Below, piece after piece: positions 1 to 64,000 of a stretch of 64,000 nt of DNA. The DNA is from Sulfurovum sp. (GTDB lineage Bacteria; Campylobacterota; Campylobacteria; Campylobacterales; Sulfurovaceae): NCBI GenBank assembly GCA_030949725.1, contig JAUZSE010000024.1, positions 33,960-97,959 of the forward strand. Reading direction: 5' to 3'. Positions within the stretch are counted from its first letter, which is position 1; each line of letters starts with the position of its first letter. The translations under genes and the position numbers were made by a program. The notes beneath the pieces are model-generated. The model had not been told where the DNA came from, made no database searches, and worked only from the letters and a program-made list of their open reading frames with translations.

Positions 1-234
1 CTCATCACCAGGCTGAATATCTAATGCCATCATCGCTAGAAGTAAGGCATCGGTTCCAGAACTACAAGTGATGGCATGTTTTGCTCCCGTAAAGTCTTGT
101 AAAGAGGATTCAAGTTGTGATACTTCTTCCCCCATGATATAATTTGACTTATCAAGTACGGCGTGAATGGCTTCATCTATCTCAGTTTTGTAAAGTTGAT
201 ATTGATACTGAAGGTTTGCGAAGTCTATCTTCAT
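1..234 (-). CDS. DegT/DnrJ-type sugar aminotransferase, N-terminal part (WbpE-like)
   Basis: The first 78 residues of a PLP-dependent nucleotide-sugar aminotransferase; the rest lies beyond the window edge. It begins MKIDFANLQYQYQLYK and contains CSSGTDALLLAMMAL, the GT-(D/E)-AL stretch that binds the PLP phosphate in this family. It follows wbpD- and wbpB-like genes with a 1-bp gap, so the inferred job is transamination of the 3-keto sugar in the UDP-diacetamido-mannuronic acid pathway (WbpE step). Other DegT sugar aminotransferases look alike at this end; the call rests on neighbours. Confidence 0.75.
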   Translation of the reverse strand, partial: MKIDFANLQYQYQLYKTEIDEAIHAVLDKSNYIMGEEVSQLESSLQDFTGAKHAITCSSGTDALLLAMMALDIQPGDE

Positions 235-235
235 A

Positions 236-806
236 TTATTTTCTTTCTACTTTTAAACTGTTTTCTATACGCTCATACATAGCAAATTCGTCTTCTGCTT
301 TATTATCTATAAACTTTAAAGTATTTCCTGAAACCCCCACCCAACCGATCTGTTTGGCAGGCACACCCACCATAAGTGCGTAAGGCTTGACATTTTTATT
401 GATAACCGCCCCACTTCCTATGAGAGCATATTCTCCGACAGTTACACCACATACAATCGTGGCATTTGCTCCAATCGTACATCCCTTTTTTAAAAGCGTC
501 TTTTTAAATTCTTCTTTCCTTTGGATGAATGCTCGTGGATTGATCACATTTGTAAAAACCATAGAAGGTCCAAGAAAGACATCATCTTCTATCTCCACGC
601 CTTCATAGATGGAAACATTATTTTGTACTTTTACGCCATTGCCTACATTTACTTTAGGGCCTACTACACAATTTTGTCCAAAAGAACAATTGCTGCCTAT
701 ATTTGTATCTGGATAACACATGAGAGAAATGCCAAATCTTACTCTTATCTCCTATGTTTACGCCTTCATCAACATAAGCACTCTCATGCACAAAAAAGTC
801 TGCCAT
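236..806 (-). CDS. wbpD: WbpD-like sugar N-acetyltransferase, one frameshift
   Basis: Left-handed beta-helix acetyltransferase, expected to acetylate the 3-amino group of UDP-2-acetamido-3-amino-glucuronate. Hexapeptide repeats ([30 protein letters not shown]) and the family block [16 protein letters not shown] are clear. The obvious ATG at 721 gives only 161 residues. Upstream, in another frame, is [15 protein letters not shown]...KIWHFSHV, the normal N-terminus, starting at 806 with a TAATG overlap with the preceding gene. A one-base indel near 715-725 separates the parts, so the real protein is about 190 residues. Sequencing error is likelier than decay, because both halves are well conserved. 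Confidence 0.82.
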
Positions 807-1775
807 TAGCCAAGTACCTTCTTGCAAAAAGGATGATAATTCCCTTTCATCCCAATAGCATCAAGGTTTCTAATGGTTGAAACCATAGAGATAGACGCAT
901 ACGCTTCATCTAGTCCAAATCCATTTCCTTTTAAAATCTCTTCATAAGATCTTGTGTGTAAGTCTGTAAATCCGCCAGAGAATTCTATCTCATCCCCATC
1001 AACAGTAATGCTTCTATAGGTTCTCTGTCCACTCTGCGCTTATCTCTGTTGGTAAATAGTCATCATTCACCGATAAAAACCATCTGACATTGGCATTTTT
1101 TAGTTTAAAAGAACCCGCATTACAATCAGCAGTTTTCACATGCACGATATTCTCTTCTACCTCACCAAATATCCACGTAAGCATGTCATAAAAGTGTACC
1201 CCTATATTGGAAGCAATTCCCCCTGATTTAGCTTGGTCACCTTTCCATGAGATAAAGTACCATTTACCTCTACTTGTCAAATAGGTTAAATCAATATCAT
1301 AGACTTTATTGGGATTCTCTTTTAATTCTTTAGTGACTTTTTCTTTTAGAGCAATAATTGAGTGATGCAGTCTAAGTTGCAAAATATTATATACTTTTTG
1401 TCCTGTCTCTTCTTCGATAATTTTAAGCTGATCAATATTCCAAGGGTTGAGAACAAGTGGCTTTTCACAAATAGCATCTGCGCCACTTTTGAGGGCAAAT
1501 CGTATATGAGAATCATGTAGATAGTTAGGAGAGCAGATGGACATATAATCAATCTTTCTACCTGTATCTCTACGCCATTTATCTACAAACCTATCAAAGC
1601 GTTCAAACTCTATAAAGAAATCAGCCTCGGGAAAATTACTGTCCATAATACCTATGCCATCATAGGGATCTAGTGCTGCCACAAGGTTATGCCCTGTTTC
1701 TTTTATAGCTTTCATATGCCTAGGGGCAATATATCCTGCTGCTCCAATAAGAGCAAAATTTTTACGACTCAACAT
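806..1775 (-). CDS. wbpB: WbpB-like UDP-GlcNAcA 3-dehydrogenase (Gfo/Idh/MocA), one frameshift
   Basis: NAD-dependent oxidoreductase that would oxidise C3 of UDP-N-acetylglucosaminuronic acid before the WbpE transamination. N-terminal Rossmann motif ALIGAAGYIAPRH, the family EKPL motif (ICEKPLVLNPW), and WbpB-type segments such as LTYLTSRGKWYF and GGIASNIGVHFYDML are visible. The first frame stops at 1014 after residue 253; a second frame continues RTYRSITVDGDEIEFSGG...YHPFCKKVLG to the TAA at 806-808, giving about 320 residues, the family's usual length. The indel is near 1018-1025. Its stop overlaps the wbpD start (TAATG), so the two are translationally coupled. Confidence 0.85.
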
Positions 1776-1811
1776 TTATTACCTCACTTGTATTTAATTT
1801 TTATTTAGATT

Positions 1812-1830
1812 GGTGGAGAATAACTCCACC
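1812..1830. terminator. Small perfect hairpin upstream of wbpB
   Basis: GGTGGAG and CTCCACC form a 7-bp stem around a 5-base loop. It lies in the 145-bp gap between the toxin gene end (1921) and the wbpB start (1775). No long T-run follows on either strand, so terminator activity is uncertain. The rest of the gap shows no recognisable motif. Confidence 0.35.
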
Positions 1831-1920
1831 TAACTATTACTATAAGTAACGTTATTTAGGATACCCAATATCTATGATACATAAAAATACTACTTAAAGT
1901 ACTACCATTGTTTCTAAAGG

Positions 1921-2187
1921 CTATTTAAAAAGTTGGCTATGAGTACCAATTCTTTGCAAGTATAGTATATTTTCTCTTACAGTGTAAACGATAAGCATAT
2001 CCCCACCTAAATGAAATTCTCTAAAACCTTTATACTCACCTAATAAATCATGGTCTTTCGCTTCACGTGCTAAAGGCTCTTCTTTTAAGAGGAGTGATAA
2101 ATAATTAATCCTCTTTGCATACTGTTCATCTGTAAGCTTTGTTTTGAGTTCATCTTTTCTAAAATGTTTGTGCCGTTTGAGCTGCAT
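1921..2187 (-). CDS. yafQ: YafQ-type mRNA interferase toxin
   Basis: RelE-superfamily ribosome-dependent endoribonuclease of 88 residues, the usual YafQ length. The family core is present: DHDLLGEYKGFREFHLGGD, then a beta strand MLIVYTV, then LQRIGTHSQLF, in which the C-terminal His and Phe are the YafQ catalytic signature. Its ATG overlaps the TAA of the upstream antitoxin gene (TAATG), the standard antitoxin-first arrangement with coupled translation. Expected to be neutralised by the DinJ-like partner. Confidence 0.88.
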   Translation of the reverse strand: MQLKRHKHFRKDELKTKLTDEQYAKRINYLSLLLKEEPLAREAKDHDLLGEYKGFREFHLGGDMLIVYTVRENILYLQRIGTHSQLFK

Positions 2188-2436
2188 TATTTAACTAAAT
2201 CCTCTAAAGTAATGTCCTCATAGTTATTGCCTGTTTCCACATCTTTCATAGCTTCTAACGTTATATCGTTAGGTATCTTTACGTCAAAGGGTAGACCCTC
2301 TGCTAAAAACCGATTGAGCTAAAAACATATTGACGGCTTCACTAAGACTTAATCCATAATGTTTATAAATCTCTTTCGCCTGTGCTTTGAGATTTGTATC
2401 TAGATACACATTGGTTCTTGACTTTTCAACTACCAT
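2187..2436 (-). CDS. dinJ: DinJ/RelB-type antitoxin, homopolymer frameshift
   Basis: Antitoxin of the YafQ toxin: an N-terminal ribbon-helix-helix DNA-binding part (SRTNVYLDTNLKAQAKEI, GLSLSEAVNMFLAQ) and a C-terminal toxin-wrapping tail. As written, the frame runs out in SVFSRGSTL at 2284. Removing one base from the A5 run at 2305-2309 (plus strand) restores SVLAEGLPFDVKIPND and continues to ITLEDLVK, with a TAA overlapping the toxin start. The restored length is about 82 residues, normal for DinJ. Start chosen at MVVEKSRTN. Expected to repress its own promoter. Confidence 0.85.
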
Positions 2437-2572
2437 GATAAATCCTTTTTTATTCATTATAACACAAAGATTGTGTTTTGTAAAGAAGTTTGATTTCATT
2501 ACATCAGAAAACTTAAAGAAAATATCTTATTGTTAAAAGTACTTTATGTATCGTATTTAAGGGGTGTGTTGG

Positions 2573-2648
2573 TGGTGGAGAATAACGGGATCGAACCGTC
2601 GACCTCTTCGCTGCCAGCGAAGCGCTCTCCCAGCTGAGCTAATTCCCC
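2573..2648 (-). tRNA. tRNA-Ala(GGC)
   Basis: Folds as a cloverleaf with acceptor GGGGAAT, D-arm AGCTCAGCTGGGAGAGC, anticodon loop CTGGCAG closed by CTTCG/CGAAG, T-loop GTTCGATCC, and encoded CCA. Anticodon GGC reads GCC/GCU alanine codons. Confidence 0.95.
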
Positions 2649-2715
2649 ATAAGTATGGATAAGAAATAGAATTTTATCATAAGATAGGTAAAATCTCGCC
2701 TATCTTATACATATT

Positions 2716-2997
2716 TTACGAACGCTCAGTTACTTCAAGAAGATGATACCCAAACTGTGTTTTGACAGGACCGTGTACTACACCTACCTCATCATTGAAA
2801 ACAACCTTATCAAACTCTGGAACCATTTGACCTTCGCCAAAGCTACCTAATTCTCCACCTTTTGCACCTGATGGACATGTTGAGTTCTCTTTTGCTGCTT
2901 GTTCAAAAGTGAGTTCCCCTGCGTTTATCTTTTCTTTTAGTTCAGTACAAACTGTTTCATCGTCTACCAATATGTGTCTTGCTGATGCTGATGCCAT
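2716..2997 (-). CDS. Small parvulin-type peptidyl-prolyl isomerase
   Basis: A 93-residue stand-alone PpiC/parvulin domain with no signal peptide, so probably cytoplasmic. It shows the family's order: ARHILVDDE, then FEQAAKENSTCPSGAKGGELGSFG (the S-SGxxGGxLG motif), MVPEFDKVVF, and FGYHLLEV at the C-terminus with the conserved His. It should speed cis-trans isomerisation at prolyl bonds; the substrate is unknown. It is followed on the same strand by tRNA-Ala and sits about 40 bp downstream of dnaG. Confidence 0.9.
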   Translation of the reverse strand: MASASARHILVDDETVCTELKEKINAGELTFEQAAKENSTCPSGAKGGELGSFGEGQMVPEFDKVVFNDEVGVVHGPVKTQFGYHLLEVTERS

Positions 2998-3035
2998 TTA
3001 ATATCCTTTGTTATTAGTGTAAAATAAGTTTAAAG

Positions 3036-4697
3036 CTAGTATGAAGGGTCGTATGCGACCAATTCACCTTTTTTTAGCCTTGGCAGTATATCCATTTTTA
3101 TCTTTTTAAGCAAAAACATTTTTTTGTCCATAGACATATTTTCATCTCTTGGTATGGCTTGCAACTGTTGCCTGTAGTGTATAGTAAGCATGTTTAACAG
3201 TGTTTTATTTAAACTTTTTTCATCTAGCACTTTGATGCCCTCATCAATACTCAAACCCACCAAACTAGGGTTGTCAAGCTCTCCTCTTAGCAAAATAGAA
3301 AATAATTCTGCATACTCTTTGAACAATGAAGCATCCATAACGCTGAGTACGTTGTCGATGTATTGAGGGAATTCTATGAGCGTTTTTAGTATGCACAAAA
3401 GTTCAGTGTTGTCTTTTTTTTGCGTAAAATTGTCTCTTGCGTGTTCAGGTCTGCTTTCTTTCCCAAAAAAAGCAGGAGAAAGCCCAATCAGGGTCGCTGC
3501 CACAGGAATATATGCATCTTTAATGATGGGACTTAACGCATCCATATATTGTTTTACTGTACCAAAAGCCACTTCTTTTTCTCTAGGGTCATGCAGATCA
3601 TACCTAGATACAATTTTCTCCAATACAAAAGGGATGAGTGGTTTGGCTTCACGTAGTAACTTTGCCACTGCTTCACTTTGCCCTTTGGCTATGAGATCTG
3701 CAGGATCTTGTCCATCAGGAAACAGCACGACTCCCCCATCAAATCCAGCCACAGATAACATTTGCGAAGCTTTGAGTGCCGCTGCGACCCCTGCTTTGTC
3801 ACCATCATACGCAAGGATGACTTTAGGGTCTCCTTTTCTAAGCATAGGTAAGTGTTCGGTCGTCAAGGCTGTTCCCATCCCTGCTACTGCTTCTTTAAAA
3901 CCTGCTTGATGAAACATCACTACATCAAGATACCCTTCACAAATAATGATCTTTTTGTTTTTATAGATGCTCTCTTTCGCCAAATGGTATCCGTATAGAA
4001 GACGAGACTTGTTAAAGAGTTTTGTTTGGGGTGAGTTGATGTACTTCGCAGGATGATTACTAATGGTTCTACCACCAAACCCCACCAACGATGCAGAAGG
4101 AGAATAGATAGGAAAGGTAATACGCTCCACCAAACGGGCATAATACCCCTCCCCATTTTCACTCGCTGCGATAATACCTGCTTCTGCTGCTTTGGGCAAA
4201 GGAAGCAATGCAGCTTTGCAAGAAGTGCATTACCTGCTTGTCCCTGTTGGCACATACCCTATCTCAAAGTTTTCAATCGAATTTTGAGAAATACCCCTTT
4301 GGAGTAGATATTGTGTGGCTGTGGTATTTTGATTAAGATTTTTAACATACCACTGACTGATGGCTTCAAGTACTCTTTTGGCATCAGAATAATCAGAACT
4401 ACCTTTGGTGTAAGTCAGCGAAAAGTTATTCATGGAGGCGAGTTTTTCTATGGATTCTGGGTAAGAAAGTTTTTCCAACTCCATCACAAATTTAATGCTG
4501 TCTCCTCCTACACCACAGCCAAAACAATGGTATATCTGCTTGGAAGGACTTACCACAAAAGATGGGGTTTTTTCTCCATGGAAAGGACAATTTGCTTTAT
4601 AATTTGCACCTGCTTTACGCAACTCTATAAAGTTACCTATTACATCTATTATATCTATACTGCTTTTAAGGGATTCTATTGAGGCGTTATCTATCAT
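3036..4697 (-). CDS. dnaG: DNA primase DnaG, interrupted by paired frameshifts
   Basis: Makes RNA primers at the replication fork. The N-terminal CHC2 zinc finger (CPFH...YHCFGCGVGGD) is followed by the TOPRIM catalytic core (IICEGYLDVVMFHQAG, with VILAYDGDKAG carrying the metal-binding DxD) and a helical C-terminal helicase-binding region. Reading stops after GYVPTGTSR at about 4230 and resumes in the same frame at LLPLPKAAEAG (4208). Between them another frame encodes QVMHFLQSC, so one base is missing near 4238 and one is extra near 4210, two compensating indels in about 30 bp. Restored length is about 554 residues. An essential gene broken this way points to sequence error. Confidence 0.9.
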
Positions 4698-4719
4698 AAA
4701 GGAATTATATCTAATTAGG

Positions 4720-4725
4720 TATAAT
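4720..4725 (+). promoter_or_regulatory. -10 element before the LapB-like gene
   Basis: TATAAT in a T/A-rich stretch, 16 bp before the TTG start at 4741, with the Shine-Dalgarno AAGGAC at 4731-4736. It lies in the 43-bp divergent gap to dnaG and has the -10-only look of Campylobacterota sigma-70 promoters. Confidence 0.6.
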
Positions 4726-4740
4726 TTATAAAGGACTACT

Positions 4741-5379
4741 TTGGAACAGATATTACCTGCTTATGATGACCCACTTTTTAGTATTGTACTTATTATTGTT
4801 ATTGGTCTTATTGTGGCACTGGTTACTTATGGTTGGGGGGTGTATCGAGAACAAAAAGAAGAGGGAAAGCTCCTCAACTTTTTGGAGAAGTTTGACAGCT
4901 CCGAATGCACATTAAACACAGCCGATATGCCCTATGAGCCCAATATGCTCAAACCTCTCACCCTCTTGGCAAAAGCCTTTGAAAATTCTGGAGAATACCA
5001 TAAGTCTATTGACCTCTATCTCTACCTCATCAAACATGTTTCCCAAGACCAAGGAGAACTTGAACTGATGGAACGCTTAGGAAACACCTACCTTCATGCA
5101 GGGTTTCTAGCACGTTCAAAATCCATTTATACAGAGATATTACGTAAAAAGCCACGCAATGTCAAAGTGCTTTATGAACTCGGTGTCGTGTATGAGACCA
5201 TGCAAAAGTATGAGAAAGCAAAAGAAGTACTCGAACCTCTAACAATGCTAGGAGAAGAAACCGCTTCACTTGAAAAGTTTCTTGACTTTTTGCTCCTACT
5301 CTCCAACAACACATTGTCTATAGAGACTAAAGTACTTCAATTAAAAGAGATTTTAGAACAAAGAACCCAACATGTATAG
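4741..5379 (+). CDS. Membrane-anchored TPR protein, N-terminal part of a LapB-like protein
   Basis: Starts at TTG with a good Shine-Dalgarno. One N-terminal transmembrane segment (FSIVLIIVIGLIVALVTYGWGV) leads into TPR repeats (SGEYHKSIDLYLYLIK, ERLGNTYLHAGFLARSKSIY, VLYELGVVYETMQKYEKAK). That order, a single anchor followed by TPRs, is that of LapB/YciM, which ends in a rubredoxin-like zinc knuckle. The zinc knuckle is found here in the next ORF, overlapping by 8 bp in another frame. Dropping one A from the AAA before ACCCAAC would join the two as EQEPNMYRQVV. Likely one protein of about 350 residues; LapB's role in LPS control is known for other proteobacteria, not shown here. Confidence 0.7.
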   Translation: MEQILPAYDDPLFSIVLIIVIGLIVALVTYGWGVYREQKEEGKLLNFLEKFDSSECTLNTADMPYEPNMLKPLTLLAKAFENSGEYHKSIDLYLYLIKHVSQDQGELELMERLGNTYLHAGFLARSKSIYTEILRKKPRNVKVLYELGVVYETMQKYEKAKEVLEPLTMLGEETASLEKFLDFLLLLSNNTLSIETKVLQLKEILEQRTQHV

Positions 5380-5785
5380 GCAGGTTGTGAGCGCACTCTT
5401 ACACCTTGATACCAAAAGTGCTTGGGAGAGCATCGATACTACACGCATCAAAGAGCTGATTGACATCCTGTGGTTCTTACCAAATTCACAACTTGATTTA
5501 GATATAATTCACTCAAATAAACAGCTCAAAACGCTATACTATGCAAAAGGCTATCTCCAAGAAGCTAGCGTTGGAAGTGGTATCTTTAGTCTGGACATGT
5601 TAGCCACTGCAAGACAAAATAGATTTGAAGAGGGAGACCTTTCTTTCTCTTATCTTTGTCAAAAATGTAAACAGAGTTTTCCTGTTTCTTTTAAGCGATG
5701 TCCAAATTGTATGGCATTAAATTCTGTTAAAGTTGAGGAAACCATTGCAAAATCAAGTCCACAAACAGATTACTCTTTACTCTGA
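5372..5785 (+). CDS. Zinc-knuckle C-terminal part of the LapB-like protein
   Basis: 137 residues, mostly helical, ending in YLCQKCKQSFPVSFKRCPNC, a CxxC...CPxC rubredoxin-type metal site as at the C-terminus of LapB. The ORF opens at ATG inside the last codons of the preceding TPR ORF and has no Shine-Dalgarno of its own that stands out. It is therefore either the translationally coupled second half or, more probably, the continuation of one gene split by a single-base indel near 5360-5372. The helices between would be further TPRs. Confidence 0.65.
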   Translation: MYRQVVSALLHLDTKSAWESIDTTRIKELIDILWFLPNSQLDLDIIHSNKQLKTLYYAKGYLQEASVGSGIFSLDMLATARQNRFEEGDLSFSYLCQKCKQSFPVSFKRCPNCMALNSVKVEETIAKSSPQTDYSLL

Positions 5786-5845
5786 TGTCTCCAGAGTCTG
5801 CTCCTTGCAATAAAAACAAAAAAACCAAAAAACAAAGGAATAAAA

Positions 5846-6517
5846 ATGAACGATTACAGTCAACTAGAAAAACGACTGAACTATACATTTAAGAATAAGC
5901 AATTGATTATTGAGGCCTTGACACACAAAAGTGACAAAAAGCCTTACAATAATGAGCGGCTTGAATTTTTGGGGGATGCGGTACTTGACCTTATAGTCGG
6001 TGAATACCTTTTTTCTAAATTTCCAAAGTCAGATGAAGGTATCTTGTCTAAGATACGTGCTTCCCTTGTCAATGAAAGTGGATTTACACTATTGGCACGC
6101 CATATCAATCTAGGTTCTTTTATCTTTCTCTCTCTAGCCGAGGAGAACAACAATGGAAGAGACAAGCCTTCACTACTTTCTAATGCCTTTGAAGCTATCA
6201 TCGGTGCTATCTACCTTGAAGGCGGTCTAAATGTATCAAAAGATATTGCGGTAAAGCTACTTGAAGAGTGTCATCCTAAAATTGATCTTGATTCACTCTC
6301 CAAAGATTACAAAACTGCTTTACAAGAACTCACACAAGCCACACATGGCGTGACACCCACCTATGAAATGTTAGGTTCCTCTGGTCCTGACCATAAAAAA
6401 GAGTTTGAGATTGCTATTATTTTAAACGAGAAGATGATTGCCAAGGCAAAAGGTAAAAGTAAAAAAGAAGCTCAGCAAAAAGCAGCCAAACTTGCATTAA
6501 AGGAATTAAAACGATGA
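5846..6517 (+). CDS. rnc: Ribonuclease III
   Basis: Cleaves double-stranded RNA in rRNA maturation and mRNA turnover. Shows the RNase III signature [21 protein letters not shown] with its catalytic acidic residues, a second acidic cluster around [17 protein letters not shown], and a C-terminal dsRNA-binding domain ([15 protein letters not shown]...[17 protein letters not shown]). 223 residues, normal length. It overlaps aroC by 4 bp (ATGA). In many Campylobacterota rnhA precedes rnc and aroC; here the 60 bp upstream hold no rnhA. Confidence 0.96.
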
Positions 6518-7590
6518 ATACCTTTGGAAAAAAACTCACCCTTAGCACCTTTGGTGAGTCACATGGAAAAGCACTAGGATGCATACTTGACGGCGTTCCA
6601 GCCGGGCTTGCCATAGACGAAGCGTTTATACAGTCTGAACTAGACAGAAGAAAACCAGGGAAATCCAAGCTCGAAACAGGACGTAAAGAAGATGATAAAT
6701 TTGAAATACTTTCTGGCACTTTTGAGGGGCTAAGTACGGGTACGCCCATTGCTATGATTATTTTTAATACCAATCAAAAATCAAGAGACTATGAGAATGT
6801 CAAAGATCTTTTTCGTCCAGGTCATGCAGACTTTACGTACTTTCACAAATATGGGATAAGAGACTACCGTGGTGGTGGACGCTCATCTGCGCGTGAAACC
6901 GCTGCCCGTGTTGCAGGAGGAGCCATAGCCAAACTTATGCTCAAAGAATTAGGCATTAGCGTACAAAGTGGTGTCTGTGAAGTAGATGGAATCAAAGGGA
7001 AATTACAAGATTTTGAGTATGCCAAAACATCTAAAATGTATGCCCTAGACCCCAACATAGAAGCAGCCCAAGAAGCAGCTATACTCAATGCCAAAGAAAA
7101 TCATGATTCTGTAGGAGGCGTAGTACTTACTACTGCCACTGGTGTACCCATAGGACTAGGTGAGCCTCTTTACTACAAGCTTGATGCCATTTTGGCTGAA
7201 GCGATGATGGGTATCAACGCTGCAAAAGCCGTAGAGATAGGTGATGGTGTGGCAAGTACACACCTTAAAGGCAGTCAAAACAATGACCCCATAAGACGAG
7301 ATGGGTTTAGCTCCAATCATGCAGGTGGTATATTGGGGGGTATTTCCAATGGTGATACGATCATCGTCAAAACCCACTTTAAACCTACACCCTCTATATT
7401 TAAAGAACAACAAACGATTACAACCCATGATGAAGAGTTAAACTTCAGTCTAAAAGGTCGTCACGACCCTTGTGTTGCCTTGCGTGGTACAGTGGTATGT
7501 GAGGCTATGATGGCATTGACCTTAGCCGATATGGCGCTGCTCAATATGGGTAAAAAAATGGAACATTTAAAAACTATTTACAAAGGATAA
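6514..7590 (+). CDS. aroC: Chorismate synthase
   Basis: Last step of the shikimate pathway: 5-enolpyruvylshikimate 3-phosphate to chorismate, using reduced FMN without net redox. Signatures are [19 protein letters not shown] at the N-terminus, [37 protein letters not shown] (FMN/substrate loop), and [18 protein letters not shown] near the C-terminus. 358 residues, full length. Coupled to rnc by a 4-bp overlap and followed after 3 bp by the DUF945 gene. Confidence 0.97.
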
Positions 7591-7593
7591 ACT

Positions 7594-8926
7594 ATGAAAA
7601 AATTAGGATTTGGAGTCATCGGACTTATTTTTATATCAGGTATTTACTACTTAACAGCAGGCTCTGTACAGCTCACAGCTGAGATAAAAGCACAAGTCGA
7701 TTCAGAACTTGTCAGCATTCAAACACAAGGTTTTTCTGTACAGGACAGAAAAATAGAGGAGAAGAAGGAACATTTTGTACTTTCTTTTGACAAACCCAAA
7801 AAAATAGCAGTATTTTTTACAAAAAATGGTGCCAAACTTTCTGAGGATGATGCAAAAGTATTACAAGGGTTAAAGATTGGTATTGACCTTAATTATCTAC
7901 CCGATACCTACAGTGCTATAAGCATAGACATGTATCCCCTCGCACTCCCTACAGCCATTACCCAAGCAGTGAAAGATGAAGAAGACAAAAAAATCTTACT
8001 TCAAGTAGAGAAAATGTTAGAGAAAAAAGCATTACTCATACACCTCGATATCAATAAACTAGGATCAAGCTTCAAAGGTCATCTGAAAGATATAAATGAG
8101 ACATTTCAAGGTGAAGAAAATGTACAACTGATACTTTCAAAACTAAAATTTACGGGTGATATTAAAGATGACAAACTACAAGGTGTAAAACAGACGCTTA
8201 AAGAACTTAGTATACATGTCCAAAACAAACTCACTATGGCAATGCACAATCTAACAAGTGACTACAGCCTAACAGGTGCCACACCGTATGACTATACTAC
8301 AAACTATAGCATAGAGAAAATGTTACTACAAGCAGAAGATAAACTCAATGTTCAGATGAATAATTTTGAATTAAGCTCAGATTCTACCGTCAAAGACACT
8401 CTTGCAAATGGTACATTTAAAACCAATGTAAAAAATGTTGTCATTGAAGAAAAAGGAAATAAAACTACGCTGGACAACATTGTCTTTGAGATGAAAGCAG
8501 ACAATTTAGACCTGAAAGCCTTTGAGAAACTAGAACAAATAGATGTCAATAATGAAAAAGAAATAAATCTAGTACTTCAACAACTTATTTCTCAGGGTAT
8601 CCGTTTTGAAATCCCTACATTCTCTATAGAAAACATACAAAATGCAGGTAAAAAAATGGGGGGCTTTATGCTTTCTGCTCTCTTTGATATAGACAAATCA
8701 CTTAACATCACTGCCGTACAAAACAACCCATTAGCAGCCATAAATGCACTCAATGCCACTATTGACCTAAGCCTCTCTAGTGGAGTCTTCACTCAACTAG
8801 CACAACGACCAGAAGCTGTCATGGCAATGATGCTCTTTCAACCTAAAGATGTAGGTGGCTAAAAAGGTTTATAAGATTGAATTAAAAGATGGAAAACTTT
8901 CTGTCAATGGCAAACAAGCCATGTAA
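7594..8926 (+). CDS. DUF945 (YdgA-like) protein, late frameshift
   Basis: N-terminal signal or anchor helix (LGFGVIGLIFISGIYYLTAG) followed by a long beta-rich, envelope-facing region of the YdgA/DUF945 type; the function of the family is not established. The first frame ends GG-stop at 8862. A one-base indel there (GGCTAAAAAG) opens KKVYKIELKDGKLSVNGKQAM, which is the typical DUF945 C-terminus (xGKL-xNGK), ending at 8926. Restored length is about 443 residues. Immediately downstream of aroC with a 3-bp gap, so co-transcribed. Confidence 0.75.
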
Positions 8927-9479
8927 CTAATCCTCTAACCCTTTGACCCTAAATGTCTTACGGTGAATAGGACATCTACCATACTTCACTAAAGCCTCCA
9001 TATGGGCTTTAGTCCCATACCCCTTATGTCTCTCAAATCCATACGCTGGATACAACTTAGCCATCTCCACTATCTCTCTATCATGTGTTACCTTAGCCAA
9101 TATACTCGCCGCAGAAACTTCTGCTATTTTAGTATCTGCCTTCACCATAGTGCCAATATTTTCCACCCCAAAAGTACTATTGCCATCAAACAAAGTACTC
9201 CACATCAGGTAAATGTTTTTTAATCTCTTCTAACCCATTAGTGTAAACACTTAGAAATACCCAGTTCATCTACTTCTTGTGCAGAAAAAGAGACGATATA
9301 ATAATCAGAATTTTCTACTGATCAAGAGGATACAAAGCTTCACGCTTCTTCTCCGTTAGTTTCTTAGAATCCATAAGTCCCCTTACATGGGCTTTTTAAG
9401 TACCACACCAGCTATCACCAAAGAACCCGCCAGAGGTCCTCTTCCTGCTTCGTCTATGCCGCAAAGTTGTTTATTCATT
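8927..9479 (-). pseudogene. rnhB: Ribonuclease HII, broken by several frameshifts
   Basis: RNase HII removes ribonucleotides from DNA and RNA from hybrids. The N-terminus (ATG at 9477-9479) reads [18 protein letters not shown] with the catalytic DEAGRG, then LMDSKKLTEKKREAL in a second frame, ENSDYYIVSFSAQEVDELG in a third, GLEEIKKHLPDVEYF, and finally FDGN...VKADTKIAEVSAASILAKV through RHKGYGTKAHMEAL. At least four indels lie between 9190 and 9420. That density is higher than elsewhere in the window, so this may be a true pseudogene. It ends convergent with the DUF945 gene, with the stops adjacent at 8926/8927. Confidence 0.85.
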
Positions 9480-9506
9480 ATTATTCCTATTTATCCCATT
9501 ATTTAT

Positions 9507-9532
9507 GGTGTTGTGGGGACACAATACCCTAC
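9507..9532 (-). repeat. REP hairpin, minus orientation, copy 1
   Basis: Minus-strand GTAG followed by a degenerate 9-bp stem and a TCCC loop; one stem position is mutated (acaatacc instead of acaacacc). First of four REPs in the 300-bp gene-free stretch between rnhB and the HNH gene. Confidence 0.8.
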
Positions 9533-9573
9533 AACCCTCATGTCTTCAAATTAAATCTGCACGCAAATCAACC

Positions 9574-9599
9574 GTAGGGTGTTGTCTTCCGACAACACC
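9574..9599 (+). repeat. REP hairpin, plus orientation, copy 2
   Basis: GTAG, then stem GGTGTTGTC / GACAACACC with loop TTCC. Followed by a 55-bp spacer and an inverted REP, the layout of a REPIN, although this spacer diverges from those around the RAYT gene. Confidence 0.88.
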
Positions 9600-9654
9600 G
9601 ATAAATCCAAACGTTTACAATCTATATTTACCTTCTATCCCATCCTAAGCATTT

Positions 9655-9680
9655 GGTGTTGTGAGGACACAACACCCTAC
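9655..9680 (-). repeat. REP hairpin, minus orientation, copy 3
   Basis: Inverted partner of copy 2. On the minus strand it reads GTAG, stem GGTGTTGTG / CACAACACC, loop TCCT. The base pair next to the loop is G-C rather than the C-G of plus-orientation copies. Confidence 0.88.
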
Positions 9681-9726
9681 GTAGATTTTCATGTATTTTA
9701 TACATCTATCTCAACACATGGCTTCT

Positions 9727-9752
9727 GTAGGGTGTTGTCTCCCGACAACACC
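9727..9752 (+). repeat. REP hairpin, plus orientation, copy 4
   Basis: GTAG, stem GGTGTTGTC / GACAACACC, loop TCCC: matches the consensus exactly. It lies 34 bp from the 3' end of the HNH gene and could act as its 3' stabiliser or terminator-like structure. Confidence 0.88.
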
Positions 9753-9785
9753 AAGAATGCAAACGTTTATGAAATTATAAATCCT

Positions 9786-10520
9786 TCATAATAATCCTAA
9801 TTCTTGTGAAATATCTTTGATGAGTTTTGAGAGTGGGCGCTTTCCTATCTCATCATCACTAATGTATCCACCTAAAACAAGTCGTTGTAAATCTTCCTTG
9901 TTTTTAAAAAGTGTTCCTTCGTATTGTGTCATAAGTTCATCTAGGTAGCTTTCATTGTAAATAGCATTTTTTTGTATGAGTTCAAGTACGATGTCTTTGT
10001 GATTATCGTAAAGTTGTTTCAAATTAAATACTTCTATAGATTTTTCTGCTTGTTTATCTTCCGTATTTATATCAATTTGAAAACCTTTTAAAGAATGGTA
10101 AAAAGAAGAATCCTTTATCTTCAAATCAAATTTTGCCTTATTATCAAAACTTTCATAGTAAGGATGTAATATATCTACTTTTTTAGATGATTTTCTTTGA
10201 TTACATGTTGAACAAGATGGTATTAGATTGTATAAACAAATAGCTAAGTAAGGATAAGTAGATTTATCAAAAAAGTGGTCAAGTTGGGCAGTCGCATTCT
10301 CTTGATTATTTTTTGTAAAATTAAAAATATAATTTCTATTACAATATAAACAAGAAGATACTCCTATTTTTTTAATAAAATCTGCTTTTTTTAATCGTGA
10401 GTAGAGTGTAAAAAAATAATCTTTTTCAATTGTAGAAAGTTGAGTATATATTTTATTTGCGTCTATAAAAAGAATCATCTTTTTTATATAGTTATTATCA
10501 GATAGAATAAGTTTCTCTAA
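9786..10520 (-). pseudogene. HNH nuclease of a Septu-like pair, C-terminal part cut off by an IS
   Basis: Carries a CxxC...HNH-type zinc nuclease core: SSCLYCNRNYIF, then AQLDHFFDKSTYPYLAICLYNLIPSC, then STCNQRKSSKK. This resembles PtuB-type HNH nucleases encoded beside an SMC/ABC-like ATPase; the family is assigned by pattern, not by search. An ATG at 10478 opens a 230-residue ORF, but the coding frame continues upstream as LEKLILSDNNYIKK to the IS border. Without the IS and one TTA copy, it joins in frame to the part at 11797-11979, for about 305 residues. Four REP hairpins follow it. Confidence 0.75.
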
Positions 10521-11796
10521 GGACTAAAACATAAATAAAACCAAATTACTAGTACTTTTTAGGAATAGCAACATAATTCCAAAGTGGTAAATGTATATCA
10601 AAGATAATTTTCATATTCTCTTTAAAGCCCTCTGCATATTTTCTTTTTGTATGAAATACCTTATCAAGAATAGAACTAAAAACTTTCAATCCTGTAGTCG
10701 TTTTAGTTTGTGCAATAAGGGTATTTACTAACTCTACACTTGTAAAAATGACTCCTTGTAAAGCTCTTGTGATATGAGGGAATAGGCGATGTTCTATAGG
10801 ATTATACTTTGATGTATAAGGAGGATAATGAGCAATACGAATTTCAATTTGTAATTCCTCTGATAACTTCTGTAAATCTTCTTTAAAAATATAGTGACGA
10901 GAGCTATTACTGCCCCCACCATCGCACAGTAGTAGCAGTTTATCATGTCCTTGATATTCAATATATCCATAATTTAACCACCAATTTTTGATAGATTCAC
11001 AAGCAAATTCACTGGTATCAGCACTTGTCCCTATGGTAATATAACCAATATTTAGGTTTATATCATACAGCCCATAGGGACAATTTTTCCCTCTGCGTAA
11101 GAAGGAAAATCATGGTCTTTAACTTTAATTATCTCTTGAGTATACAGTTTACCTTCTCGGTATAAATTTCCTAAAAACTCTTTTTTTACATCCATACTCA
11201 AAACAGGATTCCCCTCTTTCTTATATTCTTCTTTTAGTTTTTCAATATTTTTAAATTGCTCATCTCTATTTGCAACATCTACTTTTCCTGAAAGTGTTTT
11301 AAATGCTTGTCGCTTACGAAAATGATGTTTTTTAAGAGTTGTTTCACTATATCCACATCAACTACAAAACCTTTCTCTGACAATCTAGTTTGTAGCTCTT
11401 TCCGTGATAAATTTGTCCACTTTATCGTCTCATCCATCGGTGAACCTGCTGTACTCTCTGCGATAACCTCTAGGAATGCTTCGTCTAAGCCTTCTCTTGT
11501 GAGCAATATAGACTTTCTTCCTCCTCCCTCTTCTCTTTGTCTTTTATTATCTTTATCTAATTCTGTTCTTAACTCTTTTTGTCCTCTTGACACACCACTA
11601 TAGTCACATTCAAAGATTTCGCATATATAGCTTATCCCTCCATGACTTAATTTGGTTGCTTCTATTCCTGCGTAGCGTCTTCTGTCTTTCTCTGATAAAC
11701 TTTTATATAGATTTAGCATTTGCTCTTCTATTTCTTTTGGGTACTTTTTCATAAATAGTATTTTAGCTTATTTTGGGTTTGTTTATCTTGTTGTCC
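10521..11796 (-). mobile_element. ISAzo13-like insertion sequence inside the HNH gene
   Basis: 1276 bp, bounded by imperfect terminal inverted repeats of about 30 bp. Read inward, both ends start GGAC and match at about 24 of 30 positions (GGACTAAAACATAAATAAAA against GGACAACAAGATAAACAAAC). The 3-bp direct repeat TAA/TTA flanks it at 10518-10520 and 11797-11799. It carries one transposase gene on the minus strand. Removing the element and one repeat copy restores an open HNH reading frame, so the borders are well supported. A solo copy of one end is found at 58146-58181. Confidence 0.88.
10549..11752 (-). CDS. ISAzo13-family transposase, two frameshifts
   Basis: N-terminal helical DNA-binding part (EKDRRRYAGIEATKLSHGGISYICEIF, with KSILLTREGLDEAFLEVI) followed by the catalytic region: NPVLSMDVKKEFLGNLY with the first acidic residue, then KLLLLCDGGGSNSSRHYIFKEDL, IRIAHYPPYTSKYNPIEHRLFPHI, and a C-terminus ending WNYVAIPKKY. 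Breaks are near 11325 (an A6 run) and near 11090 (CCTATGGG for expected CCTTATGGG). Restored length is about 400 residues. Without correction the transposase would be inactive. Confidence 0.85.
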
Positions 11797-11979
11797 TAAG
11801 TTAATATTTTCATCAAATTTCTTTAATTTTTTTTGAAGTAAATTATTTATATCTTTTTTAGAAATATTAAAAATAGTTTTCTTGTCTTTTTTCTTTTCAA
11901 GTTTTCCATTTTTAAAAATATTATCTATCTGTTGAGTAAAATGTTGTTCTATCTCTTTTGTAATATTAATTTTTATCAT
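11797..11979 (-). pseudogene. HNH nuclease of a Septu-like pair, N-terminal part
   Basis: Starts MIKINITKEIEQHF at 11979, overlapping the end of the ATPase gene by 14 bp, which shows ATPase and HNH were one transcription unit. The lysine-rich frame runs to KKLKKFDENINL at the IS border, then into IS sequence for 16 residues before stopping at 11749. Its continuation is EKLILSDNNYIKK at 10517 and below. Confidence 0.75.
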
Positions 11980-13629
11980 TTTTCAACTTTTCTAACTCTT
12001 CTTGTAATGCTTTAATATCTTTTTCTATAGTATCAATTTTATCTACTTTTTTCAGTCGCTTACTATCTAACATCCGTTGAAGCTGATTTTTAACAATAGG
12101 TTCACCGATAATAGAAATAATTTGCTCACAATATTTTAAATCTTCTTTTGATAATTTATCTTGATTTAACAGTTTAATAGCTTTGTCTATTTTTCCTTTA
12201 GCAAACTCTCCCATAAGCCCATCTTCCATAAAGAAACTATCACTTAGAAGTGTATGGATATTTGCTCCGAAGGTTTGTTTTTTCTCTTTTAATCCATCTA
12301 CTACTTTGCAATTTCCTTTTTCATTTTTGTCTAAAAAAATAATGTTTTGTTTTGGGATGTCGGATAGGAGGAATGGGGAATGGGTGGTGAAGATTAGATT
12401 AATTTTTTTTGTTTCAAAAATTTTATTACTAGAGAAGAATAAACGAAAAAGATTAATTATTTTCTTTTGCCATTCAGGATGTAAATATATATCGGGTTCA
12501 TCTAGTAAAATATAAAAAGTTTTTTGATTTTCAGTTACATATAATTTTCTAATTGTATAAAAAATATTTGCAAAAAGTAGAATTAGTTTTCTTTCTCCAT
12601 TACTTAAATTATTAAGATAAAGATTTTTTCTTCTTGTTTTTTTAAAAAATCTTATATTAAAAAAATGCCTATGAAGATTGGATAAAAGTTTTTCTAAATT
12701 TTTATTATTTATATCAATAATTAACTTATCGAGACTATAATCATATATCGACTGTATATTTCCAAAACTTTTTATTATATCGTGAAAAATTTCCTCATTT
12801 ATATCAAAAAGATTTTCTAGTTTTCTCTGAAAAAAACTGTCAACATCATCAAAATGCTGAAACTTATTGTGCTTAATTATAGTCTCAGCAATTTCGTAAG
12901 CACTAGAATGATTATTGTTTAATTTATAAATGAACTCCCTTAAATATAAATAGTTTTTAACATCTTCAATTTCATCACTAAATCTACTTAACTTATTCTC
13001 AAGAAATATTTTAAGATTCTCAATATCTTGAGAATCAATAGTAAATATTTCCCTTATATCCAACATATCATTTGGAAACTCAAATCGCCTATGCATCAAA
13101 TTTTTAAAATCATTATCTTTTAATTTGACTATTGTTTCTAGTTCAATATGTGTTGGAATAAATTTAAAATTCTTTAAAAACTCTTGATTGTTATTAAATA
13201 AAAAACTAACTGAAATATTATTAAAAACATATTTACTATCAATTTTTAATTTATTACTCACTTGTTTGTTCATATTAAATTCATTTAGATAGCTCTCGCT
13301 CTCAATATCTTCATCATATAATAAAATTACATTACTATCAAAGAAATTATCTTTACATATTTCTTGACAGCTTGAATCAAAAAAAGCTATAAGAATTATC
13401 TTTATTTGTTAGAGCTTGTAAAACACTACTCTTCCCACTCCCATTTTTCCCAACAATAGCCGTCACATTAATATTATCACCAAAAAAAGTTTTCTATGTA
13501 GTCTTTATTTTCATCAATAGTCAGTTCTTTCTTCTCATCATCAAACTCACAATCAAACCGAGGAGAAAAGTTAAACCCCTGCTTATGTATATTTTTATAA
13601 TTCTCAACCCACAAATAAACTAGTTCCAA
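11966..13629 (-). CDS. SMC/ABC-type ATPase of a Septu-like (PtuA-type) pair, two frameshifts
   Basis: Start placed at TTG 13629 after AAGGGGAA; the protein begins ELVYLWVENYKNIHKQGF, a RecF/OLD-like opening. Walker A is AIVGKNGSGKSSVLQAL, the ABC signature is NLSNGERKLI, Walker B is YILLDEPDIYLHPEWQ, and a switch-like TTHSPFLLSDI follows; the C-terminus is a coiled coil. Two seven-base homopolymers (13482-13488 and 13379-13385) each need one base fewer to keep frame, otherwise only a 435-residue piece without Walker A is left. Total about 555 residues. Such ATPases paired with HNH nucleases act in phage defence; here that is inference. Confidence 0.72.
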
Positions 13630-13674
13630 CTTTTCCCCTTAACTATGTTATTAAATATATTATATCCAATTACC

Positions 13675-13700
13675 GTAGGGTGTTGTCTCCTGACAACACC
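13675..13700 (+). repeat. REP hairpin, plus orientation, upstream of the RAYT gene
   Basis: GTAG, stem GGTGTTGTC / GACAACACC, loop TCCT. With the inverted copy at 13754 it encloses a 53-bp spacer containing ACAACATACAAAACAAACC, nearly the same as the spacer in the unit at 14312-14416. Confidence 0.9.
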
Positions 13701-13753
13701 AATATATACAACATACAAAACAAACCAGAATTTTATTGTAAATAATGTCTCAT

Positions 13754-13779
13754 GGTGTTGTGGGGACACAACACCCTAC
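13754..13779 (-). repeat. REP hairpin, minus orientation, upstream of the RAYT gene
   Basis: Minus-strand GTAG, stem GGTGTTGTG / CACAACACC, loop TCCC. Closes the REPIN begun at 13675, 20 bp before the RAYT promoter. Confidence 0.9.
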
Positions 13780-13798
13780 AGATATAAAATGTGACAAT

Positions 13799-13827
13799 TT
13801 GACATATTTTTACTCCAAGATTAAATA
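13799..13827 (+). promoter_or_regulatory. Candidate promoter of the RAYT gene
   Basis: TTGACA at 13799-13804 and TAAATA at 13822-13827 with 17-bp spacing, 18 bp before the ATG at 13845. The TTGACATATTTTT stretch also occurs as one arm of the palindromes at 16409 and 50858. Confidence 0.45.
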
Positions 13828-13844
13828 TTGTGATAACATAAACC

Positions 13845-14315
13845 ATGTCTAATTATAAAAGAATTTTTAAAGATGGCTATAGCTATTTTATCACTATCGT
13901 TACACAAGGAAGAAACCCTATACTTATAGAATGTATCGACCAATTACGCTACAGCTTTGCGTTAAGTAAAAAGAAATATGCTTATACGATAGATGCCATC
14001 ATCATTTTACCAGACCATATTCATATGATTATTACACCTAAAAATTCAAATGAATACCCTAAAATAATTTCACATATTAAACGAAGTTTTGTCTACGGAC
14101 TTGATGGTCATTATAAAGATAACGCTAAAATGACCTTAAGTACATCTTCCTACAATCGTAAACTCTCAGGTATTTGGCAGAAAAGATTTTATGAGCACAC
14201 CATACGAGATGAAAAAGATTGGTTAGAAAAGATACAATACATTCAACACAATGCCGTTAAGCATATGTTAGTTGACGATTGGAATGACTGGCAATATTCA
14301 TCCTTTGTTCCGTAG
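13845..14315 (+). CDS. REP-associated tyrosine transposase (RAYT)
   Basis: Y1-type HUH single-strand transposase, 156 residues. The HUH motif is LPDHIHMII (His58, His60) and the probable nucleophile is Tyr132 in EKIQYIQHNAVKHM, a placement and sequence typical of RAYTs (COG1943-like). WQKRFYEHTIRDEKDW is also family-typical. The gene is intact and lies between REP pairs, its expected substrates: RAYTs bind and cut at the GTAG beside REP hairpins. The TAG stop at 14313-14315 is itself part of the GTAG of the next REP. It may have spread the ten REPs of this island. Confidence 0.93.
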   Translation: MSNYKRIFKDGYSYFITIVTQGRNPILIECIDQLRYSFALSKKKYAYTIDAIIILPDHIHMIITPKNSNEYPKIISHIKRSFVYGLDGHYKDNAKMTLSTSSYNRKLSGIWQKRFYEHTIRDEKDWLEKIQYIQHNAVKHMLVDDWNDWQYSSFVP

Positions 14316-14337
14316 GGTGTTGTCTCCCGACAACACC
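14312..14337 (+). repeat. REP hairpin overlapping the RAYT stop codon
   Basis: GTAG, stem GGTGTTGTC / GACAACACC, loop TCCC. The TAG within GTAG ends the transposase gene. A 53-bp spacer leads to the inverted copy at 14391. Confidence 0.92.
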
Positions 14338-14390
14338 GATATATCCAACATACAAAACAAACCAGAATTTTATTCTAAATCATACCCTTT

Positions 14391-14416
14391 GGTGTTGTGA
14401 GGACACAACACCCTAC
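14391..14416 (-). repeat. REP hairpin, minus orientation, downstream of the RAYT gene
   Basis: Minus-strand GTAG, stem GGTGTTGTG / CACAACACC, loop TCCT. Second half of the REPIN at 14312-14416. Confidence 0.9.
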
Positions 14417-14456
14417 CCATTTATTTTCCAAACAAACTTTTATTTCACATCCAACC

Positions 14457-14482
14457 GTAGGGTGTTGTCGGGAGACAACACC
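14457..14482 (+). repeat. REP hairpin with flipped loop
   Basis: GTAG, stem GGTGTTGTC / GACAACACC, but loop GGGA instead of TCCC: the hairpin is the reverse complement of the consensus while the GTAG keeps its place. A 53-bp spacer (with CCAACATACAAAACAAATC) follows. Confidence 0.9.
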
Positions 14483-14535
14483 GATCTTCCCAACATACAA
14501 AACAAATCAAAACCTTATTCTAAATCATGTCTTTT

Positions 14536-14561
14536 GGTGTTGTGAGGACACAACACCCTAC
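14536..14561 (-). repeat. REP hairpin, minus orientation, last copy
   Basis: Minus-strand GTAG, stem GGTGTTGTG / CACAACACC, loop TCCT. Ends 30 bp before the 3' end of recQ. The 276 bp between RAYT and recQ consist of these two REPINs only. Confidence 0.9.
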
Positions 14562-14591
14562 GCTAAAAACTACAAAGTAGTGATTGTTATA

Positions 14592-16373
14592 TTACCCATC
14601 ACATAACACATCCAAAAACGCCTTCCCATACCTCTCAAATTTTACTTCACCTATACCATGTATCGCTAACATCTCTACTTTATCTTGGGGCTGTTTGTTG
14701 CTCAAATCTTTTAAAGTCTTATCTGAAAATACAATGTACGGAGGTATGCCTTTTGCCGAGGCTATTTGTGTCCGTAGATTCCGTAACTTATCATACATAT
14801 CTACATCATAATCATCAAAATAGGTCACTTTCTTTTTACTCTCTGCTTTTTGTACCGTGAGTCTCTCTTTTTTGAGGTCAATCGTATGTGCACCTTTGAT
14901 GACTTCTACACCAAAGTTTGTCAATTTGTAGACTTTAAATTCACCTATCTCCACGGCGTTTAACTCTAAAAGTTTATCTCCTATCGTCAGCCATTGATTT
15001 TTAGAGTATTCATTTCCTATATCGTAGACTGAAAGACTATCATGTCCATTTTGCAACACTCTTTGCTCTTTACTCCCTTTGAGTATATCTATCACATAAT
15101 GCAAACCAAAATTCTGTTCTGTTCTAAGTATGGCAGAGAGTAACATACGTGCAGGAGTAGTGATGTCTACCTTTTCACTATCAGGGGCAGTACAGTTATC
15201 ACATTTACTCCCACAAGCTTCTATACGGTCATCAAAATAAGCCGCCACACTTTGATGTCTACAGTTCTCCGAATTTGCAAAACGTATCATGCTATCAAGC
15301 TTGTTGAATGCATGTTGTTTATAAGGTGTTTCGGGGAGATCTTCTATGAAGCTTTTTTGTTGCACGATGTCTTGAGCCGAAAAAAGTAACAAAGTTTCAG
15401 ACTCCACACCGTCTCTTCCTGCCCGTCCTATCTCCTGATAAAAATTCTCTAGGGTTTTTGGCATGGTCATATGCACGACAAAACGGATGTTAGACTTGTC
15501 TATCCCCATCCCAAAAGCTATAGTAGCCACCACAATCTGCACTCTGTCCGCCACAAAATCTGCATAGGTTTTGTTTTTCTCTTCTGTAGGAAGTCCTGCA
15601 TGATATGCCTTAGCTTCGATGCCTTTGGTCTGCAAAAAATGGGCTATTGCTTCTGTAGATTTACGAGAAAGTGTATATATGATGCCCGATTCATCTCTAT
15701 GCAATTTTAAAAACTCTATAAGTTGGGCGCGTCCATCTTTGATGCGGTGTCTTGCATGGATCATCAAGTTTTCACGAAACAAAGACCCTCTTACCCTTTT
15801 TGGTGTTTGCAGACCTAAATTAGAAGCAATATCACTTTCCACCGCATGCGTAGCAGTCGCAGTAAAAGCAGTAATCGCTGTACTGGGGAACTGTTCTTTG
15901 AGCAAAGAAAGCCGTCTGTAGTTTTCTCTAAATTCATGTCCCCATTCACTCACGCAGTGTGCTTCATCTATGACAAAGAAGTTGATAGGTAGTTGATGCA
16001 AGAGATTTAGAAAATACGCATTGGTCAAACGTTCAGGTGCAACATAAAGCAACTTTATATCGCCACGACGTAGCTGCCTTTCTATCTCCTGACTCTCTTC
16101 AAGTGTTTGCATAGAAGAAAGCATCGCCGCAGAAATGTCATTTTCCCTAAGGGCTACTACTTGATCATGCATAAGTGCCAGTAAAGGAGAGACAACTATG
16201 GTAACACCATCCATAAGAAGTGTAGGGAGTTGATAGCAAAGTGATTTCCCTCCGCCCGTAGGAAGTATCATCAATACATCTTGCTTCTCCAAGATAGCAT
16301 CCACGACATCTTCTTGCAAAGGTCTAAAAGTGCTGTGTCCAAAATAGTGTTCAAGGGTTTCTAATTTATTCAT
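14592..16373 (-). CDS. recQ: ATP-dependent DNA helicase RecQ
   Basis: 3'-5' helicase for recombination and fork repair. Order: SF2 helicase core with Walker A LPTGGGKSLCYQLP, DEAH box FVIDEAHCVSEWGHEFR, TAFTATAT (motif III), IIYTLSRK (motif IV), VATIAFGMGIDKSNIRFVVH and QEIGRAGRDG (motifs V, VI); then the RecQ-C zinc site (CRH...CGSKCDNC), winged helix, and a C-terminal HRDC domain ending HGIGEVKFERYGKAFL. 593 residues, complete and in frame. A strong palindrome lies 36-62 bp upstream. Confidence 0.96.
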   Translation of the reverse strand: MNKLETLEHYFGHSTFRPLQEDVVDAILEKQDVLMILPTGGGKSLCYQLPTLLMDGVTIVVSPLLALMHDQVVALRENDISAAMLSSMQTLEESQEIERQLRRGDIKLLYVAPERLTNAYFLNLLHQLPINFFVIDEAHCVSEWGHEFRENYRRLSLLKEQFPSTAITAFTATATHAVESDIASNLGLQTPKRVRGSLFRENLMIHARHRIKDGRAQLIEFLKLHRDESGIIYTLSRKSTEAIAHFLQTKGIEAKAYHAGLPTEEKNKTYADFVADRVQIVVATIAFGMGIDKSNIRFVVHMTMPKTLENFYQEIGRAGRDGVESETLLLFSAQDIVQQKSFIEDLPETPYKQHAFNKLDSMIRFANSENCRHQSVAAYFDDRIEACGSKCDNCTAPDSEKVDITTPARMLLSAILRTEQNFGLHYVIDILKGSKEQRVLQNGHDSLSVYDIGNEYSKNQWLTIGDKLLELNAVEIGEFKVYKLTNFGVEVIKGAHTIDLKKERLTVQKAESKKKVTYFDDYDVDMYDKLRNLRTQIASAKGIPPYIVFSDKTLKDLSNKQPQDKVEMLAIHGIGEVKFERYGKAFLDVLCDG

Positions 16374-16408
16374 AATAGAAGTGTAGCGTGTCTAATGGAA
16401 GAGAGGGT

Positions 16409-16435
16409 AAAAATATGTCATATTGACATATTTTT
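16409..16435. promoter_or_regulatory. Perfect 12-bp palindrome between the response regulator and recQ
   Basis: AAAAATATGTCA and TGACATATTTTT around TAT. It overlaps the stop codon of the response regulator gene and precedes recQ on the minus strand. A/T-rich arms with flanking A and T runs suit a terminator for the regulator gene. A near-identical palindrome before recA (50858-50876), where no terminator is expected, allows an operator instead. Confidence 0.5.
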
Positions 16436-17120
16436 ATGAAAATTTATACCCTACTCCCCATACAGGATGAAAATAATTCTGCTCATTTTGGGGATCTATT
16501 TTATTTTTGAGTCGGTTAATAGCAACATTCACAGCGTTATCATTGACCCCCTCATTGTCCGACCCCCATACCTCATCACGCAAGAAGTCTCTTGTAAGTG
16601 CTGTATCAATATATGTCATAAAGGTATGCAGAAGATTAAATTCAAGGTTGGTCAGTGAAACCATTTCTTGTTCTATATAAAGCTTTTTCTCTACTAGGTC
16701 GATCATCAAAACCTTATGTTTGATACGTGCCTGTTTCATTAAGACACCAGAACGTCTCAAAAGGGCTTTGACTCTTAGCGTCAACTCTTTTGGACTAAAA
16801 GGTTTATGCATATAGTCATCACCACCTGCGGCAAAGCCTTCTTCAAGATCAGACTCATGGTCTTTTGCTGTAAGAAAAATAACAGGAATATTATACCCCT
16901 CTTCTCTAAGATAAGCAATAAAGCGACTGCCTTCCATCCCTGGAAGGTTTCTATCAACCAGCATCAAAGAAGGGTTCTCTTCTTCTAAAAACTGTTCTAC
17001 ATTCTCTGTAGAGAGGAAGCCTGTCACCCTATAGCCCTCTTTAGACAGGTGATACTCTATGAGTTCTAAAATGTCTTCTTCGTCTTCGATAACAACTATT
17101 TCTATATTTTCATTTTGCAT
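16434..17120 (-). CDS. OmpR/PhoB-family response regulator
   Basis: Receiver domain with acidic pocket (VVIEDEEDI), phospho-acceptor Asp in LMLVDRNLPGMEG, FLTAKD threonine and HKPFSPKEL lysine, followed by a winged-helix DNA-binding domain (FLRDEVWGSDNEGVNDNAVNVAINRLKNKI, VWGVGYKFS). 228 residues, full length. It sits downstream of pstSCAB-phoU on the same strand, so it is the likely PhoB-type regulator of the phosphate genes. No sensor kinase adjoins it, as often in Campylobacterota. Confidence 0.9.
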   Translation of the reverse strand: MQNENIEIVVIEDEEDILELIEYHLSKEGYRVTGFLSTENVEQFLEEENPSLMLVDRNLPGMEGSRFIAYLREEGYNIPVIFLTAKDHESDLEEGFAAGGDDYMHKPFSPKELTLRVKALLRRSGVLMKQARIKHKVLMIDLVEKKLYIEQEMVSLTNLEFNLLHTFMTYIDTALTRDFLRDEVWGSDNEGVNDNAVNVAINRLKNKIDPQNEQNYFHPVWGVGYKFS

Positions 17121-17165
17121 ACGTACATTATAGCACAGCAGGCAACATAGATTTCTTGAGTGATT

Positions 17166-17831
17166 TTAGAGCGTCCCACCAATACGTGCAAAAATCAATC
17201 GTGATGCGATATCTTCCAAACGGTCTATAATCTTCAAATTTTTTCTGATATATTTCATTAAATTAATATACGCATCATTGACTTGATGGTCTTGATGCAT
17301 CATTTGCAGTAAATCTTTTTCTATCATAGAATAGATATCATCTGTTTTAGAGTATTCCACTGCGATCTTTGCTTCAAGGTCTTTGATCCTGTCTTTATCT
17401 TCAGTCTCTGTAATCATCTCTATGGTGTATTCCAAAGCTTTTATGGTGCAACGGTTGATGGCAAGAGACTCTTTAATCACACGTTTGATCTCTTCCGTCG
17501 ATTCAGGATTACAGATCGACATATTTTTCATATAGTTTTTTTCATTGGTAGCGATACGTTGTAAGGAAGAAGTGATCTTCAAAAAGGCGATCATCTCCCT
17601 AAGGTCTTTTGCTTCAGGACTATACAATGCACACACTGTTAAGATAAGATTATCAATGTCATCTGCTTTTTTATTGATCTGCTTTAGTGGTACTTTTACC
17701 TGCTCAAAACTTTGAGAATCACACTGTTCGAGTGCTTGAAGTGCCAATTTTTGAGAGATGGTAAGGTCTTCTAGTATCTCTACAGTTCTTGCTCTTACTT
17801 CTCCCAACTTTTCTTTATTTTTATCTAACAT
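17166..17831 (-). CDS. phoU: PhoU-domain phosphate regulator
   Basis: All-helical protein of 221 residues with two PhoU-like three-helix repeats; metal-contacting E/D-rich helix motifs occur at KKADDIDNLIL and EYSKTDDIYSMIEKDLL. In other bacteria PhoU dampens PstSCAB transport and Pho signalling at high phosphate. Encoded 10 bp downstream of pstB, so part of the pst operon. Less similar to canonical E. coli PhoU by eye, so it could be a PhoU-like paralogue. Confidence 0.82.
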   Translation of the reverse strand: MLDKNKEKLGEVRARTVEILEDLTISQKLALQALEQCDSQSFEQVKVPLKQINKKADDIDNLILTVCALYSPEAKDLREMIAFLKITSSLQRIATNEKNYMKNMSICNPESTEEIKRVIKESLAINRCTIKALEYTIEMITETEDKDRIKDLEAKIAVEYSKTDDIYSMIEKDLLQMMHQDHQVNDAYINLMKYIRKNLKIIDRLEDIASRLIFARIGGTL

Positions 17832-17840
17832 ATTTTCCCT

Positions 17841-18640
17841 TTATCCAAATCTACCAGTGATATATTCTTCTGTCAATTTTACAGAAGGGTTCACAAAAAT
17901 TTTCTCTGTTTTATCAAATTCTATAATATCTCCCAGATACATAAATGTCGTATAGTCACTCAAACGACTTGCCTGCTGCATATTGTGTGTCACAATGACC
18001 ACCGTAATATCTTTTTTAGCTCAGTAATCAACTCCTCAATCGCCCCTGTGGAGATAGGATCAAGTGCAGATGTTGGTTCATCAAAAAGTAATACTTCAGG
18101 TTTTAAAGCCACCGAACGTGCGATACAAAGACGCTGTTGTTGTCCACCACTCAAACCTAAGGCAGAGTCTTTTAGACGGTCTTTTGCCTCTTTCCAAATC
18201 GCAGCATCTTTGAGTGCTTTTTCCACACGCCCGTCTAGTTCAGACTTATTTTTAAGACCTGCAAGTCTAAGACCATACGCGACATTGTCATAAATACTCA
18301 TCGGGAAAGGTGTAGGCTTTTGGAAGATCATTCCCACACGTTGTCTCAACCCTATCAATTCATTTTCTGTTTTAAGCTTAAGAAGATTTTCCATTTCCCC
18401 TGTTTTAGGATTAAGAAGATTTATCTTTCCTCCATATTCGCACCCTGGGTAGAGATCATGTATACGGTTCATCGCTCTAAGTAGCGTTGACTTACCACAT
18501 CCACTAGGACCAATCATTGCCGTAATTTTGTTTTTATGTATGGTAAGATTGTTCTTTTTGAGTGTAGGTTCAGGTGACCCAGGATAGGTAAAGAAAAGGT
18601 CTTTTACTTCCATAACTGCTTTAAAATCTTCTTGTTGCAT
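17841..18640 (-). CDS. pstB: Phosphate ABC transporter ATPase PstB, homopolymer frameshift
   Basis: Walker [20 protein letters not shown]-loop [13 protein letters not shown], signature [16 protein letters not shown] and Walker [16 protein letters not shown]. The frame fails at an A6 run near 18012 ([16 protein letters not shown]); with seven A it reads [24 protein letters not shown] through the H-switch to a TAA at 17841. Start chosen at [12 protein letters not shown] (18640), preceded by AAGGAAG; a longer frame to 18694 only translates an intergenic hairpin. Restored length about 266 residues, normal for PstB. Confidence 0.92.
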
Positions 18641-18656
18641 ACGCTTCCTTTTATTA

Positions 18657-18713
18657 GGGGAGTCAGGCACCAACGATACATCACGCTGTGACATATCATT
18701 GAAGCCAGACCCC
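18657..18713. repeat. Long imperfect hairpin between pstA and pstB
   Basis: Outer arms GGGG...CCCC, with GTCAGGC against GCCAGAC, and inner arms CAACGATACATCAC against GTGACATATCATTG around GCT. With G-U pairs the minus-strand transcript forms a stem of about 26 bp with few mismatches. It fills the pstA-pstB gap and could be an mRNA processing or stabilising site, or a dispersed repeat. Confidence 0.6.
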
Positions 18714-18719
18714 TATTTT

Positions 18720-19531
18720 TTATTTTTTATGTCTTGTAACATATCGACCTACCAGATTAATGAAAAGTACAATCGCAGTCAATACAAATGCTGCTGACCA
18801 AGCAAGTTGTCTGCTGGCTTCATCTGGGTATGTTGCTAAGTTGTAAATACTTACAGTCAATGAGGGGAACTGATCAGTCAAATCCATACTAAAGAACTGG
18901 TTGTTCGCCGAAGTAAAAAGTAAAGGTGCTGTTTCACCGATGATACGTGCAAAAGAGAGTAGATATCCCTGTCGTAACCCCCACTTTAGCAGCTTTGAGT
19001 ACAATCTGTAGTATCACCTGCTTTTTACTACCACCCAATGCAATACCCGCTTCACGCAATTCTTTAGGCACCAAAGCCAACATGTTATCTGTCGTTCCTA
19101 TGATAATTGGAATCATCATAATAGCTAGAGCAACCACACCTGCCCAGCCATTAAAACTCCCAAAAGGTTCAACAAAAAGGGCAAATACAAATACACCAAT
19201 AACAATGGAAGGTGCAGAAGTCATGACATCAGAAAGGTTTCTAATGACCGAGGTCATTTTACTCTCCTCTCCATACTCACGCAGATAGATACCTGCAAGT
19301 ACTCCTATAGGTACTGCGACTGCCGTTGCCATAAGTGCCATAGTAAATTGTCCTACTAAGAGATTTCGTATACCACCTTCTACCAAGATCTTTCGTAAAG
19401 AGTGAGAAACTCAACCCTGCCATACCCTTATAGGTAAGTGTGATCAGAATCCAAAGAAGAAACCCTATACCGATGACCGCAGAGAGTGTAGAGAGAAACA
19501 AAACCACTTTATTGAGTATAAGTCTGTTCAT
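18720..19531 (-). CDS. pstA: Phosphate ABC transporter permease PstA, two frameshifts
   Basis: Three overlapping frames make one permease: MNRLILNKVVLFLSTLSAVIGIGFLLWIL (first membrane helix), then VEGGIRNLLVGQFTMALMATAVAVPIGVL to the permease loop ELREAGIALGGSKKQVILQIVL (EAA motif), then YLLSFARIIGETAPLLFTS to the C-terminus. Indels are near 19390 and near 18970, where GGGATAT should be GGATAT to give TTGYLLSFARIIGE. About 270 residues when joined. The start overlaps the pstC stop (TAATG). Confidence 0.9.
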
Positions 19532-20382
19532 TATTTTTTCCTCCCAAGGAAGTAAAATTTAGCCAAAGAAATAATAGAAAAACTCACTACAAAAAGTATG
19601 AGTGCCAAGTAATACATACTTGAAATTTCAAGATCTTGTGCTTCTGCAAAATTATTCGCAAGCAATACAGGTATAGACGTAGTTGGATCCGTAATCTTTG
19701 AAGGGATAGACATAATCGAACCGATAAGGAATGCCACAGCCATAGTCTCTCCCAAAGCACGACCCAAAGACAAGATAATAGAGCCGATGATTCCACCCTT
19801 AGAATAAGGCATCACCACATCTTTAATCACTTCAAATTTTGTCGCACCCATAGCATAAGCAGACTCTTTCAGTACATCAGGCGTGGCATTCATGGAGTCA
19901 CGTGTGATGGCTGCCATAAAAGGAATGACCATAATCGCCAAAACCATACCAGCAGTTAGTAATCCTACACCATTACCTCCAACCGTTGATTGGACGATAG
20001 GTGCAAAGTAAAAAAGTCCCCACATACCATAAATGATACTAGGAATTGCCGCCAAAAGTTCAATCGCAATAGAGAAAGGTTTCACGATTTTATCGTGTGC
20101 AATCTCTGTTAAAAAGATAGCAATACCCATCGCCAAAGGTGTCGCAATACTCATAGCGATAAGTGTACTCAGCAAAGTACCGATGATAGGTATATACCCA
20201 CCAAAAATACCGCCTTCATCATCTTCATCTGCTTCCCATTGTTCTATAAAAAGAAAGTCAAATCCAAACTCATGCATCGCTTGCTGTGCGTAGGTAAAAA
20301 GTACCGCAAAGATACCGATGAGTAAAAAAAGTGAGAGTGTTGCAGAAAAGAAAGATAGATTTCTAAAGAGTTTAGCACCCAT
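19531..20382 (-). CDS. pstC: Phosphate ABC transporter permease PstC
   Basis: 283 residues with about six membrane helices. The PstC-typical segment GGYIPIIGTLLSTLIAMSIATPLAMGIAIFL and the EAA-loop LKESAYAMGATKFEVIKDVVMPYSKGGIIGSIILSLGRALGETMAV are present. Works with PstA as the inner-membrane channel. In frame and complete. A candidate Pho-box array lies 49 bp upstream, so it may have a promoter of its own besides read-through from pstS. Confidence 0.95.
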   Translation of the reverse strand: MGAKLFRNLSFFSATLSLFLLIGIFAVLFTYAQQAMHEFGFDFLFIEQWEADEDDEGGIFGGYIPIIGTLLSTLIAMSIATPLAMGIAIFLTEIAHDKIVKPFSIAIELLAAIPSIIYGMWGLFYFAPIVQSTVGGNGVGLLTAGMVLAIMVIPFMAAITRDSMNATPDVLKESAYAMGATKFEVIKDVVMPYSKGGIIGSIILSLGRALGETMAVAFLIGSIMSIPSKITDPTTSIPVLLANNFAEAQDLEISSMYYLALILFVVSFSIISLAKFYFLGRKK

Positions 20383-20430
20383 AGTGTGTTGCCTTAATCA
20401 TTTATTGAAGAGGATTGTAGTAGAAGTTGG

Positions 20431-20467
20431 TAACATTTTGATTACTAAAAACATTCATCACGGTTAT
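20431..20467 (-). promoter_or_regulatory. Candidate Pho box before pstC
   Basis: On the plus strand TAAC, TTAC, ATTC and TTAT start at 20431, 20442, 20453 and 20464, exactly 11 bp apart. Read on the minus strand the core is GTAATCAAAATGTTACC, close to GTAATAAAAATGTTTCC before pstS. The 11-bp period is that of PhoB direct repeats. Confidence 0.5.
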
Positions 20468-20505
20468 AAACGTATTCAAGGAGTTACCATGATAAATGTT
20501 TGATT

Positions 20506-21507
20506 TTATTTGATCTTTTTTGCTTCCCAGTATGCTCTAATAGTATCTTTTGTTTCTTTTGGAAGTGGCACATAACCAAGCTCTACTGCTGCTTTATCTC
20601 CATTTGTAAATGCCCAGTCGATAAATGCTGTAACATGTTTGTTCATCTGCGTTTTCTCCGTTGGAAGCAAGATAAATGTTGCTGCTACGATAGGATAAGA
20701 AGTTGCACCTGCGGGGTCACCGATTACGGCATAAAAGTCATTTTCTGCTGTCCATGTTGCATATTTTGCTGCATCTTGAAAAGAGGCTACTGTTGGGTTA
20801 ATGAATTTTCCCTCTTTGTTCTCTATTTGCGCAGCAGGAAGACCTAATTTAATCTTATATGAGTACTCAATGTACCCAATAGAGTTTTTGATTTGTTGGA
20901 TGTTTGCGGATACACCTGAGTTAGATTTACCTGCGATGACTTTGGCTGCTTTCCACGTTGGTTTTTTACTTACTTTAAAATCTGGGTTGATTTTATTTAA
21001 AAAGTAGGTAAAGTTAAATGTAGTTCCTGCTTTATCTGCTCTTACACAAGTAGTAATGACTTCATGTGGAAGCTTAAGAGCTGCATTATCTTTTGTGATA
21101 AGTGTATCATCCCAATGCGTTGCTTTACCTGTAAAGATCGCATCTACTGCGGCACGAGAAAGTTTAAGCTCACCATCTTTTACACCATCAATGTTATATG
21201 CTAGTACGATAGACCCAATAACAGAAGGAAACATATAAAGTTTTGCTTTTGCAAGTTGTTTGGCTTTAAGTGGTTTGTCAGAACCTGCAAAATCAACCAT
21301 TCTTTTTTTGATAGACTTAATACCATCACCAGAACCCGTAGGGGTATAGTTTACTTTTTTACCCGTAGTAGCAAAATATTCTGAAGTCCAAGATTTATAG
21401 ACTGGTCCGGGGAAAGATGCCCCTCTACCTTTGAGATCAGAAGCGTTCACTCCGCTAAGGGCAAGGAAAGCTACTACCGCTGTAGTAAGTAATGTTTTGA
21501 GTGTCAT
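20506..21507 (-). CDS. pstS: Periplasmic phosphate-binding protein PstS
   Basis: 333 residues with a Sec signal peptide (LKTLLTTAVVAFLALSGVNA) and the PstS phosphate-binding segments GRGASFPGPVYKSW, TPTGSGDGIKSIKKRMVDFAGSD and VRADKAGTTFNFTYFL. It captures phosphate and hands it to PstCA. The first gene of the pst run, with a candidate Pho box 68 bp before its ATG. Confidence 0.95.
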   Translation of the reverse strand: MTLKTLLTTAVVAFLALSGVNASDLKGRGASFPGPVYKSWTSEYFATTGKKVNYTPTGSGDGIKSIKKRMVDFAGSDKPLKAKQLAKAKLYMFPSVIGSIVLAYNIDGVKDGELKLSRAAVDAIFTGKATHWDDTLITKDNAALKLPHEVITTCVRADKAGTTFNFTYFLNKINPDFKVSKKPTWKAAKVIAGKSNSGVSANIQQIKNSIGYIEYSYKIKLGLPAAQIENKEGKFINPTVASFQDAAKYATWTAENDFYAVIGDPAGATSYPIVAATFILLPTEKTQMNKHVTAFIDWAFTNGDKAAVELGYVPLPKETKDTIRAYWEAKKIK

Positions 21508-21574
21508 AGGTGTGTTTCCTTAAAATAGTTATCCGCACTGTTAAAATAGGATTTTGCGAATTATAAGGCAATTT

Positions 21575-21591
21575 GGAAACATTTTTATTAC
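21575..21591 (-). promoter_or_regulatory. Candidate Pho box before pstS
   Basis: On the minus strand GTAAT and GTTTC are 11 bp apart (GTAATAAAAATGTTTCC), close to the GTTTC-N6-GTTTC pattern described for the phosphate regulator of Campylobacter. It lies 68-84 bp upstream of the pstS start. Confidence 0.55.
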
Positions 21592-21600
21592 AGGTTCGAA

Positions 21601-23313
21601 TTAAGAAAAGTACCTTTTTCTCTTTGTCGCTTTAAGTAGATCCAAATCAGCCACAATAAACCCATCAATACAATTGTTAAAGTCTTTGTCATAGCCAAAA
21701 TCTAAAAACTGTACCCCACCCTCTTCACAAAGCTCTCCATACTGCTTAAACAGTGTGGGTACGGTATAGCCCATAAATCCTAGCTCTTCTTTGAGTGTTC
21801 GCATATCTGCTCTGTAGTCATCACCACAAAACACATTTTCACAGTGTTCGTCTATCCATTTTGTTGTCTTATAAGGTGTTTTATGTGTGACTATATTTTT
21901 ATTTTGATTAAAATAGTGTTGGTAAAAGTAGATCATTAACCCTTGTGCTTTTGCATTGAAGCTGTCACTAAGACTTACTGCCCCAAAAAGATACTGAATC
22001 TCTGGACGTGTTTGAACATAAGCCCCTACCCCCTGCCAAAGATAATCAAGTGCTCTTGAATTCCAATATTTTGGCTGCACAAAACTTCTCCCCAACTCTA
22101 TGCCTCTTTCCAAATACGGTTCAAACTTTTCATCAAAGTTAAAAAGGGTACTGGTATACAACCCTTCCAAATCAAAATCAGCCAATATTTCACTACACAC
22201 TCCCAAACGATAAGCACCTGCGATCTCAAGTGCTTCATCATCCCAAATGATGAGATGTTTATAGTAAAAATCATAGCCATCAATGTCACGCTTTTTGCCC
22301 GAACCTTCACCCACATGCCGAAAAGAAATCTCACGTAATCTTCCTATCTCTTTGATCACACAGTTTTCCATAACAGACTCGTAAACTATGATATGTTTTC
22401 CGTCACTTGTTTTTCCAAGCTCTGTCCCATTTTTTAACGCCGCTTTGAGTTCACGTCTCTCTTCTGGTACCGAAATCTCATTTTGTGTAGCAAATATGGG
22501 CTTATGATTTTTTGCTATTTTATACAAGTGTTTTCTAAGGAGTTTGACTGTTTCATTGTTTGAAAGATTGGGAAGATGATAGGCTTCAAAAGGAATGGAT
22601 TTCCCTATCTTAAAATCGATGGTCTTGCCTTTTGCTTTAAACATTTCATGAGGAAGTGTTGCTGTAGCCAAAGAACGGTTAATCATAGAGAGAAGATAAA
22701 AGTTCTTAGAGTTTTTTGCCTGAATGTAAATAGGAAGTATGGGGGCATGCATCTTTGTCGCTATCTTTAAAAAACCTCTTTTCCATGGTGTGTCTCTGAT
22801 ACCATTTGGTTTAGCACGGCTGACTTCACCTGAAGGGAACATGATAACAACCTTCTCTTCTTCCAATGCTTTATAAATACTCTTCACCGTCTCTTTATCC
22901 ATTTTCCCGTTAATGTTATCTACAGGAATAATAATATCTTTGAGGTTTTCAAACTGATACAAAAAAGAGTTCGCCACGATCTTAATATCTTTACGTACAT
23001 CTTTAAGCAAGTGCAACAGTGCCATAGCATCTAAAGCACCCAAAGGATGATTTGCTATAATAACTGTACGTCCGTACGCAGGAATACGTGCCAGTTCATT
23101 GGTCTTCAATCCTATAGAAATATCAAAATAATCTACGATAGATTCTACATAAGAAAAAGTATCTTTATGTGCATTATCATCCATAAAAGTATTGATCTGA
23201 GTTTCATGAAAAAGTTTTTTCATCGTAGAGAATAATACTCTTTTTGCAAGATCAGGAAATGTTTCTAGTGTAGGATAATGATGTACCATGTAGTTTTCTA
23301 CACTTAAGTGCAT
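21601..23313 (-). CDS. olsF: OlsF-like bifunctional acyltransferase (ornithine lipid synthesis)
   Basis: 570 residues. The N-terminal half is a PlsC-type O-acyltransferase with NHPLGALDAM (His89, Asp95) and MFPSGEVSRAKPNG; the C-terminal half is a GNAT-type OlsB domain (EIGRLREISFRHVGEGSGKKRDIDGYD, LGRSFVQPKYWNSRALDYLWQGV). This order matches OlsF, in which the C-terminal half N-acylates ornithine and the N-terminal half O-acylates the product. A general hemolysin-like acyltransferase cannot be excluded. It lies next to the pst operon, behind a candidate Pho box, consistent with phosphorus-free lipid production in phosphate starvation. Coupled to the upstream small gene (TAATG). Confidence 0.8.
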   Translation of the reverse strand: MHLSVENYMVHHYPTLETFPDLAKRVLFSTMKKLFHETQINTFMDDNAHKDTFSYVESIVDYFDISIGLKTNELARIPAYGRTVIIANHPLGALDAMALLHLLKDVRKDIKIVANSFLYQFENLKDIIIPVDNINGKMDKETVKSIYKALEEEKVVIMFPSGEVSRAKPNGIRDTPWKRGFLKIATKMHAPILPIYIQAKNSKNFYLLSMINRSLATATLPHEMFKAKGKTIDFKIGKSIPFEAYHLPNLSNNETVKLLRKHLYKIAKNHKPIFATQNEISVPEERRELKAALKNGTELGKTSDGKHIIVYESVMENCVIKEIGRLREISFRHVGEGSGKKRDIDGYDFYYKHLIIWDDEALEIAGAYRLGVCSEILADFDLEGLYTSTLFNFDEKFEPYLERGIELGRSFVQPKYWNSRALDYLWQGVGAYVQTRPEIQYLFGAVSLSDSFNAKAQGLMIYFYQHYFNQNKNIVTHKTPYKTTKWIDEHCENVFCGDDYRADMRTLKEELGFMGYTVPTLFKQYGELCEEGGVQFLDFGYDKDFNNCIDGFIVADLDLLKATKRKRYFS

Positions 23314-23552
23314 TAGGCTATCCTATAGGTGTAGTTGATCTCATCCACCAGATACTCATGGACTATTTTAACTTTTTGATGCGTATGGAACAATGCCTCT
23401 ACGATATCCCACTCTTCATAAATAACTTCTAATGATTCTTCTTCACTAAGGCTAAATGTTTTTGAAATCTTTTTTGCCAGTTTGGCTATTTTTTTATCTG
23501 AGAGGTACATCTCATCTTTTTCTTTCTGTTTCTTCTTCACTTTCTGCTTCAT
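23313..23552 (-). CDS. Small charged helical protein, unknown function
   Basis: About 79 residues, lysine-rich at the N-terminus (MKQKVKKKQKEKDEM) and then helical, with no recognised domain, signal peptide or membrane segment. Start chosen at 23552, preceded by GGAG at the right distance; an in-frame ATG at 23564 lacks it. Its TAA overlaps the ATG of the OlsF-like gene, so the two are co-translated and it may be an accessory of that enzyme. It is the first gene behind the four-repeat Pho-box-like array. Confidence 0.7.
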   Translation of the reverse strand: MKQKVKKKQKEKDEMYLSDKKIAKLAKKISKTFSLSEEESLEVIYEEWDIVEALFHTHQKVKIVHEYLVDEINYTYRIA

Positions 23553-23595
23553 AGTACACTCCATTAAATTAATATGAGAGTATAAAGTCCAAAGA

Positions 23596-23632
23596 TAACA
23601 GTTCGGTAACTAAGTGATAACATTTTTATAAC
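23596..23632 (-). promoter_or_regulatory. Four-repeat Pho-box-like array before the olsF operon
   Basis: TAAC occurs at 23596, 23607, 23618 and 23629, an exact 11-bp period over four turns. On the minus strand the units are GTTAT, GTTAT, GTTAC, GTTAT, and the first two with their spacer read GTTATAAAAATGTTATC, near-identical to the sequences before pstS and pstC. It lies 44-80 bp before the small gene's start. Confidence 0.6.
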
Positions 23633-23743
23633 AAGAAGGGCATCTCCGTAGTATGTATTAAAGGGGAGATATATAGAGTATGAAAAGATGACAAGAACAA
23701 AATCGTTACTGATTCTAAGAAGAGATGCCCGAAGATATTTTAT

Positions 23744-23768
23744 ACCAATTTGGTTTCAAATTGGTAAC
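23744..23768 (+). promoter_or_regulatory. Inverted repeat and possible Pho box before the porin remnant
   Basis: ACCAATTTG and CAAATTGGT form a perfect 9-bp palindrome around GTTT. GTTTC (23753) and GTAAC (23764) within it are 11 bp apart, again the Pho-box spacing. It lies 39 bp before the remnant's ATG. Confidence 0.4.
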
Positions 23769-23806
23769 ATTTAATGTTGCATCTAACTAAAACTAGGGGA
23801 AATATA

Positions 23807-23960
23807 ATGAAAGACTTAACACTCTCACTTATATCTACATTGGCTATGAGTACATCAGTAATGGCAAAATCATATCCTGCTTATGGTTCTATTAAGATCA
23901 GGAACAGGATATATCCTAGGTATAGGCTATGTAAAAACCATACTTAAAACCCAATTCTAA
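23807..23960 (+). pseudogene. Remnant of an outer-membrane porin
   Basis: Begins with a signal peptide (LTLSLISTLAMSTSVMA, then KSYPAYG) and, after a frame change, ends SGTGYILGIGYVKTILKTQF-stop, which looks like the last beta strand of a porin with its terminal phenylalanine. The barrel in between is missing, so this is an internal deletion product. GGGGAAAT precedes the ATG. The Pho-box-like motif upstream suggests a phosphate-regulated porin, which is inference. Confidence 0.55.
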
Positions 23961-24030
23961 TCTTTTTATGGTATTTTTATATAAAATATTAGCTAAACTT
24001 CTAAGTAAAAATACACATAAAGATTAACAC

Positions 24031-26568
24031 ATGAATGATGGTCAAGAGTATATAAACGTTGCAAACAAACTAAAAGAAGCACTAAGCAAAGAGCTATTTG
24101 GTCAAGATAGAGCCATAGATGCTATTGCCAATAGTATCAAAAGCAATATCATTACAAACAAAAATGCACCCAAGGCTACCTATCTCTTCTTAGGTTCACC
24201 TGCAACAGGTAAGACATACCTTGCCGAACTGATGACCAAAACACTCAGTGACTACGAGATCAGAAACTTTGACATGACCCAATACCATGAACAAAATGGT
24301 GGGGAACTGTATGGGTATCCAAAAGGCTGGTCAGGCTATAGCGTGGGGCAACTTACAGGTTTTGTGCATGACCATCCAAAATCCATCATCGTGCTTGATG
24401 CATTTGAAAAAGCAGACAATGTCATACAAACCAATCTGCTTTCCATTTTTGAGGGTGGAACGATGAGAGATGCCTGTGGTTGGGACAAGGTGACCGACCA
24501 GCCATGTAATGATGCAGAAGATAGAGTGTACAGCGAGGACAATGCCATCTTTACCATTGACTTTAGAGAAACTATCTTTATCATCACCTCTAGTTTGGGG
24601 GAAGAATTGTATTCCGATACTAAGTTTATCAAACTCATAGATGATGATTATATCCAAGCTGAGTCTATGATACTCGAAGCACTCAAAAGAGAAGAAAAAG
24701 TAAATACCAAAACAGGCGGATTACAAAAAGCAATCATTCCTGAGTTGATTTCACGATTTTCACAAGCGACCATTGTTTTATTCAATAAATTAAACTACCC
24801 TGCCTATGAAGCCATAGGTGAAAAAGCTTTTTTAGAATATGAAAAAATCTTTAATGACAAATATGACCTCGACCTTCAAATAGATACAAACTTTAACAAC
24901 TTCCTCAAAACACAAATACTGCTTTTTGCACCAGAACTTGATGCAAGACGACTCAAAAATAAAATAGGTGAAAACTTTTTTACCAAAGTAACAGACTTCC
25001 TTATTACCCTAGGCAATGATGCTTTTGCCTATCAAGATATACACATATCACTTTCAAAAGAATGTGTTGATTTCATCAATGAACATTTACTTCCACTCAT
25101 AAAAGACGAGAAACTGGTAAAAGAACTTTTTAGAAAAAACATTAAATTAGAACTTGATGATGGTTTTAGCGTAAAAGATTCTGTTATTACTTATACAGTA
25201 AAAGAGTGCAGGTTCAAACAAGTAAAACGCATCAAAGATTTTTCTGAAGATGGTTTGGTCTTTGATATACCCGATGTCTCATTTGATGACATTGCAGGGC
25301 ATACCAATGCAAAGACAAGACTTTCAGAAGTCATCAAGTTTTTAAAAGAACCCAAACTACTCAAAGAATTTGACGTGCAACCCCCCAAAGGGATGCTCCT
25401 TTATGGACCTCCAGGAACAGGAAAAACACTTTTGGCAAAAGCATTTTCAGCAGAAGCAGAGTTGCCTTTTATTTCTATTACAGGTGTGGAGCTTTTACAA
25501 CTTGATAAAATCAAGAAAGTGTTTAAAAAGGCCAAAGAGTATGCCCCCTCTATCATCTTCATAGATGAGATAGATACCATTGGTATACGTGAAAAAGGCA
25601 ACAACCGTGAGGTCCAAATCAACAAATTTCTAGCTGAGATGGATGGCTTCTCAAATAAAGCAGATGAAAATGTGTTTATCATCGCTGCCACCAACTACAA
25701 AGAAAACATAGACCCAGCTATCATTAGACCAGGAAGAATTGAGATACACATCAAAGTAGACAACCTAGACAAAGATGCTCGAAAATACTTTATAGATAAG
25801 ATTATCCGAACCAAACCCACATCTGGCAAATTTAATATGCACAAGCTTTTGACATACACCGCAGGTCTTACAGGTGCACAACTAGAACTTGTGAGTAAAG
25901 AAGCATCATTTTATTGTATCAGACACACTTTAGCCCATATCACGCAAGACATCTTAATCCAAGAGATCAACAAAGTGAAGTATGGCGAAAATACTTCAAA
26001 TCATACCAATGAAAAAGTCTTTCAAAAGGCGGCGATCAGAGAAGCGGCACACACCATTATCACGCATCTACTTATGCCTGAGGTAAAAATAAAACAAATT
26101 TCAGTCACACCACGAAACAATAAAAATGGATTTATCTCCAATAATTTTGATGGCCTTGAGACCAATATGACCATCGAAGACATAAAACATAGAATCTGTG
26201 TCTCCCTCGCAGGAAGAATAGCCCAAATAAAAGAATATGGCAGCATCATCGGTATGGATATGGAAGGCTCTCCCGATCTCCAACATGCCATCAATGATGC
26301 CTATATGACCATAGCCCACTATGGCATGGACAAAGAAGTCAGATATATCAATATAAAATCTAACCATCAAAAAACGTCAAAAGAAAAAGACAGTCAACAT
26401 AGCGATAAAAAAGTGGATGAGGCCGTAGAAAGATGGATGAGTGAAGCCGAACAAAAAACCATTAAACTAGTCAATGACAACTGGAATAAAATTCAACAAT
26501 TATCCATGCTTTTACTTGACAAAGAGATTATGTATGAAGATGAGCTAAAAGATATGGCGAATCTCTAA
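24031..26568 (+). CDS. Double AAA+ protein with FtsH-like ATPase and degenerate M41 peptidase
   Basis: 845 residues, no membrane segment. First a Clp-like AAA+ domain with Walker A LGSPATGKT (about 56-63) and Walker B IIVLDAFEKAD, in which Ala124 replaces the catalytic Glu. Then an FtsH-like AAA domain, intact: YGPPGTGKTLLAKAFSAEA (about 459), IIFIDEID, ATNYKENIDPAIIRPGR. The C-terminus matches FtsH's M41 region in shape (SVTPRNNKNGFISNN, SLAGRIAQI, GSPDLQHAINDAYMTIAHYGM), but the zinc motif HExxH is REAAH (670-674), so proteolysis is unlikely. Probably a cytosolic unfoldase or chaperone; substrate unknown. Confidence 0.8.
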   Translation: MNDGQEYINVANKLKEALSKELFGQDRAIDAIANSIKSNIITNKNAPKATYLFLGSPATGKTYLAELMTKTLSDYEIRNFDMTQYHEQNGGELYGYPKGWSGYSVGQLTGFVHDHPKSIIVLDAFEKADNVIQTNLLSIFEGGTMRDACGWDKVTDQPCNDAEDRVYSEDNAIFTIDFRETIFIITSSLGEELYSDTKFIKLIDDDYIQAESMILEALKREEKVNTKTGGLQKAIIPELISRFSQATIVLFNKLNYPAYEAIGEKAFLEYEKIFNDKYDLDLQIDTNFNNFLKTQILLFAPELDARRLKNKIGENFFTKVTDFLITLGNDAFAYQDIHISLSKECVDFINEHLLPLIKDEKLVKELFRKNIKLELDDGFSVKDSVITYTVKECRFKQVKRIKDFSEDGLVFDIPDVSFDDIAGHTNAKTRLSEVIKFLKEPKLLKEFDVQPPKGMLLYGPPGTGKTLLAKAFSAEAELPFISITGVELLQLDKIKKVFKKAKEYAPSIIFIDEIDTIGIREKGNNREVQINKFLAEMDGFSNKADENVFIIAATNYKENIDPAIIRPGRIEIHIKVDNLDKDARKYFIDKIIRTKPTSGKFNMHKLLTYTAGLTGAQLELVSKEASFYCIRHTLAHITQDILIQEINKVKYGENTSNHTNEKVFQKAAIREAAHTIITHLLMPEVKIKQISVTPRNNKNGFISNNFDGLETNMTIEDIKHRICVSLAGRIAQIKEYGSIIGMDMEGSPDLQHAINDAYMTIAHYGMDKEVRYINIKSNHQKTSKEKDSQHSDKKVDEAVERWMSEAEQKTIKLVNDNWNKIQQLSMLLLDKEIMYEDELKDMANL

Positions 26569-26686
26569 GTTATTTTAACCCGTTCTCAGCTTATTTACAG
26601 CTCTTGGAAGTGGTGACTTTAGTCCCACAGTTAGGTTTTAATCTGATAAAAACTGTTGTAATTATTGTTTGTGATTTTTATTTATA
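26569..26686. repeat. Intergenic stretch with a repeat also found inside the MITE at 60197
   Basis: TGGAAGTGGTGACTTTAGTC (26605-26624), then CCACA, is partly palindromic (GTGG...CCAC, GACT...AGTC) and matches GGAAGTGATGACTTTAGTCT at 60218-60237. No gene is seen. The inverted-repeat ends of the MITE are absent here. Confidence 0.5.
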
Positions 26687-26774
26687 TGGCCGGGAGAGGG
26701 AGATTCGAACTCCCGGAGGTGTGACCCTCACCGGTTTTCAAAACCGGCACATTCGACCACTCTGACATCTCCCG
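26687..26774 (-). tRNA. tRNA-Ser(TGA)
   Basis: 88-nt class II tRNA with acceptor CGGGAGA / TCTCCCG, anticodon loop TTTGAAA closed by CCGGT/ACCGG, long variable arm, T-loop GTTCGAATC and encoded CCA. Reads UCN serine codons. Confidence 0.95.
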
Positions 26775-26826
26775 ACATTTTGTAGAATAGTATTCTATCT
26801 AAAAAAGATAAAAACTAGTTTATATA

Positions 26827-26902
26827 TGGAGGAGCCAACCAGACTCGAACTGGTGAATAGCAGATTTGCAATCTACGGCCTTACCAACTTGGCGATGGCT
26901 CC
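26827..26902 (-). tRNA. tRNA-Cys(GCA)
   Basis: Cloverleaf with acceptor GGAGCCA / TGGCTCC, discriminator T, anticodon loop TTGCAAA, T-loop GTTCGAGTC and encoded CCA. Second of four clustered tRNAs on the minus strand. Confidence 0.95.
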
Positions 26903-26928
26903 AAACATTATAGTATTAAATATGTGAA

Positions 26929-27016
26929 TGGTGCCCGAGGCCGGACTTGAACCGGCACAGTCGCAATGACCGGGGGATTTTAAGTCCCCTGTGTCTACCA
27001 ATTCCACCACTCGGGC
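26929..27016 (-). tRNA. tRNA-Leu(TAA)
   Basis: 88-nt class II tRNA with acceptor GCCCGAG / CTCGGGC, anticodon loop CTTAAAA closed by GGGGA/TCCCC, long variable arm and encoded CCA. Reads UUA/UUG. Confidence 0.95.
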
Positions 27017-27043
27017 ATAAAAGGCACCATTTATTATTTTTTA

Positions 27044-27118
27044 TGGAGCGGGCGAACGGGTTCGAACCGTCGACCCCAACCTTGGCAAGGTTATGCTCTA
27101 CCGCTGAGCTACGCCCGC
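27044..27118 (-). tRNA. tRNA-Gly(GCC)
   Basis: Acceptor GCGGGCG / CGCCCGC, D-arm TAGCTCAGCGGTAGAGC, anticodon loop TTGCCAA, T-loop GTTCGAACC, encoded CCA. Reads GGC/GGU; probably the first gene of the tRNA cluster transcript. Confidence 0.95.
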
Positions 27119-27211
27119 AAATCCATATCCGCTTTTAAAGTTTAATTTAAAATTGGAGTGCGATTATAGCTAAAAATTTTTTAAAGTAAAGAGATAATCA
27201 CGGTTTTTTGA

Positions 27212-27217
27212 TATAAT
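27212..27217 (+). promoter_or_regulatory. -10 element before ilvD
   Basis: TATAAT after a T6-G-A stretch, 32 bp before the ATG at 27250; typical Campylobacterota sigma-70 form. AAAGGT at 27239-27244 is the ribosome-binding site. Confidence 0.65.
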
Positions 27218-27249
27218 CACTTAAATACTTAAAATATAAAGGTTTTATT

Positions 27250-28938
27250 ATGAGAAGTAACGAGATAAAAGAGGGTTTTTCCAGAGCTCCACATAGAAGT
27301 TTGTTGCGTGCAACAGGTGTAAAAGATGAGGATTTTGAAAAACCTTTCATTGGTGTAGCCAACTCATTTATAGAGATTATTCCAGGGCATTTTTTTCTAA
27401 ACAAAGTAGCAGAGATTATCAAAGAAGAGATCCGTGCAAATGGTTGTGTGCCTTTTGAATTTAACACTATAGGTGTGGATGATGGTATTGCTATGGGTCA
27501 TGATGGTATGCTCTACTCCTTGCCTTCTCGTGAAATCATCGCTAACTCTATAGAAACGGTAATGAACGCACACAAGCTAGATGCGATGATAGCCATACCA
27601 AACTGTGACAAGATCGTTCCAGGGATGATTATGGGTGCGTTACGTGTCGATGTTCCTACTGTCTTTGTCTCTGGGGGGCCTATGGAGAAAGGCTATACGG
27701 AAGATGGTACGCCTATAGACCTTGCAACAGCATTTGAAGCTGTAGGTAAACATGAAGCAGGTGAGATGTCGGATGAAGAACTTCTTGATATCGAATGTAA
27801 CGCTTGTCCTAGTGGTGGGTCATGTTCTGGTATGTTTACCGCAAACTCTATGAACACACTTATGGAGGCTATGGGTATTGCCCTTCCTGGTAATGGTACC
27901 ATCTTGGCATTGACACCTGCAAGAACGGCACTCTACAAACAAGCTGCACGTCGTATATGTGAGATAGCCAAACTTGAAGTAGCAGAGCAAGAAAAATACC
28001 GTATGAAAAATATCTTAAATGAAAATGCCGTACGGAATGCCTTCGCTGTAGATATGGCAATGGGTGGAAGCTCAAATACTGTACTACATATGTTAGCCAT
28101 TGCAAAAGAAGCAGATGTAGACTTTAAGTTAAGTGATATTAATGCTATTTCAAAACGTGTTTCACACATCGCTAAGATCTCTCCCTCTCTTTCTACTGTA
28201 CATATGGAAGACATCGATAAAGCAGGTGGCGTGAATGCCGTGATGCATGAGATGATGAAACGTGGTGACAATATTTTGTTTGATAACCTTGCTATTACAG
28301 GGGAAACACTCTATGAAAAAGTGAAAGATGCAAAAATTCTTGACACCGACATCATTCACACCATTGATAATGCTTACTCTGAGGTAGGTGGACTTGCCAT
28401 TCTCTATGGTAACTTAGCAGAAGAAGGTGCTGTGATTAAAACCGCAGGTATTACAGGAGAGAGAGTCTTTACTGGTACTGCTGTATGTTACAACTCACAA
28501 GATGAATGTATAGAAGGTATCTTAGCAGGTGAGGTAAAGGCTGGAAATGTTGTGGTCATCCGTTATGAAGGTCCTCGTGGTGGTCCAGGTATGCAAGAAA
28601 TGCTCAGTCCTACTTCACTCATTATGGGTATGGGACTAGGTGCTTCTGTGGCACTAATAACAGACGGTAGATTCTCAGGAGCTACAAGAGGAGCAAGCAT
28701 AGGACATGTAAGTCCAGAAGCTGCTGAAGGTGGTCTTATAGGATTACTTGAAAATGGTGACGAGATACACATTGACGTAGACCAATACATCTTACAGGCA
28801 AACCTTAGTGATGAGGTCATCGTAAAACGAAGAGAGAACTTTACACCTCTTGTAAAACCACTTACAAGTAAATGGCTAAAACAATACAGAGCCTTGGTAA
28901 CCAATGCAAGTTCTGGTGCAGTACTTTACGCAGAATAA
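27250..28938 (+). CDS. ilvD: Dihydroxy-acid dehydratase
   Basis: Dehydrates 2,3-dihydroxyisovalerate and its homologue in valine, leucine and isoleucine synthesis. Iron-sulfur and active-site segments are [15 protein letters not shown], the signature [20 protein letters not shown], and the C-terminal [21 protein letters not shown]. 562 residues, intact and full length. Stands alone between the tRNA cluster and an oppositely oriented cell-wall gene. Confidence 0.97.
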
Positions 28939-28967
28939 GTGTACATATCTTTTTATCTGCTCATTAG

Positions 28968-30189
28968 TTATAGAGGTCGTCTAGCACCTCTATAGCGTTG
29001 TCCGTAAAACTTACTTAAACTTGACACAACTACTTTCTTTTGTGCAGAACTGGCATGTATAAATTTATTATTCCCAAGATAGATACCTACATGGTTCACA
29101 TATCCCTTACGTCTTTTAGAAGTATCAAAAAAGATAAGGTCACCCTTTTTCAAATTTTTTCTCTTCACATACTTACCATGCTTTGATTGGTTAATAGAAG
29201 TTCGAGGTATAGATATTCCATTTTTTCCATAAACATACTTGGTAAAGCTAGAGCAGTCATAAGTATTTTTAGTACCACTGGCTCCCCATACATATTTTTT
29301 ACCCAGTTTCTTTTTTGCATCTTTTGTAATTTTCCTACATTTTTTCGCATCTACTTTTTTACTTCCTGAAAAGATACTAGCCAAACTAAGGGTATTTGAT
29401 TTTTTTGTTTTTTTGTTTTTTTGTTTTAGGCTCACTGAATCTAAATTAGAAATAGATGCAAGCAACTTTTTCTTTGCAGATTTTTTTCTTTTTAAATTTC
29501 TTCTTTTTAGCTACTTTATAAGTCTTTTTAGGGGTTTTAGCTTTACGAACTACTTTTAAAGGCTTTTTCTTCTTTTCTACAACCTCTGCAACATAAGTAT
29601 TTTTTGGTACTTCTATCACTCTTCCTATTTTGAGAATATCACCTTTTACAAGTCCATTGGCTTTACGTACTTCTTCTACTGTTGTACTATATTTACGTGC
29701 AACAGTAAAAAGTGTTTCCCCATTTTCTATACTATGTTTCGCCATAAGTACCGGGGGTTTTACCTTTATTTTTGCAACATACGTATCTTTAGGTACCTTT
29801 AGAATCCTACCTATTTTGAGTACCTCACCTTTTTTAAGTCCATTGGTTTTACGTACTTCTTCTATCGTAGTATGGTATTTATGTGCAACAGTAAAAAGTG
29901 TTTCTCCATTTTCAATACTATGTTCCACCATCACTAGAGCAGAAGTATTTGCCTTCTTCTTTGCAATATAAGTATCTGTAGGTACTTTTAGCACTCTTCC
30001 TATTTTGAGGGTTTCTCCCTTTACAAGTCCATTGGCTTTACGGACTTCCTCTATCGTAGTATGATTTTCATGGGCTACAGTATAGAGTGTCTCTCCACTT
30101 TTTATTTTATGTTCTATGGTTTTACTCTTTGCCTGAAGAGGTCCCAGTAGAACAAAAAAAGAAAATAATGAGGTGTAAATTTTATTCAT
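28968..30189 (-). CDS. LysM-NlpC/P60 cell-wall endopeptidase, one frameshift
   Basis: Signal peptide, then three LysM peptidoglycan-binding repeats (each with xxIENGETLFTVAxKYxTTxEEVRKxNGL), a lysine-rich linker, and a C-terminal NlpC/P60 domain with catalytic Cys in NTYDCSSFTKYVYG and His in NHVGIYLGNNKFIHAS. The linker frame breaks in an A-rich run near 29490 (KKKKICKEKVACIYF-stop); one A fewer gives KKKKSAKKKLLASISN and joins the two parts to about 405 residues. Expected to cut peptide stems of peptidoglycan in the periplasm. Confidence 0.87.
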
Positions 30190-30223
30190 TTATGTATTTC
30201 CTCCTTTTAAACAATTAAATTAT

Positions 30224-31975
30224 TTAATTATAACACGATACGATTAACAAATAACAAATGGTCACGAACAATCTCTTACATATTACTAAATACTTACCCA
30301 AAGAAATGTTTTTTAGTTCCTCTACAATAGTATCTGCCACTCTAAACGCATTGGCATAAATAGTCCAAGTATAGGCTACAGAACCGCCTGTGGGCATAAA
30401 ACTTGCATCGGCAACAAACAAGTTTTTAACATCATGTGATCTGCAATATTTATTGAGTACAGAGGTTTTAGGGTCATCACCAAAACGACATCCTCCAGCT
30501 ACTAGGTTTTGAGGTGGGGCAGAAGATACGCCTGAATAGATGTTCTTTGCACCCATTTCTTCAAGTATTTTTTCACACTTCTCAGCGATGTACTTGCCTA
30601 CTTTCACATCTTGAGGATGCCCTTCTACCCGTAACTTTCCAACAGGCATGCCGTATTTGTCTTTATGTGTAGGATCCAAAGCAACAAAACAGTCATCATT
30701 GGGAAGCCAATCATTAAAGATTTCAAAACGTATATTTTTTTGTTCAGAAAAACGTTTTACGATACGGTCTCCTAGTGCTTTCCCCCAAAGAAGTTTGCCG
30801 TTTTCATAGCCATTTTTACGTGCGCGGGTAATGATATTTTGATGTTCAAACATGAACTCTACTGAGCCACCTTTAAATTTACCATCCCACCAATGGTCTA
30901 TAAAGTACCAGTCCAAAACCGAACGATTTACAAAAAGTCCTGTGGTCATCAAGTCATCAAACTTGATCTCTTTTAGAGAATCTTTGTGTAGTTCTCCCTG
31001 CCCAGAACCTCCTCCTGAGAAAATTAAATTTTTTCCTAACTCTCCAGAACTATTACCTAGCCCATCAGGATGGTGATTATTGGCTGAATTTAGTAAAAGT
31101 CTTGCACTCTCATGTGCCTGTGCTGCCACAACAAACATTTTGCCTTCTATCTTTTTCTCTTTCCCCGTAATCGTGTCTACCACAACAGCATAATCTACTT
31201 TGTCTTTTAGGGAAGTATGTAAAGATTTTACATGGGTATTGGTAAGTAGCGTAAGATTCCCTGTGGCAAGTGCTGGTTTCAAAAGTGCTTCACGAGAGCT
31301 ACCCTTTGCTCCCGAACTACAACCATAACTTCCACAAAGGTTCGAATAATAACAAGCATCTCGCCCTGCTTTATCTTTAGAAAGAACAGCCCTTGGTGTT
31401 ACAAGAGGTGTAATGTCAAGTGCTTTACAGCTTTTGTCAAGAAGCTTTACGACAGCATTTTCTTTGGTGGGTGCTTGCGTAAAGTTTGGCGTACTGCGAG
31501 GGGGTTCAAAAGGATGTTCTTCATAATGTCCAGAGATACCTACCAACTCTTCTGCCAAAGCATAATACGGTTCCAATTCACTATAGGTAATGGGCCAATC
31601 AACTACATTTGCACCCTTAATCTCTCCATATTTACTTTTAAGTCTAAAATCATCTGGATGCAAACGATGTAACATCCCCGACATAAAATTGGATGAACCA
31701 CCCACGATATTGCCATTCCAAAAGCTCCATCCCGATTCATAGGTAGGCGTAGCAATCCATTTACCCTCCACTTTCTCCTCTATCGTATGGTATTCATCAA
31801 ACAAAGAAGGAGTCACAAGATCCCGTCTACAATACGCCAATTCGTCTTTGCTAAATTCTTCACGCTTCATTAGGCGACCTTTTTCTAGCACTGCGACTTT
31901 GTACCCTGCTTTGCATAAAGTATATGCCACCGCACCACCACTAGCTCCCGAACCGATAATCACTACATCATACAT
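30224..31975 (-). CDS. GMC-family FAD-dependent oxidoreductase
   Basis: 583 residues. N-terminal FAD-binding IIGSGASGGAVAYTLCKAGYKVAVLEKG, GGSSNFMSGMLHRLHP, and the GMC C-terminal block CRFGDDPKTSVLNKYCRSHDVKNLFVADASFMPTGG. The gene is 3 bp from a gluconate-2-dehydrogenase subunit 3-like gene, so the product is likely the flavoprotein subunit of a membrane-linked sugar, sugar acid or alcohol dehydrogenase. No cytochrome c subunit gene adjoins, and the substrate is unknown. The last 20 residues (LVICKRLFVTICYLLIVSCYN) are hydrophobic and atypical, perhaps from a small indel before the true stop. Confidence 0.85.
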   Translation of the reverse strand: MYDVVIIGSGASGGAVAYTLCKAGYKVAVLEKGRLMKREEFSKDELAYCRRDLVTPSLFDEYHTIEEKVEGKWIATPTYESGWSFWNGNIVGGSSNFMSGMLHRLHPDDFRLKSKYGEIKGANVVDWPITYSELEPYYALAEELVGISGHYEEHPFEPPRSTPNFTQAPTKENAVVKLLDKSCKALDITPLVTPRAVLSKDKAGRDACYYSNLCGSYGCSSGAKGSSREALLKPALATGNLTLLTNTHVKSLHTSLKDKVDYAVVVDTITGKEKKIEGKMFVVAAQAHESARLLLNSANNHHPDGLGNSSGELGKNLIFSGGGSGQGELHKDSLKEIKFDDLMTTGLFVNRSVLDWYFIDHWWDGKFKGGSVEFMFEHQNIITRARKNGYENGKLLWGKALGDRIVKRFSEQKNIRFEIFNDWLPNDDCFVALDPTHKDKYGMPVGKLRVEGHPQDVKVGKYIAEKCEKILEEMGAKNIYSGVSSAPPQNLVAGGCRFGDDPKTSVLNKYCRSHDVKNLFVADASFMPTGGSVAYTWTIYANAFRVADTIVEELKNISLGKYLVICKRLFVTICYLLIVSCYN

Positions 31976-31978
31976 ATA

Positions 31979-32494
31979 TCATACCCCCATGTACTTTGTC
32001 TTAGGTCGAGGAAAGCCTCCAAAAGCACCCAAGGCTTTCCATCCCTCTTCTTTTATATTCGATCCATAAATAGGATCACAGAATAGTCCTTCCATCGTCA
32101 ATGTCAAAATACGAGAGAGCCAATTACGCCCGTAATTCGTTTCTTCATAGGCACGCAAAGCCTTTTCTTTCTTATGCGTTGTCATAGATACAAATTGACC
32201 CTTTTCACGCGTATGCAACTCTTTGGCACCCTCAAGCACAAAAGCTTTTATATCTCTATCATAGCTTTTATGGGTGATAGTTTCAAATACAAACTCTGTC
32301 ACATGCATAGAAACGGCGGAAGGTAACTTACTCCCTTCGGGAAACATATGTTTTTGTACTGCAAAAAGCGTTGCTTCTATAGTGTTAAATTCATCTTTAA
32401 ATTCTTTTTCAGAAACGCTCATCTCTTTGGCTGGGATGTACGTGGAGAGTCCAAGCAAAGAACCCAAAATAAGAAATTGTCTTCGTTTTATCAT
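31979..32494 (-). CDS. Gluconate 2-dehydrogenase subunit 3-like protein
   Basis: 171 residues with a Tat-like signal (KRRQFLILGSLLGLSTYIPA). The mature part, with FAVQKHMFPEG and the C-terminal FCDPIYGSNIKEEGWKALGAFGGFPRP, matches the small subunit that accompanies GMC dehydrogenases. It would carry the flavin subunit through the Tat system to the periplasm. First gene of a two-gene operon. Confidence 0.85.
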   Translation of the reverse strand: MIKRRQFLILGSLLGLSTYIPAKEMSVSEKEFKDEFNTIEATLFAVQKHMFPEGSKLPSAVSMHVTEFVFETITHKSYDRDIKAFVLEGAKELHTREKGQFVSMTTHKKEKALRAYEETNYGRNWLSRILTLTMEGLFCDPIYGSNIKEEGWKALGAFGGFPRPKTKYMGV

Positions 32495-32589
32495 CTGAAT
32501 ATATACCTTTTATGGGGTGATTACTAAGCGTAGTATAGTCACTCTTTGTGTACTTTAAGTGTAAGATATCTCTATATTAGCAAGGATAG

Positions 32590-33620
32590 GCTACCGATAC
32601 TAAGCTTGAGAAGATATGTAGCTGTGGTGATACAATGCACAAGATTAAAGAACTTGTATCAGAACAATACGATATAGTACCTGCAAAATTTCAAGTCATA
32701 CAAAACGTTAGATTCGTATATGGTTGTAGATGTGGAGAGAAACCAAGCACAACAGCATTGAGCACCATTTATCCTCCCAAAGACACAAGTAACCGCTTCA
32801 TTCTTAGCAACTATTGCTGTACAAAAGTTTGAAGATGCATTGCCACTGTACAGACAAGCTAAAATTTATAAAAATAGATTTGGTGGCTCCATTCAATGAT
32901 ACGACACTCTCTAATTGGATGATAAAAGCTTCTGAAAAACTAAAACATTTTAAAGAAAAACTCAAAGAGAGACTCCTAGAGAATGAATATATACAAGCAG
33001 ATGAGACGACACTTCAAGTAGTGAATGCACACAAAGGCAAAGCAACAAAAAATCCTATATATGGCTAGGTGTAGGAATGGATAAATATAAAATTGTCTAT
33101 ATGCACTATGCCAATAACAGGAGTGCAGTGGCAGCGACCGCACTCCTCGAGGGCTTTAGTGGTTTTCTACAAACAGATGGATACGTTGGATATAATGATG
33201 TGGTCAAGACAAATGATATGACACATCTAGCTTGCTACCACGCTAGACGAAAGTTTGCAGATATAGTCAAATCAGGAGTCAGTGACCCACAAAGTAAGAG
33301 TTATGCACAAGAAGCCATAACACTCATACAGAAACTCTATAAAATAGAAAAAGAGATAAAAGATGATCCTCCTGATAAAAAGTTAATTATCAGAAAAGAG
33401 AAATCTCAACCTATCATCAACACTATAAGAGAATGGATTAACACAAAGTTCTATAAAGCACAAGAACTTGGTGGTGCTATTGCTAAAGCATTTGTGTATC
33501 TCAATAATCAATTTCCTAAGCTAAAAGTCTATCTTACTGATGGAAGACTCAATATTGATAATAATGGAGCAGAAAACCATATAAGACCTATGGTACTTGG
33601 TAGAAAGAATTGGTTACTTT
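32590..33620 (+). pseudogene. IS66-family transposase remnant
   Basis: Pieces of TnpC in three frames: zinc-binding KICSCGDTMHKIKELVSEQYDIVPA and VYGCRCGEKPSTTA, then the DDE core with IQADETTLQVVNA, LQTDGYVGYND and NNGAENHIRPMVLGRKNWLL. Frames break near 32830 and near 33068 (a missing base before WLGVGMDKYKI). The N-terminal third, accessory genes tnpA and tnpB, and the C-terminal tail are absent, so the element is dead. Its right end runs into the end of a short gene on the other strand. Confidence 0.88.
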
Positions 33621-33748
33621 TACATACTATCTTTCAACCTTTCATTAGGGGGTATATTATTCTTTTTGGGTGTTTTCAATACAATAAAAAATATCACCAA
33701 AATCAAACCATACGCAGCATAATAATAAATATTTTCACCTTGTGGCAT
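33620..33748 (-). CDS. Small membrane protein, possibly truncated by the IS66 remnant
   Basis: 42 residues, MPQGENIYYYAAYGLILVIFFIVL then KTPKKNNIPP: one membrane helix and a charged tail. The ATG overlaps the stop of the EIIA gene (TAATG), so translation is coupled. The last codons lie in IS66 sequence, so the original C-terminus may be lost. Function unknown. Confidence 0.5.
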   Translation of the reverse strand: MPQGENIYYYAAYGLILVIFFIVLKTPKKNNIPPNERLKDSM

Positions 33749-34218
33749 TAGCTCACCTCCATAATTTTATCTTGACTTTTAACGATAGCCAAATTTTTCT
33801 CAATGTTTTTAACATCACTTGTATCCGTGATAATGATAGGGGTGACAATATCTTTTGCATGTTCACGTATATACGCTAAATCAACTTCAATGATAGCATC
33901 ACCAACTTTCACTTCATCTCCCTCATTTGCAATACGGGTAAAACCTTTTCCCGCAAGTGCAACCGTATCTAAGCCGATATGCACCATCACTTCTAAGTCC
34001 TTGATGCTCTTAATACTATAGGCATGGTTGCTAGAAAATATCTTTGATACCACACCATCAATAGGGGCAGTAAATATATTAGATAGTGGGATGATTGCCA
34101 CACCATCTCCTACCATTTTTTGTGAAAAAACTTCATCAGGTACAGATTCTAGGGCTACAATCTGACCATCTACAGGAGCATAAACAGCTCTTACTTTACG
34201 TTTTAAAAATCCGAACAT
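33748..34218 (-). CDS. PTS system EIIA component, glucose/GlcNAc type
   Basis: 156-residue EIIA-Glc fold: VYAPVDGQIVALESVPDEVFSQKMVGDGVAIIP, FTAPIDGVVSKIFSSNHAYSI, and the phosphoryl-accepting His in EVMVHIGLDTVALAGKGF. It should pass phosphate from HPr to EIIB. The EIICB protein at 56377 lacks its own EIIA domain, so this is its likely partner, 22 kb away. Neighbours nagA and a hybrid kinase lie on the same strand. Confidence 0.9.
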   Translation of the reverse strand: MFGFLKRKVRAVYAPVDGQIVALESVPDEVFSQKMVGDGVAIIPLSNIFTAPIDGVVSKIFSSNHAYSIKSIKDLEVMVHIGLDTVALAGKGFTRIANEGDEVKVGDAIIEVDLAYIREHAKDIVTPIIITDTSDVKNIEKNLAIVKSQDKIMEVS

Positions 34219-34229
34219 TTACTTACCTT

Positions 34230-36328
34230 CTATCTTTTATTTTGAGTCAAATATTTTTCTATTTCATTTTGTAACTTTTTCCAATTTTTTTGATAAAGGA
34301 AGTCATATTCTATGAGATATATTTTTTGTCCCATAGATATAAATTGGAGTAATTCCGTGAGTAGTTTAATCATCTCTCCAGCATGGATATTTTCATACAA
34401 TGGAAGTGTAGATTGACAAAATTCTTCCAACGCACGATACTCTTGCGCATATACCATCTTAGAAAATACTTCCAACGTCTCTTCTAGCATATCCATAGTC
34501 TCTTTCAATATTTCCCGATACAGTAGCTCATTTTCAGCTTCTTTTAGTCCTTTGTCAATATCTAATATATTTGTATTAAAATCAAACTTTACTTGTGTTG
34601 ACAGCAATCTTTGTGTTCGTATTTCAGGTGTAACCACTAAAAATCTTTTCAAGGCACGATACACTTCTTCCGTTGTAATCGGTTTTGCGATAGAAGCATT
34701 CATCCCTGCAAGTTGCATCTCTCTTAATTCATGCGTAAAAGCCATTGAAGAGATAGAAACAATGGGAATATTATTCCATTTCTTCTTTTTACGTATATGT
34801 CTAGTCATAGTCAGTCCATCCATCACTGGCATATTTATATCTGAGAATATAATATCTATCTCTTCTTTTTCAAGTAGCTCTAACATCTCTGCACCATTTC
34901 TCATACAGAAAAGAGTAACACCATCTATATTTAAAATATGTTTAATGATGCGTTGATCTATCTTACTATCTTCTACTATGGCAATATGTGCACCTTGATA
35001 TTGCTCAAGATTATCTTCCAAATCCTTACCATATTTTTTGATTGCAAATGTTTTAGAATCAAAAATTTCCATATTGTTGATCCCTTTGACTGCTTTACTT
35101 TCAAGCATGAACATTTGATATAAAATCTCTTCTACATCACCAATAATCGTTGGGTTAAAAAGTTCTGCATGGGCAATAGTCTTTGCACGTTCAATTTTTT
35201 TCTTCTGATTCAAATAATTCATGCATAATAATAATTTTGAACTTACTGCTTTTATCTTCGTAGATATTTCTAAAAAAGTTTACATGTGTATGTCCAATAT
35301 CTGACGATCTCAAAATAGCCATATCATACTTTTTCATATTTGGTTTCGTATTTTCAAAATCAGATAATTTCATATTTTCAATAGAAATACCAAATGTTTG
35401 AAAAATATATTGTGCTCTTTTAGTGTCATATTCATCCTGCCCGATAAATAAAGCTTTTTTCCCATCTAAAGATTTTCTCAATTCATCTTGATTATTTCTC
35501 TTGTCTTTATCTACATAATAAGGTATAGTAAAACTATAATGATTCCCAGTCCTTTTACTGCTTTTTACTTCTATGGATCCCCGACATAGCTTCCGCAATC
35601 TTTTTAGCTTTGATGAAAGTAAGTAAGTTTTGACGCATAGTACTCAATGTCCGATTGGCTTGCATATATTCTTTGACGCTTGCCTTGTCCATAAAACCAT
35701 TTTTATTGATGATATCAAACACTATAAATTGATCTTTAACTTTTGAAATCTTTAGACTGATGCCCGAACCTGTACTAAGTTCAAGACTTTGTGTTAATAA
35801 AATTTCCAAAACCTGTTCTATATAATCATTGTCACCAACAATATATCGACCCACATCACTTTGCACATCAAAATAGAGCGTTTGTTTATTTTTTTGTAAT
35901 ATTGTTTTCAATTTATTTGTCAATATATGCAATAATCCACTAATTCTAAAAGGTTGATTTTCGATTTTGACCTTACGCATTTCAACTCTATATTGTTCCA
36001 CAATATCTGCATTCGTTGTTTTCGTATAAAGCTCTGCTTTTAAGGGAGGGGGAGAGGTATCTTTTAAAAATCTTGAAAAACGCATCCCAAGTGATGGTTT
36101 TAACTTTAGCAACCATGGGAGTATCTGTGCTACTACTAAATGTTGTAAGACACCTTTTCTTCGTTGTTTCCATTTCTTAACAAGATTAAATTTCTCTACT
36201 ACAATATAGACAAATAATAAAAGGTTCAAAAAAAACTGTCCGTAAACAAGGATTTCATACTCTGTAGAAGTACCCTCATGTGCATAAGTCCAGACTATTG
36301 ACAGCATTAAAAGAATGATTACTTTCAT
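34230..36328 (-). CDS. Hybrid kinase-like protein with degenerate ATPase and two receiver-like domains, two frameshifts
   Basis: Three frames make one protein of about 695 residues. The N-terminal membrane segment (QFFLNLLLFVYIVVEKF) is followed by a HATPase-like region (GDNDYIEQVLEILLTQSLE, SGSIEVKSSKRTGNHYSF) without a recognisable phospho-accepting H-box, a receiver-like segment lacking the usual Asp (KKALFIGQDEYDTK), and a normal receiver (AIVEDSKIDQ, IIFSDINMPVMDG, SIAKPI). A C-terminal helical region could be Hpt-like. Indels are near 35570 (GGGG for GGG) and 35205 (A6 for A5). Probably a signalling scaffold; its input is unknown. Confidence 0.7.
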
Positions 36329-36402
36329 ATTATTTACTACTTTATAAGATTTTTTTGTTTAATAATTAAAATTATATCCAAAAATTAAAACTTCACACTA
36401 TG

Positions 36403-37528
36403 TTAGCTCTTGTACTTCAATTCTCCTGCGACTATAGTATAGCGTATACAAAAGCTCTCGTCAAATATCACTATATCTGCATCATACCCTGCACATAGTT
36501 CACCTTTAAGGATAGCTAGTTTTTGTGCAGGAGCTTTCGTCACACTATAAACAGCTTCTATCATATTCATGGAAGTATGGTTGAGCATATTGCGTAATGC
36601 TTCATTCATCTTTAGTACCGAGCCTGCCAATGTACCATCTTCTAAGACTGCTTTCCCCTCAGATACCTCAACTTTTCGTCCACCTAGATCATAAGTTCCA
36701 CACTTCATACATCCCGCACGCATCGCATCGGTAATAAGTATAAGTTTATTTTTTTTAATCTTTTGTACCAATTCTAGGGTTGAAGGATGCGTATGCACTA
36801 AATCAGCAATCATATCACAGGTGACATCTGCATCCAACACTGCTCCCACAATACCTGGTTTTCTATGATGGTAAGGACTCATAGCATTAAACAAGTGTGT
36901 TGCATGTGACACACCCCAAGCAAAACTTTCTTTACACTTTTCATAAGACGCATTAGAATGACCAATGCTTAAAATGATATGAGGATACTCTTTTGTCAGA
37001 GTACTTAACAAATGCTTCCCCACCATCAACCTCAGGTGCCAAGGTAATCATTTTGATTTCTTGCATATAATTTTTAATCAAATTTAGGGTTGGTTTTTCT
37101 ATATAGTGTTGATCTTGCGCGCCATGTTTACTTGCATTGATAAAAGGTCCTTCAAGATGAATACCGAGTATATTCGCCCCTGTGACTTGCCTTCCATGTT
37201 TTTGAATATTTTGCAAAGCCTTATCAATCGCTTCCTCTGACATTGTCATCGTTGTAGCAAGGAATGAGGTTGTTCCTGTTTCTAAAAGAATGGAAGAGAT
37301 GCGTTCCAGTGCTTGGGGTGTTGCATCCATTACATCTGCATCCCCCGAACCATGGATATGCAGGTCTATAAACCCTGGACAAACATAGCAACCCTTAGCA
37401 TCTATAATCTCCATACCTCTCAAATCATTTTTATCAGAAATCTCTATGATATGCTTGTCAAAGAAAAGTGTTTTTCCTTCAATAATTTCGACATCTGTTA
37501 TGATCTTTGCATTGATAATAGCTTTAAT
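36403..37528 (-). CDS. nagA: N-acetylglucosamine-6-phosphate deacetylase, one frameshift
   Basis: Deacetylates GlcNAc-6-P made by the PTS. Metal and substrate motifs: PGFIDLHIHGSGDADVMDA, LGIHLEGPFINASKHGAQ, then after an indel near 37005 SIGHSNASYEKC, SHATHLFNAMSPYHHRKPG and LITDAMRAG. The best start is ATT at 37526-37528, which follows AAGGGGGAAAAT and gives KAIINAKIITDVEI; a GTG-type start at 37570 would run inside fadD. Restored length about 375 residues, normal for NagA. No nagB lies in the window. Confidence 0.88.
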
Positions 37529-37538
37529 ATTTTCCCCC

Positions 37539-39080
37539 TTACGCGTCTTGTATCTTCTCTTTAAGCACACGCTTTAATACTTTCCCTGTTGCATTTTTAG
37601 GAAGTTCTTTAATGAGATGAATCTGTTTTGGTATTTTATAATTTGCCAAAGACTCTTTCATATACTTTTTTAATCCTGCTTCATCAAGTGTATATACACC
37701 TTCTTTAAGTTCGATATATACAATAGGTACTTCACCACTTCTTTCATCCACTATGCCTATCACCGCAGAAGCAGAAACACCCTCAAAAACGTCTATGATT
37801 TCTTCTATCTCTCGTGGGTAGATATTCATCCCTTTAGAGATAATAAGATCTTTTTTTCTGTCTACTATAAACAAGAAACCTTCATCGTCCATGTAACCCA
37901 TGTCTCCTGTAAGTAACCAACCATTGATGATAGTCTCTTCCGTAGCAGTCGGACGACCTAGATACCCTTGCATCACATTGTCACCTTTGACAATAATATC
38001 ACCGATTATTCCGTACTCCACTTCATTCATGTCTGCATCAACTACTTTCATTTCATAGCTATCTAACGCCGTGCCTACAGATCCTGCCTTTTGTTTTTCA
38101 AAGGTATTCATACACACCGCAGGACTGGCTTCACTCAAACCATAACCCTCTAGTAGTGTGGCTCTTTTAAACTTCTTTGACATCGCTTCAAGTGTTTTAG
38201 GTTGTAGTGCTGCTGCACCAGAGATGAAAGCTCTAATAGAATTGAACCACATGAAATACCAAGGTAGTTTAGCCTTTGCCAATGCATGGTATACATCAGG
38301 AATACCAAAAAATATCGTTACACGTTTGGTTAACGTTTGCTTGAAGATATTGGAGAAGGGTTGTATAGATTTGATAATGACAATACTCATGCCTACTTGC
38401 ATAGGTAGCATCACACCTATAGTAAATGTAAAAGAGTGAAACATTGGTAAAAACACAATGGCTCTGTCTTTGGGTATCAATTTGATAGTCATCGCACCCG
38501 AACGTCCATTTGAAAAAATGTTTTTATAGCTCAACATTGCACCTTTGGGTTTACCTGTCGTCCCCGAAGTATAAATGATAACTGCCGTATCTTCTAGCTC
38601 TGTAACCCGATGCTCCACAGAAGTTTTTGTATCTAAAGCCACATCAAAAGAATGATGTTGCTCTCCTTTGGTTACATTCTCACCTTCCCATACAATACAG
38701 TGGCATAGTGAACGGGCCTTACTAGCATTGACCACTTTAGCATGTACAACAGAAGCCATAAGTATAGTAGCTCCACTGTCTTCCAAAATATATGTCAGTT
38801 CATCTTCTTTCAAAAAGGTGTTGATTGGCACAACCATAGCACCTAATTTAGAAGCAGCAAAAATACTATAGATAAACTCAGGAGAATTACGTAAAAAAAA
38901 CGCCACCTTATCGCCTTTGTTTACTCCTAGTCCTGACAAATAGGCTGCAAGTTTATCCACAGCCTCCAAAATCTCTCCATAAGTGATTTTATCCTTATCT
39001 ACAAAAAGTGCTACTTTTTTACTATGTGTTTTTGCCTGAGAAGTGATGAGTTCATAAAAGTTATTAAATGGGTATTCCAT
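37539..39080 (-). CDS. fadD: Long-chain fatty acid-CoA ligase
   Basis: Acyl-adenylate enzyme with AMP-binding motif VIIYTSGTTGKPKGAMLSYKN, LEGYGLSEASPAVCMN, the adenylate motif GWLLTGDMGYMDDEGFLFIVDRKKDLI and a C-terminal lysine in LPKNATGKVLKRVLKE. Start placed at ATG 39080, one base after the fadL stop; an in-frame start at 39104 lies within fadL. Part of a lipase-fadL-fadD set: it would activate fatty acids brought in by FadL. Confidence 0.9.
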   Translation of the reverse strand: MEYPFNNFYELITSQAKTHSKKVALFVDKDKITYGEILEAVDKLAAYLSGLGVNKGDKVAFFLRNSPEFIYSIFAASKLGAMVVPINTFLKEDELTYILEDSGATILMASVVHAKVVNASKARSLCHCIVWEGENVTKGEQHHSFDVALDTKTSVEHRVTELEDTAVIIYTSGTTGKPKGAMLSYKNIFSNGRSGAMTIKLIPKDRAIVFLPMFHSFTFTIGVMLPMQVGMSIVIIKSIQPFSNIFKQTLTKRVTIFFGIPDVYHALAKAKLPWYFMWFNSIRAFISGAAALQPKTLEAMSKKFKRATLLEGYGLSEASPAVCMNTFEKQKAGSVGTALDSYEMKVVDADMNEVEYGIIGDIIVKGDNVMQGYLGRPTATEETIINGWLLTGDMGYMDDEGFLFIVDRKKDLIISKGMNIYPREIEEIIDVFEGVSASAVIGIVDERSGEVPIVYIELKEGVYTLDEAGLKKYMKESLANYKIPKQIHLIKELPKNATGKVLKRVLKEKIQDA

Positions 39081-39081
39081 C

Positions 39082-40335
39082 TTAGAACCTATAGGAGAGA
39101 CCAACAGTAGCTAAAATAGCACCACCATCTGTAAATTTACCAACGATACCATTTTCATTTTCACCTAATGCCAGTGTACGACTCTCTTTCTTATCATATA
39201 AAATAGCCATACCCCAACTTATCTCATTGGTTTGTTGATACTTAAATCCTCCAGAAAAGATTTGTGCATCACTGTCTGGCAATTCATAGCTCAGTGTTTT
39301 TACAGGGACAGGTGTTTCATCATAGGCATATCCACCCATAAGTGTCAATCTATCATTCAAGATATACGTTACACCAAGTCTATAGGTATTGGTATCTACC
39401 CAATCTTTCGCCTTAGGATCATCAAAAGATCCAACCAATCCAGGCTGTATAGCTGAAGCATACTCAAAATCCAAATTCTCATAGCTTGACCAAAAGGTAC
39501 GCTCATACACAAATTCTACAGTCACTCTATCGTCCCATGTTTTACTCACACCGATATTGAGTGCCGCAGGAATAGGCACCGATACAGATGCACTGTATTG
39601 TTGCCCAACCTTTCCAAGATAGAGATTGGCTTCTCCCTCTTCATCAAGATCAATATTAGATCTATACGTAACGCCTACTGCAATATCTGATGTAGGTCTC
39701 CATGCCAAGGCAAGGTTATACCCCAGTGCTAACGTATCCCCCTCCATTTCTCTCTTGTACGGAACACCAAGGTCGCTACCATCGCTATACACCTTACCCA
39801 TACTATACACTAAACGTAATCCACCACCTACACTAAACTTCTCATTTACCTTGTAAGACACGACAGGGTTTAGTTCAACATTTTGAAGGGTAAACTCTTC
39901 TGCAAATGTTTTTTGAACTGGACTTTCCCAACGTTTGGTAAGTCCAGCAGGTGCGACCATACTGACACCATAACGCCACTTACCTATCGCTGGTGCAACA
40001 TAATGGAAATAAGGAATAGGAAGGTTTTCAGTTTCTGAATTTCCAGAAGCAGGTACCCCACCTATACCTGAAAGATATTGTACTCCAGCGAAAGTATTTT
40101 CAGGTAAATGTGCCAAAGTGATTCCACTCTCAATATAACTTAGCCCAGAATCTAAAAAACTCATATTTGCGGGGTTAAAATACGCAGTATCTGCATCTGT
40201 TGTATGTGCAACATATGCTGCACCTAAAGCCATAGAATTGAGTGATTGTTCAGGTATTTTATACCCACCTGCAACAAGGATTCCACTTGTAAGTGCTGAT
40301 ACTGTAATTATTTTTTGTATCGGTGTCATTTTCAT
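39082..40335 (-). CDS. fadL: FadL/OmpP1-type outer-membrane fatty acid transporter
   Basis: 417 residues with a signal peptide and the FadL N-terminal hatch (GGYKIPEQSLNSMALGAAYVAHTTDADTAYFNPANMSFL), amphipathic beta strands, a KxxW-type KRWESP segment, and a C-terminal strand ending LATVGLSYRF, as expected for BAM-inserted barrels. It should carry long-chain fatty acids or other hydrophobic compounds across the outer membrane. It lies between a secreted lipase-like lipoprotein (3-bp gap) and fadD (1-bp gap). Confidence 0.93.
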   Translation of the reverse strand: MKMTPIQKIITVSALTSGILVAGGYKIPEQSLNSMALGAAYVAHTTDADTAYFNPANMSFLDSGLSYIESGITLAHLPENTFAGVQYLSGIGGVPASGNSETENLPIPYFHYVAPAIGKWRYGVSMVAPAGLTKRWESPVQKTFAEEFTLQNVELNPVVSYKVNEKFSVGGGLRLVYSMGKVYSDGSDLGVPYKREMEGDTLALGYNLALAWRPTSDIAVGVTYRSNIDLDEEGEANLYLGKVGQQYSASVSVPIPAALNIGVSKTWDDRVTVEFVYERTFWSSYENLDFEYASAIQPGLVGSFDDPKAKDWVDTNTYRLGVTYILNDRLTLMGGYAYDETPVPVKTLSYELPDSDAQIFSGGFKYQQTNEISWGMAILYDKKESRTLALGENENGIVGKFTDGGAILATVGLSYRF

Positions 40336-40338
40336 CTC

Positions 40339-41592
40339 CTAGTATCCAATAGTTGCTGCTCTAGTCTGAGCAAATATTTTTGTCGTGATATTGTATGCCA
40401 TCGCTGCACACTCTGCATGCCCTAAAGGATCAGACAATCCTAAAGTTGCCTCTACAGGTACTATGCTCACATCTGCTGCACCATAGGCATTCATAGTCGC
40501 CTCTGCGATTTGTGCTATACCAAAAGGAATCACATCATCACCTTCACAGTGTACAAGTTTAACAGTCGTTTGTGGTCCCCAAGTATGTACATTGTTTTCT
40601 AACACAGCCTGTCTAAACCAGTGATTAGGATTTGTAAAAAACTGATTGATAAAGACTGGGTTAAAGAGTCCATCTTCTCCTGTTGTCACAGTAGTGAGTT
40701 CAGCATCAATAGCAACACGCGTGTAAGACCCATCAAACAAAGTTTCAAGTTTTGAGGCATAGGGTTCATTGATTACAGAAGCAAGTTCTTCATCATAAGC
40801 AAGGGCATACGAATACCCCACATTAGCCAAAAATGAAGGAACAGAAAGTGTAGCTTGAGTGAATATACCAAACGCTGTACGATTCACATCATACGGTCCT
40901 GCCATAGGGGCAGCCATAGTGACATCCATGCTTCCCTCCATCTCAATTCTTTCCAAGGTAGCTAAGGCTGTATATCCACCCTCACTGTACCCTGTAAGGA
41001 AAAGTTGTCCATTAAGATTGATGTCATTATTCAAAGCAAAAACCTGTGCCGCCTTGATGAAATCAACCGTTGTATTTACAAGAGATTTTTTCAACATAAA
41101 AGGATGATGATGGTCTGATGAATCACCAAAACCAATATAATCAGCCTGAAGTGTAACAAACCCACCCAATGAAGTGAATACAATAGGAGAACCGTCTGCC
41201 CCATTCGTATGCTTCGCAATAGCTGTAGGTGCTTCAGTATCAGCGAAAATAGTCCCATGACTGTCACTGACCATTGACAGTCCTAGCCCAGCCACAACCT
41301 CTGAAGGTAAACCCGTAGGTACTACCATCAGTCCTGAAACCTCTACGCTGTTTCCTTCTTCATCTGTCGTAGTATATGGAATCTTATACCCTTTGTATCC
41401 ATAAACCGTTGTTGTTGCATCAATGCCTGCTACAGCAGCAGCAATCAGTCCACTCTTAATCACATCCCCACTTAAATCCACAACAACCTCTCCACCTTTA
41501 ACGACCTCATTTACAGGCTTATCTAAGTCTCCACACCCAACGATAAACCATACGGGTATTACCCATGCCAATCTCAACATTCTTTTCATCAT
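40339..41592 (-). CDS. Secretory-lipase-like alpha/beta hydrolase lipoprotein
   Basis: 417 residues with a lipoprotein signal (RLAWVIPVWFIVGC, then GDLDKP). The nucleophile elbow is FLTGYSEGGYTALATLERI (GxSxG), preceded by ADYIGFGDS, and a late acidic and His pair (LVHCEGDDVIPFG, GHAECAA) completes a plausible triad. This resembles the LIP family of secretory lipases. Placed directly before fadL and fadD, it may release fatty acids outside the cell. The substrate is inferred from context only. Confidence 0.82.
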   Translation of the reverse strand: MMKRMLRLAWVIPVWFIVGCGDLDKPVNEVVKGGEVVVDLSGDVIKSGLIAAAVAGIDATTTVYGYKGYKIPYTTTDEEGNSVEVSGLMVVPTGLPSEVVAGLGLSMVSDSHGTIFADTEAPTAIAKHTNGADGSPIVFTSLGGFVTLQADYIGFGDSSDHHHPFMLKKSLVNTTVDFIKAAQVFALNNDINLNGQLFLTGYSEGGYTALATLERIEMEGSMDVTMAAPMAGPYDVNRTAFGIFTQATLSVPSFLANVGYSYALAYDEELASVINEPYASKLETLFDGSYTRVAIDAELTTVTTGEDGLFNPVFINQFFTNPNHWFRQAVLENNVHTWGPQTTVKLVHCEGDDVIPFGIAQIAEATMNAYGAADVSIVPVEATLGLSDPLGHAECAAMAYNITTKIFAQTRAATIGY

Positions 41593-42077
41593 TTGTCCTT
41601 TTTGATTCTTATAAGTATTGTATTGATTGTATCACGGAAAATGATTGCATTGTTTAAAACATTATAATGTATATTATATTTATTTTCTTTTACAATTTTT
41701 TGGGTAAAGCCGTGACTACTTTTCGTTAATCCTAGCCCATCAAAAATTACTTTTCCCCTAAAAATATCATCAAGTATCTCATTAGGATACAATGCACTTA
41801 ATACTGCTTTATTGAAGCTTTTTTTGCCCATACACTCAAAAAGGCTCATACATATATTACTCTTCGAAATCTTTAAAACCATCAAAGCTTGTCCATTTCC
41901 ATAAATCTCAGCTTTAACCTCTTCTCTATTTTCATAGATAAACCCCATGTCTGCATACTTAAATGTCGGTGTTTTAAAGACAATCAGTGCCGTATTTTGT
42001 TTCACGTACTCTTTTGATACACACCCACTCAATAGTAAGCTTAGAGTAAAAAATAAAACTATTTTCAAGCTATTCAT
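41589..42077 (-). CDS. Lipoprotein of unknown function
   Basis: About 162 residues, with signal LKIVLFFTLSLLLSGC and lipobox LSGC. Start at ATG 42077 preceded by AGGAG; the longer frame from 42110 lacks a ribosome-binding site. The mature part contains FKYADMGFIYENREEVKAEIYGNGQALM and a cysteine pair. No family recognised. Overlaps the start of the lipase gene by 4 bp, so it is probably the first gene of that operon. Confidence 0.75.
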   Translation of the reverse strand: MNSLKIVLFFTLSLLLSGCVSKEYVKQNTALIVFKTPTFKYADMGFIYENREEVKAEIYGNGQALMVLKISKSNICMSLFECMGKKSFNKAVLSALYPNEILDDIFRGKVIFDGLGLTKSSHGFTQKIVKENKYNIHYNVLNNAIIFRDTINTILIRIKKDK

Positions 42078-42165
42078 GCTTTTTCTCCTATTTTTATCTA
42101 AATTATACACTATTTAAGAGATTTTTAAGCCCCACAGTTCTATAATGCCATCCACAAGTTGCGAT

Positions 42166-42240
42166 GGCCCCATCGTCTAGCGGTTAGGATCCATGGTTTT
42201 CATCCATGTTACAGGAGTTCAATTCTCCTTGGGGTCACCA
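42166..42240 (+). tRNA. tRNA-Glu(TTC), copy 1
   Basis: 75 nt, anticodon loop TTTTCAT closed by CCATG/CATGT, T-loop GTTCAATTC, encoded CCA. The second base of the acceptor is G, pairing with T (G-U), where copy 2 has A-T; otherwise the two copies match. Confidence 0.95.
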
Positions 42241-42270
42241 TATTCAACTTGTAACTTTTTATTATTTAGT

Positions 42271-42345
42271 GACCCCATCGTCTAGCGGTTAGGATCCATG
42301 GTTTTCATCCATGTTACAGGAGTTCAATTCTCCTTGGGGTCACCA
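42271..42345 (+). tRNA. tRNA-Glu(TTC), copy 2
   Basis: Same as copy 1 apart from A at position 2, giving a perfect GACCCCA / TGGGGTC acceptor. Separated from copy 1 by 30 bp. Confidence 0.95.
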
Positions 42346-42409
42346 CTTATCACTCCAACAATTTTCTCCCTTTTATTTCTATATTTATATGGTACACTTA
42401 TGTTTAATC

Positions 42410-42415
42410 TATAAT
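42410..42415 (+). promoter_or_regulatory. -10 element before the secreted protein at 42437
   Basis: TATAAT 22 bp before the ATG, with TTGGAG at 42425-42430 as ribosome-binding site. Confidence 0.55.
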
Positions 42416-42436
42416 TTGAATACATTGGAGAATACT

Positions 42437-43057
42437 ATGAAAAATATTTTGCTACTTACCCTTGTTAGCACACTGGGATTTTCTGCCCAACCTAAACAGA
42501 CCACATATATGTGTACATTTGATTCTTATGCCACAGCAAAAGGCTCTTTTGATAAAGGTACGATGAAATTTAGTATCATCACGCAGGATGATGCAGGTAC
42601 CTTTACCATAAAGAGAAGTTCTGGAGATACACAGGGTAAGACAATCAAAGGAGACAATGGTCTCTCTTTTGTGGAGATCAGTAAACGTGGGAATATTACC
42701 ACAACTTCGATGACCAGACTCCCCCCTCTTGAAAATGAACAAAAAGCAGTACACAGTCAGAATATATTGTTGGGGGATAAGATTATCGCAAGTCAGCACT
42801 ATGGAAGCTGTCAATTTGTAAGTCCAGAACAAACCAAAAAACGACATATTAGCATCTCAAAAATAAGACGACATGAGATTTATCAGAAACTAAACGTTGA
42901 GGCAGCTTTAAGAACCATGACTAAACAAGATGCCAAGTACGTATATGCTGCCCTATCAGGTGTCTTCCCCTCTAGGCAAGAAATGGAAGCAGATTTGAGC
43001 ATTGAAGGGATGACTATAATTTCTAAGATTATGGATGAGATGATGAACGTTAGATAA
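42437..43057 (+). CDS. Secreted protein of unknown function
   Basis: 206 residues starting MKNILLLTLVSTLGFSAQP, a Sec signal peptide; a longer frame from 42311 would run through tRNA-Glu sequence. The mature part has two cysteines (YMCTFDSYATAKG and YGSCQFVSPEQ) that could pair, a beta-rich first half and a helical second half. No domain recognised. It ends at a hairpin shared with the oppositely oriented next gene. Confidence 0.7.
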   Translation: MKNILLLTLVSTLGFSAQPKQTTYMCTFDSYATAKGSFDKGTMKFSIITQDDAGTFTIKRSSGDTQGKTIKGDNGLSFVEISKRGNITTTSMTRLPPLENEQKAVHSQNILLGDKIIASQHYGSCQFVSPEQTKKRHISISKIRRHEIYQKLNVEAALRTMTKQDAKYVYAALSGVFPSRQEMEADLSIEGMTIISKIMDEMMNVR

Positions 43058-43061
43058 AAAA

Positions 43062-43083
43062 GGTATGACAAAAATGTCATACC
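43062..43083 (-). terminator. Intrinsic terminator between convergent genes
   Basis: GGTATGACA / TGTCATACC, a perfect 9-bp stem around AAAA. On the minus strand a T-run follows, so it terminates the gene at 43106-43918; its other strand closes the plus-strand gene ending at 43057. Confidence 0.75.
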
Positions 43084-43105
43084 CGCTATAGATAACTTCT
43101 ATACT

Positions 43106-43918
43106 TTAGAAGTGAAAAACAAACCCTATTTTTGGGCCATACAAATCAAGCTTCTCAACGAGCCTTGTATCATCTTTTTCATAATGAATGTAACGGTACG
43201 TTGCCAAAACATCTCCCCAAGAAAATCGGTACCCAAGGCTTGCTTGTCCCTGCCACGTAAGGTCAGAGTCTCCAGCACCTACATCAAACATATATGGCAC
43301 ATACCAATTTTCACTAAGATTGATATGCCCTTTCATCCCAATAACACCATCATAAAGTTCAACAGAAGGTGAAATACTTCTATTGAGTTGATTAATGTAT
43401 ACAGATATATCTAACTCTAAAGAGAGGTATCTTAGCCCTGCTATGACATCTAAAGAAGCATTTTGCGTATCTATAAGATTATATCCACCATAGGTACTTA
43501 GCAGTAATGCTGTAAACTCTTGCTCTGAACCAGCAGTGATTGTTTTTCCAGTCAAGGGAACATCCCAAGAAGCATCTTGTTCATCTGACATCTTGAAGTA
43601 AATAGCATCTACAAGAAAAGACCATTTGTCTTTTCTTGCTTCATACGTCCCCATCAATACCATATCAATTTTATCTACAAATCCAGACTCTCCCTCTTTA
43701 TCAGAATCATTAGGATCATTGGGATCACCAGGAATAGTATATTTTAATGTTCCATCAAAACTAGGTAGCCAACCATAAACAGAGAGACTATGTTGCCATC
43801 CATTATTTTCTTCTATAAGCATTGGGGCTACGACCGCATCTTCCGCTACTGGCACAATATCTCTAGCAGAAATCGCCAATGTACAGGTCAATAAAGCCCC
43901 TATTATTACTTTTGTCAT
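43106..43918 (-). CDS. Outer-membrane beta-barrel protein, unknown function
   Basis: 270 residues: signal peptide (TKVIIGALLTCTLAISA), then alternating beta strands with aromatic girdles (HSLSVYGWLPSFDGTLKY, WSFLVDAIYFKMSDE, FTALLLSTYGGYNLI) and a final strand LYGPKIGFVFHF ending in Phe. An acidic loop GDPNDPNDSDKEG may bind cations. The general type is a small barrel such as the uncharacterised outer-membrane proteins common in Gram-negatives. Transcribed after the DUF1800/DUF1501 pair with a 47-bp gap. Confidence 0.75.
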   Translation of the reverse strand: MTKVIIGALLTCTLAISARDIVPVAEDAVVAPMLIEENNGWQHSLSVYGWLPSFDGTLKYTIPGDPNDPNDSDKEGESGFVDKIDMVLMGTYEARKDKWSFLVDAIYFKMSDEQDASWDVPLTGKTITAGSEQEFTALLLSTYGGYNLIDTQNASLDVIAGLRYLSLELDISVYINQLNRSISPSVELYDGVIGMKGHINLSENWYVPYMFDVGAGDSDLTWQGQASLGYRFSWGDVLATYRYIHYEKDDTRLVEKLDLYGPKIGFVFHF

Positions 43919-43965
43919 TTTATTTTTCCTTTTTTATGATAATAAGTATATCATAAGTTATTTAG

Positions 43966-45327
43966 TTAGTTAAATAGTGGGGTAATCTCAAGGTTGTTAT
44001 TGGTCAATGTTTCGGGATTTTCTATGCCATAAATTTTATATAGTGTTGAAGCGATACTCAGTGGTTCAAAAGTATAGGTATTTGGTTTTGGTTTGAGGTA
44101 TAGTCTATTGTTTGAACCTGTATCGTCAAGGATGGTTTCACCTACAATACCTTGATGATTAAAATAATCTTTCCCACCTAAAACATAAAAGTTTTGGAGA
44201 TTGCCATGGTCCCATCCTTGGGAATTGTTGAGATTGACATTACGTCCAAATTCACCAAAAACCATAATATTAATCGTCGTATCTTTCCCCTCTGCTCTTA
44301 AATGTGCCATAGCAGATTTGAGTGTAGCAAAAAGACTTTCTGAACGTGTGACATATTCACTGGCTTTATTGTGATCATCCCATCCTCCTAGACCTCCTGT
44401 ACCAATAGTGATGACTTTAGTATCAGGATTATGAACCAATATTTTTACAGCTGTTTCTACTTTGTTGGAAAAGCGATTATTCAGAGGATAGGCATCCGTA
44501 CCTAGGTCAGGTGTAACAACTGATGATAGTGTATGGATAAAGGTATCTAAAGAAGAACGACGTGTAAAGGCATCGGTAATTTTAGAGGCTTGATTGTGTT
44601 GCTGGGCTAGAGTATCCATTTGGGAGTGAAGGGCTGCATCAAAACCATTGATGGCATCATTATAATCAGGAATACTAGCCTCTACATCGCTATAATACCT
44701 CCGATCCCTACTGTAACGACCATAAGGATTATTGAGATTTTCATCCAATGCTACAGGTTTGAGATAGCTAGGGACAGGGCTAATACCATCTACATAGAAA
44801 GTAGACTCTCCCTCCAATGTCACAAAAGGCATGATAGAGTTTTGTGTGACTACATTATTGTCTTCTAGTATTCTAGCTAGGTTACTTAGGATCCCTGCGT
44901 TGCTATCATCAAAAGAACCTTTTTGGTTTTGTGCTACACAGGAACCATGTGCTTTATTCTTGCTGTCTTCACGTATGCTAGAATAACATGAACGAAATAG
45001 CGTCATATCTCCACTAGCCAACATACTTTCTATATGTGTGCCTCCAGCTTCTGCCCAACAATCATTGGTGGTTTTTGTGATTGTTCCGAAGTAGTCATAA
45101 TCACTTTGAGAAAGAGGCATTATCTCGTCAAGATTGCTTAGGTTTGCTCCTAATTGACTGGCTCCTCCATATTGAAATATGATGATAGTTTGTGCTTGAT
45201 TTGCATTATGTATACCTGTTGAAAATATAATTTCACTCAAGTTAAGTTCTTTAGAATAGCTAAAAGTAGGCAATAAAATAGCCCCACCCATAGCCAAAGA
45301 TAATTTGATAAAGTTTCTTCTTTTCAT
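43966..45327 (-). CDS. DUF1501 family protein
   Basis: 453 residues. Tat-like signal (MKRRNFIKLSLAMGGAILLPTF) and the DUF1501 layout, related to sulfatase/phosphatase folds: QTIIIFQYGGASQ near the N-terminus, ITIGTGGLGGWDDHN, and the late block MVFGEFGRNVNLNNSQGWDHGN. Function of the family is not established; it is nearly always encoded beside DUF1800, as here (1-bp gap). Probably periplasmic or exported. Confidence 0.88.
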   Translation of the reverse strand: MKRRNFIKLSLAMGGAILLPTFSYSKELNLSEIIFSTGIHNANQAQTIIIFQYGGASQLGANLSNLDEIMPLSQSDYDYFGTITKTTNDCWAEAGGTHIESMLASGDMTLFRSCYSSIREDSKNKAHGSCVAQNQKGSFDDSNAGILSNLARILEDNNVVTQNSIMPFVTLEGESTFYVDGISPVPSYLKPVALDENLNNPYGRYSRDRRYYSDVEASIPDYNDAINGFDAALHSQMDTLAQQHNQASKITDAFTRRSSLDTFIHTLSSVVTPDLGTDAYPLNNRFSNKVETAVKILVHNPDTKVITIGTGGLGGWDDHNKASEYVTRSESLFATLKSAMAHLRAEGKDTTINIMVFGEFGRNVNLNNSQGWDHGNLQNFYVLGGKDYFNHQGIVGETILDDTGSNNRLYLKPKPNTYTFEPLSIASTLYKIYGIENPETLTNNNLEITPLFN

Positions 45328-45328
45328 G

Positions 45329-47269
45329 TTAATTTACCTTTCCAAATGTATAGGTTTCTGTAAGCCTAGAGAGATAGTCTAGTACAATAATAGCAATATT
45401 TCTTTTGTTGTCTTCCTGACGCTTTAACTCTAATACAGGATCTGCATATGTACGAAAAATATCAAAAGTATAACGCAATACTTTTGGATTAGAATCCAAT
45501 ACAAGCATGTGATCTTTGAAGAGTGCAAGCTCTATTAGTGTGGCATCTCTATGTATCATACTATGAAAAATATACTGTATCATCGTAAGCAAAGAGGCTT
45601 CTTCATCATTACTGTCTAGTATGAAGTTGTTATTGGCTAAATATTCACGGCTCCATCCTTGCCTTGACCATGAGGTATAAATATCTATATAATCTGGATT
45701 TGACTGTCTTAAAAATAAGTCTTCACGAATATATTGATGATAATTTGCAAAAGAGAGCGTGTCTAGTGGTACGCGATGAAGTTTCCCTAGTTTGTATTTC
45801 ATCGTAGCTTGGTGCATCTCTTCAAGCCTGTCTTTAAATTGATGGATAGTGGTAGTATGGTGTTTGAAAAAGAGTTTTTTCGTAGTAGAAAAGAAAAGCT
45901 CTTCAGCACTTTTGACCCGTTGGGAATGTAGTAAATACTCCTCTGAAAGGACAATTTGTAAAAGAATATCTTTCCAAGTCTCAGGATTACTTTGTAAGAT
46001 ACTTTGAGTAATCTGTACTTGTTCACTTGCTAATGTATTTGGGAAGAAAAAACTTACCAAACGCTTCGTAACGCCAGCGATAAATACATCTGATTTAGCC
46101 AGTTCACGGTAAAAGTCATCGCCATTATAAATCGTCGTATCAAAGAGTGAAAGAGGCTCTCTATTTTCATTGAGTCCTACTACCAATGTGTCACTACGAC
46201 TATCTAGCTTCCAATTCTTGAGAGCTTGTGCTGCAATAGGTACATGCAAATCATTTTTGTCAAAAGTAAAAATCTCTAACATTTCCCTGCCATTGTCTTC
46301 AGGGCTTCTAAATCGTCGCCAATTGTCTTCGCTTATCATATGAACATAGGTCATATAGCGTAAACCACTCTCTTCTGCTAGTAAGCGTACCAAACGATTA
46401 TAAACCCTAGATATATTAGGTGTTTGGGAAGATTCTAGCTCATAAGCAGGAGAAAACATAATTGTTTGTGTGAGGATATATGCCATCCAATTTTGTAAAT
46501 AATAGTGGTCTAATTCTGGCATAACAAAAAAACGTGTCAAGATATTGACGGCTTCTTGTTCATTGTAGCTCACTTGCCTAAAGTAGTCGTTATCGATGAT
46601 ATAGTCTTCTATGGCTGTCTTATCATTGCGTTCTTCTCCTAGTGAAATAAGAATATTTTCTATAAAATTTCCTGTAGCTATTTTTTCTTTGAGTATAGGA
46701 TAAGGGAAGCTATAAAAGAGTGTACCTAGTAGTTTTTCGGCTATTTTTTCTTTTTGATCTTGGGTAAGGGCATTGAAGGTACTATCACTTAAAGGGGTAA
46801 GAGTATAATCTTCTACCAGTTGGTCTTGATAGTAAAAATACAAACCTTTATAGTGAAAAGTATAGATAGGGTCTGTTTCTTTCGTGATAGAGAGGGTGAG
46901 TGCTGGGCTACTATTTCCTGCCCCATCTTCAAGTGTAATATTGAAGGTTTTTATTCCATCATTTCCAGAGGTATCTAAGAGGAGGTTAGCCTTACCTGTA
47001 GCATCTATACTAAGGATATACACACCGTTTATATAGACTCTACTAGAGACTTCACCTGTGATTTCAATACTTACTTGTGCATCGTATGTGCTACTTACGA
47101 TACTAGAGCTAAGTACAGGTGTTGTAGGTGCTGTTACATCGTCCATCACTACGATGGGTATGACCATGTCACCAAAAGGAATAAGTATAACTTTAGCATA
47201 AAGAGCATTGGAACCAAGAATCAACATAAGTAGAAGTACTCGAGATAAAGATTTAGATCTGTAAATCAT
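45329..47269 (-). CDS. DUF1800 family protein with an N-terminal Ig-like domain
   Basis: 646 residues: signal peptide, a beta-sandwich segment (PTTPVLSSSIVSSTYDAQVS...NDGIKTFNITLEDGAGNSS), then the helical DUF1800 region with its hallmark NGREMLEIFTFDKND and FFVMPELDHYYLQNWM. Long for the family because of the added Ig-like part. Partner of the DUF1501 gene downstream; pairs of this kind are exported and their role is unknown. Translation starts after a 150-bp gap to the divergent lipoprotein gene. Confidence 0.82.
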   Translation of the reverse strand: MIYRSKSLSRVLLLMLILGSNALYAKVILIPFGDMVIPIVVMDDVTAPTTPVLSSSIVSSTYDAQVSIEITGEVSSRVYINGVYILSIDATGKANLLLDTSGNDGIKTFNITLEDGAGNSSPALTLSITKETDPIYTFHYKGLYFYYQDQLVEDYTLTPLSDSTFNALTQDQKEKIAEKLLGTLFYSFPYPILKEKIATGNFIENILISLGEERNDKTAIEDYIIDNDYFRQVSYNEQEAVNILTRFFVMPELDHYYLQNWMAYILTQTIMFSPAYELESSQTPNISRVYNRLVRLLAEESGLRYMTYVHMISEDNWRRFRSPEDNGREMLEIFTFDKNDLHVPIAAQALKNWKLDSRSDTLVVGLNENREPLSLFDTTIYNGDDFYRELAKSDVFIAGVTKRLVSFFFPNTLASEQVQITQSILQSNPETWKDILLQIVLSEEYLLHSQRVKSAEELFFSTTKKLFFKHHTTTIHQFKDRLEEMHQATMKYKLGKLHRVPLDTLSFANYHQYIREDLFLRQSNPDYIDIYTSWSRQGWSREYLANNNFILDSNDEEASLLTMIQYIFHSMIHRDATLIELALFKDHMLVLDSNPKVLRYTFDIFRTYADPVLELKRQEDNKRNIAIIVLDYLSRLTETYTFGKVN

Positions 47270-47383
47270 TTTTTACCTTTCTCTATAAATTAGTATTAAG
47301 TTTGATTATATTGTATCTAGCAAAACTTAAAAGAATAACATCCACTAATTAAGTCATAGCGTATATCACAAAGTAATTTACTG

Positions 47384-47389
47384 TATACT
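47384..47389 (+). promoter_or_regulatory. -10 element before the MORN-repeat lipoprotein gene
   Basis: TATACT, 33 bp before the ATG at 47422, in T/A-rich sequence; CAAGGT precedes the start at the usual spacing. Confidence 0.5.
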
Positions 47390-47421
47390 TATAGCATTAT
47401 TTTAACTATCAAGGTTTATAC

Positions 47422-47871
47422 ATGAAACACTTATCTTTACTACTTTCTTTTTTTGTACTTCTTTCTTTTAGTGCTTGCGATGGTCCTTCTTTATCGGGGA
47501 AAGAGGTCAAAAAAGAGTATTTTACAGGTGGTCAGTTACGTTCTGAATTTATCATGGATGATGCTAGCAAACAAAATGGTACACTTAAAAAATATGGTCA
47601 TCAAGGCAATATAACCTCTATTTCAGAGATAAGAAATGGAGTACCTCACGGTGCAGAAACAGGATATGACTCCAAAGGTCGTGTGTTGTGGGAACAGCAT
47701 TATGTCAATGGTAGGCAAGAAGGTATACAAAAAGCCTTTTACCCCAATGGAGACATCATGGTGACCTATACTTATAGAAATGGTATGAAAGAAGGTATCG
47801 CACAAACATACCGAAAAGATGGGAAAGTAGACAAAAGTGTGGTTTACCGAAATGGTAGAATGGTTAGCTAG
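47422..47871 (+). CDS. MORN-repeat (YwqK-like) lipoprotein
   Basis: 149 residues; lipobox FSAC after the signal peptide, followed by MORN-like repeats of the YwqK type (KEYFTGGQLRSEF, YGHQGNITSISEIRNGVPHG, YDSKGRVLWEQHYVNGRQEG, YPNGDIMVTYTYRNGMKEG, YRKDGKVDKSVVYRNGRMV). Proteins of this group are often annotated as antitoxins, but no toxin adjoins. Likely outer-membrane lipoprotein of unknown role. Confidence 0.8.
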   Translation: MKHLSLLLSFFVLLSFSACDGPSLSGKEVKKEYFTGGQLRSEFIMDDASKQNGTLKKYGHQGNITSISEIRNGVPHGAETGYDSKGRVLWEQHYVNGRQEGIQKAFYPNGDIMVTYTYRNGMKEGIAQTYRKDGKVDKSVVYRNGRMVS

Positions 47872-47880
47872 ATTTACTCT

Positions 47881-48024
47881 ATGAGTTTGCTCCCCCAATA
47901 CAAGCATATTTATCTCTCTTTTGATGTACATGGGGTACGCATCATAAAATCTCCTAAAGTCTCCCTACTTAGGCTAGAACAACTGCTACTGAAAAAAGCT
48001 ACAAGATCCAAGTACAAGAATTAA
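47881..48024 (+). CDS. Short ORF, possible fragment of a YgjP-like metallopeptidase
   Basis: 47 residues, LPQYKHIYLSFDVHGVRIIK then SPKVSLLRLEQLLLKKA. The pattern resembles the N-terminus of YgjP/DUF45-type proteins, whose HExxH domain is missing here. No Shine-Dalgarno stands out. It may be a truncated gene or not translated. Confidence 0.3.
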   Translation: MSLLPQYKHIYLSFDVHGVRIIKSPKVSLLRLEQLLLKKATRSKYKN

Positions 48025-48052
48025 AAAAAATATACTACTTAAGGAATTTACT

Positions 48053-48313
48053 ATCGATTCATTTTATCTTATAGCTTTTATGCTTATCATTCTTTTTGGC
48101 TCTGTCTTCGTTTATATATATTATCTAAAAGAAAAAAAAGAGCATCTCGATGCCATAAAGCGTGGTTTTTGTCCTAAATGTCATCAAAAGAGCATCGAAC
48201 TTACAGACAAACGTTCTAGCGGATGTTCTGGGCCACAAATACTCTCTTTTGAGTGCTTAGAATGTGGCTATCACAATAGTTTTGCCGTACAAAATCCTAA
48301 TTCTTGTTCTTGA
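48053..48313 (+). CDS. Small membrane protein with a zinc ribbon
   Basis: A membrane helix (FMLIILFGSVFVYIYYL) then FCPKCHQKSIE and ECLECGYHNSF, two CxxC knuckles forming a zinc ribbon. The first ATG is at 48080, but the frame extends upstream and AAGGAATTTACT is followed by ATC at 48053-48055, a possible rare start giving IDSFYLIAFMLIILF, a better membrane helix. 77 or 86 residues. Function unknown. Confidence 0.6.
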   Translation: MDSFYLIAFMLIILFGSVFVYIYYLKEKKEHLDAIKRGFCPKCHQKSIELTDKRSSGCSGPQILSFECLECGYHNSFAVQNPNSCS

Positions 48314-48365
48314 CCCAAGCTATTTCATGTTATAACTTTTTAAATATTCTACAAAAGGCAGACTT

Positions 48366-48830
48366 ATGAATTTCGGTACATCTTCTTTAGACTTTTCCAT
48401 ACAAGCTTATCATGAAGGCATAACCCCTCCTGTCACTAGACCCAATCCAGCATTTTTAAAAGACATAGGGGAGCTAGGTATGCGTGACTTACTAGATAGA
48501 TTTTATATAGGTCTTTTTGAAAGTCCAATCAAGGAACTATTTCCCACAAATCAAGAAGAGATGAGGATTGCAGGACAATACTCCGCAGACTTTTTCATAC
48601 AGATTTGTGCAGGACCTACATACTTTAACCAAAGCAGAGGTGCACCTCAGATGAGAAGAAGACATGCAGCCTTTCGCATAACGTCTCATGCAAGATTACA
48701 TTGGCTTGTCACCTTTGAAGAGGCATTGCAACCTATCATAACACAAGAACTAAGCAGTCAAGAAAATATCCAAAGTTTCTGGAATTATCTTAATACCTTC
48801 TCTCAATGGATGATCAACACCAAAGATTAG
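48366..48830 (+). CDS. Truncated-hemoglobin-like globin
   Basis: 154 residues, all-helical. IGELGMRDLLDRFYIGLFES followed by ELFPTNQEEM (helices B-E), ADFFIQICAGPTYFNQSRG, and QMRRRHAAFRITSHARLHWL with the proximal His match the group II-like truncated hemoglobins. Expected to bind heme and O2 or NO in the cytoplasm. It is 47 bp upstream of queF with no terminator seen. Confidence 0.8.
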   Translation: MNFGTSSLDFSIQAYHEGITPPVTRPNPAFLKDIGELGMRDLLDRFYIGLFESPIKELFPTNQEEMRIAGQYSADFFIQICAGPTYFNQSRGAPQMRRRHAAFRITSHARLHWLVTFEEALQPIITQELSSQENIQSFWNYLNTFSQWMINTKD

Positions 48831-48877
48831 TCTCTGCTAATCCTAGTAAAACAATTTTGTTTCAAACAGGAGTACAC

Positions 48878-49354
48878 ATGCCAAACACTACAGAACTAAC
48901 ACAATTAGGTTCTAAGCATACAGAATATACCTATGAATATGCACCCCACTTACTCGAAACCTTTGAAAACATGCATCCTCAAAGAGACTATTGGGTGACA
49001 CTCAACGCAGATGAATTTACATCTCTATGCCCCATCACAAAGCAACCTGATTTTGCTACGCTTATTATCAACTATATCCCTCATATAGATATGGTCGAGA
49101 GTAAGTCCTTAAAGCTCTATCTTTTTAGCTTTATGAACAGTGGCGAATTTCATGAAGATGTGGTTAACAAGATAGGTAAAGACCTAGTCTCTCTTATGTC
49201 TCCCAAATATTTGGAAGTCCTGGGATTGTTTTACCCACGAGGCAACATCAGTATACACCCTACTTTTAGTTTTTCTAACGGAGAAGACAAGTATGTTGAA
49301 GTAGAGAAACACAGATTTCTCAACAGAAATATAAACCCACAACGTATAGGATAA
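48878..49354 (+). CDS. queF: NADPH-dependent preQ0 reductase QueF
   Basis: Reduces 7-cyano-7-deazaguanine to preQ1 in queuosine synthesis. The type I QueF T-fold is clear: TLNADEFTSLCPITKQPDFATL with the catalytic Cys, HIDMVESKSLKLYLFSFMNS (E and S substrate residues), HEDVVNKI, and YPRGNISIHP. Start at ATG 48878, after CAGGAG; the frame extends into the globin gene but that part has no homology. 158 residues, normal for the short type. Confidence 0.93.
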   Translation: MPNTTELTQLGSKHTEYTYEYAPHLLETFENMHPQRDYWVTLNADEFTSLCPITKQPDFATLIINYIPHIDMVESKSLKLYLFSFMNSGEFHEDVVNKIGKDLVSLMSPKYLEVLGLFYPRGNISIHPTFSFSNGEDKYVEVEKHRFLNRNINPQRIG

Positions 49355-49357
49355 GCC

Positions 49358-49708
49358 ATGGATTTACGAACAATAGCAGTCATAAAAGATACAATGGTAG
49401 AATACACCTCATCTGAACTTCTTTTTTTGTCACACAGTGGTCAACCCTACAGAGGAACACTCTATATTCATTTCGTAAGCAAAGGAGAGAGTGTGAATCT
49501 TGTTGATCTAAAAAAGTATATTACATCTCTTCGATCCGCTATCTTCACAGCTGAGAATATCGCACATGAGATTTATATGAAGATTCATACGGCTATAAAT
49601 GTGGATACTTTAGGTATCGTTGTTGATCTTGCTGCCCGTGGTGGTATACAACAACGTATTCGTTTTGGCGAAATATTTGAACCTACCAGAAAACAAAATA
49701 TCTTTTAG
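49358..49708 (+). CDS. Conserved-looking small protein downstream of queF
   Basis: 116 residues: MDLRTIAVIKDTMVEYTSS, GTLYIHFVSKGESVNLVDL, then TLGIVVDLAARGGIQQRIRF. Its alternation of strands and a central helix and the ARGGI motif recall T-fold subunits (QueF, FolE2), but I cannot assign it. It starts 3 bp after queF, so it is co-transcribed and may be linked to queuosine or folate chemistry. Confidence 0.5.
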   Translation: MDLRTIAVIKDTMVEYTSSELLFLSHSGQPYRGTLYIHFVSKGESVNLVDLKKYITSLRSAIFTAENIAHEIYMKIHTAINVDTLGIVVDLAARGGIQQRIRFGEIFEPTRKQNIF

Positions 49709-49735
49709 GTAAGTCAAAATCTTTAAAGTGTTAGA

Positions 49736-50773
49736 TTAACTTTTACTGTCATTCGTCTCATTCTCATCTGTTGCCATACATTCACCAAAGCCCAATGCTT
49801 CTTTTACTTTCTTGTCTATCTCTGCCATCATTTCAGGGTTTTCTTTAATGGTGATTTTTGCATTCTCTTTGCCTTGCCCTAGTTTATGAGAACCATAAGA
49901 GAACCATGCCCCAGACTTATCTACAATATCCATCTTGATACCATAATCTATAAGCTCACCGATATAAGAGATACCCTCACCAAACATAATGTCAAATTCT
50001 GCCTGTCTAAATGGTGGTGCTACTTTGTTTTTCACAACTTTTGCTTTGACACGATTTCCTATAGAAGATTCCCCTTGTTTGAGTGTAGCAATACGTCTTA
50101 CATCAATACGAACCGAACAATAAAACTTCAGTGCATTACCACCAGAAGTTGTCTCAGGACTACCATACCCCATCGTACCGATTTTCATACGAATCTGGTT
50201 TATAAAAATAACTGTTGTATTTGTTTTATGCAAAATAGCTGTCAATTTACGAAGTGCTTGAGACATAAGTCTGGCTTGAAGCCCTACATGTGTATCACCC
50301 ATGTCTCCTTCTATCTCTGCTTTAGGTGTAAGAGCTGCCACTGAATCTACCACTATAAGATCCACAGCGCCAGAACGTGTGAGTGTTTCAAGTACATCAA
50401 GTGCCTGCTCTCCAAAATCTGGCTGAGAAACAAGTAGATTGTCTGTATCTACCCCTAAATTTTTTGCATACACTACATCAAGCGCATGTTCTGCATCTAT
50501 AAAGGCACAGATCATATCTTCTTTTTGTGCAGAAGCAATGGTTTGAAGTGCCAATGTCGTTTTTCCTGATGACTCAGGCCCATAAATTTCTACAACCCTT
50601 CCTCTTGGTATACCACCAATGCCCAGTGCCATATCCAATCCTAATGAACCTGTAGAGATAGCTTCGATAGGTTCAAATGCCTTATCTCCTAGTCTCATCA
50701 ATGTCCCTTTGCCAAACGTTTTGTCTATTTGCTTGATTGCCATATCCAGTGCTTTTTGTTTGTTCGCGTCCAT
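49736..50773 (-). CDS. recA: Recombinase RecA
   Basis: Strand exchange and repair. Walker [17 protein letters not shown], catalytic Glu in FIDAEHALD, Walker [14 protein letters not shown]2 loop with [27 protein letters not shown], and a C-terminal acidic tail. Start taken as ATG 50773 ([17 protein letters not shown]), which has AAGG at correct spacing; an ATG two codons earlier is too close to it. About 345 residues. A 19-bp palindrome lies 85 bp upstream. Confidence 0.97.
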
Positions 50774-50857
50774 TGCCATATCCTTAACCTTTTATAATTA
50801 TATTAAATTCATTTTATTTTATCTAAATAAAGTCTTTTTATTTAGTAATGAGTAATT

Positions 50858-50876
50858 ATATGTCAAATTGACATAT
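50858..50876. promoter_or_regulatory. Palindrome in the recA divergent promoter region
   Basis: ATATGTCA / TGACATAT around AAT, followed by TTTT. It matches the palindrome upstream of recQ (16409-16435) at 21 of 23 bases. Candidate operator or hairpin between recA and the divergent barrel protein gene. Confidence 0.45.
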
Positions 50877-50914
50877 TTTTGTATAAAATACAGTAAATAA
50901 CGCTTATTTTTTGC

Positions 50915-50920
50915 TATACT
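50915..50920 (+). promoter_or_regulatory. -10 element before the barrel protein at 50949
   Basis: TATACT preceded by TTTTTTGC, the extended T-rich form, 29 bp before the apparent ATC start. Confidence 0.5.
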
Positions 50921-50948
50921 TATATTAACAATAATTTAAGGATATACC

Positions 50949-51725
50949 ATCAAAAAAATTACTTTATTTATGTATATATTTTACACGATGAATGTTTTAC
51001 ACGCAGATGTATTAGACAAAGAAGGAAAATACTTTGTTTCATGGGGATGGAATCTTTCTGATTATTCTAAATCAGATATTAGTTTTAAGGGCGATGGTTA
51101 CGATTATACCCTACGAGATGTATCGGCTTCAGATAGGCAGACTACTTTAGGGTGGGTATATATTACCGAGCAAACCATACCTCAGTATGATATTAGGGTA
51201 GGTTATTTCTTCACCGATACAGACAGCATTGTTTTTGGTGTAGATCATATGAAATATGTAGTTGATTCTCCACAAGTAGTACAAATATCTGGTACAGACC
51301 ATCAAGGGGTATCACATTCTGATGGTAGTATTCAGCTAGATGGTTTTCTAAAATTTGAGCATACTGATGGACTGAACTATATCAATGTTGCTTACAATAA
51401 ATTTTTTCCTATTTGGCAAGATGCCTCACGTCAACATGCTCTAACACTTTTTGCAGGGGCAGGAGCAGGCGTGCTTATTCCTCGTTCCAATATTACATTA
51501 ATAGGATACGAAGATAGGAAAGATGACTTTAAATTAGCTGGATATGGTTTGGACATTCAAGGAGGTCTACATGTTGATTTATATGAAAACTTTTTTATGC
51601 GTGGAGAATTAAAAACAGGATATATTAATATGCCATATATTTCTACAAGTAGAAATAGCAGAGACGAGGCTAGTCAAGATTTTTTCTTCGCACAATATAG
51701 CTTTTCTCTTGGATATACCTTTTAA
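50949..51725 (+). CDS. Outer-membrane beta-barrel protein, unknown function
   Basis: About 258 residues. The first ATG is at 50970, but that cuts the signal peptide; the frame extends to ATC at 50949, preceded by AAGGATATACC, giving KKITLFMYIFYTMNVLHA as signal sequence. Beta strands with aromatic positions follow (YFVSWGWNLSDYSKSD, LTLFAGAGAGVLIPRSNITL, FFAQYSFSLGYTF), and the protein ends in Phe. General type: small OmpW- or OmpA-like barrel. The ATC start is either real or a base error for ATG. Confidence 0.7.
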   Translation: MKKITLFMYIFYTMNVLHADVLDKEGKYFVSWGWNLSDYSKSDISFKGDGYDYTLRDVSASDRQTTLGWVYITEQTIPQYDIRVGYFFTDTDSIVFGVDHMKYVVDSPQVVQISGTDHQGVSHSDGSIQLDGFLKFEHTDGLNYINVAYNKFFPIWQDASRQHALTLFAGAGAGVLIPRSNITLIGYEDRKDDFKLAGYGLDIQGGLHVDLYENFFMRGELKTGYINMPYISTSRNSRDEASQDFFFAQYSFSLGYTF

Positions 51726-51767
51726 TTCTATAATTTGGATTTAGGTAACTCTTTACCACCCTTATGC

Positions 51768-51773
51768 TAAAAT
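51768..51773 (+). promoter_or_regulatory. -10 element before mqnD
   Basis: TAAAAT preceded by TATGC, an extended -10, 32 bp before the ATG at 51805; AAGAGAG at 51789-51795 is the ribosome-binding region. Confidence 0.4.
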
Positions 51774-51804
51774 ACCTTTATCAAAAAGAAGAGAGTTTAC
51801 CCCT

Positions 51805-52668
51805 ATGAATCCTATCCTACTAGCACACTCCCCCGACGCTGATGATATTTTTATGTATTATGCTATTAAATTTGGCTGGGTTGATACCAAAGGGTACAAC
51901 TTTGACAATATTGGTTTAGACATTGAAACCCTAAATATAGAGGCACTCAAAGGCACCTATGATGTGTCTGCTATAAGTTTTGGTATGTACCCCCTCATCA
52001 AAGATGAATATGCCCTGCTTCGTACGGCTGTTAGTTTTGGAGAAGGGTATGGGCCAAAACTCATACGACGTAAAGACAAAAAACTCAAACGAAATTTCAA
52101 AGTCGCCCTCTCAGGGAAATACACCACCAATGCCATGCTCTTTCGCATATATTATCCCCAAGCCAGACCTGTTTATATGGATTTTTTAGAGATTGAAGAA
52201 GCTGTAGTATCGGGCAAGGTAGATGCTGGGGTACTCATACATGAATCTATTTTAGATTTTGATGAAAGTTTAGAAGTAGAAAAAGAACTCTGGGACATTT
52301 GGGTAAATCTTGTAGGAGAGGGACTACCTCTCCCCCTTGGTGGTATGGCAATACGCAGAAGCCTCCCACTTAACCGTGCTATAGACATAGAAAACATTCT
52401 TATAGATGGAGTAAAAGTTGCCAATGACAAAAAAGAAGAACTCTGTACCAAACTTGAAACAGACAACCTTGTACGCATCTCTTCAGATATGTTAAAAAAG
52501 TATTTAGATATGTATGCTTCAGACGAATCTGTAGAACTCTCAGAGTTACAACTCAAAGCCCTTGATACATTATATGCACTAGGCTTTAAACATGGACTAT
52601 GGGATACACCTATAAAAACGGAAGATTATTTAATACCAAAAGAATATGCAGCTTTACGGAATTCTTAG
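51805..52668 (+). CDS. mqnD: 1,4-dihydroxy-6-naphthoate synthase MqnD
   Basis: Last dedicated ring-forming step of the futalosine route to menaquinone. Periplasmic-binding-protein fold, but cytoplasmic (no signal). Typical motifs: ILLAHSPDADDIFMYYAI, YDVSAISFGMYPLI, LLRTAVSFGEGYGPKLI and GLPLPLGGMAIRRSLPL. 287 residues, complete. The pathway is the one Campylobacterota use. Confidence 0.93.
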   Translation: MNPILLAHSPDADDIFMYYAIKFGWVDTKGYNFDNIGLDIETLNIEALKGTYDVSAISFGMYPLIKDEYALLRTAVSFGEGYGPKLIRRKDKKLKRNFKVALSGKYTTNAMLFRIYYPQARPVYMDFLEIEEAVVSGKVDAGVLIHESILDFDESLEVEKELWDIWVNLVGEGLPLPLGGMAIRRSLPLNRAIDIENILIDGVKVANDKKEELCTKLETDNLVRISSDMLKKYLDMYASDESVELSELQLKALDTLYALGFKHGLWDTPIKTEDYLIPKEYAALRNS

Positions 52669-52701
52669 TTACATTCTATGGGTTTTAATAAAAAATAGTA
52701 A

Positions 52702-54435
52702 CTAAACCTTAAACCCCATACTCTTCGCACCATCAAAACTACTTCCTAACTCTTTTTCTATCTCGTCTAAAAAGTCTTTGTTTCCAAAAACACTTTCATC
52801 TCTTACGGCTACTTTATACGCAGTATTTTTAATAATGAGATTGATCTGTCCTCCCGTTAGCTCATATTTGGCAAGTTCTGTCATGTCAAAGTCTTCTGTG
52901 TAGTCTGCATTTTCAGGTAACATAAACTGCCATAGTCTTAGGCGTTGTTTTTTACCTGGTTTTTTGAACTCTATCTTGTAGTTAAAGCGTCTTGAAAATG
53001 CTTTGTCTATGTTGCCTAGTAGATTGGTCGTAGCGATGAGTATACCTTCAAATTTTTCTATCTGTTCTAGGAAGATATTTTGCATTTGGTTGTGCATTTT
53101 ATCGGCTGAAGATCCTGGACCCTCGGTTCGGGAACTTAAAAATTGATCGGCTTCGTTTAAAAGCAGTATGGGATTTACTTTTGCTTTTTTACTCAGCTCC
53201 TTAAAATCATCAAATATCTTACGTACATTCTTTTCACTCTCCCCTACATACATAGAGAGAATCTTTGAACAGTCAAAAGACAAGATAGGCTTTTTGAGTG
53301 TTTTTGCTAGACTCATCGCAGTCATCGTCTTTCCTGTACCTGCTGCACCATAGAAGATAATACGTGCATCTATCCCTTTACGCTTATCTTTGATGCCCCA
53401 TTCTCTAAGCTTTTTAAAGACTTCTTTATCCACCTGCTTGACAACATTTTGCAAAGTTTCTCTTGTCTTGGGATGTAGTACCACATCATCTAGGGTAGTT
53501 TTAGGTTTGAGATACTCAAAAATCTCTTGTTCTCCTACAAGTGCATCTAGTTTTAGCTTGGTCACTTTTTTTGATTTTTTAGGATGGATGATACGTTGCA
53601 TCACCTCTTCTTGTAAGTAAAAAGACCTACTTACACCCCCAAACATATTGAGTATTTCTTCATAATCAATAATATCATCGGTGATGAGTTTTGCACCATC
53701 TTCAAGTAACGCTCTGTTTTTGATCTTCTCATATTCATCAAATGAGATAAGCTCTATAAGGGTATTCATATCTCTAAACTGCCCTTCGCCTCCAGAATAT
53801 TCTTCTTTTAGAAGTGCAAGAAAAATCCGTTTTTCTTTTTCATTTAATGCTTTTTCTTTAAAAAACTCTTCTACTACTATGGGTGCTTCTGTCATTTTGA
53901 CACGTTCTTCAATGCGTGCGGTCAAAAGTGTCAATTTATTTTTGAGCCGTCCGATACTCAAAGAATTGTCTGCAAAACCTTGTTTGAACGTAGAAATATT
54001 ATGAAGAAGTGCCACCATATCAAACTGATCCTGGAGATACTCCAAATGATCCGTATAAGGTTTTACTTCGGGAAGAGAGATTTCCAACGAACCCTCTTCT
54101 AGTAAACGCAACAAAGAGATACTAGGTGTAATAGACGTACTTAACAGTTCTAGTTTCGCAGATTCATGTGCTTTTGCCTGTCCAAAACTTACTTGTATAA
54201 GCCAGCCCAAATCTAAAAGGTTTTTCATCAATCCAAGTTTTTTAAGATACAAATACCCCTCAGAAGTAAAATTATCTTGAAGTATCTCCAAAACAGATAT
54301 TTCTTCTATGCCAGATACATAACGTTTACAGATATACTGTACAAGTAAGGCTTCTTCTTTGGTACATTTCAAATGCCCAAATATAGAAGATTTACTCACA
54401 TCTTTTGTTTCAATAAAGTCAATAAGGTGTTTCAA
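52702..54435 (-). CDS. AAA+ ATPase with a long N-terminal helical region
   Basis: About 577 residues from a TTG at 54435 preceded by AGGAAT; an ATG-type start at 54513 would add a hydrophobic stretch from the promoter region. The N-terminal 330 residues are helical and unrecognised. The AAA domain has Walker A FYGAAGTGKTMTAMSL, pore-like SMYVGESEKNVRKIF, Walker B NPILLLNEADQFLSSR (Asn replaces the usual Asp) and sensor ATTNLLGNIDKAFSRRF. Resembles stand-alone AAA proteases' ATPases or Spastin-like proteins without a peptidase. Partner unknown. Confidence 0.75.
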   Translation of the reverse strand: MKHLIDFIETKDVSKSSIFGHLKCTKEEALLVQYICKRYVSGIEEISVLEILQDNFTSEGYLYLKKLGLMKNLLDLGWLIQVSFGQAKAHESAKLELLSTSITPSISLLRLLEEGSLEISLPEVKPYTDHLEYLQDQFDMVALLHNISTFKQGFADNSLSIGRLKNKLTLLTARIEERVKMTEAPIVVEEFFKEKALNEKEKRIFLALLKEEYSGGEGQFRDMNTLIELISFDEYEKIKNRALLEDGAKLITDDIIDYEEILNMFGGVSRSFYLQEEVMQRIIHPKKSKKVTKLKLDALVGEQEIFEYLKPKTTLDDVVLHPKTRETLQNVVKQVDKEVFKKLREWGIKDKRKGIDARIIFYGAAGTGKTMTAMSLAKTLKKPILSFDCSKILSMYVGESEKNVRKIFDDFKELSKKAKVNPILLLNEADQFLSSRTEGPGSSADKMHNQMQNIFLEQIEKFEGILIATTNLLGNIDKAFSRRFNYKIEFKKPGKKQRLRLWQFMLPENADYTEDFDMTELAKYELTGGQINLIIKNTAYKVAVRDESVFGNKDFLDEIEKELGSSFDGAKSMGFKV

Positions 54436-54557
54436 GAAAATTCCTAATTTAATAATATACATAAAGTATATCAAATATTTGCTATACTTTATGTGAAGGA
54501 ACAATAATGCCAATACACTTTATCATAAACAAAACAACGAAAGATACACACTAAAAT

Positions 54558-56384
54558 ATGTTTCTATTTACACATTTTTTTTCTAAACCACAGTCTGTAC
54601 ACCTGACCATTACCTCTAGCAACGGATTTCACCTTAGACCCGTTGCACAATTTGTCTCTATGTCCAAATCATTTCCCTGCAAGACCACTGTTACTTTCCA
54701 AAACAAAACTGTAGATGCAAAATCCATCAACACCCTACTTTCACTCTCTTTGGAAAAGGAAGATACTTTTAGGTTACAAACACAAGGCAAAAGAGCAGAA
54801 GAAGCGATTCAATCGTTAAAAACACTCTTTGAGACACTCATGCAAACAGATACGCAGATCAAAAAGATAGTCAAAACTGTTTCTAATTATCAAGGTAATT
54901 TGATTGAAGGGGACATTATCTGTGAGGGTATCGCTATTGCACCTGCTTACGCTTATCTGCGTCAAGAAGTACAACATGAAACAAATGTAAATTTCAAAGA
55001 AGCCCTACATTGTGCCACAGATGAACTAGAAGCACTTTATCTTCTGCATAAGAAAGAAGATAATGCTGGTATTTATCTCGCACAAAAAGAACTTTTAGCC
55101 TCACTTGGAGAAAGGAGTAAAACACTCTCCCAATTAGAACAATCAATAGCAGAGGAAATAGACACACTTTTAGGCAGCAAAATGCAGTCCAAAAGCGTGG
55201 ACTATCACGATATACTTCAACGTGTCAAAAAACACTTAGGATGGGAAACAAAAGTCACCTTCCCAAACACTCCATTTATCCTTATAGCCGACGACCTTCT
55301 TCCTAGTGAAATTGACGCTCTCTTAGAGACTCAAGTACGGGGCGTAATCCTCCAAGAGACTTCTATTTATTCGCATACTGCTATTTTACTCCGTGCAGCA
55401 GGTATCACTTCTCTTATTGCCCAAACAGAAAATCTATCGGGGAAAGAGCCTCTTATCCTTGATGCCCATGCCGCGGTACTAGTCTATACGCCTAGTGCTA
55501 CTGACTTAGAAAAAGCCAAACAAGATGAAGAACAAGACAAAATCCAAAAGGCACAAAGTAGTAGCAAACGTTTTGAAACAGCTCTAACCATGCAAGGTAA
55601 AAAGATAAAAGTTTTGGCAAATGTTGCAGATCTTAATTCTGCTAAAGAAGCCAAAGACGAAGGTGCTGAGGGCATAGGACTTTTACGTTCCGAATTTTTA
55701 TTTAAAGCCACTAAACCTTCTTTGGAAACCCAACAAAAAGCGTATAAAGAAATCTTCTCTCTGTTTGATGACATTACCGTACGAACATTAGACGTGGGTG
55801 GTGACAAAGCACTGCCTTATATACAAATTCCCACAGAGAACAATCCTTTTTTAGGCATACGTGGTGTACGTTTATTTAAGACACACCCAGAACTTTTGGA
55901 AGAGCAAATGTATGCCATCTTTCTAGCTGCAAAAGAGAAAGCACTAAAGATTATGTTTCCTATGGTCTCTACCGTAGAAGAATTTACGCAAACAAAAGCT
56001 TTTGCCCAGAATGTCGCCAAAAAATATCAGATAGATATATCAAATATAGACTTTGGCATTATGATAGAAGTACCTTCTGTACTTTTTTTACTCGAACAGT
56101 TCAATGAAGTGGTAGACTTTTACTCCATTGGCACCAATGACCTAGCCCAATACCTTTTTGCCATAGAGAGAACCCACCCCACCCTTAAAGTAGATGCACT
56201 TTCGCCCGTACTTTTTTCAGCCATTGAAAACATCCTTCAAAAAGCAACAAAACCCGTCAGTATCTGTGGGGAACTCGCTGCCAATAAAAACGCTATAGAA
56301 AAACTTCTACACCTAGGCTTGGAAACACTTTCTATTTCGCCAAAAAGCATAGCCAAAACTAAGGAACTTATTCGTCATGTTTAA
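54558..56384 (+). CDS. PTS HPr-enzyme I fusion protein
   Basis: 608 residues. N-terminal HPr domain with the phospho-His in SSNGFHLRPVAQFVSMSKSF and Ser-46 region KSINTLLSLSLEK, joined to enzyme I: phospho-His domain around QETSIYSHTAILLRAAGI and PEP-binding TIM barrel (GAEGIGLLRSEFLF, VRTLDVGGDKALPY, FYSIGTNDLAQYLFAIER, VSICGELAANKNAI). It takes phosphate from PEP and passes it via its own HPr to EIIA (33748). Overlaps the EIICB gene by 8 bp. An HPr-EI fusion without EIIA is less common than FPr-type proteins. Confidence 0.92.
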   Translation: MFLFTHFFSKPQSVHLTITSSNGFHLRPVAQFVSMSKSFPCKTTVTFQNKTVDAKSINTLLSLSLEKEDTFRLQTQGKRAEEAIQSLKTLFETLMQTDTQIKKIVKTVSNYQGNLIEGDIICEGIAIAPAYAYLRQEVQHETNVNFKEALHCATDELEALYLLHKKEDNAGIYLAQKELLASLGERSKTLSQLEQSIAEEIDTLLGSKMQSKSVDYHDILQRVKKHLGWETKVTFPNTPFILIADDLLPSEIDALLETQVRGVILQETSIYSHTAILLRAAGITSLIAQTENLSGKEPLILDAHAAVLVYTPSATDLEKAKQDEEQDKIQKAQSSSKRFETALTMQGKKIKVLANVADLNSAKEAKDEGAEGIGLLRSEFLFKATKPSLETQQKAYKEIFSLFDDITVRTLDVGGDKALPYIQIPTENNPFLGIRGVRLFKTHPELLEEQMYAIFLAAKEKALKIMFPMVSTVEEFTQTKAFAQNVAKKYQIDISNIDFGIMIEVPSVLFLLEQFNEVVDFYSIGTNDLAQYLFAIERTHPTLKVDALSPVLFSAIENILQKATKPVSICGELAANKNAIEKLLHLGLETLSISPKSIAKTKELIRHV

Positions 56385-57755
56385 CTTATTTCAACGCATC
56401 GGTAAAGCACTGATGACCCCCATCGCAGTACTTCCCGTAGCCGCCCTACTCCTTAGACTCGGATTTGGAGACATCTTCGATGGTCAAATAGCAGAGATTA
56501 TGAAAGCAGCTCGGGGATGCCATTTTTTCAAATCTTGATTTACTCTTTGGTATCGGTATCGCTTACGGTCTGGCTAAAAACTGCTGATGGTGCAGCAGCA
56601 CTTGCAGGTGCGGTGGGTGTACTCATCGCAAAAGCAGTCTATCTTAGCATAGATAAAGATGTCAATATGGGTGTCTTTGTAGGTATCATTATCGGTGTGC
56701 TTGCAGGGACACTGTACAACCATTATCATGATATTAAATTACCAGAATTTCTAGGATTTTTTGGAGGCAAGCGTTTTGTGCCTATCATTACTTCTATCGC
56801 CGCCATAGCTGTGGGCGTACTGGCAGGATACTTTTGGCATTTTGCACAAGCAGGGATCGATGCCTTTTCCAATGCCATCATCGGTTTAGATGAGATAGGA
56901 ACCTTTATCTATGGTACGCTCAACCGACTTCTTATTCCTCTAGGATTACACCATATATTGAACTCTGTATTTTGGTTTCAGTTGGGAGAATACACACACA
57001 TTAAAGACGGTGTAGAAGTTGTAGCCAATGGAGACTTGCACCGTTTCTTCGCAGGAGATAAAACCGCAGGTGTTTATATGTCTGGCTTTTATGTTGTGAT
57101 GATGTTTGGATTACCCTCCATGGCGTATGCTATGTATCTCAATACCCCTAAATCAAGTCGTAAACGGGTAGGTGCTATACTGGCAGGGGTTGCTTTTACT
57201 TCATTCCTTACAGGGATCACAGAGCCTTTAGAATTTCTTTTCTTATTTGTTGCCCCTCTACTCTTTGTCTTACATGCCATACTCACAGGTCTAGCACTCG
57301 CAGCAGCTCAAATGCTAGACATTCACGCAGGCTTTGGCTTTTCTGCTGGTTTCATTGACTATGTCATCAATTATAAGCTTGCTACAAATCCCTTGCTTAT
57401 TCTTCCTCTTGGCGTATTTTTTGCTTTTCTCTATTTTGTGCTAAGTTACTACACTATCAAACTCTTTAAACTCAAGATTTTTGAGGAGGACAAGGAAACG
57501 TATATAGCTAACAAAAGTGATGAAGCACTGGCATTTATAGAAGCTTTAGGAGGAAAAGGAAACATTATACAGACAGATGCCTGCATCACAAGACTACGTA
57601 TGACAGTGGTTGACAGTAGTACACTTACAGATGAAACTTTTCTTGCTCTTGGTGCTAAAGGTGTGATTCGTCCAGATAAAAAATCTATACAAATTATACT
57701 CGGAACAAAAGCAGAAAACGTAGCAGAACAGATCAAGGAAGCGTTGAAGAATTAA
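56377..57755 (+). CDS. nagE: PTS EIICB transporter, N-acetylglucosamine type, one frameshift
   Basis: EIIC membrane domain from MFNLFQRIGKALMTPIAVLP, then after an indel near 56506 (GCAGCTCGGGG, one C extra) DAIFSNLDLLFGIGIAYGLAK. NagE/PtsG-type motifs: HHILNSVFWFQLGEY, SGFYVVMMFGLPSMAYAMY, FTSFLTGITEPLEFLFLF and HAGFGFSAGFIDYVINY. The C-terminal EIIB domain has the phospho-Cys in NIIQTDACITRLRMTV. No EIIA domain. GlcNAc specificity is inferred from the HHILNSVFWFQ motif and nagA. About 459 residues restored. Confidence 0.87.
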
Positions 57756-57774
57756 GACTTTAAAGCTTACTTTT

Positions 57775-58122
57775 TTACTCCTGCTCTATTTTTTCATACT
57801 CTACTTCATTGTTAGAGGTTATGAATTTATTAAATGTATTTTGATTTTTAAATATTGCACTAAGTTCAATATAGAGTATATTTGGCTTAAATAGATTAAG
57901 TCTATTGGTAAAATAGAATCTAGTATCACCATAAATGTTATTTGGAAAAGTATACCTATATGTATTATTAAAGGATAGAGGAGAAAAAATATTTTGTATT
58001 TCATCTCGTTCAACAATACTAGTAGATAAAAATTTATCTATATAAATTTTATGTGGATGAAAAACTCCAATATAAAATAATAATATCAATATAGGAAGGC
58101 TGTACTTTAATATTTTTTTCAT
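57775..58122 (-). CDS. Small membrane-anchored protein, unknown
   Basis: About 115 residues, start taken at MKKILKYSLPILILLFYIGV (58122), a single N-terminal membrane helix, followed by a tail rich in Asn, Phe and Tyr (SPLSFNNTYRYTFPNNIYGDTRFYF). Much lower G+C than its neighbours and next to a solo IS end and a restriction-modification gene, so probably accessory DNA. No family recognised. Confidence 0.5.
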   Translation of the reverse strand: MKKILKYSLPILILLFYIGVFHPHKIYIDKFLSTSIVERDEIQNIFSPLSFNNTYRYTFPNNIYGDTRFYFTNRLNLFKPNILYIELSAIFKNQNTFNKFITSNNEVEYEKIEQE

Positions 58123-58145
58123 CGTAATATTTGGCATCCTCCCAA

Positions 58146-58181
58146 ATTACTAGTACTTTGGTTTTATTTATGTTTTAGTCC
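58146..58181 (+). repeat. Solo right end of the ISAzo13-like element
   Basis: TTTGGTTTTATTTATG followed by TTTTAGTCC matches the end of the IS at 10521-10556 (reverse strand) with about two mismatches in 36 bp. The outer end GTCC is followed by TTA, as at the full copy. It ends 4 bp from the stop codon of the methyltransferase-endonuclease gene. No transposase sequence remains. Confidence 0.75.
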
Positions 58182-58185
58182 TTAA

Positions 58186-59973
58186 TCAAATTTGTAACCT
58201 AGAAAAACCTTCATATTTTTCAAATGACAATAAATATAAACTTTTTAATATATTTTTGTCAATTCCTTCAAGTTCTTCAAATACAGAATTTTCTATGCCA
58301 CTTTGTTGTATTTCCTCTAAGACATCATCCATCACAAGAGGTAAAGCTTCTACTAACTGTTTAAATGCTTCTTTCTCACCACTGACTAATGCATAAAATT
58401 TATCAATAGAAACCCTTCTAATATTTTCATGAGAAGAAGAGTCTCCGTCTAAAGAGACTTGCCATTTTATATCTTGGCTATTTTTAGCAATAACTTCAAC
58501 CAAATAACATCTATTGTCTCTATCTTCTAAGAGTTTACTCTGCATTCGCATAAATGTTTTTTGTGAAGAAGAGGAGTTCATTGTATTATGCTTATTTTTC
58601 ATCTCTACATAAATTTTATCTACTTCATTGATAATATCAAAACCTTGTTTTGGCACAGACCAATGTGTTCCTTGTGTATCTTTATGATAAATATATTTAA
58701 AGATATTTTGTTGAAAGTAGCCAATATTATTGGTATTTGATTTATCCATTTGTCTAATTGATTCTGATTCAATAATTTCTTCAATCGTCTTTCCATAGAC
58801 TTTGGCATCAAATGTTAGTTTTATAGGGTCAATTAAATTTTTATTAAATTCTTTAAGCGTAATTTTAAATCTATATTTTTCTATCGTCTCTTTCACATGA
58901 TTAAATAAATCACTATCACTAATAAAACTCAAATTATATGCTCTCATTTTTTTATCCTCTTTTAATTTATCTAAATACTTTATGATAGATATTCCTACTT
59001 CTTTTGCCATATTTACAGGCACTGCATTACCAATTTGTTTGTATTGTTCAGCGATTGAGCCTTCAAAAATCCACTCATCAGGAAAAGATTGAATTCTTGC
59101 ATTTTCTCGCACAGAAAAAGGTCTCAATTCATCAGGATGACAGCGTTCTGTTTGCTTTTGGGCAGGGGTACACAAAACGGTTAATCCTGCTTCATCCCAT
59201 GAAAGTCTTCTTGCAATGCCAGTTCTTCCACCTTCCATAAAATAGGTTGTTTTCATATAATCTCTTGCTACATCATCGGGTAAATCTCTCCAACATCCAC
59301 CAGCAGGTACATATTTTAAAACTTCCTTTTTCTTTTCATTATAAGTCGCACAAGGTGAGTGAGGTACATCTTGTAAAATGTCTTTGAGTGTTAATTGTTT
59401 AATATGAGGTTTTGGAAAAGTATAATCTACACCTATTTTTTCTTTAATATCGTCTCTTATACCAATAATAACAATTCTTTGTCTTTTTTGGGCTACGCTA
59501 TAATCTAATGAATTTAAGACTTTATAAGTGACACAATATCCAACTTCTTGAAATACATCAAGCATCACTTGAAGCGTCTTGCCTTTATCATGTGTAGATA
59601 AACCTTTTACATTTTCAGCCAAAAAAATTTTGGGCTTAATCTCTTTTAGAATTTTTGCAAAATCAGAAAAAAGTGTGCCTCTTGTATCCTCTAAACCTAA
59701 TTTTTTACCTGCATAAGAGAAAGATTGACAAGGATAACCACCAGAGAGTAAATCTATCTCTTCATCGTCTTCTAAATACTGCTTAATACCTATTTCTGAT
59801 ATTTTTGTTATATCTTCTTGCACAATATTCCACTGAGGTCTATTGGTTTTGAGTGTTTTAGTCGCCCATTTATTGATTTCAATGGCTATTTTTGTGGTAA
59901 ATCCTGCTTGTTCTAAACCCAAAGCCAAACCTCCAGCTCCAGCAAATAATTCAATAACATTATATTTATTCAT
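58186..59973 (-). CDS. C5-cytosine methyltransferase fused to an Eco47II-type restriction endonuclease
   Basis: Residues 1-342 form a C5-MTase: ELFAGAGGLALGLEQAGF (motif I), GGYPCQSFSYAGKK (catalytic Cys, motif IV), LAENVKGL (VI), QKRQRIVIIG (VIII), IGNAVPVNMA (X). From residue 343 (MRAYNLSFISDSDLFNHVKE) the sequence matches Eco47II-family endonucleases, with VEMKNKHNTMNSSSS as the likely PD-(D/E)xK core; these cut GGNCC/GGWCC-type sites. The seam is an A7 run at 58947-58953: with six A the methyltransferase would end in TGA overlapping the nuclease ATG. So the fusion may be a one-base artefact of two coupled genes. Confidence 0.88.
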   Translation of the reverse strand: MNKYNVIELFAGAGGLALGLEQAGFTTKIAIEINKWATKTLKTNRPQWNIVQEDITKISEIGIKQYLEDDEEIDLLSGGYPCQSFSYAGKKLGLEDTRGTLFSDFAKILKEIKPKIFLAENVKGLSTHDKGKTLQVMLDVFQEVGYCVTYKVLNSLDYSVAQKRQRIVIIGIRDDIKEKIGVDYTFPKPHIKQLTLKDILQDVPHSPCATYNEKKKEVLKYVPAGGCWRDLPDDVARDYMKTTYFMEGGRTGIARRLSWDEAGLTVLCTPAQKQTERCHPDELRPFSVRENARIQSFPDEWIFEGSIAEQYKQIGNAVPVNMAKEVGISIIKYLDKLKEDKKMRAYNLSFISDSDLFNHVKETIEKYRFKITLKEFNKNLIDPIKLTFDAKVYGKTIEEIIESESIRQMDKSNTNNIGYFQQNIFKYIYHKDTQGTHWSVPKQGFDIINEVDKIYVEMKNKHNTMNSSSSQKTFMRMQSKLLEDRDNRCYLVEVIAKNSQDIKWQVSLDGDSSSHENIRRVSIDKFYALVSGEKEAFKQLVEALPLVMDDVLEEIQQSGIENSVFEELEGIDKNILKSLYLLSFEKYEGFSRLQI

Positions 59974-60196
59974 GATTAAGCTACCAACTTTAAATTGTGT
60001 GAGTTTGTGTCTTTGAGTATTTGGGCTATCATATTTTATCCATTTGTTTGATGTATTATTAAAGTGTATGAGTATTATTATATCTAATTTTTAAATACAA
60101 ATAAAACTAAGCAAACCTAAAAAAGGAGGAAAATATAAAAAGTACCGTAGTGCCGTTTTCAATGCACCTTTGAAATACATTTCCAATATTAACAAT
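59974..60196. other. Gene-free stretch upstream of the restriction-modification gene
   Basis: A/T-rich, no convincing ORF. It should hold the promoter of the methyltransferase gene; no classical controller-protein box is visible. GGAGG at 60124-60128 has no good ORF behind it. Confidence 0.5.
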
Positions 60197-60286
60197 AGAC
60201 TTCTTGCAAAACCCATCGGAAGTGATGACTTTAGTCTCACCAATGGTGGGAGTAAACTCTCCACTACCAAGTTTTGCAAGAAGTCT
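60197..60286. mobile_element. 90-bp MITE with 16-bp perfect terminal inverted repeats
   Basis: AGACTTCTTGCAAAAC at 60197-60212 and its exact reverse complement at 60271-60286. The 3-bp direct repeat AAT flanks it. The interior holds a nested palindromic segment (GGAAGTGATGACTTTAGTCT, then CTCACCAATGGTGGGAG). Non-autonomous; the TIR and 3-bp duplication suggest mobilisation by an IS5-type element not in this window. Confidence 0.7.
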
Positions 60287-60337
60287 AATATCAAAATTTT
60301 AAATAAAGGTGCTTTCCATCATTGTACACAATAAACT

Positions 60338-61450
60338 TCACACAAACAACAAAAACACAAACACAATAAACAAGATAAAGTGCAAGAATCCTTCTAGGAC
60401 ATTGGTCTCTCCGTCGTTGAAGTTGACGATGCTTACTAGTAGGGTCAAGGCTAGCATTACACCCTGTAGAGGTGTTATCGCAAGGTGTAAATCCATACCC
60501 ATAAAGTATGTCACGATGATCACCGAAGGAATCGTTAGAAGTATCGTGGCAAGTGAGGCACCTAGTGCGATGTTTATGACTGTTTGCATACGGTTATCTA
60601 AGGCGGCTCTTACTGCAACGATGAGTTCAGGAGAAGCAGAGATAAGTGCAACACCTACCGCTCCTATGGCTAGAGGTAGTCCATAGTTTGCTAGAGTGTT
60701 ACCCATAAATACAGACAAAATTTCTGCAAGTGCCCCAATAGCAACGATATAAAGCACAAGATTTACAGTATGGTACCAAGTGTTGATCTCTGTATGCTTT
60801 TCGCACACAGCTGTCTCTTCACATTTTTCTTCTGTTGTGTCTTTTACTTTTTGATATTCAAAAAAGTACTTATGAGAGCTAAGCTGTACACGGGTAAATG
60901 TAATATAGAGCAATACAAAAGTAAGCACAGTAAACACTGAAAACATCCCGTAATGTGCGTCATCTATAAAGTGTGGTAAAACCATAGCAATCCCGATGGC
61001 AACCAATAACATAGAAAGATAAGAATTAGAAGAGTCTATATTGTAAGGTTGTTCTCCATATTTGATACCTCCTATAATCGCAGCAATCCCTAGAAGACCA
61101 TTGATGTCTAGCATAATCGCCGCATAGATAGTATCACGTGCGAGCGTAGGATTTTCGACATGTAGCATCATAATAACGATGATAATGATCTCCACCACCA
61201 CCGCAGAAAAAGTAAGGATCAATGTACCATAAGGTTCTCCAAATTTTTCAGCAAGCATCTCCGCATGGTGTGCAACATTCATAGCTGCATAAATAATCAC
61301 CGCAAACAAAATCCCAAATCCTATAAGATTTCCCAAAGTCGTTTGCACAAGCGTATGTTCAAAATAAGACATAAGAAAAAAAGTGATGATTGCCAAAAAG
61401 AGACTGTACTCTTTTGAAAAGTTTTTGAGTTCTTTCATCTTATTTTTCAT
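60338..61450 (-). CDS. ChaA-type cation/proton antiporter
   Basis: 370 residues with about eleven membrane helices and the two CaCA alpha-repeats: GEPYGTLILTFSAVVVEIIII in the first, and ISASPELIVAVRAALDNRMQTVINIALGASLATI in the second, each with the conserved acidic residue. An acidic and cysteine-bearing loop (TTEEKCEETAVCEKHTE) separates them. Expected to export Ca2+, Na+ or K+ against protons across the inner membrane. 5 bp downstream of a nucleotidyltransferase gene. Confidence 0.88.
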   Translation of the reverse strand: MKNKMKELKNFSKEYSLFLAIITFFLMSYFEHTLVQTTLGNLIGFGILFAVIIYAAMNVAHHAEMLAEKFGEPYGTLILTFSAVVVEIIIIVIMMLHVENPTLARDTIYAAIMLDINGLLGIAAIIGGIKYGEQPYNIDSSNSYLSMLLVAIGIAMVLPHFIDDAHYGMFSVFTVLTFVLLYITFTRVQLSSHKYFFEYQKVKDTTEEKCEETAVCEKHTEINTWYHTVNLVLYIVAIGALAEILSVFMGNTLANYGLPLAIGAVGVALISASPELIVAVRAALDNRMQTVINIALGASLATILLTIPSVIIVTYFMGMDLHLAITPLQGVMLALTLLVSIVNFNDGETNVLEGFLHFILFIVFVFLLFV

Positions 61451-61455
61451 ATTTA

Positions 61456-61920
61456 TTACTCTTCTATAACTATAAATTGTGCATTTTCATTCGTTCTAGC
61501 AGCGACTTTATGAAACTGGGCAAGCACACTTTGCTTTATGGCTGTAGATGAAGTTTTTGGATTGTAGTTTACTTGAACGATTTTTTTACCATTGGCTTTT
61601 AGGTATTTTTCTACTGCAAGGTTATGTGGTTTGTCACCCCAGTCACCGCCAATGACAAAAACATCCGCACCTATTTCTTTACATGCACTCACATACTCAA
61701 GTTCATCATAAGAGCGAACATCATCCACACAATCTAAGGCTTTAAGCATTTGCATGCGTTGGACTAAAGGTATGACAGGAACATTGGGTTTGTAAGAATT
61801 TACTACCTTGTCAGAGGCTACACCCACGACCAAAGTATCCCCCATTGTTTTACAATGTTCGAGTAAAGCCAAATGCCCTACATGCAATAAATCGAAAGTT
61901 CCAACAGTATATATAGTCAT
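61456..61920 (-). CDS. TagD/RfaE-like cytidylyltransferase family protein
   Basis: 154 residues with the nucleotidyltransferase motif TVGTFDLLHVGHLALLEHCK (HxGH) and the second motif YNPKTSSTAIKQSV (SSTxIK). The family includes glycerol-3-phosphate cytidylyltransferase and the ADP-heptose enzyme; substrate not decidable. CDP-alcohol synthesis would suit the phosphatidyltransferase gene 96 bp away on the other strand. Confidence 0.85.
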   Translation of the reverse strand: MTIYTVGTFDLLHVGHLALLEHCKTMGDTLVVGVASDKVVNSYKPNVPVIPLVQRMQMLKALDCVDDVRSYDELEYVSACKEIGADVFVIGGDWGDKPHNLAVEKYLKANGKKIVQVNYNPKTSSTAIKQSVLAQFHKVAARTNENAQFIVIEE

Positions 61921-61960
61921 AATTTGTTTCCTTTGGTAATATTAATTAAGATATTTTAGA

Positions 61961-61966
61961 TATAAT
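61961..61966 (+). promoter_or_regulatory. -10 element before the CDP-alcohol phosphatidyltransferase gene
   Basis: TATAAT in T/A-rich context, 51 bp before the ATG at 62017; AAAGGA precedes the start. Confidence 0.55.
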
Positions 61967-62016
61967 ACCCATTATATGCTTAATTATAAGCAAAAACTTG
62001 ATAAAGGACATAATTT

Positions 62017-62673
62017 ATGTCAAAAGAAAACGTTAGCCCTACTCAAACACAACAACCCACCATACTCTCTTATGTCAAAGACATTCCAAACCTTTTATCA
62101 CTTGCAGGTTTGGCTTGTACGCTTTTGGCTATTTATTTTGCTATCACTGGTCTTTATGCAGCTGCTATGATAGGGATGGTTTGGGCTGTTGCTTTTGATT
62201 GGGCGGATGGTTTAGTAGCTAGAAGACTCAAAGGACGTACCTCAACAGATGGACAATTCGGAGGACAACTTGATGTGCTTATCGATATTGTAAGTTATGG
62301 TGTCACGCCTGCTATTTTACTCTTAAGTTATGGAAAATTTGAGCCTTTATTTTTGATAGGAGCTTTTATTATGATAGCAGCTGCGGCTATTAGACTGAGC
62401 TATTTTAGTACGTATGGGCTAGCAGGTGGCACAAAATATACAGGACTTGCACTTGATAACAATAGTTTGATTTTAGTCGCTATATTTTTACTCAATAGCG
62501 TTGTCAGTCCTGAAGTGTTTACTGTCATTTTATATATCTCTGGTGTAGGACTTGCGATTCTCAATGTATCAGAGATCAAAACACCAAAACTTTCAGGAAA
62601 TCCAAGAAATGTGTATATTCTCGCAACATATACGCTTTTAATAACTGTTATTTATGGATTTCAACTTATCTAA
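62017..62673 (+). CDS. CDP-alcohol phosphatidyltransferase, probably phosphatidylserine synthase
   Basis: 218 residues with about seven membrane helices. The catalytic motif starts FDWADGLVARRL and ends GGQLDVLIDIVSYG, the DGxxAR...GxxxDxxxD pattern with a slightly longer middle. FGGQLDVLIDIVSYGVTPAI is typical of PssA in Campylobacterota and archaea. It would transfer a phosphatidyl group from CDP-diacylglycerol to serine; another alcohol acceptor is possible. Confidence 0.82.
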   Translation: MSKENVSPTQTQQPTILSYVKDIPNLLSLAGLACTLLAIYFAITGLYAAAMIGMVWAVAFDWADGLVARRLKGRTSTDGQFGGQLDVLIDIVSYGVTPAILLLSYGKFEPLFLIGAFIMIAAAAIRLSYFSTYGLAGGTKYTGLALDNNSLILVAIFLLNSVVSPEVFTVILYISGVGLAILNVSEIKTPKLSGNPRNVYILATYTLLITVIYGFQLI

Positions 62674-62732
62674 CTCATTTGTAACCACTCTGTTATGGTA
62701 TATTGATAAAATATAAAAAACAGAGGAAAAGT

Positions 62733-63984
62733 ATGAAAATTACTCCTAATGTAGTTGCTCAAAATAAGAGTATCAACTATACACTTACATTAAAAAATAC
62801 AAACAATATAGAATCTATAGAAGTCCTCTCTCGAGGCAATTATTATCATAAAGATAGAATCACTTACAGCATTGAAAATAATAAGATCTTGTTTAGCTAC
62901 GCTATGCCCTGTCTAGGCGAATTTGTTGTCAACGTCAATTTTACCTACAAAGAATCCAAGTGGCTTTGTCTCTATTGCCTTGATGAAGAGATGATTGGGC
63001 TTAGACCTTACAAGGGTGACTTACATATGCACTCCATCTACTCTGATGGCAGAGCAACACCTTTTGCTATGGCTTTGGCATCTTTACAACAAGGGATGGA
63101 CTTTGTGAGTATCACTGACCATGATACCTACAAAGGCGGTCAACAAGCCATAAAGAAAGTAAAAGAAAACCATATCGACCTTATCGTCTCTAGCAGGGAG
63201 AAGAAGTCAGTGTGGGAGGGACAAAAGATATGTCTATTTCTCAGGGGAATGGGCATATCCTTTCCATTAATGCAGATAAATCTATAGAAGATCAAAGAAA
63301 AAATATCGAGAAATATGAACAAGAACTGCAAGACATAGTTACATACACTACAAAAAGAAGATATAGATAAAAACATAGATCCCGTACATTATGCAAAAAA
63401 CATTTGGGTGATAGGCAAGATAAAAGAAGCAAATGGTATCTCTATCTTGGCACATCCAAATTGGGTGTATCGTGATGGTAAATATCATCTTCATCAAGCT
63501 TTTTATAAAGAGATGTTAAGAAGTTCACAGCTAAATGGGGTGGAGGTTTTTGGAGAAGAAAAAGTGAAAGAGCATAATAACATGACACATTTGACTGCAC
63601 TTCAAACAAAAAATGAACACAAATATCTAGCACCATTTGCTAACTCTGATGCCCACGACAGTGACCATGAGATAGGAGAGCGTTTTACCATTCTTTTTGC
63701 AAAAGAAAAATCTGCCTCAAGGTATCGTTACTGCGATGAAAGAAGGTCTTACTTGTGCTGTATTTAAAAGAGAAAACTATGAACATCAGTTTATAGGCAA
63801 AGATGCTTTGGCACAATATGTTTATTTTCTCATCAAAGAGTATTATCCTAAACATACGAGTTTGAAAAGTAGATTGGCGAAACTCTACGTTGACCAGCTC
63901 ATCAATGGCGAAAGTTTCGAAAAGAAGATTACAATGGCTAAATTAAAATTAGAAAACCATAGCAAGACATTTTTCCAAAGCTAA
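62733..63984 (+). CDS. PHP-domain phosphoesterase-like protein, several frameshifts
   Basis: Start ATG 62733 after AGAGGAAA. A beta-rich N-terminal part (TPNVVAQNKSINYTLTLKN) precedes the PHP domain: YKGDLHMHSIYSDGRATP, VSITDHDTYKGG (metal ligands), then in other frames GEEVSVGGTKDMSISQGNGH, ISILAHPNWVYRDG, APFANSDAHDSDHEIGERF, and a C-terminal helical tail. Breaks are near 63190, 63345 and 63715. Restored length about 417 residues, like CehA/McbA-type PHP proteins that hydrolyse phosphate esters. Substrate unknown. Confidence 0.8.
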
Positions 63985-64000
63985 GATAAGTTACTTCTGC

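Follow-up and report, generated by a model that had tools for sequence, protein, structure and literature searches.

The closest described systems are the REPtrons of Escherichia coli, Pseudomonas, Stenotrophomonas and Marinomonas, in which, as at the locus analysed here, an HUH-Tyr transposase of the REP type (RAYT) has GTAG palindromes on both sides, REPINs are dispersed throughout the genome and there is one RAYT for the REP type. In vitro, the E. coli homologue of this RAYT processes REP in single-stranded form (PMC8266576). PMC3733652 also lists GTAG repeats for epsilon-proteobacteria and for Sulfurovum sp. NBC37-1, so that novelty of a Campylobacterota version of the RAYT/REP system, which a first-pass annotation of this DNA had singled out as of interest, is not supported. 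PMC8049555 states that there is little evidence that RAYTs and REPINs benefit bacteria; it has been speculated that REPINs incorporating host-beneficial DNA would gain an advantage (PMC3116915). The reason why bacteria retain RAYTs and populations of REPINs is an open question, for which the genus described below offers a concrete, testable case.

The window is a 64-kb stretch of a Sulfurovum genome (G000, 69.6% complete; G and L numbers denote genomes and loci). The favoured reading, held at a probability of roughly 0.55, is that the REPINs of a RAYT in the rnhB–recQ gap frame a predicted-defence cassette, PDC-M62, which has likely been exchanged repeatedly, the frame staying in place (Table 1).

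Table 1. Features of the rnhB–recQ slot in the window.
Feature	Position	Strand	Basis
rnhB remnant with six stop codons and 56% identity, bordering the slot on the left	8930..9472	-	
REP 1, one mismatch, group 1	9507..9532	-	repeat comparison and mismatch-tolerant genome search
REPIN A: REP 9574-9599 (+) and REP 9655-9680 (-), 55-bp spacer	9574..9680	.	
REP 4, 33 bp from the M62B stop	9727..9752	+	
PDC-M62B (HNH), C-terminal part, 230 aa	9786..10478	-	PDLC04743 E 6.7e-71, profile 109-324 of 328
Decayed ISAzo13-type element within M62B	10500..11757	-	limits by eye; transposase piece 11279-11752
Likely N-terminal part of M62B, severed by the IS	11749..11979	-	read by eye from the sequence
PDC-M62A ATPase, broken frames	11966..13629	-	ORF 11966-13273 and N-terminal pieces 13407-13493, 13483-13629
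REPIN B: REP 13675-13700 (+) and REP 13754-13779 (-), 53-bp spacer	13675..13779	.	
20-nt motif TGACAATTTGACATATTTTT, 33 nt upstream of the RAYT start	13792..13811	+	
RAYT (TnpA-REP), 156 aa, intact frame	13845..14315	+	NF047646 match and 4ER8 alignment
REPIN C: REP 14312-14337 (+, supplies RAYT stop) and REP 14391-14416 (-), 53-bp spacer	14312..14416	.	
REPIN D: REP 14457-14482 (+, flipped core) and REP 14536-14561 (-), 53-bp spacer	14457..14561	.	
recQ; right border of the slot	14592..16373	-	

Pattern scans recovered all ten hairpins described earlier, each consisting of GTAG, a 9-bp stem and a 4-nt loop, in groups of four (9507-9752), two (13675-13779) and four (14312-14561). When the 64 kb were scanned for GT[AG]G followed by a mismatch-free stem of 8 bp or longer, nine were returned, all at the RAYT locus; the tenth, REP 1, has one mismatch. 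In the flipped core of REPIN D the loop reads CGGGAG, and the RAYT reading frame stops at the TAG contained in the GTAG of 14312-14315. The 53-bp spacer that the first-pass annotation called nearly constant is exact in REPINs B, C and D, but its constancy is merely local, because these three are mutual copies (C and D are 80% and 88% identical to B over 114 bp); REPIN A departs from it, and spacers elsewhere in the genome span 21-56 bp.

The same annotation had held that a genuine REP family should have copies away from this locus and should be scarcer in relatives lacking the RAYT gene. The first expectation was borne out. At up to three mismatches the 1.77-Mb genome gave 55 strand matches and a reversed control pattern gave none, which rules out chance hairpins, and by our own count these represent about 33 distinct REPs, 10 at the locus and some 23 across ten other contigs, which rules out a repeat confined to the RAYT locus. 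Taking a REPIN as an inverted REP pair with GTAG outermost, nine pairs are present, four at the locus and five elsewhere. The outcome for the second was mixed, and part of what the annotation had named as refuting was observed: the medians agree with it (27 copies in RAYT-bearing genomes of the genus versus 0 in those without; one-sided p 3e-5), but of 66 genomes in which no cognate RAYT was found, 10 had at least 14 perfect REPs, including three of 97-99% completeness, G041 (26), G055 (32) and G066 (26). These genomes are not read as refuting the link, because copies are more numerous where a RAYT is present, because E. coli genomes without a RAYT likewise retain REPINs in lower number (PMC8049555), and because REP stem type tracks the RAYT tree: 18 stem types, assigned by eye, on 40 RAYTs require 17 changes, the minimum, and none of 200 shuffles was as low. 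Decay of REPs upon RAYT loss was considered and rejected, as ratios of perfect to near-perfect copies fail to separate genomes with and without a RAYT (19/19 in G067, which has none; 14/24 in G015, which has one).

This covariation also bears on the already disfavoured idea that the hairpins are mere terminators or structural repeats to which the RAYT is unrelated. Some REPs do touch gene ends, and in G024 the REP after the RAYT is overlapped by two terminator-like matches on the opposite strand. Yet a consensus scan found no terminator-like site in the window between 13560 and 14620 (0 versus 0.4 expected), and with REP type following RAYT type the idea is barely credible. The same kind of scan gave three terminator-like sites in G024 (0.6 expected), and promoter-like sites numbered eight both in the window (5.7 expected, sd 2.1) and in G024 (4.3 expected, sd 1.8); no conclusion is rested on these consensus counts.

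The RAYT itself, which the earlier annotation had called intact and placed inside the last two REP groups, in fact lies between groups 2 and 3, with GTAG-tagged hairpins on both sides. It scores 138.6 bits against NF047646 (cut-off 80), the sole match above that cut-off in the genome, incomplete as the assembly is, in keeping with one copy per REP type and unlike an IS, and 28.5 bits against NF033573, under the cut-off of 55. Its only solved relative is 4ER8, with which it aligns at the HUH motif (DHIH/EHMH), the GTAG contacts (WQ....EH..R) and the catalytic tyrosine with an asparagine four residues on (YIQHN/YIYIN); the roles of these residues are taken from PMC6006769 and PMC8266576. By analogy with the E. 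coli homologue (PMC8266576), the enzyme would cut single-stranded REP hairpins at GTAG and spread REPINs. Of 33 RAYT loci examined, 25 have the upstream motif TGACAATTTGACATATTTTT with no more than three mismatches.

Between the first two REP groups lie adjacent ATPase (M62A) and HNH (M62B) genes that PADLOC matches to PDC-M62 (E 4.4e-68 and 6.7e-71), a candidate family and thus a predicted antiviral defence system; where intact, the pair may protect against phage. The bracketing of a defence-type ATPase–HNH pair stood up, and it recurs in other species, but the operon is not intact here, because the ISAzo13-type element (transposase piece, NF033519 E 7.7e-31, below cut-off) splits M62B and M62A is out of frame. 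In G024 both genes have open frames; in the present genome the cassette is interrupted, while the RAYT keeps its reading frame. Both proteins have remote PtuA/PtuB matches, a resemblance only, since M62A reaches 47.5 bits against an NCBIfam PtuA cut-off of 500.

Weak, sub-cut-off matches of M62A and M62B to the NCBIfam retron-Ec78 PtuA and retron HNH models raise the idea of a retron-like coupling, in which REP hairpin DNA that the RAYT binds or produces would restrain the PtuAB-like M62 effector, or REP/RAYT binding would control the neighbouring M62A promoter. In favour of it, M62A and the RAYT are transcribed divergently from either side of a REPIN, in G024, G052, G015 and G049 the distance from a TATAAT to the REP is 11 bp, and at L098, in a second RAYT clade, a REPtron sits between M62A and M62B (the latter assigned by PADLOC, the end of the former by eye). 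None of the ORFs at the locus was seen to encode a reverse transcriptase. In the window the nearest REP has the opposite orientation, and in a class-wide survey, which matched M62A in 56 of 397 genomes, 27 of the 30 loci checked had no RAYT within 1.5 kb; the three that did are all in the rnhB–recQ slot. A constant RAYT–M62 partnership in the class is thereby ruled out, and coupling of this kind appears very improbable.

Within the slot, the frame rnhB-REP-M62-REP-RAYT-REP-recQ is found in the window and in G024 and G052, in G015 split over two contigs, and in G049, where the RAYT is broken and the REPs on the rnhB side are degenerate. M62 or a remnant of it occupies 6 of 6 resolved gaps with this RAYT and 1 of 22 without it (Fisher p 1.9e-5); when the tree is taken into account, agreement is nearly complete among four supported independent pairs, for which a sign test gives only p 0.125. 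In G058 an M62A fragment adjoins recQ without a RAYT. In G057 the RAYT and REPINs surround a 92-bp remnant that exceeds all 300 shuffles for three of four M62A 5' regions (best 62 versus 34) and for two of five M62B ends (best 49 versus 38); G057 once held M62 and has since deleted it. RAYTs of the same REP type as that of the window also occur outside the slot (L065, L070).

Between slot genomes RecQ is 79-94% and the RAYT 73-88% identical, M62A only 31-45%, and a single clade of slot M62 is rejected (M62A p 1e-7, M62B p 4e-5), which speaks against vertical inheritance within the slot. As the frame is kept and the cassettes of relatives are very different, many successive replacements of the cassette are likely. 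Near-identical REPINs and conserved flanks may provide the homology by which incoming DNA replaces the interior.

A rival account, tentative but the strongest competitor, is that an ordinary REPtron resides in a defence hotspot whose genes are acquired by general means, the REPINs being bystanders in the turnover. The rnhB–recQ gap is a defence hotspot in this Sulfurovum-type genus: gaps without a RAYT are occupied by restriction, McrBC and toxin-antitoxin genes, and a strict search found no REP at those holding defence or toxin-antitoxin genes. M62 and the use of the hotspot thus both occur without the frame, which counts against the favoured reading. Nor was a general excess of defence proteins in the two-gene neighbourhoods of RAYTs demonstrated over a second class of Y1 loci (36 versus 18 loci). 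At a PADLOC threshold of 1e-10, 124 ORFs neighbouring RAYTs matched 267 families and 66 ORFs neighbouring the second class matched 26 (25 of each being listed), but a count of families is no count of proteins (a single restriction protein matched 57-108 families at 1e-5), the matches are not assigned to individual ORFs, and the control also has defence candidates, for example at L207; for these reasons no enrichment is claimed. What bystander REPINs would leave unexplained is the co-occurrence of RAYT and M62 in the gap, together with the recurrence of the arrangement at four RAYT sites, where REPs of one family, different at each, flank a defence system on both sides.

These sites include a type IIG restriction system at L154 and a type III one at L182, each lying between same-family REPs and adjoining another RAYT, and a second locus at which the RAYTs of sister species G050 and G024 are identical at 151 of 152 residues, with flanks of 92-96% nucleotide identity. 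There, a common REPIN frame encloses either PtuA-like and SoFic genes or IetAS between the REP groups. A test on bracketed segments, framed post hoc, gave 4 of 7 versus 3 of 23 (p 0.033). A 74-aa piece to the left of the second-locus cassettes has no PADLOC match. The frame also contains an HsdM remnant, so not all cassette junctions lie at REPs, as the bystander account would allow.

The second locus also bears on whether the RAYT itself moves the cassette, cutting the framing REPs at GTAG and carrying the single-stranded interior as a passenger. The geometry REP-cassette-REP-RAYT-REP resembles that of IS200/IS605 elements with a passenger; the catalytic residues are conserved relative to 4ER8, and in G050 the right-hand homology resumes 15 bp before a REP. 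Against this stand the remnant of an older cassette within the second-locus frame and the M62 loci L135-L147 and L149, from this genus except for one from another, where a strict search found no TTGT REP. L139 alone among them carries a REPIN, which is one-sided and of a different type, and the only RAYT match in the set was a weak piece at one edge of L138 (E 2e-6). Such transposition is accordingly judged improbable. A bolder form of the favoured reading, for now rather doubtful, would make Sulfurovum RAYT/REPIN units dedicated immunity carriers, whose REPIN docking frames capture and exchange cassettes and whose cassette makes a selfish family worth keeping; if true, it would explain the persistence of domesticated RAYTs.

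In the literature on REPINs, RAYTs and Sulfurovum palindromes, covered as titles and abstract openings with subscription papers mostly outside, no description of REPIN-framed defence cassettes was found, and the parts of PMC3733652 covered do not mention defence genes. The NBC37-1 REPs share with ours the genus name, the GTAG tag and tyrosine transposases, a likeness by description rather than by REP sequence. What is new is the REPIN/RAYT frame around cassettes that have probably been swapped, not the GTAG REPs as such. The E. coli group 2 RAYTs have the same GTAG-contact residues (PMC8266576), the Sulfurovum palindromes being perfect, with no bulge. IS200/IS605 elements are similar in their Y1 HUH transposase and terminal hairpins, but the Sulfurovum RAYT falls below the cut-off of their NF033573 model and no evidence was seen of the unit moving whole. 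Septu (PtuAB) and the retron-Ec78 effectors have a comparable ATPase and HNH pair, PDC-M62 being a separate PADLOC candidate family. Relative to known REPtrons, the REPINs here additionally frame a defence-type cassette, and several RAYT families in one genus frame defence cassettes that turn over. The findings also make the rnhB–recQ gap, as a defence hotspot, a site at which to look for new systems. The Pseudomonas aeruginosa hotspots cDHS1 and cDHS2 likewise have conserved core genes on either side of immune cassettes that change (PMC10250203); in contrast to such core hotspots, the Sulfurovum slot has, in several species, an inner cassette frame added by the RAYT and its REPINs.

The borders of the gap between rnhB and recQ (AroC–rnhB and recQ–phoB) are conserved in the loci fetched from the genus. 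Among the resolved gaps, those of six relatives (genomes G041, G072, G003, G027, G044, and G035) are near-empty, the aligned parts lying about 10 bp apart; others hold one relic of a REPIN (G050; a REPIN is an inverted pair of GTAG hairpins, or REPs), one REPIN of the CTGT stem type (G014), or, judged by eye, a degenerate REP (G055). Further gaps contain two methyltransferases and an Mrr_N protein (G066), McrBC (G056 and, from likeness judged by eye, G013), HipA plus a protein that matches a profile for type IV restriction (G042), or a PDC-S70 protein (G045). A RAYT of the TTGT type, the stem type of the window, occupies six gaps: those of the window, G024, G052, G015, G049 (where it is broken), and G057. 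The first five also carry the PADLOC candidate defence pair PDC-M62A and PDC-M62B. G057 has a 92-bp remnant, which scored above all 300 shuffles against three of four M62A 5′ regions and two of five M62B ends but failed the shuffle test against the remaining M62 regions, including the window's own. Among the 22 gaps lacking RAYT, M62 was found once, as a fragment beside recQ at a contig end, with the recQ side covered (G058; Fisher p 1.9e-5 for the association in the slot). G008 (cut at REPINs), G022, and G032, in which REPINs and, by eye, an M62B end lie at a contig end, were excluded from this count. The four supported independent tree pairs were almost always concordant, a number too small for a sign test to reach 0.05.

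The first-pass annotation had described the window's REPs as bracketing a defence-like ATPase–HNH module. That module corresponds to PDC-M62A/B with a RAYT in the slot, but in the window it is broken: M62A is spread over several frames, and M62B is split by an insertion. Since dnaG, its adjacent ORF, pstB, and pstA are also disrupted, through either recent mutation or faulty assembly, some of the frame breaks in the window may stem from assembly error; the insertion in M62B does not.

Coordinates of features in the window
Feature	Position	Remarks
dnaG, ORF next to dnaG, pstB, pstA	3675-4697, 4741-5773, 17844-19531	Highly identical, but interrupted by stops or changes of frame
rnhB (RNase HII)	8930-9472	Decayed; 56% identity, six stops; relatives mostly with open frame
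REP with one mismatch	9507-9532	Tenth element
M62B, C-terminal part	9786-10478	Cut from likely N-terminal part by ISAzo13-type element
20-nt motif TGACAATTTGACATATTTTT	13792-13811	Upstream of RAYT
RAYT	13845-14315	Intact; 138.6 bits to profile NF047646, sole match above cut-off in own genome

Between slot genomes, identities are 79-94% for RecQ, 84-93% for AroC, and 73-88% for RAYT; the values for M62A and M62B are 31-45% and 30-84%. The M62A proteins nearest to those of the window and G024 come from G028 (68%) and G062 (65%), each at a different locus. G015 and G049 share 84% identity in M62B, near the 82% of RecQ, and 45% in M62A. M62A and M62B frequently differ in their nearest relative, and the cassettes therefore appear mosaic. 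A single clade of slot M62 alleles was rejected (p 1.1e-7 for M62A, 3.7e-5 for M62B). The RAYT of G015 is 88% identical to that of G052 and 83% to that of G024, versus 88% and 94% for RecQ, and two close RAYTs (L065, L070) are found in different surroundings, where the flanks covered contain neither rnhB nor recQ. Judged from these comparisons, RAYT is also not strictly vertical.

Outside the slot, locus L098 (DYMA01000202.1) has an other-clade RAYT and two near-identical REPINs between an M62A end (by eye) and M62B (PADLOC E 5e-44), and is a second, independent RAYT–M62 neighbourhood. In L139 (G028), a CGGT-type REPIN lies about 20 bp from M62B of an M62 pair whose M62A, of those compared, most resembles that of the window; no RAYT was found in the 16 kb fetched.

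Different cassettes within a shared frame of REPs are seen at a second locus, where the RAYTs of G050 and G024, with TGCA-type REPs, are identical at 151 of 152 residues and collinear sequence extends for 3.2 kb to the left (95.6%) and for several kb to the right (92-94%). In G050, the REP groups enclose genes for an ATPase like PtuA (E 1e-31) and for a SoFic protein (1.9e-91), and in G024 genes for IetA (1e-78) and IetS (4e-48). The cassettes gave no nucleotide match at 1e-3 and, in tblastx, just two weak matches of 31 codons, close to the right end. About 440 bp from the left REPs onward are common to both, which places the left junction within the frame rather than at a REP. G024 also contains a fragment of an HsdM protein (E 5e-10), suggesting that a type I system was present before. 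At another RAYT locus of G024 (L154), REPs lie at distances of 18 bp from the stop and 94 bp from the start of a type IIG enzyme gene (E 1.5e-256); at a RAYT locus of G053 (L182), GGGGCGAT REPINs flank a type III system. The 36 RAYT loci scanned represent 30 sites when those in the slot are counted as one and the pair from G050 and G024 as another. At seven of these, same-family REPs recur on the far side of a segment of roughly 1 kb or longer; four segments are defence-type, and the rest encode a pentapeptide protein, a PP-loop protein, and one protein that matches no Pfam family. PADLOC-matching neighbours occur at 3 of the remaining 23 sites (L128, L133, L187), a difference with p 0.033 in a post hoc test for which some of the neighbours were scanned individually and many flanks end early.

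All ten hairpins reported at first pass (9507-9752, 13675-13779, and 14312-14561) were confirmed. The nine perfect ones (GTAG, 9-bp stem, 4-nt loop) are the sole hits in the 64 kb of a pattern search for GT[AG]G hairpins whose stem pairs perfectly over 8 bp or more. The proposed 53-bp spacer holds for three of the four window REPINs, which are mutual copies (across 114 bp, the other two are 80% and 88% identical to the first), but the five REPINs elsewhere in the genome have spacers of 21-56 bp. The elements are dispersed: the genome (1.77 Mb, 25 contigs, 69.6% complete) gave 55 strand hits at up to three mismatches, versus none for a reversed control, and about 33 elements were counted. By our own count, the ninth stem pair is C-G in one arm and G-C in the other in eight of nine REPINs with GTAG outside, so pairing is retained despite the base change.

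The HUH motif, the catalytic Tyr and its N, and the W-Q-E-H-R residues all have aligned counterparts in the solved relative 4ER8 (E 2.9e-17). The RAYT stop codon lies inside the GTAG of the downstream REP, as do the ORF ends in G024, G052, G015, G057, and G008; at two other loci of the own genome (L003, L027), the upstream ORF likewise takes its stop codon from a REP's GTAG. The 20-nt motif lies about 33 nt upstream of most RAYT starts, in several clades, and occurs with up to three mismatches at 25 of 33 RAYT loci versus 40 of 6600 windows taken from the same loci; it may be a promoter, an operator, or a RAYT site. REP copies lie within the RAYT genes of L187, L174, and L078 with the frame unbroken; such REPs are reported for subclass 2.4 (PMC6006769). 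A second Y1 class (L197-L214; open frames of about 173-222 aa, about 92-107 bits to NF047646) is common in the genus; around the 18 loci fetched, a strict search out to 1.2 kb found no GTAG REPs.

Every RAYT in the tree adjoins its own stem type (labels assigned by eye, with near variants pooled): the closest RAYTs have GGTGTTGT, and stems including GGTGCTGT, GGTGCGTT, GGTGTGCA, GGGGCGAT, GTCGGGGT, and GTTTGGCA accompany more distant ones. On the 40-RAYT tree (two duplicates dropped; the broken RAYTs of G049 and G042 and unlabelled L194 excluded), the 18 labels require 17 changes, the minimum possible, versus a mean of 30.5 for shuffled labels, with none of 200 shuffles as low. The pattern is one of co-evolution between REPs and RAYTs. 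With no more than one mismatch allowed, the TTGT pattern was found in 42 of 120 relatives, all from the window's own genus, and perfect copies occur in 37 of 73 genus genomes. The seven genomes with a cognate RAYT beside recQ (that of G049 broken) carry 14-66 perfect REPs (median 27), and the other 66 have a median of 0, but ten of these have at least 14. Some of the ten are 74-88% complete; G041, G055, and G066 are 97-99% complete, which indicates that the repeats persist after the gene's loss, as described for E. coli (PMC8049555).

In the favoured mechanism, RAYT would, by analogy with its homologues, spread and renew the REPINs. Together with the core flanks, these would supply the homology by which incoming DNA replaces the interior, and cassettes are predicted to be retained for defence where intact. 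A TATAAT 11 bp from the REP preceding M62A in four species points to a possible regulatory link. In the literature searched on REPIN/RAYT, Sulfurovum repeats, and defence genes, no account was found of a recurring REPIN frame around exchanged defence cassettes; its components are of known kinds, namely RAYT/REPIN systems, GTAG REPs in Sulfurovum, and defence hotspots (PMC3733652, PMC6006769, PMC8266576, PMC8049555, PMC3116915, PMC10250203).
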